From NCBI RefSeq assembly GCF_025979705.1, contig NZ_CP110136.1, positions 4,092,001 to 4,156,000 on the forward strand: a stretch of DNA of 64,000 nucleotides. The letters run 5' to 3'. Positions 1-64,000 of the stretch are shown piece by piece. The number at the start of each line of letters is the position of its first letter. Within the stretch, counting starts at the first letter, position 1. The position numbers and the translations under genes are program-made. This DNA is from Hymenobacter sp. YIM 151858-1 (GTDB lineage: Bacteria; Bacteroidota; Bacteroidia; Cytophagales; Hymenobacteraceae). The notes under the pieces are model-generated. The model ran no database searches, was not told where the DNA came from, and saw nothing but the letters and a program-made list of their open reading frames with translations.

Positions 1-96
1 CCCCAGGCGCCAAAGCAGCTCGGGCGTAAGCGTTTGCTGCGCCGTGGCAGCCAAAGAAACGCCGACCAACAGGGTCAGCAGCAGTGGTTTTTTCAT
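1..96 (-). CDS. N-terminus of a secreted protein, probably S9-family peptidase (partial)
   Basis: Reading leftward from an ATG at 96, the frame stays open to the window edge and gives 32 residues. They begin with a Sec signal peptide (MKKPLLLTLLVG, then an ATAQ cleavage region) followed by QTLTPELLWRLG. A secreted protein whose mature part opens with LTPELLW-LG is typical of Bacteroidota prolyl-oligopeptidase-like S9 peptidases, which degrade peptides in the periplasm. Only the start is visible, so the family call rests on this short motif; the signal peptide and open frame are seen directly. Confidence 0.5.
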   Translation of the reverse strand, partial: MKKPLLLTLLVGVSLAATAQQTLTPELLWRLG

Positions 97-200
97 CGGT
101 AGTGGGAGAGGCCAGGTTGACAACGGCAAGGTAGGCATGTAGCTAGCTCCTAGGTGCGCAGCGCGCCCCGGGCAACGGGCAGCGCTTTTTCAGGGGGCAT

Positions 201-246
201 AAAAAAGCCCCGCTGCGCAGCTTCCGAAAAAGCCAGGCAGCGGGGC
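201..246 (-). terminator. Rho-independent terminator of the TonB receptor gene
   Basis: Arms GCCCCGCTGC (207-216) and GCAGCGGGGC (237-246) pair perfectly, and on the minus strand the hairpin is followed by six T (201-206). It lies just past the stop codon at 271. Confidence 0.85.
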
Positions 247-270
247 TTGCCCGTGGTGGGGCGCAATGGG

Positions 271-2763
271 TTACAGCTTCAGGCCAACCGAGGCAAACCA
301 CGTGCGGCCATCGGCCGGCAGCAGGCCGGGGCCGGGGTAGCCACCGGCACGGCGGGTAAAGTATTCTTTGCCGAACACGTTATTCACGCCGCCGCGCACG
401 GTAAAGCGCTTGGCAAAGCGGTACGTGGCCGATACATCCGTTACGGAGTAGCCCGGCACGCGGCCGGTGGTAGCGGCGGCGTTGGGCGCCACGGTGTTGT
501 TGGCATCGGCGTACACGGCCGAAACGCGCGTGAGCTGGGCCGTGGCCGACAAACCGCGGTGGGCAAACGTGCCCCCGAAACGGTGCGTGTACTTGGGTGC
601 GTACTCCACGCGGTTGTTTTTCAGGTCGCCTTCCTGAATGCCGCCGTTGGCCAGGGTAGCGGTGCGCAGCTGGGTGTAGCGTGCATCAACCAGCGCCGTC
701 GAGGCAAACACATCGAAGTGCGGACGAGACAAGTCGCCGGTCAGGGCATGAATCAAATCCAGCTCCACGTAGGCCTCGATGCCTTTGTGCACGCTCGTGC
801 CGATGTTGGTCCGGAACTGCTGGGTTTGGCCTGCCGTGCCGCCCGGCACCGCCCGGCGCAGCGTGCCGATGCGGTCGTCGTAGTGCAGCCAGAAGGCGTC
901 CACGTCGAAGGTCAGCACGTTGGCCCACGAGCCGCGGTAGCCCACCTCGGCGTTGAAGCCGTTCGAGTCGCGCAGGTTGGGGTCGATAACGTCCGAGGTA
1001 GCCGGCGGGGTCAGGTCGCCAAAGGTTACGGGGCGGAAAGCGCGCGAGTAGTTGGCGTACAGGCTGCTTTGCTCGGTTACGCGGTACTCCGTGCCGGCGC
1101 CGTAGAGCAGCACCTGGCGGCGCGAGTTCTGGTTGAGGCGGTTTTCGGAGCCGTCGGCGTTCAGGCTGAGGTAGCCGCGGCCTTCGTTGTCGATAACCTC
1201 CAGGCGCAGGCCCGGCGTGAAGGTGAGGCGCGAACCCAGGCGGAAAATGTTCTCGGCAAAGGCGGCGTAGTTGCGGGTGCGGAAGTGCAGCTCGCGGCCG
1301 AAGCGCGGGGCCTGCAGGTCGAGGTTAAAATCGGAGTTGGTGTCGCCGCGGCCTTGCTGCTGGCGGCGCAGGTTGGCGGCTGCCGCGCGCACCCCAACAG
1401 CCAGCGTGTGCTGCTGGCCCAGCAGGCCGTAATCGGTGAGCAGGCGCAGCTCCGAGCCCAGGTTGCGGTACCGGTCGCGGTCGATCTGGCGGTTGGCGCG
1501 CAGACCGGTGGCGGGGTTCACAGCATCGGGCACGTTTACGGCGCCGGTAAAGCCAATTGAGTTACGCTCGCCCAGCAGGCCAAAGGTTTTCAGGCTCAGG
1601 CGGGTGCGGTCGGAGAACTGGTAATCGGCCGTGAAGGCCGGAATGGTCCAGGGCGTGCTAAACCAGTTGCGGCTGCGGCTGCTGCTGCGCAGGTCGCCGC
1701 GGTTAAACTGCTCGTCGGTAAGGCCGCCCGGCTGCTGAATCACGTAGCTCAGGTGGCTGATTTCGGCCCCGAGGCGCAGCTTGCTGGTGGCCTGAAACTG
1801 CACGTTGGCGTGGGCGTTGCGCACGTTGAACTCGGAGTTGTCGCGCCACGCGCCGCCCAGGCGCTGCTGGAAGTAGCCGTAGTAGTTTACCTTGCCCACG
1901 GTACCGCCCAGCGAGTTGAAGGAGCTGAACAGGCCGTTGTTGCCTACGGTGTTGCTGGTTTCAAACGCAATCTTCTTGTCGCGCGGGCCGCGCTTCAGCT
2001 CGTAGTTCAGCAGGCCGCCAAACTGCGGGCCATACTGCAGCGAGCCGCCGCCCCGAATGATCTGAATACGCTCTACGGCCTCCAGGGGCGGGTTGTAGTA
2101 CGCCTCGGGGTAGCCAAACGGGTCGGAGCTGATGTCCATGCCGTTCTGGCGGGTGTTAAACTCCCAGGAGCGGTTCGGCGAGAGGCCGCGCGTAGCCACG
2201 TTGATCTGCTGGCCCGAACCGTCGCTTTCCCATACCGTTACGCCGGGCACCTTGGCAAACACCTGGCGCGAGCTGTTCATCACCAGGTTAGCATCCAGCT
2301 TGTCGAGCTGAATAACCTCGTTTTTCTTGCCGGCCGTTACCGTGGTGCCGTCTACCTCCGGAGCAAACGACGTAGCCTTGGCCGTAACCGTAACGCCGGC
2401 CAGCTCGCGCACGCTTTCCTCGATGGTGAGCTGCAGCGTATGCGCTTTGCCGTTTTCCAGCGTCAGGGTTTGCGTTACGGGTTTGATGCTCAGGCCGGTT
2501 ACGGTAACCGTGACTTCGCCGGCGTTCAAACCATAGAGGCGGAAACCGCCGCGCGCATCCGTTACGGTGGAGCGTTCTTGCACGCTAACCAACACGCCTT
2601 CTACGGGTTGGCCGCTGCGGTCGAGCACGGTGCCGGTAAGGGAGGCGCCGCGCTCGGGTTCGTTCTTGGGGGATTCGGACAGGCTATTGATCGCGGCCGG
2701 AGCGGCCAGCGCCGGCGTGGTGGCTGCCAGCAGGCAAGAGAGCAGTAAGGGATTTTTAGGCAT
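271..2763 (-). CDS. TonB-dependent receptor, FecA-like
   Basis: Outer-membrane receptor expected to import a ferric chelate or similar ligand using TonB energy. About 830 residues: signal peptide (MPKNPLLLSCLLAATTPALA), a carboxypeptidase-regulatory-like domain (about 38-108, GTVLDRSGQPVEGVLV), a plug (about 150-255, including IQIIRGGGSLQYGPQFGG) and a beta-barrel ending in an aromatic/hydrophobic C-terminus (ASVGLKL). The plug sequence with GGLLNYELKRGP resembles FecA-type receptors. I chose the ATG at 2763 because the signal peptide begins there; an ATG six codons upstream (2781) is also possible. A -7 promoter element lies at 2807-2814. The ligand cannot be read from sequence. The gene diverges from a LysR gene. 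Confidence 0.9.
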   Translation of the reverse strand: MPKNPLLLSCLLAATTPALAAPAAINSLSESPKNEPERGASLTGTVLDRSGQPVEGVLVSVQERSTVTDARGGFRLYGLNAGEVTVTVTGLSIKPVTQTLTLENGKAHTLQLTIEESVRELAGVTVTAKATSFAPEVDGTTVTAGKKNEVIQLDKLDANLVMNSSRQVFAKVPGVTVWESDGSGQQINVATRGLSPNRSWEFNTRQNGMDISSDPFGYPEAYYNPPLEAVERIQIIRGGGSLQYGPQFGGLLNYELKRGPRDKKIAFETSNTVGNNGLFSSFNSLGGTVGKVNYYGYFQQRLGGAWRDNSEFNVRNAHANVQFQATSKLRLGAEISHLSYVIQQPGGLTDEQFNRGDLRSSSRSRNWFSTPWTIPAFTADYQFSDRTRLSLKTFGLLGERNSIGFTGAVNVPDAVNPATGLRANRQIDRDRYRNLGSELRLLTDYGLLGQQHTLAVGVRAAAANLRRQQQGRGDTNSDFNLDLQAPRFGRELHFRTRNYAAFAENIFRLGSRLTFTPGLRLEVIDNEGRGYLSLNADGSENRLNQNSRRQVLLYGAGTEYRVTEQSSLYANYSRAFRPVTFGDLTPPATSDVIDPNLRDSNGFNAEVGYRGSWANVLTFDVDAFWLHYDDRIGTLRRAVPGGTAGQTQQFRTNIGTSVHKGIEAYVELDLIHALTGDLSRPHFDVFASTALVDARYTQLRTATLANGGIQEGDLKNNRVEYAPKYTHRFGGTFAHRGLSATAQLTRVSAVYADANNTVAPNAAATTGRVPGYSVTDVSATYRFAKRFTVRGGVNNVFGKEYFTRRAGGYPGPGLLPADGRTWFASVGLKL

Positions 2764-2806
2764 AAAAAGCGGAAGCGGCATACCCGCGTAAGTTCATTTT
2801 CGGCTG

Positions 2807-2814
2807 CAAAGCTA
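2807..2814 (-). promoter_or_regulatory. Bacteroidota -7 element (TAGCTTTG) for the TonB receptor
   Basis: On the minus strand TAGCTTTG matches TAnnTTTG and lies 26-44 nt before the two candidate start codons. No convincing -33 TTG is seen, so this is a partial promoter match. Confidence 0.45.
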
Positions 2815-3000
2815 ATTGGAACGATTCTAAATACCTTCATTGAATAGAATTAATCTAAATAGTAAGCCGCGTTTGGTTGGGCTACCAATTGAAATCGAGT
2901 GCATTGAAGCTTTGCCTGCCAGGCCCGACGATAGGCCTAGGTGGTTTTGCCGCCGTGCGCAGGTGGCAGCACAAGGCCCGCAGCCGTATACCTTGCGCCC

Positions 3001-3918
3001 ATGTCCGATTTCCGCCTTCAGGTGTTTGAGGCCGTGGCCCGCCACCTCAGCTTTACCAAGGCCGCGCAGGAGCTCTTCATCACGCAGCCGGCTGTTACCA
3101 AGCACATCCGGGAGCTGGAGCGGAGCTACGACCAACGCCTGTTCGAGCGGCGCGGCAACCGCGTCAGCCTTACCGAGGCGGGCCAGCTGCTGCTGCGCTA
3201 CGCCACGCAGGTAAGCGAGCTGCATCACCAATTGGCCGAGCAGCTGCATACCCTGCACGACACCACGGCCGGGCGCTTGCGCCTGGGGGCCAGCTCCACG
3301 CTGGCGCAATACGTTATTCCGCCGGTGCTGCCCGGGTTTCAGGCCCGCTACCCGCGCGTGGAGCTGACGATGCACATCGGCAACTCCGAGCAGATTGCCG
3401 ATGCCCTGCTGCGCGGCCAAATCGACCTGGGGTTTGTGGAAGGCCAGGTGAAAAACCGCGACCTGCACTACGAGCTGCTCCTGCACGACGAGCTGGTGGC
3501 CGTGCGGCGCGCGTCCTCCAGCGAAGCGCCTGTTGCGCCGCTCACGCTGGCCGAGGTGCTGCAGCATCCGTTGGTGCTGCGCGAGCGGGGCTCGGGCACG
3601 CTCGAGGTACTGGAATTTGCGCTGCGGGCGCAGGGTATCCGGCTGGCGCAATGCCGCGCCTCTATTTACCTCGACAACACCGAGGGCATTAAATCCTACC
3701 TAGGGGCCGCGCCCGAGTGCATCGGGTTTGTGTCGGTGCGGGCCATCAGCAAAGAGGTAGCCGCGGGGCAGCTTGAGGTGGTGCCCGTAGCGGGGCTACA
3801 CCTTTCGCGCCACTTCGAGGCGGTTTGGGTGCAGGGGCAACCGTTAATCAAAGCAGCTCAGCGGTTTCTGAGCTATGCCCACCATGAGCTCGGTACGCCT
3901 ACTGATAACCTTAAGTAA
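3001..3918 (+). CDS. LysR-family transcriptional regulator
   Basis: A 305-residue regulator. The N-terminal winged helix-turn-helix is clear (about 1-60: FRLQVFEAVARHLSFTKAAQ, then FITQPAVTKHI), followed by a periplasmic-binding-protein-like effector domain (about 88-300, starting LRLGASSTLAQYV). The frame is open 20 codons upstream, but the ATG at 3001 gives the standard LysR start. It sits 79 nt before a YeiH-type exporter on the same strand, the same partnership as YeiE-YeiH or CysB-like regulators and exporters in other bacteria, so it probably controls that gene. Three TGATAA repeats at its 3' end are candidate operators. Effector unknown. Confidence 0.93.
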   Translation: MSDFRLQVFEAVARHLSFTKAAQELFITQPAVTKHIRELERSYDQRLFERRGNRVSLTEAGQLLLRYATQVSELHHQLAEQLHTLHDTTAGRLRLGASSTLAQYVIPPVLPGFQARYPRVELTMHIGNSEQIADALLRGQIDLGFVEGQVKNRDLHYELLLHDELVAVRRASSSEAPVAPLTLAEVLQHPLVLRERGSGTLEVLEFALRAQGIRLAQCRASIYLDNTEGIKSYLGAAPECIGFVSVRAISKEVAAGQLEVVPVAGLHLSRHFEAVWVQGQPLIKAAQRFLSYAHHELGTPTDNLK

Positions 3919-3970
3919 TTACTGATAATAATTATTGATAACCCCGCGGCGGTGGAGTGGCGTAATTTTG
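3903..3970 (+). promoter_or_regulatory. Candidate operator/promoter of the YeiH-type exporter
   Basis: TGATAA occurs at 3903-3908, 3923-3928 and 3936-3941, the last two flanking the palindrome AATAATTATT. A -7 element TAATTTTG (3963-3970) follows, with a TTG at 3935-3937; the 25-nt spacing is slightly long. Together these suggest a regulated promoter, plausibly bound by the adjacent LysR protein. Confidence 0.45.
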
Positions 3971-3997
3971 TAAGCACGCTCCCTTTCCTACCCACCC

Positions 3998-5029
3998 GTG
4001 AAACTCTCCCCATCCTCGGCACACCTGCCCGCGGCCCCGGCCGACGAAGACTGTAGTAGCCACCTCAGCTTTTGGCACCGCCCGCTGCGCCTGCGCCAGT
4101 GGTTTATCACGCCGCAGCAGTTGGTTTTCGGCCTGGCCCTGCTGCTTTGTTTAAGTCCGTGGGGCTCGGCCCCGCTGGCGTTGGCCCTAGGTCTGGCAGT
4201 GGCTCTGCTTGCGGGCAACCCCTTTCCGGCCTTCAGCAAGCGCTACACCAGCAAGCTGCTGCAATGGTCGGTGGTGGGCCTTGGTTTTGGCATGAACGCC
4301 CACGCAGCCTGGCAAGCAGGGCAGGAGGGGCTGCTGTTCACGGTGGCTTCTATTCTGAGCACGCTGGTGCTCGGCTACTTGGTGGGGCGCTGGCTGGGCA
4401 TTGCCCGCAACACCTCGCACCTTATTGCCAGCGGCACGGCCATTTGCGGCGGCAGTGCCATAGCGGCGGTGGGCCCGGTGGTAAAAGCCTCCGACGAAGA
4501 AATGTCGGTAGCCCTGGGCACGGTGTTCGTGCTCAACGCCATTGCCTTGTTTGCTTTTCCCCTAATTGGCCAGGCCCTCAGCCTCACGCAACACCAGTTT
4601 GGCCTGTGGGCCGCTATTGCCATTCACGATACCAGCTCGGTGGTGGGGGCGGCCAGCCAGTACGGCGACGAGGCCCTGCAAGTAGCTACCACCGTAAAGC
4701 TGGCCCGCGCCCTCTGGATTATTCCGGTGGCCCTAGGTACCGCGGCGCTGTTCCGCACGCCGGGGGCCAAGGTTAAGCTGCCTTATTTCATTCTGGGGTT
4801 TGTGGGCGCCATGCTGCTGGCCACGTACGTGCCCGCCCTGCAGCCCTTTGCAGCGGTAGCGGTAAAGCTTGCGAAGGTGGGCCTCACGCTGACCCTGTTC
4901 CTGATCGGAGCCGGCCTGTCGAGGCAAGTGCTGAAAGCAGTAGGGCCGAAGCCGTTTATGCAAGGCGTGGTGCTGTGGCTGGCTATTTCGGCCGCCTCGC
5001 TGTGGGTGATTCTGCAAACTGTGCGCTAA
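3998..5029 (+). CDS. YeiH/PSE-family putative sulfate exporter (UPF0324)
   Basis: A 343-residue polytopic inner-membrane protein with about ten hydrophobic segments. Family landmarks include the glycine-rich GTAICGGSAIAAVGPVVKA stretch and IHDTSSVVGAASQYG, both characteristic of UPF0324/YeiH proteins. Members are annotated as sulfate or sulfonate-related exporters; the actual substrate is not established for most. The start is a GTG 28 nt after a TAATTTTG promoter element. The preceding LysR gene probably regulates it. Confidence 0.88.
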   Translation: MKLSPSSAHLPAAPADEDCSSHLSFWHRPLRLRQWFITPQQLVFGLALLLCLSPWGSAPLALALGLAVALLAGNPFPAFSKRYTSKLLQWSVVGLGFGMNAHAAWQAGQEGLLFTVASILSTLVLGYLVGRWLGIARNTSHLIASGTAICGGSAIAAVGPVVKASDEEMSVALGTVFVLNAIALFAFPLIGQALSLTQHQFGLWAAIAIHDTSSVVGAASQYGDEALQVATTVKLARALWIIPVALGTAALFRTPGAKVKLPYFILGFVGAMLLATYVPALQPFAAVAVKLAKVGLTLTLFLIGAGLSRQVLKAVGPKPFMQGVVLWLAISAASLWVILQTVR

Positions 5030-5116
5030 CGCCCTAGGTGCCCGGTAGCAATTTCACCGCGGCAGCTGCGGACTTTTTATTGCCTGCCAGCTGTTGGTAG
5101 CTAATGGCCGCCGGGC

Positions 5117-5145
5117 TTGGGTTCAGCCCCGAAGCCGTACCTTCG
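5117..5145 (+). promoter_or_regulatory. Promoter of the pseudouridine synthase gene
   Basis: TTG (5117-5119), an 18-nt spacer and TACCTTCG (5138-5145) fit the Bacteroidota promoter apart from C for the penultimate T. It lies 72 nt before the ATG at 5218 and argues against an earlier start at 5104. Confidence 0.5.
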
Positions 5146-5217
5146 TCGGCCTTTCTTTATTCGTTGCGCGCCGCTTTGCCCGGCTCGGCCAACGAAGCCC
5201 GTCTGACTCAGCTATTC

Positions 5218-5931
5218 ATGAAGCTGCCCGCATTCAAAGACCTCATCATCTACGAAGACGATAATTACATCGTCATTAATAAACCGCCGTTCCTCGCCAC
5301 GCTCGATGAGCGCCTTGGTACGGCACCCAACATCCTGCGCCTCGCCCGCGAGCAGTACGACGATGTGCAGGCCTGCCACCGCCTCGATAAGGAAACCTCC
5401 GGTGCGCTGGCCCTGGCCAAGAACCCCGCTGCCTACCGCAACCTGGCCATGCAGTTCGAAAACCGCGAGGTGAAGAAGGTGTACCACGCCGTCAGCTGGG
5501 GCGTGCACAACTACGAAGGGCTGCGCGTGGAGCGCAACATCGAAACCACCACCAAAGGCAAAGCGCGCTTAGCCGTGAGCGGCAAGCCGGCCGAAACCCT
5601 GGTGCGCACCCTCGAGACGTACGCCAAGCACACGCTATTCGAGTGTTTGCCCGTAACCGGCCGTATGCACCAGATTCGCCTGCACCTCATGTACCTCGAT
5701 GCGCCCATCGTGGGCGACAAAATGTACGGCGGCGACGATTTCTACCTCTCTTCGCTTAAGCGCAAATTCAACATGAAGCAGGGCGAAGAGGAGCAGCCCT
5801 TCATTAAGCGCTTTGCCCTGCACGCCCGCCAGCTCACCTTTGCCGGCCTGGAAGGCGAAACCATTAGCGTGGAAGCCGAATACCCCAAAGATTTCCGCGT
5901 GCTGGTGGATAACCTGCGGCAATACAGCTAG
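5218..5931 (+). CDS. RluA-family pseudouridine synthase
   Basis: A 237-residue RNA-modifying enzyme that converts uridine to pseudouridine in rRNA or tRNA. The RluA catalytic motif HRLDKETSG is present with the nucleophilic Asp at residue 57, and GRMHQIRLHLMYLDAPIVGD is the conserved C-terminal motif. There is no S4 domain, so it is a stand-alone catalytic domain as in RluA/RluC short forms. The start at 5218 is preferred because the sequence from there is conserved in type and a promoter lies between 5104 and 5218. Target nucleotide cannot be assigned. Confidence 0.9.
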   Translation: MKLPAFKDLIIYEDDNYIVINKPPFLATLDERLGTAPNILRLAREQYDDVQACHRLDKETSGALALAKNPAAYRNLAMQFENREVKKVYHAVSWGVHNYEGLRVERNIETTTKGKARLAVSGKPAETLVRTLETYAKHTLFECLPVTGRMHQIRLHLMYLDAPIVGDKMYGGDDFYLSSLKRKFNMKQGEEEQPFIKRFALHARQLTFAGLEGETISVEAEYPKDFRVLVDNLRQYS

Positions 5932-6092
5932 CGCTGAGCTGTAGTAACCGATATGGCGCGGCCTACGGCCTGTATTTCAAGGTTGGCAACGGCGGCTCTC
6001 CGGCTGCTCGCTCATTGCGGCCCAGCAGGCAGGGGAGGATGTGCGCGCCGGGGTATTATGCACTCGTTGCTGCATTCCTTTTAGCCACCGCA

Positions 6093-6122
6093 TTGCATAT
6101 CAAGCAAAAAGCACTAATTTTG
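6093..6122 (+). promoter_or_regulatory. Promoter of the rplM-rpsI-rpsB operon
   Basis: TTG at 6093-6095, a 19-nt spacer and TAATTTTG at 6115-6122 are a near-perfect Bacteroidota housekeeping promoter. Transcription should start near 6128, leaving a leader of about 80 nt before rplM. Confidence 0.75.
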
Positions 6123-6130
6123 TGTCCGTT

Positions 6131-6170
6131 TTTCCCGAGCCAGATGCTTTCAGCGGCTGATTCGGGACTG
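6131..6170 (+). ncRNA. Leader hairpin upstream of rplM, candidate ribosomal-protein autoregulatory element
   Basis: In the 5' leader TCCCGA (6133-6138) pairs with TCGGGA (6162-6167), and inside it GCC (6139-6141) pairs with GGC (6155-6157), leaving a four-base bulge TGAT and a 13-nt loop. No T-run follows, so it is not a terminator. Structured leaders before rplM are known in Bacteroidota; whether this one belongs to that class needs a covariance search. Confidence 0.45.
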
Positions 6171-6208
6171 ACTTGCAAATACTTACCCAACCCACAAGAA
6201 ACTGATCC

Positions 6209-6661
6209 ATGGATCATCTGAGCTTTAAAACGCGCTCGGTGAACAAAGCCTCGGCCGATAAGGCCTGGGTTATTGTTGACGCTAGCGCCGGCACGCTCGG
6301 GCGAGTAGCCAGCCAGATTGCTAACATTCTGCGCGGCAAACACAAGCCCTCGTTCACGCCGAACGCCGACTGCGGCGACAACGTCATCGTCATCAACGCC
6401 GACAAACTGCGCGTTACTGGCCGTAAGATGACCGACAAAATCTACCTCCGCCACACCGGCTACCCCGGTGGTCAGCGCAGCATCAACCTGCGCGACAAAA
6501 TGGCGAAGAACTCGGCTTCGGTTATCGAGCACGCGGTAAAAGGCATGCTGCAAGGCAACCGCCTGGGCCGTGAGCAGTTCCGCAACCTGTTTGTGTACGC
6601 CGGTGCCGAGCACCCGCACGAGGCGCAGCAGCCCACCGAGTACAAGCTCACCAACCTGTAA
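6209..6661 (+). CDS. rplM: 50S ribosomal protein L13
   Basis: A 150-residue L13 of normal length, part of the large ribosomal subunit. Recognisable stretches are WVIVDASAGTLGRVASQIA, LRGKHKPSFTPNADCGD, the TGRKMTDKIYLRHTGYPGG loop and the C-terminal VKGMLQGNRLGR. It is the first gene of the operon with rpsI and rpsB; the pairing with rpsI is almost universal. It contains no CCTAGG, like its operon partners. Confidence 0.98.
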   Translation: MDHLSFKTRSVNKASADKAWVIVDASAGTLGRVASQIANILRGKHKPSFTPNADCGDNVIVINADKLRVTGRKMTDKIYLRHTGYPGGQRSINLRDKMAKNSASVIEHAVKGMLQGNRLGREQFRNLFVYAGAEHPHEAQQPTEYKLTNL

Positions 6662-6720
6662 GAAACGACGTTGCCCTTCCTCCATAAGGGCCGCGTTTTC
6701 ATCGATTGATTGTTCAACTC

Positions 6721-7107
6721 ATGGAAATCACCAACACTTCTGGTAGAAGAAAAACCTCGGTGGCTCGCGTGTATGTGCAAGCCGGGCAAGGGAATATCAC
6801 TATCAACGACCGGGATGCGAAGTCTTACTTCAGCAACGAGCTGCTCGAGGCTATCGTTAACCAGCCCTTCACCACGCTTGATGCCGTGGGTAAGTACGAC
6901 GTGCGCGTAAACGTGCGCGGCGGAGGTATCAGCGCCCAGGCCGAAGCAATTCGCCTGGCTATTTCGAAGGCTTTGGTTGCCGAAAACGCCGAAGTTCGTC
7001 CTGCCCTCAAGAAAGAAGGCTTCCTGACGCGCGACCCCCGCATGGTGGAGCGCAAGAAGTACGGCAAGCGCAAGGCGCGTCGTTCGTTCCAGTTCTCGAA
7101 ACGTTAA
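6721..7107 (+). CDS. rpsI: 30S ribosomal protein S9
   Basis: A 128-residue S9 of the small subunit. It starts MEITNTSGRRKTSVARVYV and ends in the basic tail RKKYGKRKARRSFQFSKR, whose final Lys-Arg contacts P-site tRNA. The ATG at 6721 is chosen over an upstream in-frame TTG at 6706 because it gives the canonical N-terminus. It follows rplM by 59 nt. Confidence 0.98.
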   Translation: MEITNTSGRRKTSVARVYVQAGQGNITINDRDAKSYFSNELLEAIVNQPFTTLDAVGKYDVRVNVRGGGISAQAEAIRLAISKALVAENAEVRPALKKEGFLTRDPRMVERKKYGKRKARRSFQFSKR

Positions 7108-7128
7108 TCTACCAGAAGAGCTCAAGTT

Positions 7129-7893
7129 ATGGCATTGCCTACCTATAAAGATCTGCTGGATGCTGGTGCCCACTTTGGTCACCTCACCCGCAAGTGGGAC
7201 CCCAAAATGGCGCCGTACATCTTCATGGAGAAGAACGGCATCCACATCATCGACCTGAACAAGACGCTGGCTTCGCTGGACCAGGCCTCTTCGGCCATCC
7301 GCAACATCGCCAAGTCGGGCCGCAAAATCATGTTCGTAGCCACGAAGAAGCAGGCTCAGGAAATCGTTTCGGACGAAGCGAAGCGCCTGAAAATGCCTTA
7401 CGTAACCGACCGTTGGTTGGGTGGCATGCTCACCAACTTCGCGACCGTTCGTAAGTCGCTGAAGAAGATGAGCACCATCGACAAGATGGTAAAAGAGAAC
7501 ACGGCTTACGCTGCTATTGCAAAGCGCGAGCGTCTGATGCTGTCGCGTGAGCGTGAGAAGCTGGAGCGCGTACTGGGCGGCATCGCCGACCTGAGCCGCC
7601 TGCCCGCTGCTCTATTCATCGTTGACGTGAAGCGCGAGCACATCGCCGTGAAAGAAGCTCAGAAACTGGGCATCCCGGTATTTGCTATCTGCGATACGAA
7701 CTCGAACCCCGAGCTGGTAGACTTCCCGATCCCCGCTAACGACGACGCCTCGAAGTCGGTGCAGCTGATCATCAACACGATCGGCAAGGCTATCGAAGAA
7801 GGCCTGTCGGAGCGCAAGGTTGACAAGGAAGACGCCGACCGCAAGCAAGCCGAAGAAGAAGGCATCCAGGAAAAGCAGAACGCCGACGAATAG
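7129..7893 (+). CDS. rpsB: 30S ribosomal protein S2
   Basis: A 254-residue S2. Typical motifs are [42 protein letters not shown] and [21 protein letters not shown]. The C-terminus has an acidic, charged extension ([21 protein letters not shown]) often seen in Bacteroidota. It follows rpsI by 21 nt in the same transcript and precedes tsf. Confidence 0.98.
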
Positions 7894-7914
7894 TCCCGCA
7901 CTGCCCTGATTTGA

Positions 7915-7965
7915 GAGGAGGGAACATTCGAAGCACTAGGGCTCCGGTGTTCCCTTCTTCTTTAG
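7915..7965 (+). terminator. Terminator or attenuator between rpsB and tsf
   Basis: AGGGAACA (7919-7926) pairs with TGTTCCCT (7948-7955), followed by TCTTCTTTAG. The run of T is interrupted by C, so read-through into tsf may occur, giving lower or separately controlled tsf expression. Confidence 0.55.
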
Positions 7966-8082
7966 TTGCCAGGTGTGAGTTGTCAGCAACCAAGGCCTAG
8001 GTGCCCCGCCGGTTGCGGCCAACCAACAGCTGCCAGCTGAATACTACCGAGAAACCTCATCAACCTCCCTAATTTCACAGCA

Positions 8083-8919
8083 ATGGCAATTACCGCCCAA
8101 GACGTGAACAAGCTGCGCGCCATGACCGGCGCCGGCATGATGGACTGCAAAAAGGCTCTGACCGAAGCCAACGGTGACTTCGAGCAGGCAAAAGACATTC
8201 TGCGCAAGCAGGGCCAGAAAATTGCCGACAAGCGTTCGGAGAATGCAACGGCTGAAGGCCTGGTGCTGGCAACCGTTAGCGAAGATGGCACCAACGGCAA
8301 ACTGGTAGCGCTGGCTTGCGAAACCGAGCCTGTTGCAAAAGTTGCTGACTTCAAAGCTCTGGCCCAGCTGGCCATCGAATCGGCTGTGAAGAGCAACGCT
8401 GCTTCGAAAGAAGACCTGCTGGCTGCTAAACAAGAGGACGGTCGTTCGCTGCAGGATCACATCACCGACCTGATGGGCAAAATCGGCGAGAAAATCGACG
8501 TAGTTGCTTACGAGTCGCTGACGGCTGAGAAAGTAGCTTCGTACATCCACAGCGACAACAAGAAGGGTGTACTGGTAGCCCTGAAGAACACCGGCGGCGT
8601 TGACGTAGCCGGCGTAGGCCGCGACGTGGCGATGCAAATCGTAGCCATGAAGCCCGTAGCCGTTGACAAAGACGGTGTTGACTCGGCTACCGTGGAGCGC
8701 GAAATCGAAATCGGTAAAGAGCAGGCTCGCGCCGAAGGCAAGCCGGAGGCTATGCTGGAGAAAATCGCTCAGGGCAAGCTGAACAAGTTCTACAAGGAGA
8801 ACACCCTGCTGAACCAGGAGTTCGTGAAGGACAGCTCGGTAACCATCGCTCAGCTGCTCGACAAAACGTCGAAAGGCATGACGGTAACCGACTTCAAGCG
8901 TGTTGCTATCGGTGCTTAA
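8083..8919 (+). CDS. tsf: Elongation factor Ts
   Basis: A 278-residue nucleotide-exchange factor that recycles EF-Tu-GDP. The N-terminal UBA-like domain and EF-Tu binding motif VNKLRAMTGAGMMDCKKAL are intact, followed by two dimerisation subdomains (LVALACETEPVAKVADFKAL; the second around VKDSSVTIAQLL). The rpsB-tsf order is conserved across bacteria. A 189-nt gap with a hairpin separates it from rpsB, wider than the other gaps in the operon. A strong terminator follows. Confidence 0.98.
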   Translation: MAITAQDVNKLRAMTGAGMMDCKKALTEANGDFEQAKDILRKQGQKIADKRSENATAEGLVLATVSEDGTNGKLVALACETEPVAKVADFKALAQLAIESAVKSNAASKEDLLAAKQEDGRSLQDHITDLMGKIGEKIDVVAYESLTAEKVASYIHSDNKKGVLVALKNTGGVDVAGVGRDVAMQIVAMKPVAVDKDGVDSATVEREIEIGKEQARAEGKPEAMLEKIAQGKLNKFYKENTLLNQEFVKDSSVTIAQLLDKTSKGMTVTDFKRVAIGA

Positions 8920-8937
8920 TTAGCCCCGACGTGCATG

Positions 8938-8977
8938 AAAAAGGCCCGCTGGCAAATTGCCAGCGGGCCTTTTTGTT
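8938..8977 (+). terminator. Bidirectional terminator after tsf
   Basis: An 18-bp perfect stem (8938-8955 with 8957-8974), GC core GGCCCGCTGG, flanked by A5 and T5. It serves tsf and, on the other strand, the convergent DUF3089 gene. Confidence 0.9.
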
Positions 8978-8995
8978 TTATGGTTTGCTAGCCAC

Positions 8996-10117
8996 CTAGG
9001 GCCGCAGCGCCTCCTGATGTGGCTGCTGGCGCTGCCAGGCTTGCACCCGCGCTACGGCGTTGCGCCGCACGCTCAGGTAGTACAGCCCATAATCGACGAC
9101 GTGGAAGGAATGGCGCAGCTCGGCGCGGCCGGGCAGGTAAAAGCGCACGTAGCCTTGCGGCTTGGGCGGGTGCACCCACAAAATGCCGTTGTGCACCTTG
9201 GCATCGGCCACTTGCGCGTCCACCCGATCAAAGCCGTAGGGCACGCTGCCGCGGTTGAGGGTGGCGGGGGCGCGGGCGGTGTCGGTGGTCCAGGTTAGGG
9301 GGTTAACGGCCGTTGCACCAGCGTACGGCGGGTAGTCGATACCCGATTCGGCAGCGTTCCAGCTCACGTAACAGCCGGTTTGCAGCGAATCCTGGCACGG
9401 GCGAATAACCTGGTACGAACCAGGCACCACCTTCAGACCCACCAAATAAGCGGCCACAAGGCGTTTGCGAAGCTCCGGGTCTTGGTCGAAAAACTCGCGC
9501 AGCAGGCGCTGGGCGTGGTAGGTGCCCTGGCTGTGCCCGGCCAGAATAATGGGGCGGCCCTGGTTGTAATGCTTGAGGTAATACTCGAAAGCGGCCTTTA
9601 CATCGGTGTAGGCCAGGGCTAGGGCCTGTTTGCCGTTGGCAGTGCTATCGAAGAAGGCGTACAGAGCGGCCTGGCGGTAGCGCGGGGCATATATCCGCCC
9701 GGCGGCATTGAACACCGAGGCCTGCTTGCGAATGCTGAACTGATCGGTGAAGCGGTTGAGTTGGGCGTCGCCTAGGTCGCCGTTCCAGGCTTTGGGCTGC
9801 ACCAGCGTGGTCAGGTGCACGAAGAACACATCCGCCGGCGCCGTGGCTTGCCCATCGCGTAGTCCCGAGTTGCACGGCACGGCATCGGCCGAATCGAGGC
9901 GGGTGGGCAAAGCGGCCCAGTTGGCTGGCAGGCTATAGTCGGGTGGGGGAGCCGGGGCACGCCGGGTGTATTCGCCCGGCGGCTTGATGGCCTTGATGCA
10001 GCCACCTAGGCCGGCGGCCAGTACCAACAGCAGCATACCTAGGAAGTGCACAGTGCTACCCACGCGGTTACTCCTGGGGCGGAGTAGGTTCGATGGGGGC
10101 AGAAGCGGGTGCCGCAT
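8996..10117 (-). CDS. DUF3089-family alpha/beta-hydrolase lipoprotein
   Basis: Family is DUF3089, alpha/beta-hydrolase-like proteins of unknown substrate. After a basic region and hydrophobic core there is a lipobox-like LGGC, so the protein is probably a lipoprotein facing the periplasm. The nucleophile elbow is GHSQGT, preceded by AFEYYLKHYNQGRPIILA; DVFFVHLTT and the C-terminal FHVVDYGLYY are family features. Start is uncertain: the ATG at 10117 gives a basic n-region but overlaps the previous gene by 50 nt; a GTG at 10063, 4 nt after that gene's stop, is the alternative. The TAG stop lies inside a CCTAGG. Confidence 0.8.
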   Translation of the reverse strand: MRHPLLPPSNLLRPRSNRVGSTVHFLGMLLLVLAAGLGGCIKAIKPPGEYTRRAPAPPPDYSLPANWAALPTRLDSADAVPCNSGLRDGQATAPADVFFVHLTTLVQPKAWNGDLGDAQLNRFTDQFSIRKQASVFNAAGRIYAPRYRQAALYAFFDSTANGKQALALAYTDVKAAFEYYLKHYNQGRPIILAGHSQGTYHAQRLLREFFDQDPELRKRLVAAYLVGLKVVPGSYQVIRPCQDSLQTGCYVSWNAAESGIDYPPYAGATAVNPLTWTTDTARAPATLNRGSVPYGFDRVDAQVADAKVHNGILWVHPPKPQGYVRFYLPGRAELRHSFHVVDYGLYYLSVRRNAVARVQAWQRQQPHQEALRP

Positions 10118-11288
10118 CGGTAAAAGTATTTTCGAGCAGGCGCTCCTGGCGGAAGTAGGTGAGCTTGCCGGTGCGGTCGATGCGGGCACGCACCTGCGCC
10201 AGCGTTTGCTGGTACTGGTTGCGCGATTTCCGCAGCGAGCGGCCACGCTCGTTGTAGGTTACCGTAACAGAGCCGTCGTCGGTTACCGGGCTGATTTGGA
10301 GCGACGACGGATCGAAGCTGATTTGGCTTTCGGTAAACTCCGGAAAGTGGCTGCGGTTAAGCTCGGCTTCAATAGCTCCGGGCGTGGTGTTCTGCAGGGT
10401 GTAGAAGCGCTCCACCTGCGGCGCAAAATGCTGGCTGGCATTGAAAGGGGCCGCTTCCATGTCGTTGTACAAAGCCGTAAGGGCCCGCTGCACGCGGCTG
10501 CGGATGGTGGCCTCGGAAACGGCCGGGTCGGCGGGAGCAGTGCCAGCCGGGGCCGCGCCGGTGCCCGTAGCAGCCGAGTCGGCCGTTTGCGCGGCTACCG
10601 GAATGTTGGGCTGCACCCGAATGGTCTCGGGAGCGGCGGCCGGCGGCAAGTCGAGCTGCTCGGCTTGCGGGCCTTCTTCTATTTGTACCGAGGTGGTATC
10701 GGCGGCCGTGATGGAGTTGCTGGTAAGGCGCTCCGACTCGCGGTTGCCCAGCAGCAGGTAGCCGATAATGCCGAGCAAAGCCACCACGCCAACGATGATT
10801 AACACGGTGGCAAGCGGTTGGCGGCGGGGTTCGTCGGAAGGCTCGTCCAGGGTGTCGTCGGTAGGTGGTACGGCAGCGCTGGGCGGAACGGCAACTGGCT
10901 CGCGGCGGAAGTAATCTTCCTTCAGCACCACGGGCTCCACGCGGGCGGCGGGTTCGTTGGTTATTACCGGCGGGAGCAACGGGTCATCAACCGGTGGCGG
11001 CGTAACGTGGCGCTCGACCGGGGGCGGTACGTTGGCCGTGGGCGGCGGCACCGGCGCGGAAGGTGTCGGATTGAAGGCTGGGCTTGGCGGCACTACCGGC
11101 GGAGCCACGGGCACGGCGGGCGTTAGTGCCGGGGTTGCCTCGGGCGTGCTAGGTGCCGCCGGCGGGTTTTCGCTGAAGAGCAGCTTGCGTTTGAGCGTCT
11201 CGAATTCCTGCGGGGTAATGGTGCCCGCATCGAGCCACTCTTTGAGCTGGCGAAGGGTATCGAGCGGAGAAGCGTCGTTGTTATCCAT
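10068..11288 (-). CDS. SHOCT-domain membrane protein with periplasmic C-terminal domain
   Basis: A 406-residue protein of unknown function. Residues about 6-38 form a SHOCT domain (LDTLRQLKEWLDAGTITPQEF, KRKLLF). A long Pro/Ala/Val-rich linker (40-155) follows, then one transmembrane helix (158-180, TVLIIVGVVALLGIIGYLLLG), then a 225-residue part predicted outside the cytoplasm with a low-complexity Thr/Ala stretch and a folded region (SRVQRALTALYNDMEAAPFNASQ). SHOCT domains are oligomerisation or regulatory modules of short length. It lies in a run with a coiled-coil secreted protein upstream (gap 32 nt) and DUF3089 downstream, suggesting a shared envelope role. Confidence 0.75.
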   Translation of the reverse strand: MDNNDASPLDTLRQLKEWLDAGTITPQEFETLKRKLLFSENPPAAPSTPEATPALTPAVPVAPPVVPPSPAFNPTPSAPVPPPTANVPPPVERHVTPPPVDDPLLPPVITNEPAARVEPVVLKEDYFRREPVAVPPSAAVPPTDDTLDEPSDEPRRQPLATVLIIVGVVALLGIIGYLLLGNRESERLTSNSITAADTTSVQIEEGPQAEQLDLPPAAAPETIRVQPNIPVAAQTADSAATGTGAAPAGTAPADPAVSEATIRSRVQRALTALYNDMEAAPFNASQHFAPQVERFYTLQNTTPGAIEAELNRSHFPEFTESQISFDPSSLQISPVTDDGSVTVTYNERGRSLRKSRNQYQQTLAQVRARIDRTGKLTYFRQERLLENTFTDAAPASAPIEPTPPQE

Positions 11289-11320
11289 GGTAGGGCAGAG
11301 GAGTAGCCTGCGGATCAGTG

Positions 11321-12064
11321 CTACTTACTACGATCAAGAGCCGAAAGCCGGTCGCGGCGGCGCTGCAGTATTACTTTGCGGCGCTCGGTTTCGGTGGCGT
11401 TTTGCACCAGCTTTTGCTGGTTGGTTTTGATGCTGGCCGCGTGTTGCACGTTTTGCTCCTGCAGCTGCTTGATGCGGGCCAGGTTGCTCACGGTGTCGGC
11501 AGCCAGGGTTTTGATTTCCTTTTCGAGGCGCGACTTCTCCTTTTCGGCCTCCTGCAGCTGCTTTTCGGCTTGCTCAATGGCCATGCGGGCGTAGCGCGGG
11601 CGGTAGGCCTTGGCATAGCCTTGTACCATGGTGCGCAAGGCCGAGAACTCGGAGGCGGTTTTGTCGGGGTCGAGCCAGGTGGTGCCGTTGTCGAAAGCGG
11701 CAAACACCTGTACCTCGGCGGTGCTGTCGGTGGGCGCCACCACGTTGGTGTACAAATCGAGCAGCTTGCCCGAAATGCTCGACACCGGCGTTTGCTTGGC
11801 CAGCAGCACCTCCTTGTTGCCGCCGATGCCCAGCACGCCACCCGACTTAATGCGGATATTGTAGCTGTCTTTCAGGTATTGCTGCCAGAACTCGCGGGCT
11901 TCCTTGGCGCTGCCTTCTACCTGCACTTTCAGGGCGGGCCGCTCGCGCTTATCGATGTTGATGGTGCTGGTGCGCACATCGTAGAGCTGGGCATGGGCGG
12001 CACCTAGGGGCAGCACCACGGCTGCCAGGCACAGCAGCAACCAACGGGTAATCAGAGGTAGCAT
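11321..12064 (-). CDS. Secreted protein with C-terminal coiled coil, unknown function
   Basis: A 247-residue protein with signal peptide (LLLCLAAVVLPLGAAHAQ). The mature part begins LYDVRTSTINIDKRERPALKVQVEG and carries a small folded domain up to about residue 140. A charged coiled coil follows from about 150 to the end (IEQAEKQLQEAEKEKSRLEK, then KQLQEQNVQHAASIKTNQQK). I do not recognise a named family. Its position 32 nt upstream of the SHOCT membrane protein suggests an operon and perhaps interaction in the periplasm through the coiled coil. Confidence 0.7.
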   Translation of the reverse strand: MLPLITRWLLLCLAAVVLPLGAAHAQLYDVRTSTINIDKRERPALKVQVEGSAKEAREFWQQYLKDSYNIRIKSGGVLGIGGNKEVLLAKQTPVSSISGKLLDLYTNVVAPTDSTAEVQVFAAFDNGTTWLDPDKTASEFSALRTMVQGYAKAYRPRYARMAIEQAEKQLQEAEKEKSRLEKEIKTLAADTVSNLARIKQLQEQNVQHAASIKTNQQKLVQNATETERRKVILQRRRDRLSALDRSK

Positions 12065-12099
12065 AACAAAAGCAGGTAGGTAAAAAACAAATGCGGCGG

Positions 12100-12351
12100 C
12101 TATACCAAATCCTGACGCTCGAGCGCGGCGGCAAAATCGGCGCGCATCTCGGCAAAGCGGCGCAGCACGGCCGCCAAAAACGGCTCGTCGAGCAGCCTGG
12201 GCAAGTCAGCATCGGAGCCCAGCAGGTCCATTTCGCTCACCTTGTACGTCTGCTCCAACGAGCCCTGCTCGCACTTCAGCAGGTACTTGCCATTCCACGC
12301 CAGCAGCGTGAGTTTCATGTCGGGGTGCGGAATGTCGGCAACGTGGCGCAT
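12100..12351 (-). CDS. Small hypothetical protein
   Basis: An 83-residue soluble protein (MRHVADIPHPDMKLTLLAWNG start) with no signal peptide. The stretch KLTLLAWNGKYLLKCEQGSLEQTYKVSEMDL reads as a short beta-sheet domain, which matches a small conserved Bacteroidota type without assigned function. It is the first gene of the leftward cluster, 35 nt before the coiled-coil protein. An internal Met (MKLTLLAW) is an alternative start. Confidence 0.6.
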   Translation of the reverse strand: MRHVADIPHPDMKLTLLAWNGKYLLKCEQGSLEQTYKVSEMDLLGSDADLPRLLDEPFLAAVLRRFAEMRADFAAALERQDLV

Positions 12352-12481
12352 AGCTAGCTATTATGCGGCGAAGATACCACCCCGCCGCTGAGTTGCCCTA
12401 GGTGCCGCAACAACTTGGCAGGCACCAACGGCGTAGAAAAGCAAAGCCGCATACCTGTTTCACTTCCAACATTTGTCAGTT

Positions 12482-12667
12482 ATGCCACAAGGAGATAAAT
12501 CGAAATACACCGATAAGCAGAAGCGCCAGGCCGAGCACATCGAGGAAAGCTACGAAAAGCGGGGTCTTTCGGAAGACGAAGCTGAGCGCCGGGCCTGGGC
12601 CACCGTAAACAAGCAAGACGGCGGCGGTAAAAAGCCGGGCGGCTCGGGCCGCAAAACCCACCCATAG
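12482..12667 (+). CDS. Small basic hydrophilic protein (often annotated plasmid stabilisation/stress protein)
   Basis: A 61-residue protein beginning MPQGDKSKYTDKQKRQAEHI, with ERRAWATVNKQDGGGKKPGG near the end. This sequence type is widespread in bacteria as a short conserved protein, sometimes labelled plasmid stabilisation protein without functional proof. It is highly charged and its C-terminal Gly/Lys tail looks disordered. An AAGGAG-like ribosome binding site is not evident. It faces the opposite way from its neighbours and ends just before a strong bidirectional terminator. Confidence 0.75.
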   Translation: MPQGDKSKYTDKQKRQAEHIEESYEKRGLSEDEAERRAWATVNKQDGGGKKPGGSGRKTHP

Positions 12668-12693
12668 CCCTAGGTGCCAAAAGCGCATACCGC

Positions 12694-12727
12694 AGCGGCC
12701 ACCCACATTGTGGGTGGCCGCTTGCTT
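12694..12727. terminator. Bidirectional terminator between the small basic protein and the histidine kinase
   Basis: A 14-bp perfect inverted repeat AGCGGCCACCCACA / TGTGGGTGGCCGCT (12694-12707, 12709-12722) with TTGCTTTT following on the plus strand. It lies between two converging genes. Confidence 0.8.
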
Positions 12728-13915
12728 TTACGCCGGCTCGTGCTCGGCGGCCGTGCCTTTGGGGCGGGGCAGCTTAAACTCGAGCGTGGTGCCCTCGCCC
12801 ACGGCGCTGCGCACTTTAATGGTTGATTTGTGCGCCTCCACAATGTGCTTGCTGATGGCCAAACCCAGGCCCGAGCCACCGGCATCGGCCGCGCCGCGCG
12901 CCCGGCTTTTATCGATGCGGTAAAAGCGTTCGAAGATGCGGCGCTGGTGCTCCTCGGGTATGCCCTCGCCGTCGTCGTGCACAGCAATGCGCACGGCCTT
13001 GGCCGAGGCCCGCAGGCGCACCGTGATGTTGCCCTGCTCGCGGCCGTACTTAATGGCGTTGTCGATGAGGTTGATGAGCACCTGCCGGATGCGGTTGCGG
13101 TCGGCCAGCACCTGCACGCCCTCCAGGGGCAAGTCGGTGGGCTGCAGGTGCAAGGTCATCTGGCGCTTGCCGGCTTTCAGCTCCAGCTGGTCGAAGATTT
13201 CGTGCACCAGCAGCACCAGATCGAAGCGCTGTTTGCGCATGCGCACCACGCCTTTCTCGAGCTGCGAAATCGTGACGAGGTCCTGCACCAGCGCATCCAG
13301 CGCATCGAGGGCCGAGGCGGCTTTCAGCAAAAACTTCTCGCGGATAAACTCCTCGTCTTCGCCCGCGTCGAGCACGGTGTACACAAAGCCCTGGGCCGCG
13401 AAAATGGGCGTTTTCAGCTCGTGCGATACATCGGCCAGAAACTCCGAGCGTAGCTGCTGCAGGCGTTTCAGGTCGTCGAGCTCCTTTTGGCGCCGCACGG
13501 CCATGTCGAGGATTTCCTCGCGGATGCGTTTCAGCGGCTCGGGCCGAAACAGAAAACGGCTGGAAAGCTTCCGGAACTCCTTGCGCTTAACCAGCTCGAG
13601 CCCGGCGTAAATGTTGTTGATTTCGCGGAACAGCAGCGCCTCAAACGACAAATACAGCAGCAGAAAGCACGCCGCTACGGTTACGCCGCCTGCCAGCACC
13701 GCCTGCTGAAACGGCAGGGTAGGCGCCAGAAAAGCAAACGTAGTGAGCACCCCCGCCGCCAGCAAGGCAATGATGACGGCAATGGTGCGGGAGGAAAGGT
13801 TGAGGTTGAACACAAACGGAAGCGCTGATTCCCGGGCCGAAAACAACGCGCCCTTGCGCTGGGGTTCAGCGGAGCCGGCAACTGCAGCTGGCGCAGCTCG
13901 GTGGTTGTTTTTCAC
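12728..13915 (-). CDS. Sensor histidine kinase, PhoR-like
   Basis: A 395-residue inner-membrane kinase. Two transmembrane helices (about 43-65 and 70-93) are joined by only a few residues, so there is no real periplasmic sensor domain. The DHp domain carries LADVSHELKTP with the phospho-accepting His at 165. The ATP-binding domain has N-box NLIDNAIKYG, G1 DDGEGIP, F-box ERFYRID and G2 GGSGLGLAI. It follows the response regulator by 77 nt on the same strand and must be its cognate partner. In Bacteroidota this arrangement resembles PhoB/PhoR or similar envelope-stress systems; the signal is unknown. Confidence 0.92.
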   Translation of the reverse strand: MKNNHRAAPAAVAGSAEPQRKGALFSARESALPFVFNLNLSSRTIAVIIALLAAGVLTTFAFLAPTLPFQQAVLAGGVTVAACFLLLYLSFEALLFREINNIYAGLELVKRKEFRKLSSRFLFRPEPLKRIREEILDMAVRRQKELDDLKRLQQLRSEFLADVSHELKTPIFAAQGFVYTVLDAGEDEEFIREKFLLKAASALDALDALVQDLVTISQLEKGVVRMRKQRFDLVLLVHEIFDQLELKAGKRQMTLHLQPTDLPLEGVQVLADRNRIRQVLINLIDNAIKYGREQGNITVRLRASAKAVRIAVHDDGEGIPEEHQRRIFERFYRIDKSRARGAADAGGSGLGLAISKHIVEAHKSTIKVRSAVGEGTTLEFKLPRPKGTAAEHEPA

Positions 13916-13992
13916 CGCTAAGATGGCAATTCCGATTGGTTGGCTAAGAGTATAGCAGCATGGGCACCTAGGGAGTGGCCGCTGCTACGGGC

Positions 13993-14709
13993 TTAATTAT
14001 CGAGGTTGAACTTGTAGCCCACCCCCTTGATGGTCTGGATGTGGTGTTCGCCCACCTTTTCGCGCACTTTGCGCACGTGCACATCCACGGTGCGGGCCAG
14101 CACAAATACATCGTTGCCCCAGATGTTCTGCAGCAGCTCGTCGCGGCCAAATACTTTGTGGGGCGAGGCGGCCAGGAAAGCCAGCAGCTCGAACTCTTTT
14201 TTGGGCAGGCTGATTTTGCGGCCGTCCTGGTACACGGCAAAGCCCGTGCGGTCGATGCGCAAACCGTTGATGTCGATTACGTCGGAGGCAGGGGCGCCGG
14301 TAGGCTCCAGGTCGCGGCGCACCACGGCGGCCAGGCGGCTCATCAGGGCCCTGGGTTTAATGGGCTTGCTGAGGTAGTCGTCGGCGCCGGCATCGAAGGC
14401 GGCCACTTCCGAGAACTCCTCGGAGCGGGCTGTCAGAAACAAAATGTATGTGTCCTTAAACTTGGGCATGGCGCGCAGCTCGCGGCAGGCGGCAATGCCG
14501 TCGAGGTGGGGCATCATCACGTCGAGCAGCACGATATCGGGCGAAAACTGCTGCGCCACCTCCAGGGCCTTGCGGCCGTCGGGGGCGGTGGCTACGTCGT
14601 AGCCCTCCTTGCGCAGGTTGTACTCGAGCAACTCCACGATGTCGGGGTCGTCGTCCACTACCAGAATTTTGTAGGCCGTAGTGGCAGCAGAGGCGGCGGG
14701 CTGTTGCAC
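13993..14709 (-). CDS. OmpR/PhoB-family response regulator
   Basis: A 238-residue regulator. The receiver domain (about 13-130) has the acidic pair DDD at 19-21, phospho-acceptor Asp at 63 (VLLDVMMPHLDG), switch Thr (LFLTAR) and Lys (LSKPIKP). A winged-helix DNA-binding domain follows (about 145-236, FELLAFLAASPHKVFGRDEL, then IQTIKGVGYKF). The cognate kinase is encoded just downstream. A -7 element on the minus strand at 14751-14758 probably drives both genes. Confidence 0.95.
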   Translation of the reverse strand: MQQPAASAATTAYKILVVDDDPDIVELLEYNLRKEGYDVATAPDGRKALEVAQQFSPDIVLLDVMMPHLDGIAACRELRAMPKFKDTYILFLTARSEEFSEVAAFDAGADDYLSKPIKPRALMSRLAAVVRRDLEPTGAPASDVIDINGLRIDRTGFAVYQDGRKISLPKKEFELLAFLAASPHKVFGRDELLQNIWGNDVFVLARTVDVHVRKVREKVGEHHIQTIKGVGYKFNLDN

Positions 14710-14750
14710 AGGAGTTCAAATGCTAAGTGGATACCAAACGCAGTACGCTG

Positions 14751-14758
14751 CAAAAGTA
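14751..14758 (-). promoter_or_regulatory. -7 element (TACTTTTG) for the two-component operon
   Basis: TACTTTTG on the minus strand matches TAnnTTTG and lies 42 nt before the response regulator start. No clear -33 TTG. Confidence 0.45.
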
Positions 14759-14832
14759 CCGTTTGCCGGCACAGGCGGCGTATTACCTTTTTGTGAAGCG
14801 CCAATGCCCTGGGTAACAGCCGCCCCAAAACA

Positions 14833-14862
14833 ACAACGCCGCCCTAGGTGGGCGGCGCTGCG
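14833..14862 (-). terminator. Terminator of the DUF3108 gene with CCTAGGTG in its loop
   Basis: CGCCGCCC (14837-14844) pairs with GGGCGGCG (14850-14857), with TAGGT as loop; the minus-strand tail is TTGTTGTTTT. It begins directly after the stop codon at 14863. Nearly the same hairpin occurs after guaB. Confidence 0.8.
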
Positions 14863-15690
14863 TTAGTTTTTGGCAACCATGGCCAGGCGGTGTTTCAGGC
14901 CGCTGTACTTGTACATATCAATCTTTACCGAGCCCACAAACATTTCGGCCTCGAAGAGCACCGGAATCTTGTTGCGGTCGTCGGAGAAGTACACCGAAAT
15001 GGCATCGTCGCCGCGGAAGAGCTTGTTCTTGGGCATTTTGGGCGTTAACCGAATGGTCCGAATGGTACCGGCCTTCGTTTCCACGTTCTGGCGGCCTTTG
15101 TAGGTCACCGTCATGTCAAATACCTCATCGTCGAAGAAGCCCTGCACTTTTATCTGCTCGCCCACGCGGCGGTTGCTGAAGTCGATGGTGCGCAGAAAGT
15201 AAAAGCCGCTTACCAGGTCCTGCACGTTGTCGGGCACTTTGTAGTTGCCGCGCTTCACGTCGTTCTTGTTCTTCTTGTGCGACTCCACCGCGGCCAGGTC
15301 GCGGTAATGGTCGAAATCGATGGTTTCGCGCTTGCGGTAGCTGTTTTCCTCGATGTTGCGGTAAAAGCGCTGCGGCAATATGCTGGCCGTATCGATGTAG
15401 GAGCGCCAGGTGTCGCGCACCTTCAGGAACATATCAAACGAGCCGTTGGTGCGGCCCGTAACGGTGGCGCGGTAGCAGGGCCGGTCGTTTACGCGGTGGA
15501 TATCGTCGGATACCTCGATGGTAGCCTCGGCTGCGTTGATGAGGCCGTAATGCACTTTGTACTGCACCACCTCGCCGCGCCCGAAGCTTTCGTTGCGCAC
15601 GGTACGCGGCGCCTCGGTGGGCGCAAAAGCCGTAAGCCCCGCGCTCAGCAGAACGGGCAAGGAGAGCAAAAGCCAGCGGCGACGTTTCAT
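14863..15690 (-). CDS. DUF3108-family exported protein
   Basis: A 275-residue protein with a signal peptide (MKRRRWLLLSLPVLLSAGL). The mature part contains FGRGEVVQYKVHYGLINAAE, typical of DUF3108, then VKIDMYKYSGLKHRLAMVAK at the end. DUF3108 proteins are secreted beta-rich proteins of unknown function, related to lipocalin-like or lipoprotein-handling folds. I used the ATG at 15690 because the open frame upstream lacks signal-peptide character. A -7 element (TATATTTG) sits 65 nt upstream. Confidence 0.85.
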   Translation of the reverse strand: MKRRRWLLLSLPVLLSAGLTAFAPTEAPRTVRNESFGRGEVVQYKVHYGLINAAEATIEVSDDIHRVNDRPCYRATVTGRTNGSFDMFLKVRDTWRSYIDTASILPQRFYRNIEENSYRKRETIDFDHYRDLAAVESHKKNKNDVKRGNYKVPDNVQDLVSGFYFLRTIDFSNRRVGEQIKVQGFFDDEVFDMTVTYKGRQNVETKAGTIRTIRLTPKMPKNKLFRGDDAISVYFSDDRNKIPVLFEAEMFVGSVKIDMYKYSGLKHRLAMVAKN

Positions 15691-15754
15691 GTAGGGTAAA
15701 GCTGAAATCAAATGAGGGAGTGCTAAAAGGCTTCTACGCAAAGTGGGTGCCAAG

Positions 15755-15762
15755 CAAATATA
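15755..15762 (-). promoter_or_regulatory. -7 element (TATATTTG) for the DUF3108 gene
   Basis: The minus strand reads TATATTTG, an exact TAnnTTTG match, 65 nt upstream of the ATG. The rest of 15763-15925 holds no gene that I can see, only two CCTAGG copies (15893 and 15915). Confidence 0.5.
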
Positions 15763-15925
15763 CCAAGCACTTTAAGCTAAGAAAAGAGCCTAATACGCTT
15801 ACCGCCCCAGAAAGTATGTAGCGTAACGGCAAGCACCAAGGTTATCGTTCGCGTGAGGGCGAAATCGCTGATTAAGTGCAACTTACTCTGCCTAGGTGCC
15901 AACCGCCTGCGCCACCTAGGGCCAC

Positions 15926-15960
15926 AAAAAAAGCCCGCTGCCAGGGCAGCGGGCTTTTGC
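15926..15960 (-). terminator. Terminator of recA
   Basis: Perfect stem AAAAGCCCGCTGCC / GGCAGCGGGCTTTT (15929-15942 with 15945-15958), followed on the minus strand by seven T. It lies 28 nt after the recA stop. Confidence 0.9.
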
Positions 15961-15987
15961 AAACTACAAGCGCAGTGCGCAGGCGGC

Positions 15988-17076
15988 TTAGAGCGTGTCT
16001 TCGCCGTCTTCGGGGCCGCTCATGTCAACCGGAATCACGGCTTCCAAAGCCTCGGGTTCGCCCTTGGCCATGGCCCGCACTTTGGCTTCGATTTCGTCGG
16101 CCAGTTCGGGGTTGTCGTGCAGAATGGTTTTCACGCCCTCGCGGCCCTGGCCCAGGCGGTTGCCGTTGTACGAGAACCACGAGCCCGATTTGGCGATGAT
16201 GCCCATGTCGGTGGCGAGGTCGAGGATTTCGCCCACTTTCGAGATGCCCTCGCCGTAGATGATGTCGAACTCCACCACCTTGAAGGGCGGCGCTACTTTG
16301 TTCTTCACCACCTTCACCTTGGTGCGGTTGCCGGTTACGTTGTCTTTGTCTTCCTTGATCTGGCCAATGCGGCGGATATCGAGGCGTACCGAAGCGTAGA
16401 ACTTCAGGGCGTTACCACCGGTGGTGGTTTCGGGCGAGCCGAACATCACGCCAATCTTTTCGCGCAGCTGGTTGATGAAGATGCACAAGCAGCCGGTTTT
16501 GTTGATGGTACCGGTGAGCTTACGCAACGCCTGCGACATGAGGCGGGCGTGCAGGCCCACTTTCGAGTCGCCCATGTCGCCTTCCAGTTCGCCTTTCGGC
16601 ACCAGCGCGGCCACGGAGTCGATTACGCAGATGTCGATGGCACCCGACGAAATCAGTTGATCGGCGATTTCGAGGGCTTGCTCACCGTTGTCGGGCTGCG
16701 AGATGATGAGGTTTTCGGTGTCGATGCCCAGCTTCTGCGCGTAGATGGGGTCGAAGGCGTGCTCGGCGTCGATGAAGGCCGCAATGCCACCCTTTTTCTG
16801 GGCTTCGGCAATGGCGTGCATCGTGAGCGTGGTTTTACCCGACGATTCGGGGCCGTAAATCTCAACGATACGGCCTTTGGGCAAACCGCCAATACCCAGC
16901 GCAATGTCGAGACCAAGCGAACCGGTGCTGATGGCGGGAATGTCGCCCACCTTGTTGTCGCTCAGCTTCATAACGGTGCCCTTGCCGTAGGCCTTGTCGA
17001 GCTTGTCCATCGTGAGCTGAAGCGCCTTGAGTTTCTCGGCGTTCTGGTTCACCGTCTTGTCAGTGGTTGCAGCCAT
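15988..17076 (-). CDS. recA: Recombinase RecA
   Basis: A 362-residue RecA. It forms filaments on single-stranded DNA and drives strand exchange and SOS cleavage. Walker [10 protein letters not shown] is at 75-83; [13 protein letters not shown], the L1 loop region [20 protein letters not shown], the L2 region [20 protein letters not shown] and an acidic C-terminus ([11 protein letters not shown]) are all present. The catalytic core is complete. No CCTAGG occurs in the gene. No obvious LexA box is visible upstream. Confidence 0.98.
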
Positions 17077-17236
17077 TTGTGCGTGCTTTGTGGAGATATG
17101 ATGTAGGTTTGAAGTCGCTGTTGGGCGATGCCGCCGCTTTGGTTACCAAGATCGGGAAAACCCCGCCAGCGTCCGTTGCAGGCAGCTTTTTCTAACACAG
17201 CCGAACCCCGTTTTGTGCCGACTTGGCAATAAATAT

Positions 17237-18499
17237 ATGAGAAAATCTTTGCTAAAACTATTAGCCACTGGGGTTCTGTGTTTTATAAGCTCGTTAGCAT
17301 GGGCGCAGCTCGATAACCGAGCGTTTACCAGCGAGCGACCTGGGCTCCCGCGCCTCATAATCATCGGCGATGCTGCCGTATCTACCCAAGCGCAAACTGA
17401 TTCCATCAGAAAACGCAACGAATTTTTCCGGGACAGTTTACTGCGTGTGGCATCCGAAAATAGGGGAGACCTAAGGATTCACCTTGATGCCTTCACCTTC
17501 TTTAAGGATAATGAGTACTTCAACAACATCATCGAAGGCTACACGCTTTTCGGTTCCCAAGTGCACCCGAAGCTGGTGTATTACCCTACGGAGAAGCTGC
17601 GCCTGGAAGCCGGCGTATTTTTGTGGCAGGATTTCGGCAACGCCAAGCTGCGCCAAGCGCAGCCAACCTTTACTGCCCGTTACCGCAGCGGCCCACACGA
17701 AATAGTGCTGGGCAACATTCGCGGGCACCTGCACCACGGCTATATCGAGCCGCTGTTCAACTTTGAGCGCGTCATTCTGAAGCGCGTTGAGGAAGGGCTG
17801 CAATACCGCTACCTAGGCAACCGCTTTTTTGTTGATGCTTGGGTAGACTGGCTGCGGCAACAGTACCGCTCCAGTAACTACCAGGAGCAGATTGCCGGCG
17901 GCTTCAGCAGCGAGCTTCGGCTTACCGGCGCAAAAAGTCCGGTTGCAGTGTTTGTGCCATTGCAATTTACGGCGACCCACACCGGTGGTCAGATCGATAC
18001 GCTTGATAAACCCCTGCAAACGCTATTTAACGGCGCGGCAGGATTGGGCTTCTTGAAACGCAATCCGCATAGTTCGGTGCAGCGTTTGCACCTGCAGGCC
18101 TACGTTCTTGGCTACCAAGATCGGTCCTTCACTTACCAATTGCCTTTCCGACGCGGCTCGGCGCTTTACTTAAACGCCGGCGCCGACACACGTTGGCTTG
18201 ATGCGCTGGTGAGCTATTGGCACGGCCACAAGTTTGTGGCGCCTCTAGGTGGCGATTTGTACCAATCGGTTTCGCGCACGGTAAATACGCCCAGCTACAC
18301 CGAGGATACCCGGCAACTGCTGTTCGTGCGCCTGATGCGCGACTTCTCCCTCGGTCATGCAGCAGCCATCACCGTACGCCTGGAGCCGGTGTACGACTTC
18401 CGGGCCAAGAGCACTGAGTTTTCGGCCGGGGTGTACCTTAACTTCCGGCAGGAGTGGTTGCTGGGCAACGTGGGCAACCGCGTACGCTGGGTTCGGTAG
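17237..18499 (+). CDS. Predicted outer-membrane beta-barrel protein, unknown function
   Basis: A 420-residue exported protein: signal peptide MRKSLLKLLATGVLCFISSLAWAQ, then alternating hydrophobic/polar strands (LRLEAGVFLWQDFGNAKLRQ, LGNIRGHLHHGYIEPLFNFE, FSAGVYLNFRQEWLLGNVGN) typical of barrel strands. I do not recognise a named family. The ATG at 17237 fits the signal peptide. Base composition at the start is more AT-rich (ATAAATATATG) than its surroundings. It diverges from recA and has no apparent operon partner. Confidence 0.7.
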   Translation: MRKSLLKLLATGVLCFISSLAWAQLDNRAFTSERPGLPRLIIIGDAAVSTQAQTDSIRKRNEFFRDSLLRVASENRGDLRIHLDAFTFFKDNEYFNNIIEGYTLFGSQVHPKLVYYPTEKLRLEAGVFLWQDFGNAKLRQAQPTFTARYRSGPHEIVLGNIRGHLHHGYIEPLFNFERVILKRVEEGLQYRYLGNRFFVDAWVDWLRQQYRSSNYQEQIAGGFSSELRLTGAKSPVAVFVPLQFTATHTGGQIDTLDKPLQTLFNGAAGLGFLKRNPHSSVQRLHLQAYVLGYQDRSFTYQLPFRRGSALYLNAGADTRWLDALVSYWHGHKFVAPLGGDLYQSVSRTVNTPSYTEDTRQLLFVRLMRDFSLGHAAAITVRLEPVYDFRAKSTEFSAGVYLNFRQEWLLGNVGNRVRWVR

Positions 18500-18503
18500 C
18501 AAG

Positions 18504-19070
18504 TTACAGCTGCCCAATAGCCGCGTGCCCTAGGTAGCGGGCGCGGCTAAGGGTGTAGTGCCAGATGCTGGCATCAACGTCGGCGGTGCGGCGGAAGCCG
18601 ATGGCCTCGGCCGTGGCCTGGCTGCGCACGTTGGCCGGGCGGCAGCGTAGCGTGAGCTGGCGCGCCTCAAGTTGCTCAAAGGCGTAGTCGACTACGGCAC
18701 GTAGGGCCTCGCGGGCGTAGCCGAAGCCCTCGGCGGCGGCGGCCAGGTAGTAGCCAATTTCGCCCGAACGGATGCGCGGCGAATCGGGCTGCAGGCTGAT
18801 GTCGCCTAGGTAGCAAGTGGCCGTGCTGTTCCAGATACCCCACACCAGCAGGCGGCGTTGGCGCCAGTTGTCGGCGAAGGTGCGTAGGGTGTGCTCGGCA
18901 TCGGCCAAAGTGCGAACTGCCGTAACCCGGCGCGGAAAAGCGGGCTGCAAGCGGTGACGCTCGGCATCGAGCAAAGCAAAAAACGTCGGGGCGTCGGAAA
19001 GCAAATAGGGGCGGAGCAAGAGCCGCTCCGTGCGCAACGATGCCGGCGTAAGCGTGGGCAACAGACTCAT
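18504..19070 (-). CDS. GNAT acetyltransferase, RimJ/RimL type
   Basis: A 188-residue N-acetyltransferase. The opening LRTERLLLRPYLLSDAPTFFALL is typical of the Acetyltransf_3 (RimJ/RimL, ribosomal-protein or small-molecule acetyltransferase) group. The acetyl-CoA region is GEIGYYLAAAAEGFGYAREALR and the C-terminal NVRSQATAEAIGFRRTA motif is present. The ATG at 19070 gives the usual N-terminus. It converges with the barrel gene, the stops being 4 nt apart. Substrate not predictable. Confidence 0.85.
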   Translation of the reverse strand: MSLLPTLTPASLRTERLLLRPYLLSDAPTFFALLDAERHRLQPAFPRRVTAVRTLADAEHTLRTFADNWRQRRLLVWGIWNSTATCYLGDISLQPDSPRIRSGEIGYYLAAAAEGFGYAREALRAVVDYAFEQLEARQLTLRCRPANVRSQATAEAIGFRRTADVDASIWHYTLSRARYLGHAAIGQL

Positions 19071-19256
19071 AGGCAGCAGAACCCTTTGCCACACGCAAGC
19101 CGCGCCAAAACGGTTGCGTTGCTTAGCGCGGGCCTGTGCACCTAGGGCAACCCCGTTGGTATTGGTCCGTTAGCCTGAAGCCCCGGCCGGGCAAGCTCGC
19201 CCGAGCACCTAGGGCCGGCGCTCTGCTACATCAACCACACCCAAAACACCCACATT

Positions 19257-20141
19257 ATGAACCGACTGCAAGGCAAGGTTGCCATTGTTACGGGCGGCGG
19301 GGCCGGTATCGGCGAGGCCATTTGTAAGAAGTTTGCCAAGGAAGGCGCCGCCGTGGTGGTCTGCGGATTTCCGGAAGACCCGGTGCAGGAAGTGGCCCAG
19401 GAAATCGTAAAAGCCGGCGGCCGCGCCGTGGCCTTCGCCGGTGATGTTTCGAAGCAGGAGGAAGCCGAGGCCTGTGTAAAGCGGGCCGTGAAGGAGTTCG
19501 GCCAGCTCGACATTCTGATTAACAACGCCGGCGTGTTTCCGGCCACCGCTACCATCGATGAATACCCCGTGGAGGCGTTTCAGTACATGGTGAAGAACAA
19601 CATCTACTCCTGCTTCATGATGACGCGGGCCGCCATTCCGCAGCTCCAGAAAACCCGCGGCAACATCGTGTCGGCGGGTTCGGAGGCGGGCTGGATGGGC
19701 ATTGCCGAAAACACGCCCTACGGCGGCACCAAGGCCTTTATTCATGCTTTCATGAAGGGCGTGGCCACCGAGCAGGCCAAGGAAGGCGTGCGCGCCAACT
19801 GCGTGTGCCCCGGCCCCGTGGACACCGCCTGGACGCACAAGGAAACCGGGCCGATGTCGGCCAAAATGGAAAAGCAAACCGTGGAGGGCACGCCCCTGGG
19901 CCGCCGCGGCACCCCCGAGGAAGTGGCCAACGTGTACCTGTTCCTGGCATCCGACGAGGCCAGCTTTGTTACCGGCGCGCTGTACTTCGTCGACGGCGGC
20001 GTAACCAACTCCAAAGGCCCGCACGGCGCCGAGGTGCCCAGCAAGCTTAAGCAGGAGCCCGCCGGCGAGCTGGACCTGCGCCACGACATGGACGGCCACG
20101 CCGAAATCCGGAAACAGGATCAGTGGAAACACCTGGGGTAG
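19257..20141 (+). CDS. SDR-family NAD(P)-dependent oxidoreductase
   Basis: A 294-residue short-chain dehydrogenase. Rossmann cofactor motif TGGGAGIG (12-19), NNAG (89-92), catalytic Ser 142 and the Tyr155-x3-Lys159 pair (YGGTK) are all present, so it should be active. The end of the catalytic domain is FVTGALYFVDGG. A C-terminal tail of about 45 hydrophilic residues follows, longer than in classical SDRs of about 250 residues. Substrate unknown; similar proteins are annotated as glucose 1-dehydrogenase-like without proof. Confidence 0.9.
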   Translation: MNRLQGKVAIVTGGGAGIGEAICKKFAKEGAAVVVCGFPEDPVQEVAQEIVKAGGRAVAFAGDVSKQEEAEACVKRAVKEFGQLDILINNAGVFPATATIDEYPVEAFQYMVKNNIYSCFMMTRAAIPQLQKTRGNIVSAGSEAGWMGIAENTPYGGTKAFIHAFMKGVATEQAKEGVRANCVCPGPVDTAWTHKETGPMSAKMEKQTVEGTPLGRRGTPEEVANVYLFLASDEASFVTGALYFVDGGVTNSKGPHGAEVPSKLKQEPAGELDLRHDMDGHAEIRKQDQWKHLG

Positions 20142-20156
20142 GGAGCGTTCGGCCCG

Positions 20157-20400
20157 CTGTCATTGCGAGGACGAAGGACATTCCGCGCATGGAGCGGCGT
20201 CAATCGGTCCTGAGCAGGGCACCACTGTTCACCCAGCACTAAGCCAAAAATTAGCAGGCTAAAAACCGCACCGCCCGAATCCTGGCAGCAGGAGTCGGGC
20301 GGTGCGGTTGTTCTGTACGTATGGTTTCTCGGTTGCTGCCAGCTGAGGGGTTGTGCCGCGAGAGGAAGGGTTGCTTCGGCCTTCGTCCTCGCAATGACAG
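20157..20400. repeat. 244-bp element bounded by 21-bp perfect inverted repeats
   Basis: The 21-bp arms (20157-20177 and 20380-20400) start CTGTCATTGCGAGGACGAAG and end with its perfect complement. They enclose the terminator hairpin at 20261-20309. The element fills the 275-nt gap between the SDR gene and the convergent small gene and resembles the abundant intergenic palindromes of this group. Confidence 0.75.
20261..20309. terminator. Bidirectional terminator between SDR and the 153-residue protein gene
   Basis: AACCGCACCGCCCGA (20264-20278) pairs perfectly with TCGGGCGGTGCGGTT (20295-20309). On the minus strand it is followed by five T; the plus strand tail is weaker (GTTGTTCTG). Confidence 0.8.
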
Positions 20401-20416
20401 CTTATTTGATGCCTTA

Positions 20417-20878
20417 CTACCGCTGCGCGGGCAGCGTCGAGATAAGTGCGGCCTCGGGCAGGTGCGGGTGCTTGTACTGGGCCGGGCTACCTAGGGATTG
20501 TTGCGTGCGCATCACGTTTACCTGGCGAGCGGCTTCGTTGAAGAACTCCAAGCGGCGGATCAGCATTTCTTTGGTGAGCACGCGGCCTTCGGGCGTGCGC
20601 ATGTACGATTTCCAGTCGTCGAGGAAACGCTGCATGATGGCGTTGGCCTGATCGAAGTTGGCTTCGTACTGCTGCTTGAACTCGGCTACGCGCTGCAGCC
20701 CATCGGTGGTGAGCTTGAAGGAGGCGCCGCCTTGGTTAAGGATCTCGCTGAGCACGTACACCTCCAGCGGCAGCGAGGTTTCGAGCGCCGTGGTGCGTAG
20801 GTCGAGGCCGGCGCGCAGGGCGTCGTCTACCATGTGCAGGTTGCGGGGAAAGCTTTCGTAATAGCCTTGAACTTCCAT
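20417..20878 (-). CDS. Hypothetical protein, helical and soluble
   Basis: A 153-residue protein, no signal peptide or membrane segment, rich in helix-forming residues (LRAGLDLRTTALETSLPLEV, FKQQYEANFDQANAIMQRFL). I do not recognise the family. It has a possible promoter of its own, with a -7 TACCTTTG on the minus strand at 20947-20954, and a terminator downstream, so it seems monocistronic. It lies next to the MoxR gene, which is on the same strand and ends 143 nt upstream. Confidence 0.65.
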   Translation of the reverse strand: MEVQGYYESFPRNLHMVDDALRAGLDLRTTALETSLPLEVYVLSEILNQGGASFKLTTDGLQRVAEFKQQYEANFDQANAIMQRFLDDWKSYMRTPEGRVLTKEMLIRRLEFFNEAARQVNVMRTQQSLGSPAQYKHPHLPEAALISTLPAQR

Positions 20879-20946
20879 GGGGGTAGGGCAAAATAGCGCG
20901 GCGTGCCGAGTGCCACCTAGGCCGCTCGCGTGCCGACTTCAAGTAG

Positions 20947-20954
20947 CAAAGGTA
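20947..20954 (-). promoter_or_regulatory. -7 element (TACCTTTG) for the 153-residue protein gene
   Basis: The minus strand reads TACCTTTG, an exact TAnnTTTG match, 68 nt upstream of the start codon at 20878. Confidence 0.45.
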
Positions 20955-21021
20955 CTACCTAGTTACACATGCCAGATGCTGCGGCCACACGCGGCACTGC
21001 GTTTTGAACTGAATTACCTGC

Positions 21022-21987
<966 letters not shown>

Positions 21988-22087
21988 GCTTGCTTGTATA
22001 GTAAGACAGAAGACGAAATAAGTGCGGGGAGGTTGTACGGCCCAGCCGCCTCAACCTCCCCGCACCCGTTAAACGTTGCTTGCGCGG

Positions 22088-23461
22088 TTACTCCGCATCC
22101 AGCACTTTGCAGCCGGCGTATTCCGGGTCAACCTCGATGAATACGGTACCGCGGTTACGCAAAAACCACTCATCCAGGGCTTTGTTCTTTTTCTGGTTGA
22201 GCGCGGCGGTGGCAATCTTCTGGTAGTCGTCTTTCAGGTTGGCCTGGTGCGGCGGCGTGTTCGATTTCAGCCAGATAATCCGCACGGCGTCCTTGCCATC
22301 GTCGGTACGGTAGGGCAGGGGCTTGCTGATGCTGCCCACCTTCATGGTATCGATGGTGAAGAAGATGGCCGGATCGAGCTGATCCAGCGGCAGATAGGAG
22401 CTGCCGTCGCGGCGGTTTTGCAGCAAGCCGCCGTTGCCCGCCGATTCTTTGTCTTCGGAGAAATCCTTGGCCGCCTTGGCAAACGTGATGCTGTCCTGCA
22501 GAATGCGGGCGCGCAGCTTGTTCAGGTCAGCCGTCGAGGCATCCACATCGGCCGAGCCAGAGGTAGGCTTCATCAGGATGTGGCGCGAGTTGTAGCTGTC
22601 GCCTTTGCGCTCGATGAGCTGAATAAGGTGGTAGCCAAACTGCGATTTTACGATGGGCGAAAGGCCGCCGGGCTGCAGGCGCAAGGCCGCGGCTTCGTAC
22701 TCGGGCACCAGCTCCTTGCGCTTGAAGAAGCCTAGGTTACCGCCGTCCTTGGCCGAAATGGGGTCTTCGGAAAACTGCTTGGCCAGCGTGGCAAAGTCTT
22801 CGCCGGCCAGAATGCGTGCCCGCAAGTCGTTCATTTTGGCCAGGGTAGCCTGCTCGGCCTTCTGGTCGGGCTTGGCCAGCTTCACAATCTGGCCCACCTC
22901 CACTTCGGTGGAGTAGTAGGGCAGCGAGTCCTTAGGGATACGGGCAAAAAACTGGCGCACCTCGCGCGGCGTCACGGTCACCTTGCCCGAAATCTGATCC
23001 TGCATTTTCTGCTGAATGAGCTGCTCGCGCACCTGCACGCGCAGTTCTTCTTTCAGCTGCCGGATGGATTTGTTGTAGTACTCCTCGAGCTTCTTCTCCG
23101 AGCCAATCTGCTGGATGAAGTAGTTCATGCGGCGGTTTAGCTCGCCGTTCACCTGGTCGTCGGTTACGGTTACCGAGTCGGTTTCGGCTTTGGCCAACAG
23201 CAGCTTGTTGAGCGTGAGCGACTGCAGAATGCGGCACCGCAAATCGGGCGGCAACGGCTTGCCTTCGGCTTGCTGTTGCTGCTGCAGGTAAATGTTCTCC
23301 AAATCGGAGCGCAGCACAATCTGGTTGTCCACCTTCACCAGGATGCCATCGGCCACGGGCTTGCCCGTGTTGCGCGACAGGCCGGCCAGCGCCTGCGCCT
23401 GGGCACCTAGGGTAGTAAGAGCCAGCAGCACTACGGCCGCCAATCGAAATAAGTGAGTCAT
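22088..23461 (-). CDS. SurA-like periplasmic peptidyl-prolyl isomerase
   Basis: A 457-residue foldase. Signal peptide (LFRLAAVVLLALTTLGAQAQA), an N-terminal chaperone region (GILVKVDNQIVLRSDLENIY, typical of SurA_N), then two parvulin domains. The first holds AKQFSEDPISAKDGGNLGFF and QFGYHLIQLIERKGDSYNSRHIL; the second AKDFSEDKESAGNGGLLQNR. Parvulins catalyse cis-trans proline isomerisation and SurA helps outer-membrane proteins to fold. It lies between another parvulin gene upstream and MoxR downstream, all leftward. Confidence 0.92.
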   Translation of the reverse strand: MTHLFRLAAVVLLALTTLGAQAQALAGLSRNTGKPVADGILVKVDNQIVLRSDLENIYLQQQQQAEGKPLPPDLRCRILQSLTLNKLLLAKAETDSVTVTDDQVNGELNRRMNYFIQQIGSEKKLEEYYNKSIRQLKEELRVQVREQLIQQKMQDQISGKVTVTPREVRQFFARIPKDSLPYYSTEVEVGQIVKLAKPDQKAEQATLAKMNDLRARILAGEDFATLAKQFSEDPISAKDGGNLGFFKRKELVPEYEAAALRLQPGGLSPIVKSQFGYHLIQLIERKGDSYNSRHILMKPTSGSADVDASTADLNKLRARILQDSITFAKAAKDFSEDKESAGNGGLLQNRRDGSSYLPLDQLDPAIFFTIDTMKVGSISKPLPYRTDDGKDAVRIIWLKSNTPPHQANLKDDYQKIATAALNQKKNKALDEWFLRNRGTVFIEVDPEYAGCKVLDAE

Positions 23462-23660
23462 GTCGGATTAAAAAGCAGCTACGGAGCAGGCTTGCCGGGC
23501 CCTACGGCCTAGGTGCGCACCCACCGCTCCGCGAAGCAAACGCCAAACGCGGCCGGTAAATTTCAGCATAAATAGCCGAGTGGGCAAAAAGGCCCCGAAT
23601 TAGCGGCCTGCCAACAGCAAGAGGCACCTAGGGCGCCGCTGGGTTGCATGCCGCGGGGCA

Positions 23661-23699
23661 AGCAAAAACCCTGACCTAGGCCGGCCTAGGTCAGGGTTT
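23661..23699 (-). terminator. Terminator: 34-bp perfect palindrome containing two CCTAGG
   Basis: AAACCCTGACCTAGGCC (23666-23682) is followed immediately by its exact reverse complement (23683-23699), and the minus strand continues with T5. It closes the large parvulin gene, which ends at 23722. Confidence 0.85.
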
Positions 23700-23721
23700 C
23701 GGGTAGTAGGGCAGGCAGCCG

Positions 23722-26088
23722 CTACTTGGTAACGAGTTTGTTTACCTCGGCTTCGTTCACCTTCACCGGGTACTTGGTGCGCAGCTCCTTAATCCACTCC
23801 TGCTCCAGGTAGTTCTGGTAATCGGAGGTGGCCTGGCCGCGGGCTTCGTTCAGGCTCTTGGGGCCGGCCGGCAGCACTTTGTCGATGATAACGGCGTAGT
23901 AGCGGCCATCTTGCTCCACGTTGTAAGTGCCGGGCTGCTGCGGTACGCCGTCAACCACTTTGTTGTCGCCCTTCGGGAAAGCGCGCTGCTGAATCTGCAC
24001 CGCCAATGGGTTGCTGCGGTTCAGGCGCTGCTCGATAATGGCCGGGTTGCGGGTGTAGCCGCGCAGGAATACGCTCGTGGCGCCGGCAGCGGTGCTGGCT
24101 TCCTTGCCGCCCAGCTGCTGCCCTGCCAACACGCGCTTGGCCGGAACGCCTTTGCTGGTAAGATAGGTACGCACCTGCGTAGCGCGTTGGGCCGCCAGCG
24201 GAATGGCCGCGTTGGTTTTGGCGTAAGCCGTGGCCGAGACGCCCAGGGTAGTATCGGCCAGCATTTGGTTGGCCAGGCTTTCGAGAGCCGACTGGCCAGC
24301 CGCCGTGAGGGTAGCCGATTTGGCGTTGAAGGCCACCGTAGCCGGGATGCCCTGGTCGGTGGGCATCGATGCCTCGGCTATGTTTTTACCAGTAGACTTG
24401 GTGAAGAAGGCAGCGGCCTGGCTGCGCAGCTGCGGCGTAGCGGCGCTGATGAGGGTGGCCTGCACGCGCGGCTCCCACTGATACTTGGCCTGGTTGGCCG
24501 CGAAGTACTGCTTCAGGCCCACGGTATCCTCAATGGCTTTCGACCACACCTTCTCGTCCATCAGCTGGAACAGCAGAATGCCGTCGCGGTACTCTTTCAC
24601 GAGCATGCGGTAGTCTTCGTACTTGCTTTCGAGGTTGGCGCGCTCGTAGTCCTGCAGGCTCTGATCGACGTACTGATCGTAGAGCAGCTGCATGGCATGC
24701 TGCGGCGTAGCGCCGGCGCGGGGCTGCTGGCGCTGCTCGGCAAACGTCAGAAACTCTTTAATGGTGTAGGGCTTGGCGCCGATGGTAAACAGCGGGGCCG
24801 TGGGCATCAGGGCATTGCCTTTTTTGCCTTTGGCGGGCTGCGCAGCGGCTGCTTTGCTCAGGAAGGCCTCGGCCTTAAAGGTGCCTTTTGTAAGCGAGGT
24901 ATCGGCCTGGGCCAGCAGCGCGTCGCGCATGGCGGGCACCTCAGTAAAGCGGTTTTCCGTGCGAATGCGCTTCAGAAAAGCCGTGCGGTTCAGCTCGGAG
25001 CGCGAGTCGCGGGCAACCTTCTGCTTCAGGCTGGCTTCCATCTGCTCGAACGACGGAACCGTTTGCTTCTCGATCAGGCGGATAATGTGCCAGCCGTAGG
25101 GCGTTTGCACCGGAGCCGACAGGTCGCCGGGCTTCTGCAGCCGGAAAGCCGCTTCTTCAAACGACGGAATCATGCGGCCAGTGCCGAAGGGCGGAAGCTC
25201 GCCGCCGCCCGAAGCCGAGCCAACGTCTTCCGAGAACTGGGCTACCATTTTCTCCCAGTTTTCGCCCTTGCGCAGGCGGCTGTACAGCTCGTCTACCTTC
25301 TTCTTGGCCGTAACCGAGTCGGCCTTGGGCATGCCTGGCGTGGCCCGGATCATCAGGTGCGCCACTTTTATTTCGCCCTGCGCCGGGCGCACGTCGTTTA
25401 CCTTAATGATGTGGTAGCCGAAGCGCGTACGCACCGGCTGCGACACCTGGCCCACCGGGGTTTTGTAAGCCGCGGCCTCAAAGGGGTACACCATCTGCAG
25501 GGCCGTGAAGTACCCTAGGCGGCCGCCGTTGTCGCGGGCCGAGGGGTCTTCGGAAGCCTCGCGGGCTACTTTCTCGAAGTTTTCGCCGCCGGTTACGCGC
25601 TGGCGCAGGGCCGTAATGCGCTGGTATGCGGCCAGGGTGTCCTTGGGGTCGGCTTCGGGCGTAATGCGCACCAGAATGTGCGAGGCGTTTACCTCCTTCT
25701 GCATGTGCTCGTAGGCCTCGCGCACCAGTTGGTCGGTTACGCTCTTCTCCGTGAGGTAGGGCTGGGCCAGTTGCTGCTTGTACCCCTCCAGCTCGCGCTT
25801 AAAGGCCTGCGTGGTATCGAGGCCGCGTTGCTCGGCCTCCAGCACCTTCAGCTTGAAGTTGGTGTACAGATCGAGGTACTCCTGCACGCTTTCGCGCGAG
25901 CCGGCATCGGGGGCGGAGCCGTTGTTTTTGCGGTACACGTACGCAAATTCCGAAGCGGGCACCTCCTGGTTGCCGAGCGACATGAGCACCGGCTGTTTGG
26001 CAGAAGTAGTGGGTTTGGTGCTTTGGCAAGCGGCCAAAAGCGTAGCCGCTAGCGCGGCGCCGGAAAGCAGAATGCGGTTGTTACGCAT
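23722..26088 (-). CDS. Large parvulin-type foldase lipoprotein
   Basis: A 788-residue lipoprotein (LSGAALAATLLAAC lipobox). Two parvulin domains are visible: one around ASHILVRITPEADPKDTLAA with GGRLGYFTALQMVYPFEAAA, the other around VAHLMIRATPGMPKADSV with GGGELPPFGTGRMIPSFEEA. The C-terminal half holds TVAFNAKSATLTAAGQSALE and RATQVRTYLTSKGVPAKRVL, which resembles an OmpA-like peptidoglycan-binding fold, then a final PPIase-associated segment. It should fold exported proteins at the inner leaflet of the outer membrane. The ATG at 26088 gives the lipoprotein signal; an open frame upstream lacks one. Confidence 0.88.
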   Translation of the reverse strand: MRNNRILLSGAALAATLLAACQSTKPTTSAKQPVLMSLGNQEVPASEFAYVYRKNNGSAPDAGSRESVQEYLDLYTNFKLKVLEAEQRGLDTTQAFKRELEGYKQQLAQPYLTEKSVTDQLVREAYEHMQKEVNASHILVRITPEADPKDTLAAYQRITALRQRVTGGENFEKVAREASEDPSARDNGGRLGYFTALQMVYPFEAAAYKTPVGQVSQPVRTRFGYHIIKVNDVRPAQGEIKVAHLMIRATPGMPKADSVTAKKKVDELYSRLRKGENWEKMVAQFSEDVGSASGGGELPPFGTGRMIPSFEEAAFRLQKPGDLSAPVQTPYGWHIIRLIEKQTVPSFEQMEASLKQKVARDSRSELNRTAFLKRIRTENRFTEVPAMRDALLAQADTSLTKGTFKAEAFLSKAAAAQPAKGKKGNALMPTAPLFTIGAKPYTIKEFLTFAEQRQQPRAGATPQHAMQLLYDQYVDQSLQDYERANLESKYEDYRMLVKEYRDGILLFQLMDEKVWSKAIEDTVGLKQYFAANQAKYQWEPRVQATLISAATPQLRSQAAAFFTKSTGKNIAEASMPTDQGIPATVAFNAKSATLTAAGQSALESLANQMLADTTLGVSATAYAKTNAAIPLAAQRATQVRTYLTSKGVPAKRVLAGQQLGGKEASTAAGATSVFLRGYTRNPAIIEQRLNRSNPLAVQIQQRAFPKGDNKVVDGVPQQPGTYNVEQDGRYYAVIIDKVLPAGPKSLNEARGQATSDYQNYLEQEWIKELRTKYPVKVNEAEVNKLVTK

Positions 26089-26198
26089 ACAGAATAAGTG
26101 ACACAAAAAAGCCGTCCGCCTCCTGGTCGCGCCAGAGTTGCGGACGGCTGCTTGTTGCAATGTTAAGCAATTTTCGGATGCCGCCGAGTAGCTGAAGA

Positions 26199-26609
26199 TC
26201 AGGCTAGCCGCTTCCGCAACCGGCAGAAATTCCGGTTGTCGATGGTCGTGAATTCAACCTGGTCCATAATCCTGTTGACGAGGGCAATGCCCACGCCGCC
26301 CTTCTTGCCCATCCGGATGTGCTCGGCAATGTCGGGGTCCTGGTAGGCAGCGGGCGAAAACGACTGGCCATCGTCCTCGGCTTCAAACCGAAACTCGTTG
26401 TCGTCGACGGCCACCCGGATGTCGAGGTTCTTCGAGTCGTCCTCGTGGTTGGAGTGGATGATGAGGTTAGCCACAATCTCATCGACGGCCAGGATAATCT
26501 GGTTCTGCAGAATATCCGACAGTTGGTGCGCAGCAAGTACGCCAGCCACGAAGTCACGCACCGTCTTCAGGTTACGGCGGCTGCAACTGATGCGGATGGC
26601 GTGCGTCAT
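26199..26609 (-). CDS. RsbW-like anti-sigma-factor serine kinase
   Basis: A 136-residue HATPase_c_2 protein. N-box VDEIVANLIIHSN, G1 DDGQSFSPA and G2 GKKGGVGIALVNRIMD form the ATP site. In partner switching it would phosphorylate the STAS antagonist encoded just upstream and sequester a regulatory target. It is the last gene of the phosphatase-STAS-kinase operon, 21 nt after the STAS gene. No sigma factor is adjacent. Confidence 0.9.
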   Translation of the reverse strand: MTHAIRISCSRRNLKTVRDFVAGVLAAHQLSDILQNQIILAVDEIVANLIIHSNHEDDSKNLDIRVAVDDNEFRFEAEDDGQSFSPAAYQDPDIAEHIRMGKKGGVGIALVNRIMDQVEFTTIDNRNFCRLRKRLA

Positions 26610-26630
26610 GGGCTTGATGGCGCTAAGGAA

Positions 26631-26960
26631 CTAAATGGCAGTGGCTTCCTGCTCCGAAGGCACAATCGTCATGAGCGAATCCAGACCTAGGATTTCGAAC
26701 ACGTTGTGCACCTTCTCCTGCATGTTAAAGAACACCAGCTTCACGCCCGCATCCTGAAAACGCTGCAGGTGCGAGATAAACACGCCCAACCCAGCCGACG
26801 AAATGTAGTTCAGCCGCTGGCAGTCGATCATCACCTTGCGGAAGTTCAGGATTTCGGGCTTCGTAAGCTCGTTGTCGAGCAACACGGAGGAGCTGGCGTC
26901 AAGCTCGCCGTCGAGGGCAAGCGTCAAGGTATCGTTGGCTGCGTTCTGTACAATTTTCAT
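26631..26960 (-). CDS. STAS-domain anti-anti-sigma factor (RsbV-like)
   Basis: A 109-residue single STAS domain. The signature D-x5-YISSAGLGVFI holds the serine expected to be phosphorylated by the kinase and dephosphorylated by the phosphatase of the same operon. It lies 20 nt after the phosphatase gene. When unphosphorylated it should bind the RsbW-like kinase and free its target. Confidence 0.93.
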   Translation of the reverse strand: MKIVQNAANDTLTLALDGELDASSSVLLDNELTKPEILNFRKVMIDCQRLNYISSAGLGVFISHLQRFQDAGVKLVFFNMQEKVHNVFEILGLDSLMTIVPSEQEATAI

Positions 26961-26980
26961 AAGATACGTCTACGCGGCAC

Positions 26981-29062
26981 CTAGGCCATGGGTTGAGCGT
27001 TCTTGAACTTGATAACAAGGAGCGTTTGGTCGTCGAAGGGCGGCAGGCCCCGGCTGAACTGCTCCAGATCGGTGATTATGGCCTGCTTGAGCTCCTCGGC
27101 CTCCAGGTAATGCGAGCGGGCCAGCAGCTGGCGCAGGCGCACTTCGCCGTACTCTTCGTCCTCGGCGTTGCGGGCTTCCACAATCCCGTCGGTGTACATC
27201 ACCATTACGTCGCCGGGGTTGTAGTCGTAGTACATATTCTTGATACGCTTCTCGTAAGAGGCGTCGCGAATAATACCCAAGCCCAAGCCCTCCGTCTGGA
27301 AGTAGAAAGTCTCCTCGGTGATGGCGTTGTAGTAGAGCGTATGGCAGTGGCCCGCCCGGGCAAAGGCAAAGCCCCGCTCTTTGTAATCGATAATGTAGAA
27401 CGACGCGGTGATGAACGAGCTGCGCTCGAGGCAATGGCTGAGGGCTTGGTTGGCCATGGCCATAAACTTGCTGGGCTGCAGCGGCTGGCCTTTTTCGGGC
27501 CGGTCGAGCAGCATCAGCGAGTGGAAGATGCCCTTCATCTGGGCTACGTGGAACGCCGCCGTGGTGCCCTTGCCCGAAACGTCGCCGATGATGATGGCAA
27601 TACGCGACGAGCTTAGCTGCAAAAAGTCATAAAAGTCGCCGCCCACCTCGCGGGCCGGCAGGCTGTGCCACCGAATCTCAAACCAGCTGTCGGCCGGTAA
27701 GGTTTTCGGAATCAGGCCTTCCTGCACCAGGCTGGCAATCTTGAGCTCTTCTTTAACGCGCTCGTTCTGCAGCGAATGTTCGAGCAGCCGCAGGTTTTCG
27801 ATGCTGAGCACCGTTTGGCTGGTGAAGATCTGGAGCAAGCTCAGGTTTTCGCGGTCGAAGCCCTGGCGGAAGCGCTTAAGCAGGTAGAGTGTGCCGTAGT
27901 GGTGCTTGCTCGAACGCAAGGGCATCACGATAAGCGAACCGTAGGGCAGACCCAGGGCCCGGAAGCCGGCACTGTGGGGCAGGTCGTTGTTGAGGTACTC
28001 GATGTGGCCGATGTTGTAATCGGCCAGTAGCTGGCAAATGCCCTGGCGGGTGGCGGCATTGCCCTGGTGCTCCAGAAACGGATTGGGGCCTTCGCCTGCC
28101 AGGTCGAGCCAGGCAGCGTCGGCTTCCACGGTTTGCACTGCCGAGTCGAAAAGCAGGTTGTACACCTCGTTCTCGGTCTGGCCTTTCTGGATGAGCTGCG
28201 CGAGGCGCTGCATGCTCAGGATTTCTTCGCGCTTCTGCTCGAACACGCCCGCCGTGGGCAGATTGAACAGGGTGACGAGCAAGCCCATTACGGCGTAAAA
28301 GCCGGCGAAGAAACCCGTTAGGAGCAAGAACGCGTGCTGACCCAGCGGGCCGGCCAGCTCAGGAGCGCGCTGCAGGTGCAGGAAGTACACCAGGTACGTA
28401 GCCATAACGCCCAAAATGGCGGCCTGCAGAAAAACCACTTCCCATTTCTGGCGGCGGTTGAGGTAGGCCACCCATTGCTGATGGGCACTCAGGTACACGC
28501 CCAAGCCGGCCAGTATGGCTATAATCGGGAAAATCGTCCAGTGCAGGTTGGGGCCTTGCACCAGCCTGAACAGCAGGGTAGCACCTAGGAGTAGCTCAAA
28601 CCATTCCCACTCGCGCCGGGTGGCAGGCTGCGCCCGAAAGAACACCAAGGAGCGCCACGTGTAGCAGGTGCGGGCCAGGAAATACACAAACAACCCTAGG
28701 TTGATTGTGTAGAGCGTGTTGAGCAGCAGCGGATTGGCCCCCGAGCTCTGAGGCAACAACAACCGCTCGAGCAGGTGCAGGGCGGCGGCAGCCACCGCCA
28801 GCAACCCCGGCCCCAGCAGCAGTTGCCGAAGCAGGGGCACGAACTCGGCCCCGCGCAGCCGATCGGGGCGGGAGCGTTCGTGCACGAACACACCGGCGGC
28901 AAATGCCGCTTGCGTAAGCAAGATAAGCCAATCGGGAGGGGTGCCCCACTGCGCCGCGGCTGGCGAATAGGCCCGCAGCAACATGCAAACCAGCAAAGCC
29001 AACCAGCTCAGAACCGCGAGGGGCAATGCGGCTGGAAGAAGCTTTTCGCGGAAAGCAACCAT
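26981..29062 (-). CDS. SpoIIE/RsbU-type PP2C phosphatase with membrane and GAF domains
   Basis: A 693-residue sensor phosphatase. The first 290 residues hold about eight hydrophobic segments, then a GAF domain (about 330-470, NEVYNLLFDSAVQTVEADAA, FRALGLPYGSLIVMPL), a linker helix and a SpoIIE-type PP2C domain (EVGGDFYDF, IGDVSGKGTTAAFH, GHCHTLYY, VMVMYTDGIVEARN, FDDQTLLVIKF). The metal-binding aspartates are present. It should read a membrane or cytosolic signal and dephosphorylate the STAS protein. I used the ATG at 29062, where the first helix begins; an open frame upstream looks non-coding. Confidence 0.92.
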   Translation of the reverse strand: MVAFREKLLPAALPLAVLSWLALLVCMLLRAYSPAAAQWGTPPDWLILLTQAAFAAGVFVHERSRPDRLRGAEFVPLLRQLLLGPGLLAVAAAALHLLERLLLPQSSGANPLLLNTLYTINLGLFVYFLARTCYTWRSLVFFRAQPATRREWEWFELLLGATLLFRLVQGPNLHWTIFPIIAILAGLGVYLSAHQQWVAYLNRRQKWEVVFLQAAILGVMATYLVYFLHLQRAPELAGPLGQHAFLLLTGFFAGFYAVMGLLVTLFNLPTAGVFEQKREEILSMQRLAQLIQKGQTENEVYNLLFDSAVQTVEADAAWLDLAGEGPNPFLEHQGNAATRQGICQLLADYNIGHIEYLNNDLPHSAGFRALGLPYGSLIVMPLRSSKHHYGTLYLLKRFRQGFDRENLSLLQIFTSQTVLSIENLRLLEHSLQNERVKEELKIASLVQEGLIPKTLPADSWFEIRWHSLPAREVGGDFYDFLQLSSSRIAIIIGDVSGKGTTAAFHVAQMKGIFHSLMLLDRPEKGQPLQPSKFMAMANQALSHCLERSSFITASFYIIDYKERGFAFARAGHCHTLYYNAITEETFYFQTEGLGLGIIRDASYEKRIKNMYYDYNPGDVMVMYTDGIVEARNAEDEEYGEVRLRQLLARSHYLEAEELKQAIITDLEQFSRGLPPFDDQTLLVIKFKNAQPMA

Positions 29063-29184
29063 GCAAGTGAGGAGAGGAGAAAAAACAAACCGCCGGCTGG
29101 CCGAAGAAAGCCGGCCAAACGGACGCCCAAGATACGAACACCTCGCAAAACCCGGACAGTAGTACGGTGGCCGCGCGTTGCAAA

Positions 29185-29216
29185 ACACAGCCGCCGCCCT
29201 AGGTGGGCGGCGGCTG
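29185..29216 (-). terminator. Terminator of guaB with CCTAGGTG in its loop
   Basis: AGCCGCCGCCC (29189-29199) pairs with GGGCGGCGGCT (29205-29215), loop TAGGT, minus-strand tail TGTGTTTTGC. It is almost the same hairpin as at 14837-14857. Confidence 0.8.
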
Positions 29217-29253
29217 GCCTTGTGTATTAACCGGGAAAGGGTTCGGGAGGTTA

Positions 29254-30732
29254 TTAGCGCGAGCTGTAGTTGGGGGCTTCCCGCGTAATCTGCACGTCGT
29301 GGGGGTGCGACTCGCGCAGGCCGGCACCGGTAATGCGCACCAGTTGGGCTTGCTGCAACGTGGGCACATCGGCGGCGCCTACGTAGCCCATGCCGGCGCG
29401 CAGGCCACCCACCAGCTGGTACAGCACTTCGGCTACGCCGCCCTTAAAAGGCACGCGGCCCACAATGCCCTCGGGTACCAGTTTTTTCACGTCGTCTTCG
29501 GCATCCTGAAAGTAGCGGTCCTTCGAGCCTTCTTCCATGGCCTCTACCGAGCCCATGCCGCGGTACGTCTTGAACTTGCGGCCTTCGTAAATGATAACCT
29601 CGCCGGGGGCCTCTTCGGTGCCGGCCAGCATCGAGCCGATCATGATAGATGATGCGCCGCCCGCCAGGGCCTTCACCGCGTCGCCCGAAAATTTAATGCC
29701 GCCGTCGGCAATAACGGGTACGCCGGTGCCCTCCAGGCCGCGCACGGCTTCCATCACGGCCGAAAGCTGCGGTACGCCAATGCCGGCAATAATGCGGGTG
29801 GTGCAAATGGAGCCCGGGCCCACACCCACCTTCACGGCATCGGCCCCGGCATCGGCCAGGGCGCGGGCCCCGGCGGCGGTGGCCACGTTGCCGGCAATCA
29901 GCTCGAGGTTGGGGAACTGCTCCTTCACGCGGCGCACCATATCGAGCACGCCCTTGGAGTGGCCGTGGGCCGTATCGATGCTGATAACGTCGACGCCGGC
30001 ATCCACCAGGGCTTTCACGCGCTCCAGCGTATCGGGCGTTACGCCCACGGCGGCTCCCACGCGCAGGCGGCCGAACTCGTCTTTGCAGGAGCGGGGGCGC
30101 GAGCGACGCTTCCGGATGTCGCGGTAGGTGATGAGGCCCTGCAGGCGGCCTTCGGCGTCAACCACGGGCAGCTTTTCCACGCGGTTGTTCTGCAAAATGG
30201 TTTCGGCCTGCGTCAGGTCGGTGCCCACGGGGGTGGTAATGAGCCGCTCGGCCGGCGTCATTACGGCGGTTACCGAACGCGTAAAGTCCTTCTCGAAGCG
30301 CATGTCGCGCGAGGTAAGGATGCCGCGCAGGCGCCGGTCGCCGTCCACAATCGGAATACCCCCGATTTTGTTGTCGCGCATCAGCTTTTGCGCATCGGCC
30401 AGGGTGGCCTGCTCACTGAGCGTGAGCGGATCGAGCACCATGCCGCTTTCGGAGCGCTTTACGCGGCGCACCAGCTCGGCTTGCGCCCGTATGCTCATGT
30501 TTTTGTGGACGATGCCGATGCCCCCTTCCTGAGCCATAGCAATGGCCAGCTCAGCCTCGGTTACGGTATCCATGGCGGCCGAGATAAACGGAATGTTCAG
30601 CTCGATGCGGCGGGTGAGGCGGGTACGGGTGTCGGCGTCGCGGGGCAATACCTCCGAGTAGGCAGGCAGCAGCAGTACGTCGTCGTAGGTCAGCGCCTCA
30701 AAGGCAATCTTGGCGGCAGGTTCGGCGGCCAT
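29254..30732 (-). CDS. guaB: Inosine-5'-monophosphate dehydrogenase
   Basis: A 492-residue IMPDH that oxidises IMP to XMP, the rate-limiting step of GMP synthesis. The substrate motif [11 protein letters not shown] holds the catalytic Cys at about 310; the flap contains [11 protein letters not shown]. Two CBS domains are inserted at about 98-205. The enzyme appears complete. The ATG at 30732 is preferred over a TTG two codons upstream. A -7 element TAGCTTTG lies at 30772-30779. It contains no CCTAGG, like other highly expressed genes here. Confidence 0.98.
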
Positions 30733-30771
30733 AGGCAAAAGGCTTTAGCGTGGTTGACTCCTTTTGCCAAG

Positions 30772-30779
30772 CAAAGCTA
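30772..30779 (-). promoter_or_regulatory. -7 element (TAGCTTTG) for guaB
   Basis: The minus strand reads TAGCTTTG, 40 nt before the guaB ATG. The same octamer stands before the TonB receptor at 2807-2814. Confidence 0.5.
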
Positions 30780-30827
30780 CGGCGAATTCCGGATTAATCA
30801 GCTGATGGCAGCCGGCTTACCCGAAAG

Positions 30828-31643
30828 CTACTCCGAAGCTCCCTCTACTACCGGGGCCGGGGTGGGTAGCGGGGCCGGGGCCGGCGCTTCGGCCCGTAGA
30901 TCCAGGTTCAGGTTCAGGCTAAGCTGCAGCGTGTGGTTGTGCTCTAGTACGCGGCCGCTGCCGTGTTGCACCAGTTGGTTGAGGTAGCCGCCCTCCAGCG
31001 TCAGAAGCTTGCTGGCCTGGTAACCTACGCCCGCAAACAGGCGGTTCTGATCGAAGATATTGCGGCGCACGTTGCTGCCGAAGTTGATCATCACCTCGTT
31101 GGAGGCGGCTAGGTAGGGCATGCCCGGCTTGATGCGGGGCCCGAGCAGGGGCAGGGCCAGCCGCACTTGGTAGCGCATGCGGTTGGTAAACTGAAAGTCG
31201 GTTTCGGGCTCCCGCCGCACCCAGCGCTGCTCCAGGCGGTAGCGGTGCTGCACTTGCACGCGGCCGTCGAGGTCGCGCAGCACCACTTGCTGCTGCAGGC
31301 GGTTCTCGATGGAGCGCCCCGCAGCCGGAAAGTCGCCGTACGGAAAGGATTTCTGGAAGGCGTAGCCCGCGCTCAGGATCAGGTTTTTTGATACGTGGTA
31401 ATCCAGGGCGCCCCGTACCAAGTTTTGCTGCGGCTCACGCCCAAAGCTCGTCCGGCGCACCTGGGCCTCGGTCGAAACACTCCAGCGCTCCGAAAAGCGC
31501 ACGTTGCCGTTGTGTACCAGCCACAAGTGGCGGTTTACGTCGGCCACCCGCTCTTCGGGCAGCTGCGCGTAGGCCGGGCGCACGCTCAGGAAGCTACCCA
31601 GCAGGCCAATAAGCAAAAAAGCAGAAAACAGGCGCTTGCGCAC
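30828..31643 (-). CDS. DUF2490-family outer-membrane protein
   Basis: A 271-residue exported protein: signal peptide (RLFSAFLLIGLLGSFLSVRPAYAQ), then WLVHNGNVRFSERWSVSTEAQ with many alternating strands, matching DUF2490. These proteins resemble small outer-membrane beta-barrels of unknown function. The C-terminus carries a Pro/Ala-rich tail after LSLNLNLDLR. It stands alone, 89 nt upstream of guaB on the same strand. Confidence 0.85.
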   Translation of the reverse strand: MRKRLFSAFLLIGLLGSFLSVRPAYAQLPEERVADVNRHLWLVHNGNVRFSERWSVSTEAQVRRTSFGREPQQNLVRGALDYHVSKNLILSAGYAFQKSFPYGDFPAAGRSIENRLQQQVVLRDLDGRVQVQHRYRLEQRWVRREPETDFQFTNRMRYQVRLALPLLGPRIKPGMPYLAASNEVMINFGSNVRRNIFDQNRLFAGVGYQASKLLTLEGGYLNQLVQHGSGRVLEHNHTLQLSLNLNLDLRAEAPAPAPLPTPAPVVEGASE

Positions 31644-31873
31644 GGCAGAAGAGCTGAGGTTGTAAATCCGGTTGTTAAGACAAGGTTATCAAATATCGTC
31701 TAATGTTACCGGAATGTTACGCCGAGGTTGATTAAGTTTTCAGTCAGCTTGCCCTGAGCCCTTCTGCGGTACCACTTGCCTTAATGCTGTGCGCATTACC
31801 GGCTGCCCAACAGCGGGGCGTAGCGTTTGTGCGTATGCTAGGAGCCACTTCACTTCTGCTAGCTTGCGCCTCC

Positions 31874-32713
31874 GTGGAAAACTCAGAAAACATAATCGTG
31901 GTTAGCTCGTGGGAAGAGCTGCAGCACACCCTGTTCCGCGACACCTGGGACGGCCGCATCGGCCGGTTTCGCTCGCCGTTTGTGTACCGCGGGGTGCGCT
32001 CCATGGATTACAACCTCAGTACCAGCCTGCAGCGCCTAGGTGGCAACTACCACGAGCTGGAGCACCACCTACTGCGCAACTTCCGCAAGTACGCCCACGA
32101 TACCACCATCCCCGACAAGGCCTCGGTGTGGGACTGGCTGGCCGTAGCGCAGCACCACGGCCTGCCCACGCGCCTGCTCGACTGGACGTACTCGCCCTAC
32201 GTGGCCCTGCACTTCGCCACCGACGACCTAGGCTCGTACCACGAAGACGGCGTGATATGGGGGCTGAACTACGTGAAAGCGGCCGAATACATGCCCGCTC
32301 GCCTACGCGAAGCGCTCTGGGCCGAGGGCTCGAACGTGTTTACGCCCGATTTGCTGGAGCCCGTGTGCCGCAACCTGCGCGAGCTGGCCGACATGCAGCC
32401 CGAGGAACCGTTCCTGCTGTTTCTGGAGCCACCTTCGCTCGATGCGCGCATTGTGCACCAGTACGCTTTGTTCGCCCTGATGTCGACGGCGCAGGCCTGC
32501 CTCGACGATTGGCTGCAGCACCACCCCGAGCTGTGCTTCAAGATTATTCTGCCGGCCCGGCTGAAGTGGGAAACCCGCGACAAACTCGACCAGGCCAACA
32601 TCACCGAGCGGGTACTGTTTCCGGGCCTAGGTGGGCTGAGCCGTTGGCTGCACCGGCACTACAGCCCCGCCGTAAGCCACGACCCGCGCACCCAGAAGCT
32701 GCCCGGCGACTAA
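31874..32713 (+). CDS. FRG-domain protein
   Basis: A 279-residue cytosolic protein with an FRG domain. The motif giving the family its name is present as FVYRGV (Y38-R39-G40 from the GTG start), followed by WLAVAQHHGLPTRLLDWTYS and ALHFATDD, both conserved in FRG proteins. FRG domains occur in nuclease- and defence-associated proteins but the activity is not established. The start is uncertain: I use GTG at 31874, just before the conserved domain. Upstream codons in frame read like a short lipoprotein signal (ATSLLLAC) from an ATG at 31835, so a lipid-anchored form cannot be excluded. It has no defence partner nearby. Confidence 0.72.
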   Translation: MENSENIIVVSSWEELQHTLFRDTWDGRIGRFRSPFVYRGVRSMDYNLSTSLQRLGGNYHELEHHLLRNFRKYAHDTTIPDKASVWDWLAVAQHHGLPTRLLDWTYSPYVALHFATDDLGSYHEDGVIWGLNYVKAAEYMPARLREALWAEGSNVFTPDLLEPVCRNLRELADMQPEEPFLLFLEPPSLDARIVHQYALFALMSTAQACLDDWLQHHPELCFKIILPARLKWETRDKLDQANITERVLFPGLGGLSRWLHRHYSPAVSHDPRTQKLPGD

Positions 32714-32728
32714 CCTATGCAAGGTGCG

Positions 32729-35266
32729 CTACTGGCCGTTGCTTTGCTCGAAGCGCTTTTTGGTGAGCTTGGTGGGCACGGCCGTCAGCGGGTCGTCGGG
32801 CCAGGGGTGTTTGGGGTAGCGGCCGCGCAGGTCTTTGCGAACTTCAAAGTACCCCGACTGCCAGAAGCTGCGCAAATCGCGGGTAACCTGCACGGGGCGC
32901 TGCGCCGGCGAAAGCAGGTGCAGGGTAAGCGGCACGCGGCCGTTGGCCACGCGCGGCGTATCGAGCAAGCCAAACACCTCTTGCAGCTTCACGGCCAGCA
33001 CGGGCGCCGCCGGCTCGCTGTAGTCGATGCGTACGTGCGAGCCGCTGGGCACCTCGAGGTGCGCGGGGGCCAAGCGGTCGAGCTCCTGGCGCTGGGCCCA
33101 GCCGTTGGGCAGGCGCATCAGCAGCAGCTCCCCAACCTCGAGGCGGGCTACTTCACCTAGGCTACGCAGGCCCGCAAGGTGCGGGGCCAGCCACTCGTCG
33201 GCATCGGCCAGCAAGGCTTCATCGGAAACAGCGGGCCAATCGGCGGGGAAATGATGGTGCAAAAAGGCCAGCTGCTCGCGCAGGTGCTGGGCGTTTTCTG
33301 TCCAGCTGAGGGTGCGTAGGTTGACTGCTTTCAGCGCTTCGAGCAGGGCGCCGGCAATAATTTCCGGGTCGGGGTTGGGCTGATTGGTTTCGCTGAGCAC
33401 CAAGGCACCTAGGCGGCGCAGGCGGCGGGCCAATACGCGGCCGGTAGCCGCATCAAAGCGTACTTCGCTTTGCTCCTCAATTTGCTCGGCAAATAGCTCC
33501 TCCACTTCGGCGCGGCTGAGCGGCGCGGCCATGGCCGCACGTGGCGCAGCGGCAGTGCCATCGAGGTAAGCTGCAGCAAAAAACATATCGTCGGCGGCAA
33601 AAAACTCGCTGGGCAAGGCCACGCGCTGGCCCGTGACTAGTCGCAGCCGCTCGCCGCCTTCCCGCTGACCTAGGCGGTCGGGGTAGGCGAGGGCAGCTAG
33701 CAGGCCAGCGGTATCGGGTTCGAGGTCGGCGGCTTTTACACCAGCTCGGTTGCGCAAGGCTTGCGCAGCCTCTCGTACGCGGCGCACACCGCCGGCATCG
33801 GCCACCAGGCCGGGCAGCGGAGCGCGGCCGGTTTGCAGTGCTTCAAGGCGGAGGCGTAAGTCGGGCGGGGCGGGCTGGCCGTCGGTGGCGCGCAGCACGT
33901 CGCGCTCGGCCAACAGGGCGGCCAGGGCGCAGGCCGTGGGGCCGTGGCCCAGCTCGCGGCCGCGCACCACCAAGTGGCCCAGGCGCGGCGGCAAACCCAG
34001 GCGGGCTAGCTCGCGCCCATGAGCCGTGGGCTGCCCGGTGGGGGTAACAGCACCTAGGCGCACCAGCAGCTCGCGGGCTTGCGCCAAGGCGGGGGCGGGC
34101 GGCACATCAAGCCACTGCAACGCGGCGGCATCGGTGGCGCCCCACAGGGCCAGCTCCAGGGTAAGGCTGCTGAGGTCGGCCGTCAGGATTTCGGGAGCCA
34201 GGTGTGCGGGCAGCTGGTCGTGGTCGGTTTCCGTCCAGAGGCGGTAGCAGGTGCCAGGGCCCAGGCGGCCGGCGCGGCCCCGGCGCTGGTCGGCGGCGGC
34301 TTGGCTAACGGGTACGGTTTCGAGGGTGGTAAGGCCGGTGCGCGGAATAAAGCGGGGCACGCGGGCGTAGCCGGCATCAACCACCACCCGCACGCCCTCG
34401 ATGGTAAGGCTGGTTTCGGCAATGCTGGTGGCCAGCACCACTTTGCGGCGGCCCGCGGGTGCCGGGCGCAGGGCGGCATCCTGCTTATCGAGCGGCAGCT
34501 CGCCGTGCAGCACGTGCAAATCCACCTCGGCGGGTAAGGCTGGCTCGAGCCGTTCGCTTACGCGGCGCTGGTCGGCGAGGCCCGGCAGGAATACCAGCAC
34601 GTCGCCGTCGTGCTCGGTTAAGGCCTGGCGTACGGTGGCGGGCGTTAGCTCGGCCATGCGCTCGGCGGGGCGGTTGGGCAGGCCAGCGGCGCGGCGCGGG
34701 CTCAGGTAGTGCGTGGCCACGGGGTGCATGCGGCCTTCGCTGGTAACCACGGGCGCCTGCAACCAGGTGCCCAGCCGGGCCGCATCGAGCGTGGCCGACA
34801 TCACGAGCAGGCGTAAATCGGGCCGCAGCACGCTTTGTGCATCGAGCGTAAGCGCCAGCCCTAGGTCGGCTTGCAGGCTGCGCTCATGAAATTCGTCGAA
34901 GAGCACGGCGGCAATGCCTTCCAGCGCCGGGTCGTCTTGCACCAGCCGCGTCAGGATGCCCTCGGTGACTACCTCAATGCGCGTGTGGGCCGATACTTTG
35001 TTTTCGAGGCGCACGCGGTAGCCCACGGTTTGGCCCACCGGCTCGCCCAGCAGCTGCGCCATGCGCGTTGCGGCTGCCCGGGCGGCCAGGCGCCGAGGCT
35101 CCAGCATCAGAATCTTGCCCTCCTGCCGCCACTCAGCCCCAAGCAGCGCCAGCGGTACCAAAGTGGTTTTGCCGGCGCCGGGCGGGGCTTGCAGCACCAC
35201 GCGGTTGTGGGCTTGCAGCGCGGCCGTAAGCTCGGGCAAGGCAGACTGAATGGGAAGGGAGGTCAA
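32729..35266 (-). CDS. hrpB: ATP-dependent helicase HrpB
   Basis: An 845-residue DExH-box helicase. Walker A APPGAGKTT, the DEFHERS box, MSATLD, QRRGRAGR and the C-terminal HrpB region (LAERDVLRATDG, then LHLLSPAQRPVQVTRDLRSF) are clear. Function in most bacteria is unknown though an RNA role is expected. I use the TTG at 35266 because LTSLPIQSALPELTAALQ is the usual HrpB N-terminus. An ATG at 35335 is in frame, but the intervening 23 codons are made from a palindromic repeat (35273-35373), so they are unlikely to be genuine. Confidence 0.9.
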   Translation of the reverse strand: MTSLPIQSALPELTAALQAHNRVVLQAPPGAGKTTLVPLALLGAEWRQEGKILMLEPRRLAARAAATRMAQLLGEPVGQTVGYRVRLENKVSAHTRIEVVTEGILTRLVQDDPALEGIAAVLFDEFHERSLQADLGLALTLDAQSVLRPDLRLLVMSATLDAARLGTWLQAPVVTSEGRMHPVATHYLSPRRAAGLPNRPAERMAELTPATVRQALTEHDGDVLVFLPGLADQRRVSERLEPALPAEVDLHVLHGELPLDKQDAALRPAPAGRRKVVLATSIAETSLTIEGVRVVVDAGYARVPRFIPRTGLTTLETVPVSQAAADQRRGRAGRLGPGTCYRLWTETDHDQLPAHLAPEILTADLSSLTLELALWGATDAAALQWLDVPPAPALAQARELLVRLGAVTPTGQPTAHGRELARLGLPPRLGHLVVRGRELGHGPTACALAALLAERDVLRATDGQPAPPDLRLRLEALQTGRAPLPGLVADAGGVRRVREAAQALRNRAGVKAADLEPDTAGLLAALAYPDRLGQREGGERLRLVTGQRVALPSEFFAADDMFFAAAYLDGTAAAPRAAMAAPLSRAEVEELFAEQIEEQSEVRFDAATGRVLARRLRRLGALVLSETNQPNPDPEIIAGALLEALKAVNLRTLSWTENAQHLREQLAFLHHHFPADWPAVSDEALLADADEWLAPHLAGLRSLGEVARLEVGELLLMRLPNGWAQRQELDRLAPAHLEVPSGSHVRIDYSEPAAPVLAVKLQEVFGLLDTPRVANGRVPLTLHLLSPAQRPVQVTRDLRSFWQSGYFEVRKDLRGRYPKHPWPDDPLTAVPTKLTKKRFEQSNGQ

Positions 35267-35272
35267 GGGTAA

Positions 35273-35373
35273 ATGAATAGATGAGTAGATGGGTGGACGG
35301 GTGGATGAGGGGATAAGTTCAGAGCAAAGCTTCAATTCATCTGCTCACCCGCTCATCTACCCATCCACTCATC
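35273..35373. repeat. Imperfect inverted repeat between hrpB and the rhodanese gene
   Basis: The left arm contains GATGAGTAGATGGGTGGA; the right arm (up to 35373) is the complement of GATGAGTGGATGGGTAGA. Both arms are built of degenerate GATGrGT units. It starts 7 nt from the hrpB TTG and ends directly at the rhodanese stop. Confidence 0.65.
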
Positions 35374-35700
35374 TTAATACACCGGTACCGACGGATCGAC
35401 CTTAACCGACCAGGCGTGGATGCCGCCGCGCAGGTTCAGCAAATTGGTGAGGCCGTGGCGGTGCTGCAGGTAGGCCAGCGCCTGCATCGAGCGCACGCCG
35501 TGGTGGCAGATGAGCACCACCGGCTCGTCGGCCTCAATCTCATCGGCACGGCGGGCCAGGTCGCCCAGCGGAATCAGCGTGCTGCCCTCGATGCGGCAGT
35601 AGGCGTACTCCTCGGGTTGGCGCACATCCACGAGGTGCAGGGTTTCGCCGGCGGCCAGTCGGTCGCGCAGCTGTTCGGGCGTTAGTTCGGGTAACGACAT
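35374..35700 (-). CDS. Rhodanese-like domain protein
   Basis: A 108-residue single rhodanese domain. The active-site loop is CHHGVRS, with Cys as the persulfide carrier; LHLVDVRQPEEY and LLNLRGGIHAWS are typical. It probably transfers sulfane sulfur, partner unknown. The ATG at 35700 is used because the upstream reading lacks domain character. Its -7 element overlaps the promoter region of the divergent pnuC gene. Confidence 0.92.
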   Translation of the reverse strand: MSLPELTPEQLRDRLAAGETLHLVDVRQPEEYAYCRIEGSTLIPLGDLARRADEIEADEPVVLICHHGVRSMQALAYLQHRHGLTNLLNLRGGIHAWSVKVDPSVPVY

Positions 35701-35740
35701 GGTAAAAATTGCAGCGGTTGGCACTGAAACCCTTGGCTGC

Positions 35741-35773
35741 TTGTACAAAAGTAGCCTACGCTACGTAGTTTTG
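35741..35773. promoter_or_regulatory. Overlapping divergent promoters of pnuC and the rhodanese gene
   Basis: Plus strand: TTG (35741-35743), 22 nt, TAGTTTTG (35766-35773) for pnuC. Minus strand: TACTTTTG (35753-35746) for the rhodanese gene, located inside the pnuC spacer. The two promoters cannot easily be occupied together. Confidence 0.55.
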
Positions 35774-35837
35774 GCCTCCGCCCGCGTATGGGCACCCGCC
35801 ATTCCGTTTCATCTGCTCGGTTTATTGCTCCTAGGTT

Positions 35838-36473
35838 TTGTCGTGGTTTGAACTCTGGACGGCCGTAGCTGGCACCAACCCCATTGAGTGGGTGGCCTTT
35901 GCTACGGGCCTGGCCTGCGTGGCGCTGGCAGCAATTGGCACCATCTGGAACTTCCCGGTAGCTATTGTCAGCTGCGCGTTTTACGTAGTGGTGTTTCATC
36001 GGGCGCAGCTGTACTCCGACCGCAACCTGCAGTTCGTGTTCATTGCCATGAGCCTGTACGGCTGGTACGAGTGGCTGCGCGGCGGCAAAAACCACTCGGC
36101 CCTTGTGGTTACCCGCACGCCGCAGCGCGAGTGGCCGCTGCTGGCCCTGGCCGCGGCAGCCTACACCGGCGGCTTTGGCTACTACCTGCATCAGCACACC
36201 GACGCCTCGTTTCCGTACCTCGACAGCTTCACCACCGCCATCAGCCTGGTGGCGCAGTACCTGCTTACCCGCAAGCGCCTCGAAAACTGGCTGCTTTGGA
36301 TTGGCGTCGATCTGCTTTACGTGCCGATGTACTGGGCCAAAAGCCTGCACGCCACCAGTGGCCTGTACGTGCTGTACCTAGGGCTGGCCGCTTACGGCTA
36401 CTGGGAGTGGCGCCGCCTGATGCGCCAGGCCTCGCTTGCCGAATTACAACCCGCTAACTCTGCCGCCCGCTAA
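35838..36473 (+). CDS. pnuC: PnuC-family vitamin transporter (nicotinamide riboside or thiamine)
   Basis: A 211-residue inner-membrane transporter with about seven helices. The PnuC motif W-x2-W occurs as YGWYEW, and YWEWRRL repeats it near the C-terminus. PnuC proteins let nicotinamide riboside diffuse in, trapped by phosphorylation; the homologous PnuT carries thiamine in several Bacteroidota. The next gene overlaps by 1 nt (TAATG) and encodes a NadR-like kinase, which favours NAD salvage. A TPP riboswitch 2.5 kb downstream keeps thiamine open. The start is a TTG. Confidence 0.85.
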   Translation: MSWFELWTAVAGTNPIEWVAFATGLACVALAAIGTIWNFPVAIVSCAFYVVVFHRAQLYSDRNLQFVFIAMSLYGWYEWLRGGKNHSALVVTRTPQREWPLLALAAAAYTGGFGYYLHQHTDASFPYLDSFTTAISLVAQYLLTRKRLENWLLWIGVDLLYVPMYWAKSLHATSGLYVLYLGLAAYGYWEWRRLMRQASLAELQPANSAAR

Positions 36474-37051
36474 TGCTTCGCGTCGCGCTAACCGGACCCG
36501 AATCGACGGGCAAAACTACCCTCAGCCAAAAGCTAGCCGAGCACTACCACACCGCGTGGGTGCCCGAGTACGCCCGCGAGTACCTCGAAACGCGGCAGCT
36601 GGGCCTGAGCTATACCCTGGCCGACCTCGAGGACATTGCCCGCGGCCAGCTGGCCACCGAAGATGCCGCCGTGGCCGCGGCCGAGCGCTGCCGCCGCCCC
36701 GTGGTGTTTTGCGATACGGAGCTGCTCGTGATAAAAGTGTGGGCCGAACACGCTTTCGGCCAGTGCCCGGAGTGGATACTGCAGGAAATTGAGCGCCGCC
36801 GCTACGACCTCATTCTGCTGCTGGGCATCGATTTGCCCTGGCAGCCGGACCCCTTGCGCGAGCACCCGCACCTGCGCCAGTATTTCTACGACCTGTACCG
36901 CAGCGAGCTGACGGAGCGCCTCTCCAACTTCGCCGAAATTGGCGGCACCTTTGAGCGCCGCCTCGATCAGTCGTGTTTTCTGATTGACGAGCTGCTGCGG
37001 AGCCACGGCTACGTGCCCGCCGCGCAAGCCGCCGCCGATACCCAACCCTAA
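36473..37051 (+). CDS. NadR-like nicotinamide ribosyl kinase domain ATPase
   Basis: A 192-residue P-loop kinase related to the C-terminal ribosylnicotinamide kinase domain of NadR. Walker A GPESTGKTT spans 8-16, followed by VPEYAREYL, typical of the family, and FCDTELLVIKVWAEH, LLLGIDLPWQPDPLREHPHL. It lacks the NMN adenylyltransferase domain and HTH of E. coli NadR. It would phosphorylate nicotinamide riboside entering by PnuC to NMN. The ATG overlaps the pnuC stop, so translation is coupled. Confidence 0.85.
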   Translation: MLRVALTGPESTGKTTLSQKLAEHYHTAWVPEYAREYLETRQLGLSYTLADLEDIARGQLATEDAAVAAAERCRRPVVFCDTELLVIKVWAEHAFGQCPEWILQEIERRRYDLILLLGIDLPWQPDPLREHPHLRQYFYDLYRSELTERLSNFAEIGGTFERRLDQSCFLIDELLRSHGYVPAAQAAADTQP

Positions 37052-37061
37052 CCTGCCCGCT

Positions 37062-37943
37062 ATGAACACTTACTCCCTCGAAAACAACCGCTGCCGCGTG
37101 CGCATCAACGAGCACGGCGCCGAGCTCAGCAGCTTGGTGCGCCACGACCTAGGCGGGCTGGAGTACGTGTGGCAGGCCGATGCCGCCGTATGGGCCCGCC
37201 ACGCGCCGGTGCTGTTTCCGATTGTGGGCCGCCTGCCCCAGGACACGTATTACCACCTAGGGCAAGCCTACCAGCTGCCGCAGCACGGCTTTGCCCGCGA
37301 CCGGGGCTTTGCGCTCGTGGAGCAGTCGAGCACGGCCCTGCGCCTGCGCCTCACCGACGACGATCAGAGCCGGCAGCAGTATCCCTTTGCGTTCGAGCTG
37401 ACTATTGGCTACCGCCTCCACGAAACCACCCTGCACGTAAGCTGGGAGGTGCGCAACCCCGCCGCCAGCGAGGAGCTGCTGTTCAGCATGGGCGCGCACC
37501 CGGCGTTTCGGTGCCCGCTGCTGCCCGACGAGGCGTTTGATGACTACGTTTTCCGCTTCGACCACCCGGTGCAGCTCGAGAGGCATTTGCTTGAAGGCGG
37601 CCTGCTGAACGGCCAAACCGAAACCGTGCTCCGCCACGCCACCGAGCTGCCGCTCAGCTACGAGCTGTTCAGCCAGGATGCGCTGGTGCTTAAGCACTAC
37701 GATTTCACGCGCATAGCCCTGGCGAGCCGCCGCTCCGAGCGGGCCGTGCAGATGCAGTTCAATGGCTTTCCGTACCTAGGGCTCTGGACGAAAGGCCCCG
37801 GCGCGCCGTTCGTGTGCATCGAGCCGTGGCACGGCATAGCCAGCTCGGTAGGCGCACCCACCGAGTTGCGCGATAAAGAAGGCATTCTGACGCTCGCGCC
37901 GGGCGCCGTGTTCCGGGCCGGTTACACCATCGAGGCGCAGTAG
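37062..37943 (+). CDS. Aldose 1-epimerase-family protein (LacX-like)
   Basis: A 293-residue galactose-mutarotase-fold protein. LPQHGFARDRGF and FVCIEPWHG are the family motifs, holding a catalytic His and Glu pair, and GAHPAFRCPLLPDEAFDDY is present. Such proteins interconvert alpha and beta anomers of hexoses or hexose phosphates. It follows the kinase gene by 10 nt in the same direction, so it may belong to the same transcript though the functions differ. Confidence 0.88.
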   Translation: MNTYSLENNRCRVRINEHGAELSSLVRHDLGGLEYVWQADAAVWARHAPVLFPIVGRLPQDTYYHLGQAYQLPQHGFARDRGFALVEQSSTALRLRLTDDDQSRQQYPFAFELTIGYRLHETTLHVSWEVRNPAASEELLFSMGAHPAFRCPLLPDEAFDDYVFRFDHPVQLERHLLEGGLLNGQTETVLRHATELPLSYELFSQDALVLKHYDFTRIALASRRSERAVQMQFNGFPYLGLWTKGPGAPFVCIEPWHGIASSVGAPTELRDKEGILTLAPGAVFRAGYTIEAQ

Positions 37944-37944
37944 C

Positions 37945-38376
37945 ATGCCGGCCGCCGTCGAAATCCGCCAAATCAGCGCGGCCGACACGTACCCGCTGCG
38001 GCACCAGGTGCTGTGGCCCGATAAGCCCCTGGCGTACGTGCACGTGCCCGATGATGCCGAGGGCCACCATTTCGGCGCATACGACGGCAATGAGCTGGTA
38101 AGCGTGGTATCGTTGTTTGTGCGGGGCCGCGAGGCACGCTTCCGCAAGTTTGCCACCCGCCCCGATCGGCAGGGGCAGGGCATAGGCTCGGCGTTGCTGC
38201 GGCACCTTATGGCCGAGGCCGCACGCCTAGGTGCCCGGGAGCTGTGGTGCGATGCCCGGCAGGAGGCCGCCGGTTTCTACCAGAAGTTTGGGTTTGCGGG
38301 CGAAGGCGCCACGTTTTACAAGGGCACAATCCCGTACGTGCGCATGCGCTGCGCCTTGCCGCAACCCGCCGCCTAG
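37945..38376 (+). CDS. GNAT-family N-acetyltransferase
   Basis: A 143-residue single-domain acetyltransferase: acetyl-CoA loop RQGQGIGSALLRHLM, followed by GARELWCDARQEAAGFYQKFGF, typical of the fold. Starts 1 nt after the epimerase stop, so the genes are co-transcribed. Its TAG stop is part of a CCTAGG. Substrate unknown. Confidence 0.9.
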   Translation: MPAAVEIRQISAADTYPLRHQVLWPDKPLAYVHVPDDAEGHHFGAYDGNELVSVVSLFVRGREARFRKFATRPDRQGQGIGSALLRHLMAEAARLGARELWCDARQEAAGFYQKFGFAGEGATFYKGTIPYVRMRCALPQPAA

Positions 38377-38381
38377 GTGCC

Positions 38382-38627
38382 CTACAGCAGTACCGGTTTG
38401 TGGGGCCGCACGGGGCGGTGCGGGCGCCGGTTATAATCGGGCTCCCAGTCGTTGATGGGGCGCGAAATGCCCGGCGGCAAGTCGAGGTCGGGCAGGCCGT
38501 CGTCGAGCGGTTCGCCACCGTCGTCGTCGTTGTCGGCCGAGGGCGGGCGCGTGGCGGTGCGGCGCGGCATCACCATAAAATAGGCCAGAAGCGTGAGGAC
38601 CACGAGCGTGTATACGAGGCTGATCAT
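38382..38627 (-). CDS. Small membrane-anchored proline/aspartate-rich protein
   Basis: An 81-residue protein: one N-terminal transmembrane helix (LVYTLVVLTLLAYFMVM), then a charged, proline-rich tail (DNDDDGGEPLDDGLPDLDL and basic RRPHRPVRPHKP at the end) that looks disordered. I do not recognise the family. It opposes its neighbours and begins about 345 nt before the TPP riboswitch; the stretch 38628-38931 between them shows no gene. Confidence 0.55.
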   Translation of the reverse strand: MISLVYTLVVLTLLAYFMVMPRRTATRPPSADNDDDGGEPLDDGLPDLDLPPGISRPINDWEPDYNRRPHRPVRPHKPVLL

Positions 38628-38931
38628 GGCGGTATTCGGGCTGGTTGTGGGCTGGCCGATGCAGGCCTGCTGCAGAAGAAGGTAACGGTACAAGCCCCGG
38701 CGTGGTTTTGCTCGGGCGCGCCTTTTTTCGCTCGCGTAGCTCCTGTAGTAATATACTTAACAATAGGGGGTTAAGCGGTGTTTGGGTTTGTTGGGTAGTG
38801 CCCCGGCTTCGGCTATTGCCTGCCGGAAAAGTGTTGGCTGGCATCGGCTGAAAACCGGTTGCCCGGAGGCCGAAAACGGCGGTTGCGCACCCGGGGCGAA
38901 GCAATGCCGGGGCACTTGTTTGGCCGCGGCA

Positions 38932-38963
38932 TTGCTTCGCTAACCGCAAGCGTTTTACATTTG
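38932..38963 (+). promoter_or_regulatory. Promoter of the riboswitch-controlled TonB receptor
   Basis: TTG (38932-38934), 21-nt spacer, TACATTTG (38956-38963). The start of transcription should fall around 38970, directly before the riboswitch. Confidence 0.6.
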
Positions 38964-38971
38964 CCTCGCGT

Positions 38972-39050
38972 TTAGGGGTGCTAGGCTTTGGGGCCTGGCT
39001 GAGATGATACCCATTGAACCTGATCCGGCTAATACCGGCGAAGGGAACAA
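38972..39050 (+). promoter_or_regulatory. TPP (thiamine pyrophosphate) riboswitch
   Basis: The THI element is unmistakable: AGGGGTGCT at the 5' side, then CTGAGATGATACCC, TGAACCTGATCCGGCTAATA and CGGCGAAGGGAA. These are the conserved pyrimidine-sensing (CUGAGA) and pyrophosphate-sensing parts. It binds thiamine pyrophosphate and represses the TonB receptor at 39126. Downstream, ACCCCT (39082-39087) can pair with AGGGGT (38974-38979), a candidate expression platform. Confidence 0.95.
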
Positions 39051-39125
39051 ACGGTCCGCGAACGGTAACACCATGGCTCCGACCCCTGGGGCTTGGTCTC
39101 GTTCCACTTTTTCCTACCACTTACC

Positions 39126-41618
39126 TTGTTTAAGTCTCGGATTTTGCCGGGGGCAGCGCTGCTAGCGTGGCTGCCCGTTGGCATGGCATGGGCGCAGGCG
39201 CCCGTGTCGGGTACCCTCACCGATGCCCGCAGCGGGCAACCGCTGCCCGGTGCCACCATCGCCCTCGATGGCACCGCCGTAGGCACCACCGATGCCAGCG
39301 GCAATTTTAGCCTGCCGGCCGTTGCGGCCGGCGTGCACGAGCTGCGCTTCACGTTTGTGGGCTATCAGCCGCTGGTGCGCCGCATTGCCGGCCAGCCTAC
39401 CGCGCAGCAGCTCAGCGCCTCCCTGCAACCCGCCGATGTACTAACCGGCGAAGCCGTGGTAACGGCCACCCGCGCCAACGAGCGCACCGCTACGGCCTAC
39501 ACCAACGTAAGCCGCGAGGAGCTGCAGCAGCGCAACTTTGGGCAGGATATTCCTTACCTGCTCGATCAAACCCCCTCGGTAGTAGCCACCTCCGACGCCG
39601 GCGCTGGCGTGGGCTACACCGACATCCGCATCCGGGGCACGAGCAACACGGGCATCAACATGACCATTAACGGCGTGCCGCTGAACGACCCGGAGTCGCA
39701 CGGCTCGTTCCTGGTAAATCTGCCCGATTTGGCCTCGTCTATCAGCTCGCTGCAGGTGCAGCGCGGGGTGGGCACCAGCCAAAATGGTAGCGCCGCGTTT
39801 GGGGCCAGCATCAACATCAGCACCCTCGACAACCGCCGCGAAGCCTACGCCGAAACGCAGAACTCGTACGGCTCCTTCAACACCTGGAAAAACAACGTGC
39901 AGTTCGGCACGGGGCTGATTGCGGGCAAGTTCACGTTCGACGGGCGCCTCTCGCGCATCGCCACCGACGGCTACATGAACCGCGCCTCCTCCGACCTGAA
40001 ATCGTACTATTTCGCGGCGGGCTATCAGCAGAAAAATACCCTGCTGAAGTTCATTACCTTTTCGGGCCGCGAGAAAACCTACCAGGCCTGGAACGGCGTG
40101 CCCGAGCCCGCCCTTACCGGCGACCGGGCTTTGCTGCAGACGTACATCGACAACGGCGAGCTATCGACGGCCGATGCGGCGCGCGTGCTGCAGGAGGGCC
40201 GCCGCTACAGCTACTACACCTACGACAACCAAACCGACAACTACCAGCAGAACCACTACCAGCTGCACCTCTCGCAGGGCCTGGGCCCGAGCTGGAACCT
40301 AGGGGCCGCCCTGCACCTTACGCGCGGCTTTGGGTACTACGAAAGCTACCGCGCCAACCGGCGCCTCTCGGCCTACAACCTGCCCAACGTGGTGCTCGGC
40401 GATACCACCATCAAGCGCACCAACCTGATTGACCGGAAGTGGCTGGATAACTACTTCTACGGCGGCACCTTCGCGCTCAACTACCAGCCCGCCACCAACG
40501 ACCGCCTGCAGGCCACGGTGGGCGGCGGCTGGAACCACTTCGATAACGACCACTACGGCGAGGTGATTTGGGCGCAGTTTGCCTCCACGGGCAACATGCG
40601 GCACCGGTACTACTTCAACACGGCCGATAAAACCGACTACAACACCTACGCCCGCGCTACCTGGCAGGTGCTGCCGCGCCTCGGGGTGTACGGCGATGTG
40701 CAGGTGCGGCACATCGATTACCGCATTAAGGGCGTGGAGGACGACCAGAACGACGTGACTACCCGCGCCAATTACACGTTCTTCAACCCCAAGGCCGGGG
40801 CCACTTTTGCCCTAGGCGAAGGCCAGCAGCTGTACGCCAGCTACGCCGTGGGCCAGCGTGAGCCCGTGCGCTCCGACTTTACCGACCGCCCCGCCGGCGA
40901 CACCAGCGCCAAGCCCGAGCGCCTCAACGATTTCGAGGGCGGCTACCGCTTGTCGTTGCCGAATACCGATTGGCTGGGCCGCAACACGGCCGTGCGCTTC
41001 GAGGCCAACTACTTCTTCATGAACTACCGCAACCAGTTGGTAGCCACCGGCCAGCTGAACGATGTAGGAACCGCTCTGCGCACCAACGTGGCCAGCAGCT
41101 ACCGCACCGGCGTGGAGCTGACGGGCTTCGCCTCGGCCAACAACAAAGTAAGCCTGAGCAGCACCCTTACCCTGAGCCGCAACCGCATCCGCAACTTCCA
41201 GGAAGTGAGCTACGATGCCGATTTTAACCGCGTGGTAGGGGAGCGGCGCACCTCCACCATTTCGTACTCGCCGGCGGCCGTATCGGCCCACACCCTCGAG
41301 GGGCAGCCGCTGCCGGGCCTGCGCGTGGCCGTGCTCTACAAAACCATAAGCCGCCAATACCTCGACAACTCCGAGAACCGCCGCCGCAGCCTCGATCCGT
41401 ACCAGGTAATGGATTTGCGGGTGCGCTACAGCATTCGGCCCGCGTTCGTGAAGGAAATGGAGCTGGGCCTGCTGGTCAGCAACCTGCTCAACCACCGCTA
41501 CGAAAGCAACGGCTACACCTACAGCTACGTGGGCGCCAGTGGCCGCCCCGAAACCTTCAACTGGTACTTCCCGCAGGCCACGCGTAACTTCCTAGCGTCG
41601 GTGGGGGTGAAGTTCTGA
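39126..41618 (+). CDS. TonB-dependent receptor under TPP control, probable thiamine or thiamine-precursor importer
   Basis: An 830-residue outer-membrane receptor: signal peptide (FKSRILPGAALLAWLPVGMAWAQ), carboxypeptidase-regulatory-like domain (VSGTLTDARSGQPLPGATI), plug (IPYLLDQTPSVV, VQRGVGTSQNGSAAFGASIN) and barrel ending in SVGVKF. The TTG at 39126 is chosen because it starts the signal peptide; an upstream in-frame TTG at 39093 would add a hydrophobic stretch. The TPP riboswitch just upstream points to uptake of thiamine or a precursor across the outer membrane, as for OMR-type receptors in other Bacteroidota. Confidence 0.92.
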   Translation: MFKSRILPGAALLAWLPVGMAWAQAPVSGTLTDARSGQPLPGATIALDGTAVGTTDASGNFSLPAVAAGVHELRFTFVGYQPLVRRIAGQPTAQQLSASLQPADVLTGEAVVTATRANERTATAYTNVSREELQQRNFGQDIPYLLDQTPSVVATSDAGAGVGYTDIRIRGTSNTGINMTINGVPLNDPESHGSFLVNLPDLASSISSLQVQRGVGTSQNGSAAFGASINISTLDNRREAYAETQNSYGSFNTWKNNVQFGTGLIAGKFTFDGRLSRIATDGYMNRASSDLKSYYFAAGYQQKNTLLKFITFSGREKTYQAWNGVPEPALTGDRALLQTYIDNGELSTADAARVLQEGRRYSYYTYDNQTDNYQQNHYQLHLSQGLGPSWNLGAALHLTRGFGYYESYRANRRLSAYNLPNVVLGDTTIKRTNLIDRKWLDNYFYGGTFALNYQPATNDRLQATVGGGWNHFDNDHYGEVIWAQFASTGNMRHRYYFNTADKTDYNTYARATWQVLPRLGVYGDVQVRHIDYRIKGVEDDQNDVTTRANYTFFNPKAGATFALGEGQQLYASYAVGQREPVRSDFTDRPAGDTSAKPERLNDFEGGYRLSLPNTDWLGRNTAVRFEANYFFMNYRNQLVATGQLNDVGTALRTNVASSYRTGVELTGFASANNKVSLSSTLTLSRNRIRNFQEVSYDADFNRVVGERRTSTISYSPAAVSAHTLEGQPLPGLRVAVLYKTISRQYLDNSENRRRSLDPYQVMDLRVRYSIRPAFVKEMELGLLVSNLLNHRYESNGYTYSYVGASGRPETFNWYFPQATRNFLASVGVKF

Positions 41619-41647
41619 TTCCGTCTTCCTGAGCTACGAAAGCCCAC

Positions 41648-41682
41648 AACCCGGCGCGGCCTCTGGCTGCGCCGGGTTTTTT
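41648..41682 (+). terminator. Terminator of the riboswitch-controlled receptor
   Basis: AACCCGGCGC (41648-41657) pairs with GCGCCGGGTT (41669-41678), followed by T6 in total on the plus strand. Confidence 0.85.
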
Positions 41683-41767
41683 GCGCCCGCCCCGGAACGC
41701 GCCGCCTACCAAGCCCTGTTTGGCCCTGCTGAATGAAGGCGGCCTTTCCCAACGCATAGGGATTAAC

Positions 41768-41775
41768 TATATTTG
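41768..41775 (+). promoter_or_regulatory. -7 element (TATATTTG) for the small exported protein gene
   Basis: TATATTTG matches TAnnTTTG exactly and lies 18 nt before the GTG at 41794, leaving only a very short leader. No -33 TTG is evident. Confidence 0.5.
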
Positions 41776-41793
41776 TAGCTCCCACTTTCTATC

Positions 41794-42159
41794 GTGCTGT
41801 TTTTCACCGCCATATTGCCTCGCCTTCGTTTTAGCCTGATAGCGGCCACCTTGCTGCTGGTTGTAGGGCTGAACAACCAGGCCGTGGCCACCTTTAGGGT
41901 GCCGGTGAAAGCCGCGACTACCCGCGTGGCTGGTGCGCCCAAAGGCACGGTGGTAAAGCAGAAGGTAACGCTGGAGGCCACGGCCCAGCTCGGCCCTTGG
42001 CTGCTGCCCGTAGCCGAAGCCTGGGAGCCTGTTTTTCCGGCTCAGCAAGCCCGGGTTGTAAGTCAGCAAGCGGCGGCGCCCGCCGTACGGCCCTGCGCCG
42101 TGCCCGATTGGTTTCGCACGCGCCTGCTGGTAGCGGCGTTGTCGCCGCACGCGCCCTAG
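41794..42159 (+). CDS. Small exported hypothetical protein
   Basis: A 121-residue protein. The N-terminus FFTAILPRLRFSLIAATLLLVV is a signal peptide or anchor; the rest is Ala/Val/Pro-rich (VPVKAATTRVAGAPKGT, PAVRPCAVPDWFRTRL) without recognisable domain. The start is a GTG, supported by a TATATTTG element 18 nt upstream. Its TAG stop lies in a CCTAGG, and an inverted repeat begins next to it. It could be a small membrane protein; coding status is likely but not certain. Confidence 0.55.
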   Translation: MLFFTAILPRLRFSLIAATLLLVVGLNNQAVATFRVPVKAATTRVAGAPKGTVVKQKVTLEATAQLGPWLLPVAEAWEPVFPAQQARVVSQQAAAPAVRPCAVPDWFRTRLLVAALSPHAP

Positions 42160-42253
42160 GTGGGTTGCGTGCCGGCGGTGGCTGGCAGCTGCGGCTGCCG
42201 CTATTGGCCGAGCCCACCGGAGGCAAGCCCGCTGCAGGGCTTGCGCAACCCAC
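42160..42253. repeat. Inverted repeat between the small protein gene and secDF
   Basis: GTGGGTTGCG (42160-42169) and CGCAACCCAC (42244-42253) form a 10-bp inverted pair enclosing a GC-rich spacer with several smaller hairpins. CCTAGG copies lie at both outer sides. It may terminate the small gene. Confidence 0.5.
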
Positions 42254-42348
42254 ACGGCGGCCCTAGGTCCGCGACTTTACCGCACTGGCCCGCACCTAGG
42301 GCAGTGCTACGGTAGCCCCTCAACAGCAATTCATTTTTTCCTTTTTCA

Positions 42349-45342
42349 ATGCGTAATAAAGGTTTAGTCATTACGCTGACGCTAATCGTGTCGGCGTTGT
42401 GCGTCTACTTCCTCTACTTCACGTTCGTGTCGAGGCGCGTGCAGGACGATGCCGTTCGCTACGCCACGCGCAACGGTGTGGTCGATCAGGCCAAGCGGCA
42501 GCGCTACCTCGACTCGGTGTGGCGCGCCCCGGTTACCAACGTACTGGGTGCCGAATACACCTACCGCGACGTGCGCAACTCGGAGCTGGGCCTCGGCCTC
42601 GACCTGAAAGGCGGCATGCACGTAACCCTGGAAGTTTCGCCGGTGGAGATTGTGCGCGCCATGGCGGGCAACTCCAAGGATGCCAAGTTTAACGAGGCCC
42701 TGCGCCGCGCCCAGGAGCTTCAGAAGCAGAACCCGAGCACCTCGTTCACGGCCCTGTTCGCGCAGTCGTTCCGCGAAGTGGCGCCCGGCGACCGGCTGGC
42801 CCGCATTTTCGCCAACACTACCAACCGCAGCCGTGGCATCGATGCCAGCTCGACGGACGAAAAGGTGCTGCGCGAAATCGACACCGAAGTGGAAGAAGCC
42901 ATTGAGCGCGCCTTCCGCATTCTGCGTACCCGCGTCGACAAGTTCGGCGTAAACCAGCCCAACATCCAGCGCGTGAAGGGCACCGGCCGCATCCAGATTG
43001 AGCTGCCCGGTGTGGATAACCCCGACCGCGTACGCAAACTGCTCCAGGGCCAGGCTAAGCTCGAGTTCTGGGAAGTATGGCGCCAGGACGAGTTCTTCCC
43101 GTACCTGCAGCAACTCGACGAAGTGCTGAAAGCCAAGGAAGCCCTAGGTGGCAAAGCTGCCACTACGGCTGCCGCCGCCGCCCCAGCCGCCAACGACACA
43201 GCTGCTACCCCCGCCGACACTACCTCGCTGGCTAGCCAGCTGGCCAAGAAAAAGCCCGCCGGCGCAACCGCCGATTCGGCCCAAACGGCTCAGCAAGCCG
43301 GCTCCGGTCTGGCTAAGCTCTTCACGATGCCCGGTGCCTTGGGCGCCAACATCCGCGACACCGCCCGGGTAAACGCTGTGCTCCGCTCGCCCGAAGTGCG
43401 CGCCGTAATGCCCCCTAACCTCACGTTCCTGTGGGATGTGAAGCCTACTACCATCGAAGGCCAGGAGTACCTGCAGCTGAACGCCATCCGCAAATCGGCT
43501 GAGGCTACCGCCCCCCTAGGTGGCGAGGTGGTATCGGATGCCCGACAGGACTACGACCAGGGCGGCCGCCCCGAGGTATCGATGCAGATGAACCCCAACG
43601 GTGCCCGCAAGTGGGAAAAGCTGACCGGTGCGAACATTGGCCGCCAGGTAGCCATCGTGCTCGACGACTACGTGTACTCGGCGCCTGTGGTGCAGTCGGA
43701 AATTGCCGGTGGTAACTCGAGCATCTCGGGCAACTTCACCATCGAAGAAGCCCAAGACTTGGCCAACGTACTGAAGGCCGGTAAGCTGCCCGCCCCCACG
43801 CGCATCGTGGAAGAAGCGGTAGTTGGTCCGTCGCTGGGCCAAGAGGCCATCAACCAAGGCTTGTACTCGTCGCTGGCCGGCCTCGTGGTTATCATGATCT
43901 TCATGGCCGTGTACTACGGCCGTGCCGGTTTGGTAGCCGATGCTGCCCTGCTCTTCAACATGTTCCTGATTCTGGGCGTACTGGCTCAGTTCAGCACCGC
44001 CCTCACGCTGCCGGGTATTGCCGGTATGGTGCTTGTAATCGGTACCTCGGTTGACGCCAACGTACTGATCTTCGAACGCATCCGCGAAGAATTGAACCAC
44101 GGCCTGCAAGTGAAGGACGCCATCAACAAAGGCTACTCACGTGCTTTCTCGGCCATTTTCGACTCGAACGTTACCACGCTGATCATTGCCATCATCCTGG
44201 GCTTCTTCGGCACGGGTCCGGTACAGAACTTCGCCGTAACGCTGGGTATCGGTGTGTTCACCTCGTTCCTGTCGGCCGTGTTCGTGTCGCGCCTCATCAT
44301 TGAGTGGCTCACGAAGGGTAAAGAAACCTCGGCCATTACGTTCTCCACGTTCCTCTCGCGCAAGCTGTTCCAGGGCGTGAACTTCGACATCGTGGGCAAG
44401 CGCAAAATCGCCTACGTTGCCTCCACGATCTTCATCATCATCGGCTTTGTCCTGATGGCCGTGCAAGGCGGCCCCAACCTAGGGGTTGACTTCCGAGGTG
44501 GCCGTGCTTACATCGTCGATTTCGACAAAGTAGAGCCTGCCGACAAGGTGCGCACCGCCCTGCTCGACGACTTTCAGGGTGCTGGCACCGAGGTGAAGAC
44601 CTATGGCGCACCGAACCGCCTGCGCATCACCACCGGCTACCTGGCCGAGGACGAATCGGTTGAAGCCGACGCGAAGGTGCAGGCCACGCTGTTGCAGGGC
44701 CTGAAGCAATTCGGGGCCGATAACCCGCAAATCCGCAGCACCTCGAAAGTGGGCGCTACCATTGCCGACGACATCAAGAAAACCTCGGTGCTGAGCCTCG
44801 GCCTCACGCTGCTGGCCATCTTCGTGTACGTACTGTTCCGCTTCGAGAAGTGGCAGTACTCAATGGCCGCGGTAGTAGCGCTGTTCCACGACGCCTTGTT
44901 CGTAATTGCGACGTACCCCATTGCCCGCGCCCTGGGCCTGAACTACGAGATGGACCAGGTATTCGTGGCGGCCGTGCTGACGGTGCTGGGTTACTCCATG
45001 AACGATACCGTGGTTATTTACGACCGTATCCGCGAGTACCTGCGCGAGAACCCCAAGCTGACGTTTGCCCAGGTGGTGAACCCCGCTCTGAACAGCACCT
45101 TCTCGCGCACGATGATTACGGCCACCACCGTACTGCTGGTAGTAGTGGTGCTGTACATCTTCGGTGGCGAAACGCTGCGTTCGTTCTCGTTTGCCATGAT
45201 CATCGGTATGATCATCGGTACGTACTCGTCGCTGTTCATCGCCGCACCGCTGATCCTCGACACGTACGGCCGTAAGGAGAAAGACCGCCTGAACGAAGGC
45301 TCGGAAGCCGGTGCTCCGAAGCTCTCGACGGCTGTGCAGTAA
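42349..45342 (+). CDS. secDF: Protein translocase subunit SecDF (fused)
   Basis: A 997-residue fusion of SecD and SecF, usual in Bacteroidota. It pulls translocating proteins through SecYEG using the proton gradient. The SecD part has an N-terminal helix, DLKGGMHVTLEVSP and a P1 periplasmic domain, then five helices with GTSVDANVLIFERIREEL. SecF begins near 44390 with FDIVGKRKIAY, followed by GVDFRGGRAYIVDF and YSMNDTVVIYDRIREYL. An Ala/Thr-rich low-complexity insertion (about residues 264-327) lies within the periplasmic domain of SecD. All membrane motifs are intact. Confidence 0.97.
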   Translation: MRNKGLVITLTLIVSALCVYFLYFTFVSRRVQDDAVRYATRNGVVDQAKRQRYLDSVWRAPVTNVLGAEYTYRDVRNSELGLGLDLKGGMHVTLEVSPVEIVRAMAGNSKDAKFNEALRRAQELQKQNPSTSFTALFAQSFREVAPGDRLARIFANTTNRSRGIDASSTDEKVLREIDTEVEEAIERAFRILRTRVDKFGVNQPNIQRVKGTGRIQIELPGVDNPDRVRKLLQGQAKLEFWEVWRQDEFFPYLQQLDEVLKAKEALGGKAATTAAAAAPAANDTAATPADTTSLASQLAKKKPAGATADSAQTAQQAGSGLAKLFTMPGALGANIRDTARVNAVLRSPEVRAVMPPNLTFLWDVKPTTIEGQEYLQLNAIRKSAEATAPLGGEVVSDARQDYDQGGRPEVSMQMNPNGARKWEKLTGANIGRQVAIVLDDYVYSAPVVQSEIAGGNSSISGNFTIEEAQDLANVLKAGKLPAPTRIVEEAVVGPSLGQEAINQGLYSSLAGLVVIMIFMAVYYGRAGLVADAALLFNMFLILGVLAQFSTALTLPGIAGMVLVIGTSVDANVLIFERIREELNHGLQVKDAINKGYSRAFSAIFDSNVTTLIIAIILGFFGTGPVQNFAVTLGIGVFTSFLSAVFVSRLIIEWLTKGKETSAITFSTFLSRKLFQGVNFDIVGKRKIAYVASTIFIIIGFVLMAVQGGPNLGVDFRGGRAYIVDFDKVEPADKVRTALLDDFQGAGTEVKTYGAPNRLRITTGYLAEDESVEADAKVQATLLQGLKQFGADNPQIRSTSKVGATIADDIKKTSVLSLGLTLLAIFVYVLFRFEKWQYSMAAVVALFHDALFVIATYPIARALGLNYEMDQVFVAAVLTVLGYSMNDTVVIYDRIREYLRENPKLTFAQVVNPALNSTFSRTMITATTVLLVVVVLYIFGGETLRSFSFAMIIGMIIGTYSSLFIAAPLILDTYGRKEKDRLNEGSEAGAPKLSTAVQ

Positions 45343-45364
45343 TCCCAAAGCATAAGCTTCATGC

Positions 45365-45402
45365 AACAAGGCCCGACCTGCTTAGGTCGGGCCTTGTTTT
45401 TT
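45365..45402 (+). terminator. Terminator of secDF
   Basis: CAAGGCCCGACCT (45367-45379) pairs perfectly with AGGTCGGGCCTTG (45384-45396), followed by T6. Confidence 0.9.
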
Positions 45403-45450
45403 GTGGGCGGGGGCTTCGTTGACTTACCAGCTTTGTTGACTAAGTCGTAT

Positions 45451-45766
45451 GTCATGTCGAGCGTAAGCGAGACATCTCGCGTGCTGACACCGGATAGCTA
45501 CTGGCTGAATAGAGATTCTGTAGTAACTGTCATCCTGACGAAGGAAGGACCTTATCACGCACGCTGACGATTGACCTCACCCCCAGCCCCTCTCCAAAAG
45601 AGAGGGGAGCGGTTGCTACCTGGCGTCAGCACGCGAGATGGCTCGACAAGCTCGACATGACGGCCTTTTCCTAGGTCGCCAGGCTCCCCCTCTCTTGTGG
45701 AGAGATGGCCGGGGGGTGAGGTTCACGCGTGATAAGGTCCTTCGGCTAGCGCCTCAGGATGACAGT
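45451..45766. repeat. Island of three interleaved inverted repeats
   Basis: This fills most of the 560-nt gap between secDF and nfu; no gene is seen. Pair A: GTCATGTCGAGC (45451-45462) with 45650-45661, and CATCTCGCGTGCTGAC (45473-45488) with 45625-45640. Pair B: ACTGTCATCCTGA (45526-45538) with 45754-45766, and AAGGACCTTATCACGC (45545-45560) with 45727-45742. Pair C: ACCTCACCCCC near 45574 with GGGGGTGAGGT near 45712. Arms of B enclose part of A and C, so one palindromic element appears to have entered another. Confidence 0.75.
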
Positions 45767-45819
45767 TCGTAAAGAGCATCAGCAAGCCGCATTATGGTCA
45801 CCAACCGAGCCGAAAACCA

Positions 45820-45849
45820 AAACGGCCCGGGCGCAAGCCCGGGCCGTTT
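45820..45849 (-). terminator. Terminator of nfu
   Basis: AAACGGCCCGGG (45820-45831) pairs perfectly with CCCGGGCCGTTT (45838-45849); loop CGCAAG. The flanking minus-strand tail after the stem is TGGTTTTCGG. Confidence 0.7.
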
Positions 45850-45862
45850 GTGTTGTTCACAA

Positions 45863-45896
45863 AATCCGCGGAATCCGATGAATCCGCTCGAATCCG
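45863..45896. repeat. Four phased AATCCG units
   Basis: AATCCG at 45863, 45872, 45881 and 45891, a 9-10 nt period, immediately past the nfu stop. Similar short repeats are common between genes in this group. They are too short and too closely spaced to be a CRISPR. Confidence 0.6.
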
Positions 45897-45902
45897 TGGT
45901 CC

Positions 45903-46526
45903 TTAGAATCCGCCGTTCACGCCTTCGGCTACTACTTCTTTCACCTCGGGTACCATGCGCTTCAGCAGGTTCTCGATGCCCGATTTCAGCGTAACGGTTG
46001 CCGAGGGGCAACCCGAGCACGAGCCCTGCAGGTTCACCGTCACGATGCCGTCGTTGTAGCTCTTGAAGGTGATGTTGCCGCCGTCCTGCTCAACGGCGGG
46101 GCGCACGTAGTTATCGAGCAGGTCGATGATTTTTTGCGACGTAGCCTGGTCTTCGGCCGAGCCTTCGGCGCCGGCCGCAACCTGGGCAGCGCGCTGCTCC
46201 TCGGCCGGGTCAACGGTGAAGATGGGGCCGCCGGCCTCCACGTACGACTTCAGGAAGGTGCGCAGCTCCGGGATCAGCTGCGTCCAGGTGTGCTCGGTGG
46301 TTTTGGTAACGGTTACGAAGTTGGCGGCGATGAACACGCGGCCCACGTAATCGAACTTAAACAGCTCCTGGGCCAGCGGCGAGTGGGCGGCGGCTTCGGC
46401 ATCGGGGTAATCCACGCTCACACCCTCGCGCACAAGCTGCGAGTTGAGCACAAACTTCATCGACTCGGGGTTGGGCGAGGCTTCGGCGTAAATCGAAACC
46501 GAGCCGGCGGGGGCAGTACTATTCAT
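45903..46526 (-). CDS. NifU-family iron-sulfur scaffold protein
   Basis: A 207-residue protein with an Nfu N-terminal domain (about 10-95, AEASPNPESMKFVLNSQLV) and a C-terminal NifU domain holding the Fe-S ligand motif CSGCPS (in VNLQGSCSGCPSATVTLK). It carries 4Fe-4S clusters to client enzymes. An Ala/Glu-rich linker joins the two domains. A -7 element TACTTTTG lies on the minus strand at 46609-46616. Confidence 0.93.
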   Translation of the reverse strand: MNSTAPAGSVSIYAEASPNPESMKFVLNSQLVREGVSVDYPDAEAAAHSPLAQELFKFDYVGRVFIAANFVTVTKTTEHTWTQLIPELRTFLKSYVEAGGPIFTVDPAEEQRAAQVAAGAEGSAEDQATSQKIIDLLDNYVRPAVEQDGGNITFKSYNDGIVTVNLQGSCSGCPSATVTLKSGIENLLKRMVPEVKEVVAEGVNGGF

Positions 46527-46608
46527 GGTGATACAGTGCTTCTTAGTACGAGGGGAAGGCGCGCGGTTGCGCTTATGGTGTATAACCGCAACGGGCCGCC
46601 TACGGTTG

Positions 46609-46616
46609 CAAAAGTA
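46609..46616 (-). promoter_or_regulatory. -7 element (TACTTTTG) for the Nfu gene
   Basis: The minus strand reads TACTTTTG, an exact TAnnTTTG match, about 83 nt before the start codon at 46526. Confidence 0.5.
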
Positions 46617-46667
46617 GAGGTTTGCCGGCAGTTGCCGATGCCCGGTAACCTGCCCGAAACCTAGGCA

Positions 46668-47747
<1,080 letters not shown>

Positions 47748-47752
47748 GCCGG

Positions 47753-47760
47753 CAAAGGTA
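47753..47760 (-). promoter_or_regulatory. -7 element (TACCTTTG) immediately before aroC
   Basis: On the minus strand TACCTTTG ends 5 nt before the aroC ATG at 47747. If it is used, transcription would start at or close to the A of the start codon. Confidence 0.4.
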
Positions 47761-47817
47761 GTGCAGGGCCCTTGCTCCGCGGTACCGGGGGCTCGGGTAG
47801 CACCTAGGGGCAGCGCC

Positions 47818-49554
47818 TCATATAATCAGGCGCACACCGCCCAGCTCCGAAATCTGGTAAGGAAAACGGTCGCCGGGCGAGCCGATGAACATGAAGTTCT
47901 TCGGTATGCCCCATTCCTTTGAGAGGTCGTCGATGAGCTGCGGGCCAAAGTGACCTGGCCGAACCACAAAGTCAACCACGATTTCGGTGTAGGCACGGTC
48001 GAGCACACGCACATCGTTCAGCAGCTGCTGAGGTACTTGCTCGTTGCCATTTACAAGCGTCACGATTTTGAGGCGGTTGGTGAATTCGTTTTCCACCACG
48101 TAAATCATGACTTTGTTGAGGTTCGAAACGTTGTCGCCTTTCGTGAAAAACACGAACTCCTGCTGGTTGAGCGCGTGCAGCATGCTGCGGATGCGCTGCT
48201 GCGTGAGGCCGAAAAAGGAGCCGTGCTTTTTGGAGTAGTTGCGCACGGCGTGCAGCACTAGTTTCAAAATCGCCACGCGCTCGAGCATCACTATCACCAG
48301 CAGCATGGTGGGCACGAAGTATTGCAGAAACACCACCAGGTACTCGGGGTGCAGCTTGATGTTGCCGTACAAGCCCAAAAGCACCCCCAGCAGGGCAAGC
48401 GTAACGGTAAGCACCGAGGCGTATACGGGGCGCGGCAAGCGCGCACGCTTGTTCTTCAGCAGGAAGTTGCCAATGGCGAAAAACGCCATTACGGCCAGGA
48501 AGGAAATGGTGTAAACCCCGGCCAGAGGGCCTAATTCGCCGCGCGTAATCAGCAAAATGCTCAAGCACAGCAGGAAAAAGGCAATCAGGATGATGTAGTT
48601 GCTGCCGCGGCGGTTTTCCTTCAGAAAGCTCGGCGGCCAGATGCGGTCAAGCGCCATGCGTTTCATCAGGCCACTCACGCCTACGAACGACGTAAGCACC
48701 GCGCCGCTGAGCACAGCTACCGCGTCGATGGAAATGAGTGCGGCCAGCCAGCGGCCCCCGGCCACCTCGCCCAGGTGCGCCAGTATGGTGGCCGAGTGCT
48801 CGCCCACTTGCACCAGCGGCAGCACGGCAATCAGCAAAAAAGCCAGCAGCGGGTTGAAGAAGGAAACCACCACCCACATGTTGCGCAAGGTTTTCTGGAA
48901 CACGCCCCGGGCTTGCTCTTCCACGAAGTTGGCCGAGCTTTCGAAGCCCGAAATGCCCAGCATGGCCGCACTGAATCCGAAGAACAGCGCCGAGACGATG
49001 CTGCCTTTTACTGGCGCCTGAAAGTTAAGCGAAAGGGTTTCGGTGCCGTGGGTAGCCACGTACCACACGGCCGCCCCGCACAGCAGGGTAAGCGAGGCCA
49101 GGTGCACCAGGAAAATAATGACGGCCACTTTGGCCGACTCGGACATGCCCAGCAGCGTGAGCACCAAAAACAAGCCCAGCAGGCCCACGGTAGCCGGCAG
49201 CACGGGTAGGCTGTGCCAGAGCGTGTGCAGGTAGTGCATGGCCTCGGAGGCCGATATCACGGCCGTGGCCATGTACGATAAAATGGTAAGGGCTGCGGCC
49301 AGTGCCGCGTTGCTCTTGCTGGTGGTGTTGAGCAGCACGTTGTAAGCGCCGCCGTTCAGGGGCAAGGCGCCCACCACCTCGCCGTAAATTTTGCGGAACA
49401 GGAACAACACCGCCCCCACCATAAGCAGCGCCAGCCAGGCGTATTGGCCAGCATAAGTAATGGCCAAACCAGACACGTACAGGCACGACGAGGAGATGTC
49501 GTTGCCGCAGATGGCAGTGGCTTCCAGTTCGTTGAGTTTCTTGTGGGTGCTCAT
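47818..49554 (-). CDS. APC-family amino-acid/polyamine permease with C-terminal soluble domain
   Basis: A 578-residue inner-membrane permease: about twelve helices (first ones [20 protein letters not shown], with helix-1 break, and [16 protein letters not shown]), then about 130 cytosolic residues from [20 protein letters not shown] to the end ([20 protein letters not shown]) that resemble a universal-stress-like regulatory domain. Substrate unknown. It stands alone, 71 nt upstream of aroC on the same strand. Confidence 0.87.
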
Positions 49555-49727
49555 GGCGGGTGGGGTTGAAGCAGCCTAAGCATAGTGCTTACAAGCAGGC
49601 TGCGGTGCGGCTAACAGCCCTACGCAGAACCGCCCCGTTGGGATGAGCAAAACCCTAGGTGCCCGCTGCGGAACCGCATTGCCGGCAGCGTGTTGTACGT
49701 ATGCAACGGGCCGGGTAAGGCGGGCCG

Positions 49728-49756
49728 TTGGGCACGCCCCGAAATTTTTATCTTTG
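49728..49756 (+). promoter_or_regulatory. Promoter of the acyl-CoA dehydrogenase gene
   Basis: TTG (49728-49730), 18 nt, TATCTTTG (49749-49756): full match. It places the transcription start near 49763 and supports the ATG at 49784. Confidence 0.7.
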
Positions 49757-49783
49757 AGCTTCCCACCCAACAAGTTTCCGCAT

Positions 49784-51016
49784 ATGTCCTCCCAAGCCGA
49801 CGTACTCTCCCCGAAAGCGCAGGTGCAGCAAAACAAAGGCTCCCTGAACGCCGCCGGTTTCACCGATTACTACGACATCGACGGGCTGCTCACCGACGAG
49901 CACAAGCTCATTCGCCAAACCATCCGCGACTTCGTGAAGCGCGAGATTTCGCCTAACATCGAACGGTGGGCGCAGGAAGGGCACTTCCCCTCCGAAATCG
50001 TGCGCAAGTTTGGCGAGGTAGGCGCGTTCGGCCCCACCATCCCTACGGAGTACGGCGGCGGCGGCCTCGACTACATCAGCTACGGCCTGATTATGCAGGA
50101 AATTGAGCGCGGCGACTCCGGCATGCGCTCCACCGCCTCGGTGCAAGGCTCGCTGGTGATGTTCCCCATTTACCAGTACGGCTCCGAGGAGCAGCGCCGC
50201 AAGTACCTGCCCAAGCTGGCCTCGGGCGAGTGGCTGGGCTGCTTTGGCCTGACGGAGCCCGACCACGGCTCGAACCCCGGCGGCATGGTTACCAACATCA
50301 AGGACATGGGCGACTACTACCTGCTCAACGGCACCAAGCTGTGGATCAGCAACTCGCCCGAGTGCCAGGTAGCCGTGGTGTGGGCCAAAAACGAAGAGGG
50401 CCGCATCAAGGGCCTCATTGTGGAGCGCGGCATGGAAGGCTTCACTACGCCCGAAATCCACAACAAGTGGAGCCTGCGCGCTTCGTGCACCGGCGAGCTG
50501 GTGTTCGACAACGTGCGCGTGCCCAAAGAAAATCTGCTGCCCAACGTCGATGGCCTGCGCGGCCCGCTCTCGTGCCTCGACTCGGCCCGCTTTGGTATTG
50601 CCTGGGGCGCCATTGGTGCCGCCATCGACTGCTACGAGTCGGCCCTGAAGTACTCGCTGCAGCGCGAGCAGTTCGGCAAGCCGATTGCCGCCTACCAGCT
50701 GCAGCAGAAAAAGCTGGCCGAAATGATTACCGAAATCACCAAAGCCCAGCTGATGGCCTGGCGCCTAGGTGTGCTGAAGAACGAGGGCAAAGCCACCTCG
50801 GCCCAGATTTCGATGGCCAAGCGCAACTCCGTTGACATGGCCCTGCACATTGCCCGCGAGGCCCGCCAAATCCACGGCGGCATGGGCATTACCGGCGAGT
50901 ACCCCATCATGCGCCACATGATGAACCTGGAGTCGGTCATTACCTACGAAGGCACCCACGATATTCACCTGCTGATTACGGGTGCTGATATTACGGGCAT
51001 TCAGGCGTTCAAGTAG
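49784..51016 (+). CDS. Acyl-CoA dehydrogenase, glutaryl-CoA dehydrogenase-like
   Basis: A 410-residue FAD enzyme that oxidises an acyl-CoA. FAD and substrate motifs include GCFGLTEPDHGSNPGG and KLWISNSPECQVAVVWAK; the catalytic Glu is near residue 389 in TYEGTHDIH, at the place used in glutaryl-CoA dehydrogenase. The combination of LTEPDHGSNP and YEGTHDIH is typical of that subgroup, which acts in lysine/tryptophan breakdown, but other short branched substrates are possible. The start is fixed by the promoter just upstream. Confidence 0.92.
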   Translation: MSSQADVLSPKAQVQQNKGSLNAAGFTDYYDIDGLLTDEHKLIRQTIRDFVKREISPNIERWAQEGHFPSEIVRKFGEVGAFGPTIPTEYGGGGLDYISYGLIMQEIERGDSGMRSTASVQGSLVMFPIYQYGSEEQRRKYLPKLASGEWLGCFGLTEPDHGSNPGGMVTNIKDMGDYYLLNGTKLWISNSPECQVAVVWAKNEEGRIKGLIVERGMEGFTTPEIHNKWSLRASCTGELVFDNVRVPKENLLPNVDGLRGPLSCLDSARFGIAWGAIGAAIDCYESALKYSLQREQFGKPIAAYQLQQKKLAEMITEITKAQLMAWRLGVLKNEGKATSAQISMAKRNSVDMALHIAREARQIHGGMGITGEYPIMRHMMNLESVITYEGTHDIHLLITGADITGIQAFK

Positions 51017-51035
51017 ATTAATGAATAGCTAAGCA

Positions 51036-51075
51036 AAACGGCCGCCTCAAGCATGGGGTGGCCGTTTGTGTTTTT
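51036..51075 (+). terminator. Terminator of the acyl-CoA dehydrogenase gene
   Basis: AAACGGCC (51036-51043) pairs with GGCCGTTT (51060-51067), tail GTGTTTTT. The next gene starts only 7 nt later at 51082, so its own promoter must overlap the hairpin or it depends on read-through. Confidence 0.75.
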
Positions 51076-51081
51076 AATCTG

Positions 51082-51750
51082 ATGAAACAGCTGCTCAGCC
51101 TACTTTGCTTTATGCTTGTGCCATTCGTCAAAATCCTGGCGCAGGGTGTACCTGGGAGGCTGGTACACGAGTTGACCGAAGGGGTGATGATGCATTTGTA
51201 CTATTCCGCCATTCCCAAAGCGCCGTGGGAGTTGGGCTGGGAGGAGAGCCGCACGTTCGAGAAGGAGCACGCAAAGCCGGATTCAAGCGTAGTCCTTTTG
51301 TTGGTAAATTATGTGGCCAACAGAACAGACGCGGGATTATTGGCGGCTTATTCGGCAGAAGAGAAGGCGGAGGTGCAAGCGGTATTGCTGAAGTATTTTA
51401 GCCCGGCGGACTTGGCCTACATGCAGCAACAACTGGTAACCAAGCCGATTATCTTCTACACCCAACAACAATTTCAACAGCCGTGGATCAGGGTGCTGCC
51501 ATCTGGTACCCTACACGCCATGTACAAGCGGCTTAACCCCTGGGAGCGAAATCAGTTGCAGAGCAGAGTAGCTGAACGATACCGTACACAATGGCAGTAC
51601 GTCATTTCGCGCTTAGTCTTTGCAAGAAACCATCGTAGTGCGCTGGTCACCATCCAATCGAGCGGTGGCCCTGAGCAAACGTACGTTTTCAAGAAGGTTG
51701 GCAACCGTTGGTGCAAAAAGCAAGAGCTACAAGTAGTAATGCACGATTAA
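51082..51750 (+). CDS. Exported hypothetical protein
   Basis: A 222-residue protein with signal peptide (MKQLLSLLCFMLVPFVKILAQ). The mature part is helix-rich (YSAEEKAEVQAVLLKYFSPA) with an apparent beta-sheet C-terminus (HRSALVTIQSSGGPEQTYVF, KKVGNRWCKKQELQVVM). I do not recognise a family. It begins 7 nt past the T-run of the preceding terminator. Base composition is less GC-rich than its neighbours, which might mean recent arrival. Confidence 0.65.
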   Translation: MKQLLSLLCFMLVPFVKILAQGVPGRLVHELTEGVMMHLYYSAIPKAPWELGWEESRTFEKEHAKPDSSVVLLLVNYVANRTDAGLLAAYSAEEKAEVQAVLLKYFSPADLAYMQQQLVTKPIIFYTQQQFQQPWIRVLPSGTLHAMYKRLNPWERNQLQSRVAERYRTQWQYVISRLVFARNHRSALVTIQSSGGPEQTYVFKKVGNRWCKKQELQVVMHD

Positions 51751-51785
51751 GGCAGGAAGCAGTAGATGCCGAGCCGCAGACCGCC

Positions 51786-52247
51786 TCACCGCAGCTCATC
51801 AAACGCATACTGCGCCGTGCTCCAGAACGCATCCAGCGCCACCAGCCTAGGCTTGAAAAATGAAATCAGCTCGGGCCAATGCTCGCGGTTGTACATGTTC
51901 ACGCCGGTAAGCTCTTGATAAATGCGGCTGAGCGGCTGTCCGTACTCGTCGGTGGCCTCCAGCTCCCACACCCACGGTTCACCTAGGGTTTCCTCCAGCA
52001 TCGGGCGCAGCTCTTTAAACTGCTCGAAGAACAGCTCGCGCAACCCAGCGTCGGCGTGGGTTATTTCGATGCCGATGCTGGCCCGGCGCGTGTCGGCGTG
52101 CATGCGGAAGTACACGTTTTTGAGGCCGGTTTTGTAGTTGATCCAGGTCACGGGCAAGCCTTCCGACGACAGGATTGGGCGCATGTATTGGCCCAGGGCG
52201 GTCCAGAACGCTTGGCGGAGTTGAGCGGCTTCGGTTTTGCTGTACAT
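51786..52247 (-). CDS. DUF4268-family protein
   Basis: A 153-residue protein matching DUF4268 (SKTEAAQLRQAFWTALGQYM; NVYFRMHADTRRASIGIEIT; EPWVWE). DUF4268 domains are found in proteins linked to DNA or endonuclease-like folds but the function is unknown. The ATG at 52247 is chosen since the domain starts there; codons upstream look non-coding. It is divergent from the HIRAN gene. Confidence 0.85.
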   Translation of the reverse strand: MYSKTEAAQLRQAFWTALGQYMRPILSSEGLPVTWINYKTGLKNVYFRMHADTRRASIGIEITHADAGLRELFFEQFKELRPMLEETLGEPWVWELEATDEYGQPLSRIYQELTGVNMYNREHWPELISFFKPRLVALDAFWSTAQYAFDELR

Positions 52248-52387
52248 AGGCTGAGGGTGCGCCGGGCACCTAGGGAAACGAGTAAGCCCGGCAGCGGCGC
52301 AAAGAAACATACGTATGCCGAGGGCTACGCAGCGGTATGATGAACCGCCGCGCCGCGTTACTTTGCAACTCGCTAGCCTTCCGCCAC

Positions 52388-52729
52388 ATGCCCACCGATA
52401 CTTCTTCTGCCGCGCCGCTGGTTATTCTGGAATGCCTGGTTGCCGGCACTTCGCACCGCGAAAACCTGGCCCAATACGAGCCGCAACTCCACGAAGGCCA
52501 GCCGCTGGTGCTCCGCCGCGAGGCCGACAGCCCCTACGACGATTGGGCCGTGCAGGTGCGTACCCGCCCCGAAGCCGGCGACGTGTGGCTGGGCTATCTG
52601 CCCGAGGGCCGCAACGAAACCGTAGCCCGCTTGCTCGACGCCGGCCGCTGCATCACGGCGCAGCTCACCTTCAAATCGTGGGAAGAAGATTGGCTGTACC
52701 TCAACATCGAGGTGCTGCTGCATGAATAA
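52388..52729 (+). CDS. Stand-alone HIRAN-domain protein
   Basis: A 113-residue protein consisting of a HIRAN domain: VAGTSHRENLAQYEPQ, GQPLVLRREADSPYDDWAVQ, VWLGYLPEGRNETVARLLDAG. In SWI/SNF helicases and bacterial proteins HIRAN binds 3' single-stranded DNA ends at stalled forks. Here there is no helicase domain. The start at 52388 is chosen as it precedes the domain. No partner gene is nearby, though DUF4268 diverges 140 nt away. Confidence 0.8.
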   Translation: MPTDTSSAAPLVILECLVAGTSHRENLAQYEPQLHEGQPLVLRREADSPYDDWAVQVRTRPEAGDVWLGYLPEGRNETVARLLDAGRCITAQLTFKSWEEDWLYLNIEVLLHE

Positions 52730-52817
52730 GCTATTAGCTGTCAGTTGTTAGCTGTTAGCTATCAGCAAGTAGGGATGCCGCTAACAGCTGATAGCCAACA
52801 GCCAGCAGCTAACAACT
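52730..52817. repeat. Imperfect inverted repeat of TAGCTGTTAGC-type units
   Basis: The left part (52730-52766) contains TTAGCTGTTAGCTATCAGC, and the right part (52780-52817) is its imperfect complement with inserts (GCTGATAGCCAACAGCCAGC). Its right end overlaps the last two sense codons and TAG of the MFS gene. It stands between two convergent genes and could act as terminator. Confidence 0.65.
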
Positions 52818-53960
52818 CTTCTGCGCCAGCAGCCCCGCCGCCGGACCTAGGGCCAGCACCAGGTACACGTCGTGCGGGCCTAGGTAGCCGGCAAGCCAGC
52901 TGGTGGCCTGAATGCTGACCACCGTAATGGCAAAGCCCAGGCAGTTGACGATGGTAAGCGCCGTACCGCGCGTGGCTTCCGGCGCGCTTTGCGCCACCAG
53001 CGTCGAGAACAGCGGCGAATCGGCCACCACCACCAGCCCCCAGCAAACCAAAAAGGCGAGCAGCAACGGAGGGTAACCCACGCGCAAGAGCAGCGGCGAG
53101 GCCACGCAGCACAAGCCCGACAAGGCCAGCGCACCTAGGGCCACCTTGCGGCCCGGTACCACCTGCGAAAGCAAGCCGCCGCCCGTGCAGGCCAGCGCAC
53201 CCCCGCCAATAATCAGAAACGAAAGCAAGGGCACGGGCAACTCGGCCCCTAGGTGCAAGCGGTTGTAAGTGCTGAGCATAGCGGGCACAAACGCCCAAAA
53301 CGTGTATAACTCCCACATGTGGCCGAAGTACCCAAACGCTGCCGCCCGGAAACGCGGCACCCGAAAACCCTCTAACATAGCCGTAAGGCGCAGCCGTTGG
53401 CCCACCCGGCGGTAAGGCCCATCGGGTACCAGTAGCACCATGGCCGCGCCGCCCAGCGTAGCCAGCGCCGAGGTTGCTACCAGTACGTAATGCCAGGGCA
53501 GCAGGGTAGTGGCACTCCGGAGCAAGTGCGGAAAAGCGGTGCCCAGCACCAGCGCCCCCACCAAAAAGCCCAACGATTTACCTAGGCCCGCCTGGTAGTA
53601 GTCGGAGGCGATTTTCATGCCCACGGGGTAGATGCCCGCCAGAAAAAAGCCCGTCAGAAAGCGCAGCATCAGCAGGTGTGCTGCCTCATTGGCCCCCAGC
53701 ACGCCCAGGTTGCACAAGGCCGCCAACAGGGCACTCACCAAAAACACCCGCGAGGGCGAAAAGCGGTCGGCAATGGCCAACGCTGCAAATACCAGTGTGC
53801 CGCTGATAAAACCCAGCTGCACGGCACTGGTAAGGTTGGCCACGAAATGATCGGCCAGCCCAAACTGCCGCGCTATGTCGGGGGCTACGGCGTTGCCGGC
53901 AAACCAAAGCGAGGTACAGCAAAACTGAGCCAGTACAATTACCGGCAATACGCGGCGCAT
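52809..53960 (-). CDS. MFS transporter
   Basis: A 383-residue transporter with about twelve hydrophobic helices. It opens with MRRVLPVIVLAQFCCTSLWF. After helix 2 there is ADRFSPSRVFLVSALLA, the MFS loop-2/3 region; helix 7 area is EGFRVPRFRAAAFGYFGHMW. Such proteins move small solutes or drugs by proton antiport; the substrate is not predictable. The ATG at 53960 gives the natural first helix. Its stop lies in the palindromic repeat. Confidence 0.88.
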   Translation of the reverse strand: MRRVLPVIVLAQFCCTSLWFAGNAVAPDIARQFGLADHFVANLTSAVQLGFISGTLVFAALAIADRFSPSRVFLVSALLAALCNLGVLGANEAAHLLMLRFLTGFFLAGIYPVGMKIASDYYQAGLGKSLGFLVGALVLGTAFPHLLRSATTLLPWHYVLVATSALATLGGAAMVLLVPDGPYRRVGQRLRLTAMLEGFRVPRFRAAAFGYFGHMWELYTFWAFVPAMLSTYNRLHLGAELPVPLLSFLIIGGGALACTGGGLLSQVVPGRKVALGALALSGLCCVASPLLLRVGYPPLLLAFLVCWGLVVVADSPLFSTLVAQSAPEATRGTALTIVNCLGFAITVVSIQATSWLAGYLGPHDVYLVLALGPAAGLLAQKSC

Positions 53961-54173
53961 GTGGGAGGGGGGGAATGCGGGAGGATGGTATTGGGCGAGG
54001 GAAGCCTTCGGCCACGAAAGACAGGCGGAAATAACGCAAATCCTGGCTGCCTTGCGCACTACGCCGGCCAGCCACCTAGGGCTGCACCAAGGCCTGGCCC
54101 AACGCGGCAATAAGCTCCTGTAACGCCTTTATGCCACGGGCTGGTTATCTGCGCAATGCCCGCCCCGGCATGG

Positions 54174-54179
54174 TATAAT
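54174..54179 (+). promoter_or_regulatory. Sigma70-like TATAAT upstream of the disordered protein gene
   Basis: TATAAT within TGGTATAATAG, 70 nt before the ATG. This differs from the TAnnTTTG elements of the rest of the window and may mark another promoter class. The 288-nt gap 53961-54248 shows nothing else. Confidence 0.3.
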
Positions 54180-54248
54180 AGTCAGCTCGTCAGTACCTTA
54201 GCGGGGCTGGCGGCCGTATAGCGTATCTCAACCAAGCACCCAACCGCT

Positions 54249-54680
54249 ATGTCTCAGAACGCAGATGAGCGCCGCCAGCAGCGCCGCGAAGAGGATAAGG
54301 AAAACTACCGCAACGCGCCCGAAAGCCGCTACCAGCCCGACCGCAACAACCCGCCGCGCCATCACGACCGCAACCCCAACGACGACGGCGACGCCACGCA
54401 GGATTTCAACACCATTGCCGACGACGGCACCTCCGATGGCATTGCCAAAACCTCGGCCGGCTCGGGTGCCAACAACCTAGGCTCGGGAGGCCTGGTGCAA
54501 GACACCAACACCCGCAGCCGCGACGCCGACCAGGGCGGCACGCAAGGCGGCGGCTCGAAGCGCGACGACCAAAGCCACCTGCGCACGCCCAGCGCCCAGG
54601 GCACGCACCGCTCGCAGGGCAACTCGCACGATGGCGGCCAAAGCGCCCAAAAAGGCTCGCGTAGCGGCAACCAAGTGTAG
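54249..54680 (+). CDS. Highly hydrophilic, intrinsically disordered protein
   Basis: A 143-residue protein almost without hydrophobic residues. It starts MSQNADERRQQRREEDKENY and is dominated by Gly, Asp, Ser, Asn, Gln and Arg (ADQGGTQGGGSKRDDQSH, TPSAQGTHRSQGNSHDGGQS). This resembles late-embryogenesis-abundant or other hydrophilin-like stress proteins in composition, but no family is recognised. A terminator at 54768 ends the transcript. A protective role in drying is an inference from composition only. Confidence 0.6.
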   Translation: MSQNADERRQQRREEDKENYRNAPESRYQPDRNNPPRHHDRNPNDDGDATQDFNTIADDGTSDGIAKTSAGSGANNLGSGGLVQDTNTRSRDADQGGTQGGGSKRDDQSHLRTPSAQGTHRSQGNSHDGGQSAQKGSRSGNQV

Positions 54681-54767
54681 CCTGGGCGCATATTCAACTG
54701 CCACCTCATTCGATAGCATTAGCCTACTGCTCTCCTGCAGGGCCAAGGCTTGTTGCAAGGCAGCCAG

Positions 54768-54802
54768 AAGCCCGGCTTTGGAAAACCAGAGCCGGGCTTT
54801 CG
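54768..54802 (+). terminator. Terminator after the disordered protein gene
   Basis: AAGCCCGGCT (54768-54777) pairs with AGCCGGGCTT (54790-54799), tail TTCGCTTT. Confidence 0.8.
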
Positions 54803-54963
54803 CTTTCCGGTAACCTAGCCATGAGTTGAAAGCTAACTTTGTTAGCAGACGATATGAGTTCGGCTATTTATTTGCTAAAAACGTTGTGCGTGCGGGACAT
54901 TTTCGGGCCCCCCGCTGTTACCTTAGCTCTGAAACTTCGACCGCCGAACTACCTTCGTTTCGT

Positions 54964-56013
54964 ATGCGCGAATCGTACCTGACAGGTGGCAACTCCCACA
55001 TGGACGCCACCGATAAAGAAATAGACAAGGCCCTGCGCCCCCTCAGCTTCGACGATTTTACCGGTCAGGCCAAGGTGGTGGAAAACCTGAAAGTATTTGT
55101 GGCCGCTGCCAAGCAGCGCGGCGATGCCCTCGACCACGTACTGCTGCACGGGCCTCCCGGCCTCGGCAAAACCACGTTGTCGCACATCATCGCCAACGAG
55201 CTGGGCTCGGGCATCAAGATGACCTCGGGCCCGGTGCTCGACAAGCCCTCCGACCTGGCGGGTCTGCTCACCAACCTCGATCCGCACGACGTCCTCTTCA
55301 TCGACGAGATTCACCGCCTCAACCCCGTGGTGGAGGAGTACCTGTACTCGGCCATGGAGGATTACCGCATCGACATCATGCTCGACTCGGGCCCCAACGC
55401 CCGCTCCGTGCAGATTTCGCTGTCGCCGTTCACGCTCATCGGGGCCACCACGCGCTCGGGCATGCTCACGGCGCCGCTGCGGGCCCGCTTCGGCATCTCG
55501 TCGCGCCTCGAGTACTACGATGCCAAACTGCTCACCGATATTGTGCAGCGCTCGGCCGAAATCCTGGGTACGCCCATCCACGAGGACGCCGCCTTCGAAA
55601 TTGCCCGCCGCTCGCGCGGTACGCCCCGCATCTCCAACAACCTGCTGCGCCGCACCCGCGACTTCGCCCAGATTAAGGGCACCGGCACCATTACCCGCGA
55701 TATTGCCCAGTTTGCCCTCGGCGCCCTCGACGTGGACTCGCAAGGCCTCGACGACATGGACAAGCGCATCCTCAGCACCATCATTGATAAGTTCAAGGGC
55801 GGCCCGGTGGGCATCACCACCATTGCCACGGCTTGCGGCGAAGAAGCCGAAACCATCGAGGAAGTGTACGAACCGTTCCTGATTCAGGAAGGCTACATCA
55901 AGCGCACCTCGCGCGGCCGCGAGGCCACCGAGCAGGCCTACACGCACCTAGGGCGCCCGCTGCCGCAGCACATGCGCGGCAACTTAGCCGGCGACTTGTT
56001 CACGCAGGAGTAA
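54964..56013 (+). CDS. ruvB: Holliday junction branch-migration ATPase RuvB
   Basis: A 349-residue AAA+ motor of the RuvABC complex. Walker [10 protein letters not shown], Walker B FIDEIHRL, sensor 1 [18 protein letters not shown] with the arginine finger, and the C-terminal winged helix ([18 protein letters not shown]) are complete. It starts MRESYLTGG; many Bacteroidota RuvB begin MREDYLT, so 54964 is chosen over 55000 (MDATDKEI). ruvA and ruvC are not nearby. Confidence 0.97.
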
Positions 56014-56030
56014 CCCTTGATTCATCATGC

Positions 56031-56062
56031 AAAAACGCACCGCCATTTGGCGGTGCGTTTTT
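56031..56062 (+). terminator. Terminator of ruvB
   Basis: AAAAACGCACCGCCA (56031-56045) pairs perfectly with the following TGGCGGTGCGTTTTT; loop of one or two bases. Confidence 0.9.
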
Positions 56063-56080
56063 GCGTTAAATTGGCTGCGC

Positions 56081-56563
56081 ATGCACGCTTTTGCCGCTAC
56101 CCTTGAGCTGATAGGAGTGAACCCCTTTGTGCACGTGCCTGAGGATGTACTGGCTGATATATTCTCTAAAGCAGGACGCAGCAAAGGCCCTATACGCGTG
56201 CACGGCACAGTTAACGAAAAGCCTTATCAGCAGACGTTGGTGCGCTACGCCGGCGAATGGCGCTTGTACATCAATCTGACGATGTTGGCTAACTCGCCCC
56301 GCCGCATTGGAGAGGTGCTGTCCATAACCATCGAATACAATTCAGAAGCTCCGGAGGTGCCAAGCTGCCCTGCGTTTGAGCAAGCGTTGGCCAAGGTGCC
56401 CGAAGCTCAACAAGTCTACAACGGGCTTTCGCCCTCGAGGCAAAAGGAATTGATTCGTTACCTGTGCCGCCTCAAAAACGAAGAAAGCTTGGGGCGCAAT
56501 GTCGAACGTGCCATCGGGTTCCTGCTGGGTAAAAACCGTTTTGTTGGCCGAGAGCAACCCTAA
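56081..56563 (+). CDS. DUF1905/YdeI (OmdA)-like protein
   Basis: A 160-residue protein: N-terminal DUF1905 beta-barrel (FAATLELIGVNPFVHVPEDV, IRVHGTVNEKPYQQTLVRY) followed by a YdeI/OmdA-type helical tail (LSPSRQKELIRYLCRLKNEE, RNVERAIGFLLG). Such proteins are common, poorly characterised and have been linked to antimicrobial tolerance in some species. The ATG at 56081 gives the natural N-terminus; it lies 19 nt past the ruvB terminator. Confidence 0.82.
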   Translation: MHAFAATLELIGVNPFVHVPEDVLADIFSKAGRSKGPIRVHGTVNEKPYQQTLVRYAGEWRLYINLTMLANSPRRIGEVLSITIEYNSEAPEVPSCPAFEQALAKVPEAQQVYNGLSPSRQKELIRYLCRLKNEESLGRNVERAIGFLLGKNRFVGREQP

Positions 56564-56653
56564 CGCCGGCTTGCTTTTGCCTTAACTTTTTGGCCCCCTG
56601 CGCTTGGCTCGCTATAGGCAACAAACGCACTAACGCAACCGAAATAGATAGGT

Positions 56654-57232
56654 ATGGATACCGGCGTACACCCGCAAGCCCAACAATTATCAGTTTCTCA
56701 GCAACAAGAATTGCTGATTATCCTGAAGACGCGGTTTGCCCAGCACATGCAGCGCCACGAGGAGTGCGTGTGGACCGACGTGCAAGCCCGCTTGGAGGCA
56801 AATTCAGCAAAGCTTTGGTCGCTCTCGGAAATGGAACGAACCGGCGGAGAACCCGACGCAATTGGATTCGATGCAGCAACTGGCGAATACCTGTTCTGCG
56901 ACTGCTCGGCCGAAACGCCCCTAGGTCGGCGGAGTGTGTGTTACGACCGTGAGGGTTTGGAGGCGCGAAAGGAGCATAAGCCCGCACACAACGCCCTCGA
57001 CATGGCCGCCGCTATGGGCATTGAGCTGCTGACGGAAGAACAATACCGAAGCTTGCAGCAACTCGGCCGGTTCGATGCCAAAACCTCAAGCTGGTTGCAA
57101 ACCCCTGCCTCCGTGCGCAAGCTCGGCGGGGCGCTGTTTGCCGATTTCCGGTACGGCCGGGTTTTCGTGTACCACAACACGGCGCAGTCTTACTACTCCT
57201 CCAGAGGGTTTCGTGGCTTGCTTAGGGTTTAG
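56654..57232 (+). CDS. DUF4256-family protein
   Basis: A 192-residue protein with the DUF4256 pattern: LKTRFAQHMQRHEECVWTDV, LWSLSEMERTGGEPDAIGFD, CDCSAETPLGRRSVCYDREG and RVFVYHNTAQSYYSSRGFRG. Function unknown. The usual C-terminus (GFRG-L-V) is present, so the protein is full length. Its TAG stop shares the TA and the first G with a MITE-like element (57232-57381), so that element entered exactly at the stop codon. Confidence 0.82.
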   Translation: MDTGVHPQAQQLSVSQQQELLIILKTRFAQHMQRHEECVWTDVQARLEANSAKLWSLSEMERTGGEPDAIGFDAATGEYLFCDCSAETPLGRRSVCYDREGLEARKEHKPAHNALDMAAAMGIELLTEEQYRSLQQLGRFDAKTSSWLQTPASVRKLGGALFADFRYGRVFVYHNTAQSYYSSRGFRGLLRV

Positions 57233-57381
57233 GCTGTGTCTGAAAAGTTGCTTCAAGCCTCCTAGTCGTCATGCTGAGCCTGTCGAAGCATCTCTACCGC
57301 TTCGTCTGGGCTCGTTCACCGAAGCGGTAGAGATGCTTCGACAGGCTCAGCATGACCGTTCTGGAGTTTACAGACACAGCC
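57232..57381. mobile_element. 150-bp MITE-like palindromic element with TA duplication
   Basis: Terminal inverted repeats GGCTGTGTCTG (57232-57242) and CAGACACAGCC (57371-57381), flanked on both sides by TA (57230-57231 and 57382-57383), the duplication made by IS630/Tc1-mariner transposases. The interior is a 37-bp perfect hairpin (57268-57304 with 57320-57356). It has no coding capacity, so it would move only with a transposase in trans. Confidence 0.65.
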
Positions 57382-57596
57382 TAGGCTCCCTAGGTGCCCA
57401 ACGCCAAATAAAGGCATGGAGCAGGCACACTCGTTGGCCACCCAATTCTGCAGCACCCGCGCGGCAACCTAGCCGACGACGTCAGCACGGAGAAGTAACC
57501 AGGGTAGTAGCGCCAAACGGCATCCCAAGGGCAACAACCCACAAGCTGCTGCTTGGTGTCTGTCGTATCCGGCAAACCATGACGCGGTTCTAGGTG

Positions 57597-57660
57597 ATAA
57601 AATATTTGGTGTTTTTATTGATTATCGATAAAAATTTATTGATATTTGCGGTGTAAAAAG
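57597..57660 (+). promoter_or_regulatory. AT-rich promoter/operator region before the DUF2975 gene
   Basis: An AT-rich stretch, containing the perfect palindrome TTATCGATAA (57622-57631) and a second ATTGATA nearby, 85 nt upstream of the DUF2975 gene. It could be the operator of the small HTH protein encoded downstream. The stretch 57382-57596 shows two CCTAGG copies and no gene. Confidence 0.45.
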
Positions 57661-57717
57661 CCCTTTGCCCAAAGCAAAGCAGGCCAGGCGTAGGTCATTT
57701 ACAACACTGTACCCATC

Positions 57718-58245
57718 ATGGAAACCAACCCCACACTTGTACTGAAAATCATGCACGGCGTGTTCTGGGTGCTGTTCATCGGCTTGTGCATTGAAACCGG
57801 CGCCGTATTGGTTTCATTCTTCGTGAGTGAGTTCATCAGCCCGGCCGCGGCGCGCGACTTGTACCAGGGCCTTGATCTGTCGGCATTGAGAAGCGTTAGC
57901 GAAGTGCACTACGGAGCGGTGGTGTCGCTCGAGGTTTACTTTCTGGCCACCAAGGCGTACCTGGCTTACCTGGTCATCCGTATCTTTCAAAAAATCGATT
58001 TTGCCGCGCCGTTCAGCCTGCCGGTGGCTGCCCTCATCACCAAAATCAGTCGCGTTGCGCTGAGTGCGGGCATAGTAGCCCTGGCGACCAGCAACTACAC
58101 CAAATGGCTGGCCAAAAGAGTGGTTGCGGAGGTGCCCACGTGGTCGTACGGCGAGTTTCTGTTCCTGGCCGGCATCATCTTCGTTATTGCGCAGGTGTTT
58201 CAGAAAGGCACTGACCTGCAGGCCGAAAACGCCCTGACGGTTTAG
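57718..58245 (+). CDS. DUF2975-family membrane protein
   Basis: A 175-residue inner-membrane protein with four helices (MHGVFWVLFIGLCIETGAVL; VSLEVYFLATKAYLAYLVIR; PVAALITKISRVALSAGIVA; GEFLFLAGIIFVIAQVF). DUF2975 proteins nearly always pair with a YozG-type HTH regulator, as here 3 nt downstream. Function unknown. Confidence 0.9.
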   Translation: METNPTLVLKIMHGVFWVLFIGLCIETGAVLVSFFVSEFISPAAARDLYQGLDLSALRSVSEVHYGAVVSLEVYFLATKAYLAYLVIRIFQKIDFAAPFSLPVAALITKISRVALSAGIVALATSNYTKWLAKRVVAEVPTWSYGEFLFLAGIIFVIAQVFQKGTDLQAENALTV

Positions 58246-58248
58246 GCG

Positions 58249-58449
58249 ATGCCCATAGTTGTGAACCTCGACGTGATGATGGCCCGGCGGAAAATGACCC
58301 TGAGCGAGCTTTCGGAAAAAGTTGATCTAACGCTGGCCAATCTGTCGATTTTAAAGACCGGCAAAGCCAAAGCTGTTCGTTTCAGCACCCTCGAAGCCCT
58401 GTGCAAAGCGTTGGATTGCCAGCCGGGTGACATTCTGGAGTGCCGCTGA
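58249..58449 (+). CDS. Small Cro/CI-type HTH regulator (YozG-like)
   Basis: A 66-residue DNA-binding protein, a single helix-turn-helix domain (MMARRKMTLSELSEKVDLTL, NLSILKTGKAKAVRFSTLEA, CKALDCQPGDILE). It follows DUF2975 by 3 nt and probably regulates the pair; the palindrome TTATCGATAA upstream is a candidate site. Confidence 0.92.
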   Translation: MPIVVNLDVMMARRKMTLSELSEKVDLTLANLSILKTGKAKAVRFSTLEALCKALDCQPGDILECR

Positions 58450-58557
58450 CGGCGCCAGCCGAAACTGGCAGCCGGTGCGCGGTGTTGCCGGATCTGCAGC
58501 TGCCGTTGTGCTTTTGCCCGGCTATACGCTGCGTTACTTCTTCCGACCTTTGCCCTC

Positions 58558-59541
58558 ATGCTTGCCTCCGACCTCATCCGCCTCGAACACACCGCCTTTA
58601 TTAAACGGCGGGCGGCGGAGCTGGGCTTTATGGCGTGCGGCATCTCTAAGGCCGAGTTTCTGGAGGAGGAAGCGCCTAGGCTGGAGCAATGGCTGGCGCG
58701 CGGCATGCAGGGCCAGATGCGCTGGATGGAAAACCACTTCGATAAGCGCCTCGACCCCCGCTTGCTCGTGGATGGCGCCAAGTCGGTGATTTCGCTGCTG
58801 CTGAACTACTACCCCGCCGCCGAAGACCAGCAACCCGACGACACGCTCAAAGTCAGCAAATACGCCTACGGCCGCGACTACCACCACGTCATCAAAGACA
58901 AGCTGAAAACCCTGCTGCAGGACATGCAGGCGCACATCGGCGAGGTTGGCGGGCGGGCGTTCGTCGATTCGGCGCCGGTGCTCGACAAGGCTTGGGCCAA
59001 AAAGAGCGGCTTGGGCTGGGTGGGCAAGAACTCCAACCTGATTACGCCGGGCGCGGGCTCGTTCTATTTCATTGCCGAGCTGATCGTGGACGTGGAGCTC
59101 AGCTACGACGGCCCCATTCGCGACTACTGCGGCTCCTGCACGCGCTGCCTCGATGCCTGCCCCACCCAGGCCATAACCGAGCCCTACGTGGTAGATGGCA
59201 GCAAGTGCATCAGCTACTTCACCATCGAGCTAAAAGAGCAATTGCCCGCCGACGTACAGGGTCGGCTGGGCAATTGGATATTTGGGTGTGATATCTGCCA
59301 GGATGTGTGTCCCTGGAACCGCTTTTCGCGGGCTACCGAGGAGGAGCAGTTTCGGCCGCACCCGCACCTGAAGGAGATGCGCGAGGCAGACTGGCGGGAA
59401 ATCACGCAGGAAGTATTTCAGGCATTGTTTCGGCACTCGGCCGTGAAGCGCACCGGCTTCCAGGGCCTCACGCGCAACATCCGGTTTGTTTCGGGCGAGC
59501 CTTTGCTGAGCGCGCCCGAAACCGAACCCGGCTTAAGCTAG
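58558..59541 (+). CDS. queG: Epoxyqueuosine reductase
   Basis: A 327-residue enzyme completing queuosine in tRNA by reducing epoxyqueuosine, using cobalamin and two 4Fe-4S clusters. Cluster motifs are [13 protein letters not shown] (about 191-203) and [11 protein letters not shown] (about 243-253), with the extra Cys in GSKCISYF. The N-terminal domain holds [20 protein letters not shown], the catalytic region of the family. It lacks the C-terminal HEAT domain of longer forms, as is common. The gene stands alone. Confidence 0.95.
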
Positions 59542-59727
59542 GCGCACCTGCCGGAAAACCCGGTTCAGCACGCGACGGTAAAGTTTGGAGAACTGCTGGT
59601 AGCACCACGCCTTTAGTTGGCTTACTTCGTCGGGCACGAGCGTGCGCAGGGCTTTCCGAAGTTCCTTCTCAAACAGCATTCGGTCGAAGCTGACTTTTTG
59701 GAGGATGGTTTTTACATATTCCAGCAT
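59533..59727 (-). CDS. Small helical hypothetical protein
   Basis: A 64-residue basic helical protein ([20 protein letters not shown] start, then [19 protein letters not shown]). It overlaps the last 9 nt of queG tail to tail. The sequence pattern ([21 protein letters not shown]) is a type found in Hymenobacter-like genomes as short unnamed proteins. No signal peptide; function unknown. Confidence 0.65.
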
Positions 59728-59904
59728 TGTAGTAGGTGATAGTGTTTTGGGTGGGGTAAAAACGCCATCTGTGTAGCGGCGGCTCTCTATACGTTCAACA
59801 ACGAAAAAAGCTGAATGAACTTTGTAGCTGCCGTTTCGCTACGGAGAAAGGTACAATATTTAGAATTCAAAATGCAAGAGTATTGTTCAGTCGACAGCAA
59901 AAAA

Positions 59905-59939
59905 TAATCCCCCGTTAAGCTCGGCTTAACGGGGGATTA
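59905..59939. terminator. Bidirectional terminator at the end of the ferritin-like run
   Basis: TAATCCCCCGTTAAGC (59905-59920) pairs perfectly with GCTTAACGGGGGATTA (59924-59939), with A/T runs outside. It ends the leftward ferritin-like transcript. The 177-nt stretch 59728-59904 shows no gene. Confidence 0.8.
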
Positions 59940-59959
59940 ACTTGCAGGCTGGCAGGGCC

Positions 59960-60847
59960 CTAGGCAGTGAACAGCGCCACCACCGCCTGTACGGCCGAGG
60001 CCGTAAGCGGCTCGTCGATGGCCTCGGTGGCTGCGGCGCGTTTTTCGGCATCGGTGAGGGCCGGCGTAATGGGCAACAGGGGCGTCAGGGTGCTCAGGTC
60101 GACCTCGCGGGTAACGGTTACGAGCTGGCGCGTACGGTCTTCGCCGGCGTACACGGGTGCGGTGGTTGGGGGCACGGGGCCGCCATTGTCGGTGCCGCTA
60201 ACCCAGTGCTTTACGCTGGCGCCGCGCTGGCGGCGCAGCTGGCGCAGGTGCGCGGCGTGGCGGCCTTCGGTAGCCAGGCCGCGGGTGGCCAGCGTCAGGA
60301 GGGCATCATTGCTCTGAAGCAGCACCATTTGCCCTAGGTAGGCGCGCACGGCCAGGTCCTCGAGGGTTTGGGCCACGGCCAGCATGGTGTCGGTGTTCGA
60401 AAACACATCGGCAAAGGCAGCGGCTTGCGCACCGCCCCGGCTGCCCGTAAAGTCGTAGCGGGGGCGGGCCGGCAGCACGCCGCCCGAGCTGGCCACCAGA
60501 GCCTCGAACTGCACAATGTGCTGGCGCTGCTGGGCGCGAATCAGGGTAAGGTCGGGCTGAATGGCAGCCGGTACCAACGCGGCCGACACGGGCGGCGAAA
60601 CAGGCGTGGTGCCCAGCACGCGGCTGTAAAACTCATCCTGGAGCCACTCCACCTGCAGCAGCAGCAGCAAGGCATCGAGCTGGGTGCCAGCGCGCTGGGC
60701 TACGGCCGGTTGCGCCACGGCACCTAGGGCCAGCGGCAAGGTGGCGGCAGCCGTGCGGGCCAGCTGCGAAAGCGCCCCGCGGCGGGCCGTGGGCTGCTCC
60801 GAAGCATCGGCAGCGGCCAGTTGATTAAGAAGCGAAAGCAGATTCAT
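59960..60847 (-). CDS. Ferritin-like protein, type A copy 1 (missing one ligand)
   Basis: A 295-residue protein of the type-A group, without Tat signal but with a hydrophobic stretch (TAAATLPLALGAVAQ, residues about 33-50). Ferritin-like ligands: first Glu in LQVEWLQDEFY, Gln in place of Glu in the second motif (QRQH where E-x2-H is expected), Glu in TLEDLAVRAY and E-x2-H as EGRH. It shares the signature SGTDNGG-x-PPTTAP-x-Y and the C-terminal EPLTASAVQAV with the other A copies. One metal ligand is therefore lost. It follows the B copy by 13 nt. The TAG stop is part of a CCTAGG. Confidence 0.82.
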   Translation of the reverse strand: MNLLSLLNQLAAADASEQPTARRGALSQLARTAAATLPLALGAVAQPAVAQRAGTQLDALLLLLQVEWLQDEFYSRVLGTTPVSPPVSAALVPAAIQPDLTLIRAQQRQHIVQFEALVASSGGVLPARPRYDFTGSRGGAQAAAFADVFSNTDTMLAVAQTLEDLAVRAYLGQMVLLQSNDALLTLATRGLATEGRHAAHLRQLRRQRGASVKHWVSGTDNGGPVPPTTAPVYAGEDRTRQLVTVTREVDLSTLTPLLPITPALTDAEKRAAATEAIDEPLTASAVQAVVALFTA

Positions 60848-60860
60848 GGAAAAGCCGGCC

Positions 60861-61589
60861 TTAGGTGGTGGGTAAGCCGTTGCCGGTAACGGGCACGGCG
60901 GTGTACTTGCTGAGCTCGGTGAGCACGGCCGCCGGCGCCAGCGCCAGGTTGAAGCCGGCATCGGCCCCGGTGTTGGCTACCACCTCGGCCGCGGCAAACG
61001 AGCCGGGCTGCAGCAAATCGCGCACGGCCGCAGAGTGGCGGCTCTCAACGGCCGTTAGCCGCACGGCCAGCTGCACGTAAACCGCCGAGGAAAACAAGCG
61101 CACCGCCCCGCACAGCGCGGCCGTCCCTAGGTCCTCGATGGTGCGGGCCGCCGCGAGCACGCCCTGGCGGGTGGTAAGCGTAAAGGCGCCGTAGTTGAAC
61201 TCCAGCGCCACCAGGCTGCTCACGCCAATGTCGCTCACAAGCGCGTTTTCTTTCATCACGCTGGCCAGCAAGTCGCGGTGCATCAGCTCGTGGCGGTACA
61301 CATCGCGCAGCACGGCCAGGTCGGCGGCCGAGAGGTCGGGGGCGGGGCTGGCGAGTAGGCGCTGGTAGAAATCGGCCGAAAAGCGCTCCAGCAAAAACAG
61401 GTACGATACCAGGCCCGCGTCGCCGGTGGGCAGCTCAAACGTGGTGGCCGTGGGCTGGGGTTCGGGGTCGTCGTCGCCGCAGGCCGCCAGCAGCAGCGAA
61501 GCGGCGGTAAGGGCACCGGCCTGGCGCAAAAACGTGCGGCGGGGCGGTACTTCCGGTTGCGGACGGAGGGCAGACTGTGCGTCGGACAT
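60861..61589 (-). CDS. Ferritin-like Tat lipoprotein, type B copy 1
   Basis: A 242-residue protein. The start at 61589 gives a twin-arginine motif (PRRTFLRQAG) and a lipobox (LLLAAC), followed by an acidic GDDDPEPQ linker. The ferritin-like domain has a full ligand set: Glu in FLLERFSADFY, ELMH, Glu in TIEDLG, ESRH. It should be exported folded by Tat and anchored to the membrane. It lies 13 nt upstream of type-A copy 1. Confidence 0.85.
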   Translation of the reverse strand: MSDAQSALRPQPEVPPRRTFLRQAGALTAASLLLAACGDDDPEPQPTATTFELPTGDAGLVSYLFLLERFSADFYQRLLASPAPDLSAADLAVLRDVYRHELMHRDLLASVMKENALVSDIGVSSLVALEFNYGAFTLTTRQGVLAAARTIEDLGTAALCGAVRLFSSAVYVQLAVRLTAVESRHSAAVRDLLQPGSFAAAEVVANTGADAGFNLALAPAAVLTELSKYTAVPVTGNGLPTT

Positions 61590-61721
61590 GCGGAGGGAAA
61601 ATACGTAGCGGCCTGCAAAGGCCTGAACAGCAAAGGTAGTCCGTTCGGGGCGAAATGAAGCAGGCTTTTCGGTACCGAGCCACCCCGCCGCCCAAGCGTT
61701 GCATGGCACCTAGGGCCGGCA

Positions 61722-61761
61722 GCAAAAAGGCGGCCCCTCGCCGGAGGGGCCGCCTTTTTGC
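61722..61761. terminator. Bidirectional terminator between the two ferritin-like pairs
   Basis: CAAAAAGGCGGCCCCT (61723-61738) pairs with AGGGGCCGCCTTTTTG (61745-61760), perfect. It splits the run into two transcription units. Confidence 0.88.
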
Positions 61762-61790
61762 GTGGGCGTTGTGGGGCCGCAGGCCTGCGG

Positions 61791-62729
61791 TTAGGCAAAC
61801 AGCACGGTGTTGCCCGGTGCCCGGAACAAGCGCGCAATGCTCTTCACGGTGTTGGCGTCGAGGGGCTCGTCGAACGACTCGGAGGCGCCCGCCACCGTAA
61901 TGGCAATACCGGTGGTATTGGTCTGGATGTTCACGCCGGCCTGGGTGATGTTGCTTTCGGCCGGGAAGAAGATATCCGTGGCGCCGCCGGTGGCCGGGGT
62001 GCCGGGGCCGTAAATCGGGGCGGTGGTGGGCGGTGCCGAGCCGCCGTTGTCGGTACCCGAAATCCAGCTCTTGGGCTTCTGGTTGAGGTTGTTCAGGTCG
62101 GGCATGGCGCCGGGGCCGCCGCGCCGGATGCTGCGGATGTGCGACGAGTGCCGCGCCTCCACCGAGTGAATGTTCAGGGCAGCTTCCAGCAAATCCTTGT
62201 TGGGCATCAGCACGGGGGCGCCGCCTTTGTAGGCGCGCACGCCGGTATCCACGAAGCCCTGGGCCACCCCGAAGTACGTGGCCTGGTTGGTGAACACATC
62301 CGGGAAACGGCCGCCGCCGGTGTAGTCGAAGGCGGTAACGGGCGGGTCGGTTTGGCTGAAGGCCTGCGAGCCCAGGGCGCCGCGCAGCACCTTGATGTGG
62401 CCCGACTCGTCGTTGCGGATTTTCTCGATGCCGGGGCGCTCGGCGGCCGGAATCAGGTTGGCCGATTTCAGGCCCGTGTCATAGAAGTAGAACTCCAGGT
62501 ACTCGAGCTGCAGGGCCAGGTTGAGCACGGCGGCAATTTCGGCGGGCAGGGTGCCGGTTTGGCCGTAGGCGCGCGTAAACAGGCCGCTGAACAGCGCCGG
62601 CAGGGTAGCGGCCGTTACGGCTTTGCCCATGGTGCCGAAGTGCTTGAACACGCGCCGGCGCGAGTCGAACCGGTCGTACACTTCGGGGTCTACTTTCTCT
62701 ATTTCGGTAATCAGTTTAAACAGATCCAT
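61791..62729 (-). CDS. Ferritin-like protein, type A copy 2 (missing one ligand)
   Basis: A 312-residue protein starting MDLFKLITEIEKVDPEVYDR, with a hydrophobic stretch (MGKAVTAATLPALFSGLF) that could be a late or internal signal. Ligands: Glu in LQLEYLEFYFYD, ESGH, Val in place of Glu in the third motif (GFVDTGVRAY), E-x2-H as EARH. The signature SGTDNGGSAPPTTAPIYG and the C-terminal SFDEPLDANTVKSI match the other A copies. The substituted ligand differs from that of copy 1. It follows the B copy by 41 nt. Confidence 0.82.
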   Translation of the reverse strand: MDLFKLITEIEKVDPEVYDRFDSRRRVFKHFGTMGKAVTAATLPALFSGLFTRAYGQTGTLPAEIAAVLNLALQLEYLEFYFYDTGLKSANLIPAAERPGIEKIRNDESGHIKVLRGALGSQAFSQTDPPVTAFDYTGGGRFPDVFTNQATYFGVAQGFVDTGVRAYKGGAPVLMPNKDLLEAALNIHSVEARHSSHIRSIRRGGPGAMPDLNNLNQKPKSWISGTDNGGSAPPTTAPIYGPGTPATGGATDIFFPAESNITQAGVNIQTNTTGIAITVAGASESFDEPLDANTVKSIARLFRAPGNTVLFA

Positions 62730-62770
62730 GATCGGAAGAGGCTGAGGTTGATGAGGTGATTCGGCGGCGG

Positions 62771-63535
62771 TTAGCGCAGGCTGTTGGCGCTTACCTTCGA
62801 GCCCGGCTTCAGAAACTGGTTGGCCGTGGTCAGTACTTCGGCCGGGCGCTTGGAGCGCTCCAGGCCGGTGCCGTTGCCTACGCCCGGGCCCGAGGTAGCC
62901 GAAGTGGGCGAGAACAGATCCACCACATCGTTGTCGACAAACGAGTTGTACGCCAGCAGGTCGCGGATAAGCGCCGCGTGGCGTGCCTCTACCGATACAA
63001 TTTTGCCCGCCAGCACCAGGTAGGCCGGCGTTTGAATAAAGCGGCCGGCGCCGTTGTAGGCGGCCACCCCTAGGTCTTCGAACGCTTTGGCGGCGTTGAG
63101 CACGCTGCTGCGGTCGTTGAAATTAACGGACGAGAAATCGGGCTCCAGCTGCTTGATGGCGGCGCTGCCCAAGGCCGTTTTAAAGAAATCGGCGTGGGCT
63201 TTCTCATGAATGGCCAGGTCGTCGAGGATCATGCGCTCGGCGCTGCTCGCGGCCAGGCCTGTGTAGTAGGTGCCAGTTTTTATCTGGGCGTAGAACGCGG
63301 CCTCCAGCTGCTCCAGCGCGTAGGCGTAGTTCAGCACCCCGTTGTCGCCCGAGCCTACGTCGACGGCGTTTTGCACATCGTCGTCATCGTCGTCGCCGCA
63401 GCCGGCGAGCAGCAGGCCGGTGGCACAGGCCGAGAAACCAGCATAGCGCAAAAACGAGCGCCGCTGGATGGGTTGCAAGAGCGCTCCGCCCTGCGTTGCC
63501 TCCTCCTGCTCTGGAGAGTGTTTGGTCGTGGCCAT
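62771..63535 (-). CDS. Ferritin-like Tat lipoprotein, type B copy 2
   Basis: A 254-residue protein with a Tat motif (QRRSFLRYAG) and lipobox (GLLLAGC), then GDDDDDDV. The ferritin-like domain is complete: Glu in LEQLEAAFYA, EKAH, Glu in AFEDLG, EARH. Similar Ferritin_2-type domains occur in plant desiccation-related protein PCC13-62, which makes a stress role plausible; direct evidence is lacking. It is the first gene of this pair. Confidence 0.87.
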   Translation of the reverse strand: MATTKHSPEQEEATQGGALLQPIQRRSFLRYAGFSACATGLLLAGCGDDDDDDVQNAVDVGSGDNGVLNYAYALEQLEAAFYAQIKTGTYYTGLAASSAERMILDDLAIHEKAHADFFKTALGSAAIKQLEPDFSSVNFNDRSSVLNAAKAFEDLGVAAYNGAGRFIQTPAYLVLAGKIVSVEARHAALIRDLLAYNSFVDNDVVDLFSPTSATSGPGVGNGTGLERSKRPAEVLTTANQFLKPGSKVSANSLR

Positions 63536-63848
63536 AGAATGGATTTAGGGTTTGGTTGGTGAATGGCAAAAGCAATAGGCACCTGACCGGGGCCGTGGCA
63601 CGGCTCCGGAGAAGAGAACACCGAAATGAACAAGGGGGAGGAATTGCAACCCTTTACGCTTTCCCTGGCGCGCAGGGTTGTAGTCGAGCTTTGTTTTTTA
63701 TTATATAATATTGGATTAATATATTTATGGATGTGCTTGGCAACCGTCGTGCCAGCGTATTCGGGCTTGTTTTTACCCCCGTAAACGCACAAAGCCGACC
63801 TTCCGAAGAAGGCCGGCTTTGCGGCAAAAAAGAGCTTAACGCGTTGGC
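63536..63848. other. 313-nt intergenic region: AT-rich tract and hairpin
   Basis: A notably AT-rich tract (63691-63728) with TATATAAT on the minus strand could hold the promoter for the B-A pair; no TAnnTTTG is seen. A hairpin with one mismatch (63790-63803 with 63808-63821, loop CGAA) lies just past the stop of the next ferritin-like gene and probably terminates it. Confidence 0.45.
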
Positions 63849-64000
63849 TTAAGCGCGCACGTAGGGCGTAGCCAGCGTGGTTACGGTGCCGCGGTCGAGC
63901 GGCTCGTCGAAGGCTTCGCTTACTTCGGCAGCGGTGTAGCCGAGCGAGGTAAGGTTTACGCCGGCCTGCATCAGGTTGTCCTCGGCCGGGTGGTCGGCTA
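63849..64000 (-). CDS. C-terminal part of another type-A ferritin-like protein (partial)
   Basis: Fifty residues plus stop, running off the window edge. The sequence HPAEDNLMQAGVNL resembles FPAESNITQAGVNI of copy 2, and EAFDEPLDRGTVTTLATPYV resembles its C-terminal SFDEPLDANTV. It is therefore a third type-A member. The metal-ligand part is outside the window. Confidence 0.8.
   Translation of the reverse strand, partial: ADHPAEDNLMQAGVNLTSLGYTAAEVSEAFDEPLDRGTVTTLATPYVRA

Follow-up and report, generated by a model that had tools for sequence, protein, structure and literature searches.

The literature describes several kinds of mobile and repeated elements that bear on the small palindromic element reported here. 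MITEPsy1 of Pseudomonas syringae is a short MITE of 100 bp with 18-nt ends containing TCTGAAAAAGCC; it is reported to move, is entered in its source table under the family "IS5?", inserts at CTAG or YTAA, which are three of the four YTAR sequences, and produces a 4-nt duplication (PMC3189936). Elements of the IS427 group in Paracoccus, such as ISPaes1 and ISPbe2, measure 832-865 bp, contain two ORFs with a frameshift motif and generate a 2-bp duplication in all but one case (PMC3281130). For IS5, YTAR has been given as the duplicated target (PMC10359306), and a second account gives C[A/T]A[G/A], slightly unlike YTAR (PMC11677980). RUP of pneumococcus is a 107-bp MITE with a TA target and ends resembling those of an autonomous IS, its partner being IS630-Spn1 (PMC2229807). 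The CGTC-tagged REPs (Di Nocera and others) have a CGTC head followed by AT, a stem of 8-9 bp, a variable loop of 4-5 nt and a CCA tail; they form inverted pairs that are mostly head-to-head, lack a RAYT partner and, in a few species, sit inside larger palindromes (PMC3733652). An open-access word search for Hymenobacter together with "miniature inverted-repeat" returned no paper.

The element lies in a 64,000-nucleotide stretch of Hymenobacter sp. YIM 151858-1 (contig NZ_CP110136.1), referred to here as the window. It is a MITE of 150 bp flanked by two copies of TA, 154 bp in all (57230-57383), identified from its sequence, its genome copies and its empty site. The left TA of the target duplication (57230-57231) provides the first two bases of the stop codon of a gene encoding a DUF4256 protein of 192 aa (56654-57232, + strand), and the right TA occupies 57382-57383. 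Between them are perfect terminal repeats of 11 bp, GGCTGTGTCTG (57232-57242, +, and 57371-57381, -), whose arms, including the TA, extend to 17 nt at 94%; the left end continues AAAAG, the same as the ends of an 859-bp IS described below, and the right end continues TAAAC and thus resembles the IS less than the left end does. The inner hairpin consists of arms at 57268-57304 (+) and 57320-57356 (-), complementary at 37/37 positions and separated by a spacer of 15 nt; the left arm is a REP-like unit with an outward-facing CGTC head at 57267-57270, and the right arm of the window copy has the head GGTC instead. The first-pass annotation had described a MITE with 11-bp ends, flanking TA and a 37-bp inner hairpin, with the TA and the element's first G forming the DUF4256 stop TAG (57230-57232), and all of this was borne out.

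The core of the arms, GTCATGCTGAGCCTGTCGAAGCATCTC, occurs twice in the window against 0 expected from shuffles, and the 11-mer end alone is unremarkable there (2 matches with at most one mismatch vs 1.32 expected); the element is considered real because of its paired inverted ends, its other copies and its empty site, and not because of the 11-mer alone. It is short, non-coding and bounded by terminal inverted repeats, its 150 bp without the TAs being too short for a transposase, and a target duplication, an empty site, dispersed copies and ends common to an autonomous IS were all found. As single-stranded RNA the stretch has a predicted fold of -113.9 kcal/mol, compared with -52.0 on average for shuffled sequences (z -14.7). 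A known structured RNA was considered and dropped, since nothing in Rfam matched the element at gathering score; the matches below it were to long hairpins, the best being AaHKsRNA41 at 74 bits vs 97.

Homologues of the host gene occur in 53 of 100 family genomes, and the protein aligns to the last position of its Pfam model (1-173 of 173), in agreement with the earlier statement that its usual C-terminus is unchanged. The closest homologues, in genomes G005 and G004 (78 and 76% aa identity), lack the element and terminate at the same residue with the codon TGA, and the bases after this stop, GCCCCTAGGTGC in G005 and GTCCCTAGGTGC in G004, correspond to the right flank in the window, GGCTCCCTAGGTGC. 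Gene order is kept in both, with 75 and 74% identity for the previous gene and 71 and 70%, then 94 and 92%, for the two next genes, so that the syntenic empty site that had been proposed as a check on the annotation was indeed found. Taken alone, the downstream stretch aligned only slightly better than the shuffle maximum (63 vs 55 in G005, 51 vs 48 in G004), and in G003 (L093) no alignment rose above the shuffles (41 vs 59); it is thus the junction and the gene order that carry the evidence for the empty site. Among 29 homologue loci (L091-L119, approximately 1.5 kb per side) the element is absent from all and no paired ends were detected, the 11-bp end with at most one mismatch occurring once, unpaired, in L116. 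As the relatives carry TGA at the empty site, the assignment of TAG as the stop before insertion rests on the window's own flanks.

A genome-wide search with the element (4.62 Mb, 3 contigs), also suggested in the first-pass annotation, revealed four full-span copies among the matches listed, with 100, 97, 96 and 83% identity, the three outside the window being at C1:2153285 (97%), C1:2058853 (83%) and C1:2452441 (96%), the last of which has a degraded left end. At C1:341722-341956 there is also a pair of ends that has decayed further. The four copies differ from one another and so do not speak for recent movement. Two of them (L002 and L003) are situated between long ORFs and the fourth lies within a gene (L004): at 1501-1675 of that locus (C1:2058853-2059027) it interrupts a RhuM-like gene, whose halves, searched separately, match one stop-free frame of a Parabacteroides plasmid with no gene annotated there (L293) at 1501-1692 (E 7e-20) and 1705-1785 (E 0.005), twelve bases apart. 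From the right piece, a short segment matches genes annotated as RhuM family; the longer right piece gave no plasmid match at 1e-5 and a weak one, below cut-off, to PF13310 (E 0.002), and the left piece matched no Pfam family. In the family at large the paired-ends pattern was present at 15 places in 7 of 204 genomes, with 0 in the reversed control. The copies in G147, G085 and G075 enclose an inner hairpin of the same kind, and those read in G033, G047 and G059 have the same ends around an unrelated interior.

The ends of the MITE are shared with an autonomous element. An IS of 859 bp in G170 and G163, and of 863 bp in G127, carries at both ends an 18-nt sequence, TAGGCTGTGTCTGAAAAG, identical to that of the MITE, and a relative of 852 bp is present in G097. 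G170 holds 8 copies, one of which is 858 bp long and one of which has TAGACTG at one end. In the copy analyzed (L120), two overlapping ORFs at 240-620 and 524-1060, whose overlap contains eight consecutive A, match PF13340 (DUF4096; 96.9 bits) and PF01609 (DDE_Tnp_1; 72.1 bits), and both exceed the cut-off of 110 of the NCBIfam IS5 model NF033580 (125.9 and 154.5 bits). The partner thus combines an IS5-type DDE transposase with a length of 852-863 bp, a TA duplication and two overlapping ORFs, and is, on its domains, an IS5-type element and not an IS630 one. An IS with the MITE's ends was not found in the own genome by either end search or protein search, hence present mobility is no more than a possibility. 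No close IS match came from the other six genomes in which the MITE pattern occurs: G147 had 51% identity as its best, and G033, G047, G059, G075 and G085 were not among the 83 of 200 genomes that matched the IS at E 1e-20. The own genome does contain three IS5-type copies of 851-852 bp including the TAs, with ends TAGGC[C/G]GTGTTCTCA that differ from those of the MITE and with 40-42% identity in the part of the transposase searched; they show that TA-targeting elements are present in this genome, as the first-pass annotation had surmised.

As an observation apart, the 18-nt end was found in 51 stretches of a wider scan, some of them in unrelated groups (Limnoglobus roseus and Halomonas, for example). 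In L. roseus, of another phylum, it forms inverted pairs spanning 891 bp (L273, L277, L280 and L281); closely similar IS ends thus exist in a far-off phylum.

Together with the duplicated target, the ends and the empty site, these data argue that the MITE is a non-autonomous element of the IS5 family, similar to the IS427 group, which would have been moved in trans by a DDE transposase of that type and inserted at a YTAR site; a probability of roughly 0.88 is assigned to this reading. The same-end IS agrees with the IS427 group in size (859-863 bp, 852 in G097), in the 2-bp duplication and in the two overlapping ORFs (PMC3281130), unlike the window element, which has no transposase. MITEPsy1 is alike in being a short MITE with related ends and target; in contrast to its 4-nt duplication the window element duplicates TA only, and the accessible part of its description mentions no inner REP-like pair (PMC3189936). 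RUP offers a parallel in its TA target and IS-like ends and differs in the family of its partner (PMC2229807). The element is an ordinary example of a known MITE type, its family name is corrected, and its striking position at a stop codon is plainly explained by the target rule presented below.

The target was defined on 30 insertions with both TAs intact, comprising 16 MITEs, 11 IS copies and the 3 own IS5-type copies; L003, which has lost its left TA, and L239, L230 and the contig-end copies of G165, with one end missing or damaged, were left out. All 30 lie at YTAR (15 CTAG, 9 CTAA, 5 TTAG and 1 TTAA), a context shared by 552 of 3387 flanking TA sites (16.3%), and two further copies missed by the end pattern, L240 and L241, are both at CTAG and would give 32/32. 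In the 15 copies with a non-CTAG target, for example L217 and L222, the outer bases on the left and right mismatch, which indicates that only TA is duplicated and rules out a 4-bp YTAR duplication. On both strands of YTAR the triplet TAR reads TAG or TAA, and each end of the element, read inward, has G as its first base after the TA. Consequently, with a YTAR target and a G at both ends, a TAA or TAG stop is remade as an in-frame TAG whichever way the element inserts.

In 8 of the 30 insertions the TAG at the junction closes an ORF of 100 codons or more (L208, L209, L216 in the window, L217, L220, L224, L229 and L163); of these ORFs that of DUF4256 alone has its gene status and usual end established; judged from the flanks, the stop before insertion was TAG in seven and TAA in one (L208). 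Of YTAR sites taken at random, 17 of 82 in the flanks (Fisher p 0.33) and 65 of 302 in the window (21.5%) likewise close an ORF of at least this length, and selection for stop codons was therefore rejected. At a threshold of 60 codons p is 0.49; at 150 codons the proportions are 7/30 vs 9/82 (p 0.09), figures that leave room for a mild excess at stop codons. Insertion at the stop codon follows from the choice of YTAR targets, with no need of selection or a terminator role, a target rule that the first-pass annotation had missed and under which stop-codon insertions are expected. What seemed a coincidence, an insertion precisely at a stop, gives way to a rule open to checking in every genome: elements that end in G and target YTAR meet stop codons at about the background rate for YTAR sites, one in five here, and remake the stop each time. 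The rebuilding of stop codons by elements was not encountered in any title or abstract opening in word searches of the open-access literature. It is a speculative and rather doubtful idea that the pairing of YTAR with a G end was favoured in IS5/IS427-type elements, gene ends being safe landing sites, and that composite MITEs spread REP-like pairs lacking a transposase of their own.

The arms of the inner hairpin open with GTCATGCTGAGC, which 4-5 variable bases separate from CGAAGCATCTC. The hairpin, whole or as one arm, recurs in about 39 or more other places of the own genome: manual merging of the 88 listed matches gave 43 places, spread over 40 loci, with 4 of the places being the full MITE copies; as the scoring covered 40 of 70 candidates, the count is a lower bound. 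The pattern with four variable bases was detected in 41 of 100 family genomes (reversed control 0), namely in all 8 genomes from the own genus and, beyond it, in a single further genus, with up to 500 occurrences per genome (G058). With strict arm patterns, the 40 own-genome loci yielded 18 tail-to-tail and no head-to-head pairs, one arm in 15 loci and no arm in 7, and the variable bases agree between the arms in 11 of the 18 pairs, where 2.2 would be expected from shuffling and at most 8 were reached in 20,000 shuffles. The loop CTGT was matched only in the MITE copies among the 40 own loci, in line with a spread of the unit by way of the MITE in this genome; CTGT arms are common in other genomes. 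Judged by its sequence and distribution, the inner hairpin is a repeat in its own right, an abundant REP-like pair that the MITE carries inside it, and this separateness had also escaped the earlier reading. A word search of the open-access literature for the letters of the repeat returned no paper.

The left inner unit is like the CGTC-tagged REPs in its CGTC head followed by AT, its occurrence in inverted pairs, its variable loop of 4-5 nt, its nesting in larger palindromes and its lack of a RAYT partner (PMC3733652); CGTCAT is present in the left arm and in many other copies, the right arm in the window having GGTCAT. It differs from them in lacking the CCA tail, in having at most 5 outer pairs (predicted fold of four single arms) against a stem of 8-9 bp, and in that all 18 pairs are tail-to-tail and not mostly head-to-head (PMC3733652). 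Because stem length and pair orientation differ, the unit is not classed as a CGTC-tagged REP. The own genome contains four Y1_Tnp genes (L140-L143; C1:234539, 2962026, 1321011 and 415896), which look like RAYT genes with GTAG-type REPs. They adjoin other palindromes, on both sides in L140, L141 and L143 and on one side in L142, and in L141 GTAGCGCGGACTTTGTAGTCCGCG stands on both sides of the gene. As the palindromes beside these genes are different ones and CATGCTGAGC was not found within 1.5 kb of any of the four, a RAYT as the mover of the inner unit was rejected. Separately, at least two further types of larger repeat were seen to contain the GTCATGCTGAGC hairpin or a variant form (L181, L189, L190, L197 and L201; L179, L196 and L198), one larger type being flanked by GGGGTGGTTGA and TCAACCACCCC and another having GGACAGTAAGTAAAAAGGC or a sequence near it. 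The present case, in which REP-like pairs with no visible transposase sit inside a DDE-type MITE, exemplifies one possible route of spread.

A TA target with duplication of the TA is the signature of the IS630/Tc1 superfamily, and on this basis, together with the short terminal repeats, the element could be taken for part of an IS630/Tc1-type transposon, the partner named in the first-pass annotation. The IS with identical ends contradicts this, for the only Pfam domains in it are DUF4096 and DDE_Tnp_1, neither of them an IS630-type DDE transposase, and IS5 is its best NCBIfam match, above cut-off. An IS630 origin was rejected on these domains (PF13340, PF01609, NF033580), and with the YTAR context being the one reported for IS5 (PMC10359306), such an origin is exceedingly improbable. 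The abundance of the inner repeat raises another possibility, that the whole is a large REP/BIME cluster in which the outer repeats are merely the outermost palindrome and no DDE transposition was involved; the pair, or one arm, does occur in many other places and also inside other larger palindromes. Against this, the outer ends enclose an unrelated interior in three genomes (G033, G047 and G059) and a transposase in four (G170, G127, G163 and G097), and constant TA ends at YTAR sites are likewise at odds with a cluster, which makes this reading highly improbable.

The host would benefit if the hairpin acted as a transcription terminator for DUF4256 or as a 3' end that stabilises its mRNA, and the insertion might then have been retained on that account. 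The very stable predicted fold and the placement directly at the stop codon speak for such a role. Against it, the hairpin is not followed by a T-run on either strand, as an intrinsic terminator would be, two of the own copies lie between long ORFs and one in a gene (L002, L003 and L004), and stop-codon insertions are not significantly commoner than at random YTAR sites. A terminator scan called nothing at the hairpin, a result to be read with the fact that it accepts loops of 3-8 only and is hence blind to the 15-nt loop. There is accordingly little chance that the element was retained for this function; of the earlier suggestion that the insertion was neutral or even useful as a terminator, the neutral part is enough and the terminator part is unsupported.

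Returning to the preferred reading of a MITE mobilized by an IS5-type element, its ends, duplication and empty site suggest the following course. An IS5-type DDE transposase acting in trans would recognize the GGCTGTGTCTG(A)AAA ends, and the element would insert at a YTAR site, here TTAG, duplicating the central TA. To judge by the two flanks in the window, this TTAG would have been the end of the DUF4256 gene, with the codon GTT followed by the stop TAG, and the site expected before insertion reads TTAGGCTCCC. The element and the flank (TA-GGCTCCC) both have G next to the duplicated TA, so the stop would have remained TAG and the protein unaltered. An ancestral MITE probably captured the inverted REP-like pair, which then would have travelled along with it. 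A neutral insertion at a tolerated site would suffice for this, and no benefit to the host gene was seen.

A side observation concerns the hexamer CCTAGG, which was examined in the whole window and in the flanks of L001-L050. By base composition it is the most over-represented palindromic 6-mer (88 in 64 kb vs 21 expected), its own 5-mers predicting 75; CTAG overall is rare in the window (120 vs 225 expected). Its density is 2.9 per kb outside long ORFs and 1.1 per kb inside, and in 51 of the 60 occurrences within ORFs it has the phase xxC-CTA-GGx. The hexamer is depleted in loci of other genera (0.2-0.3) and 2.2-fold over-represented in four loci of the own genus.
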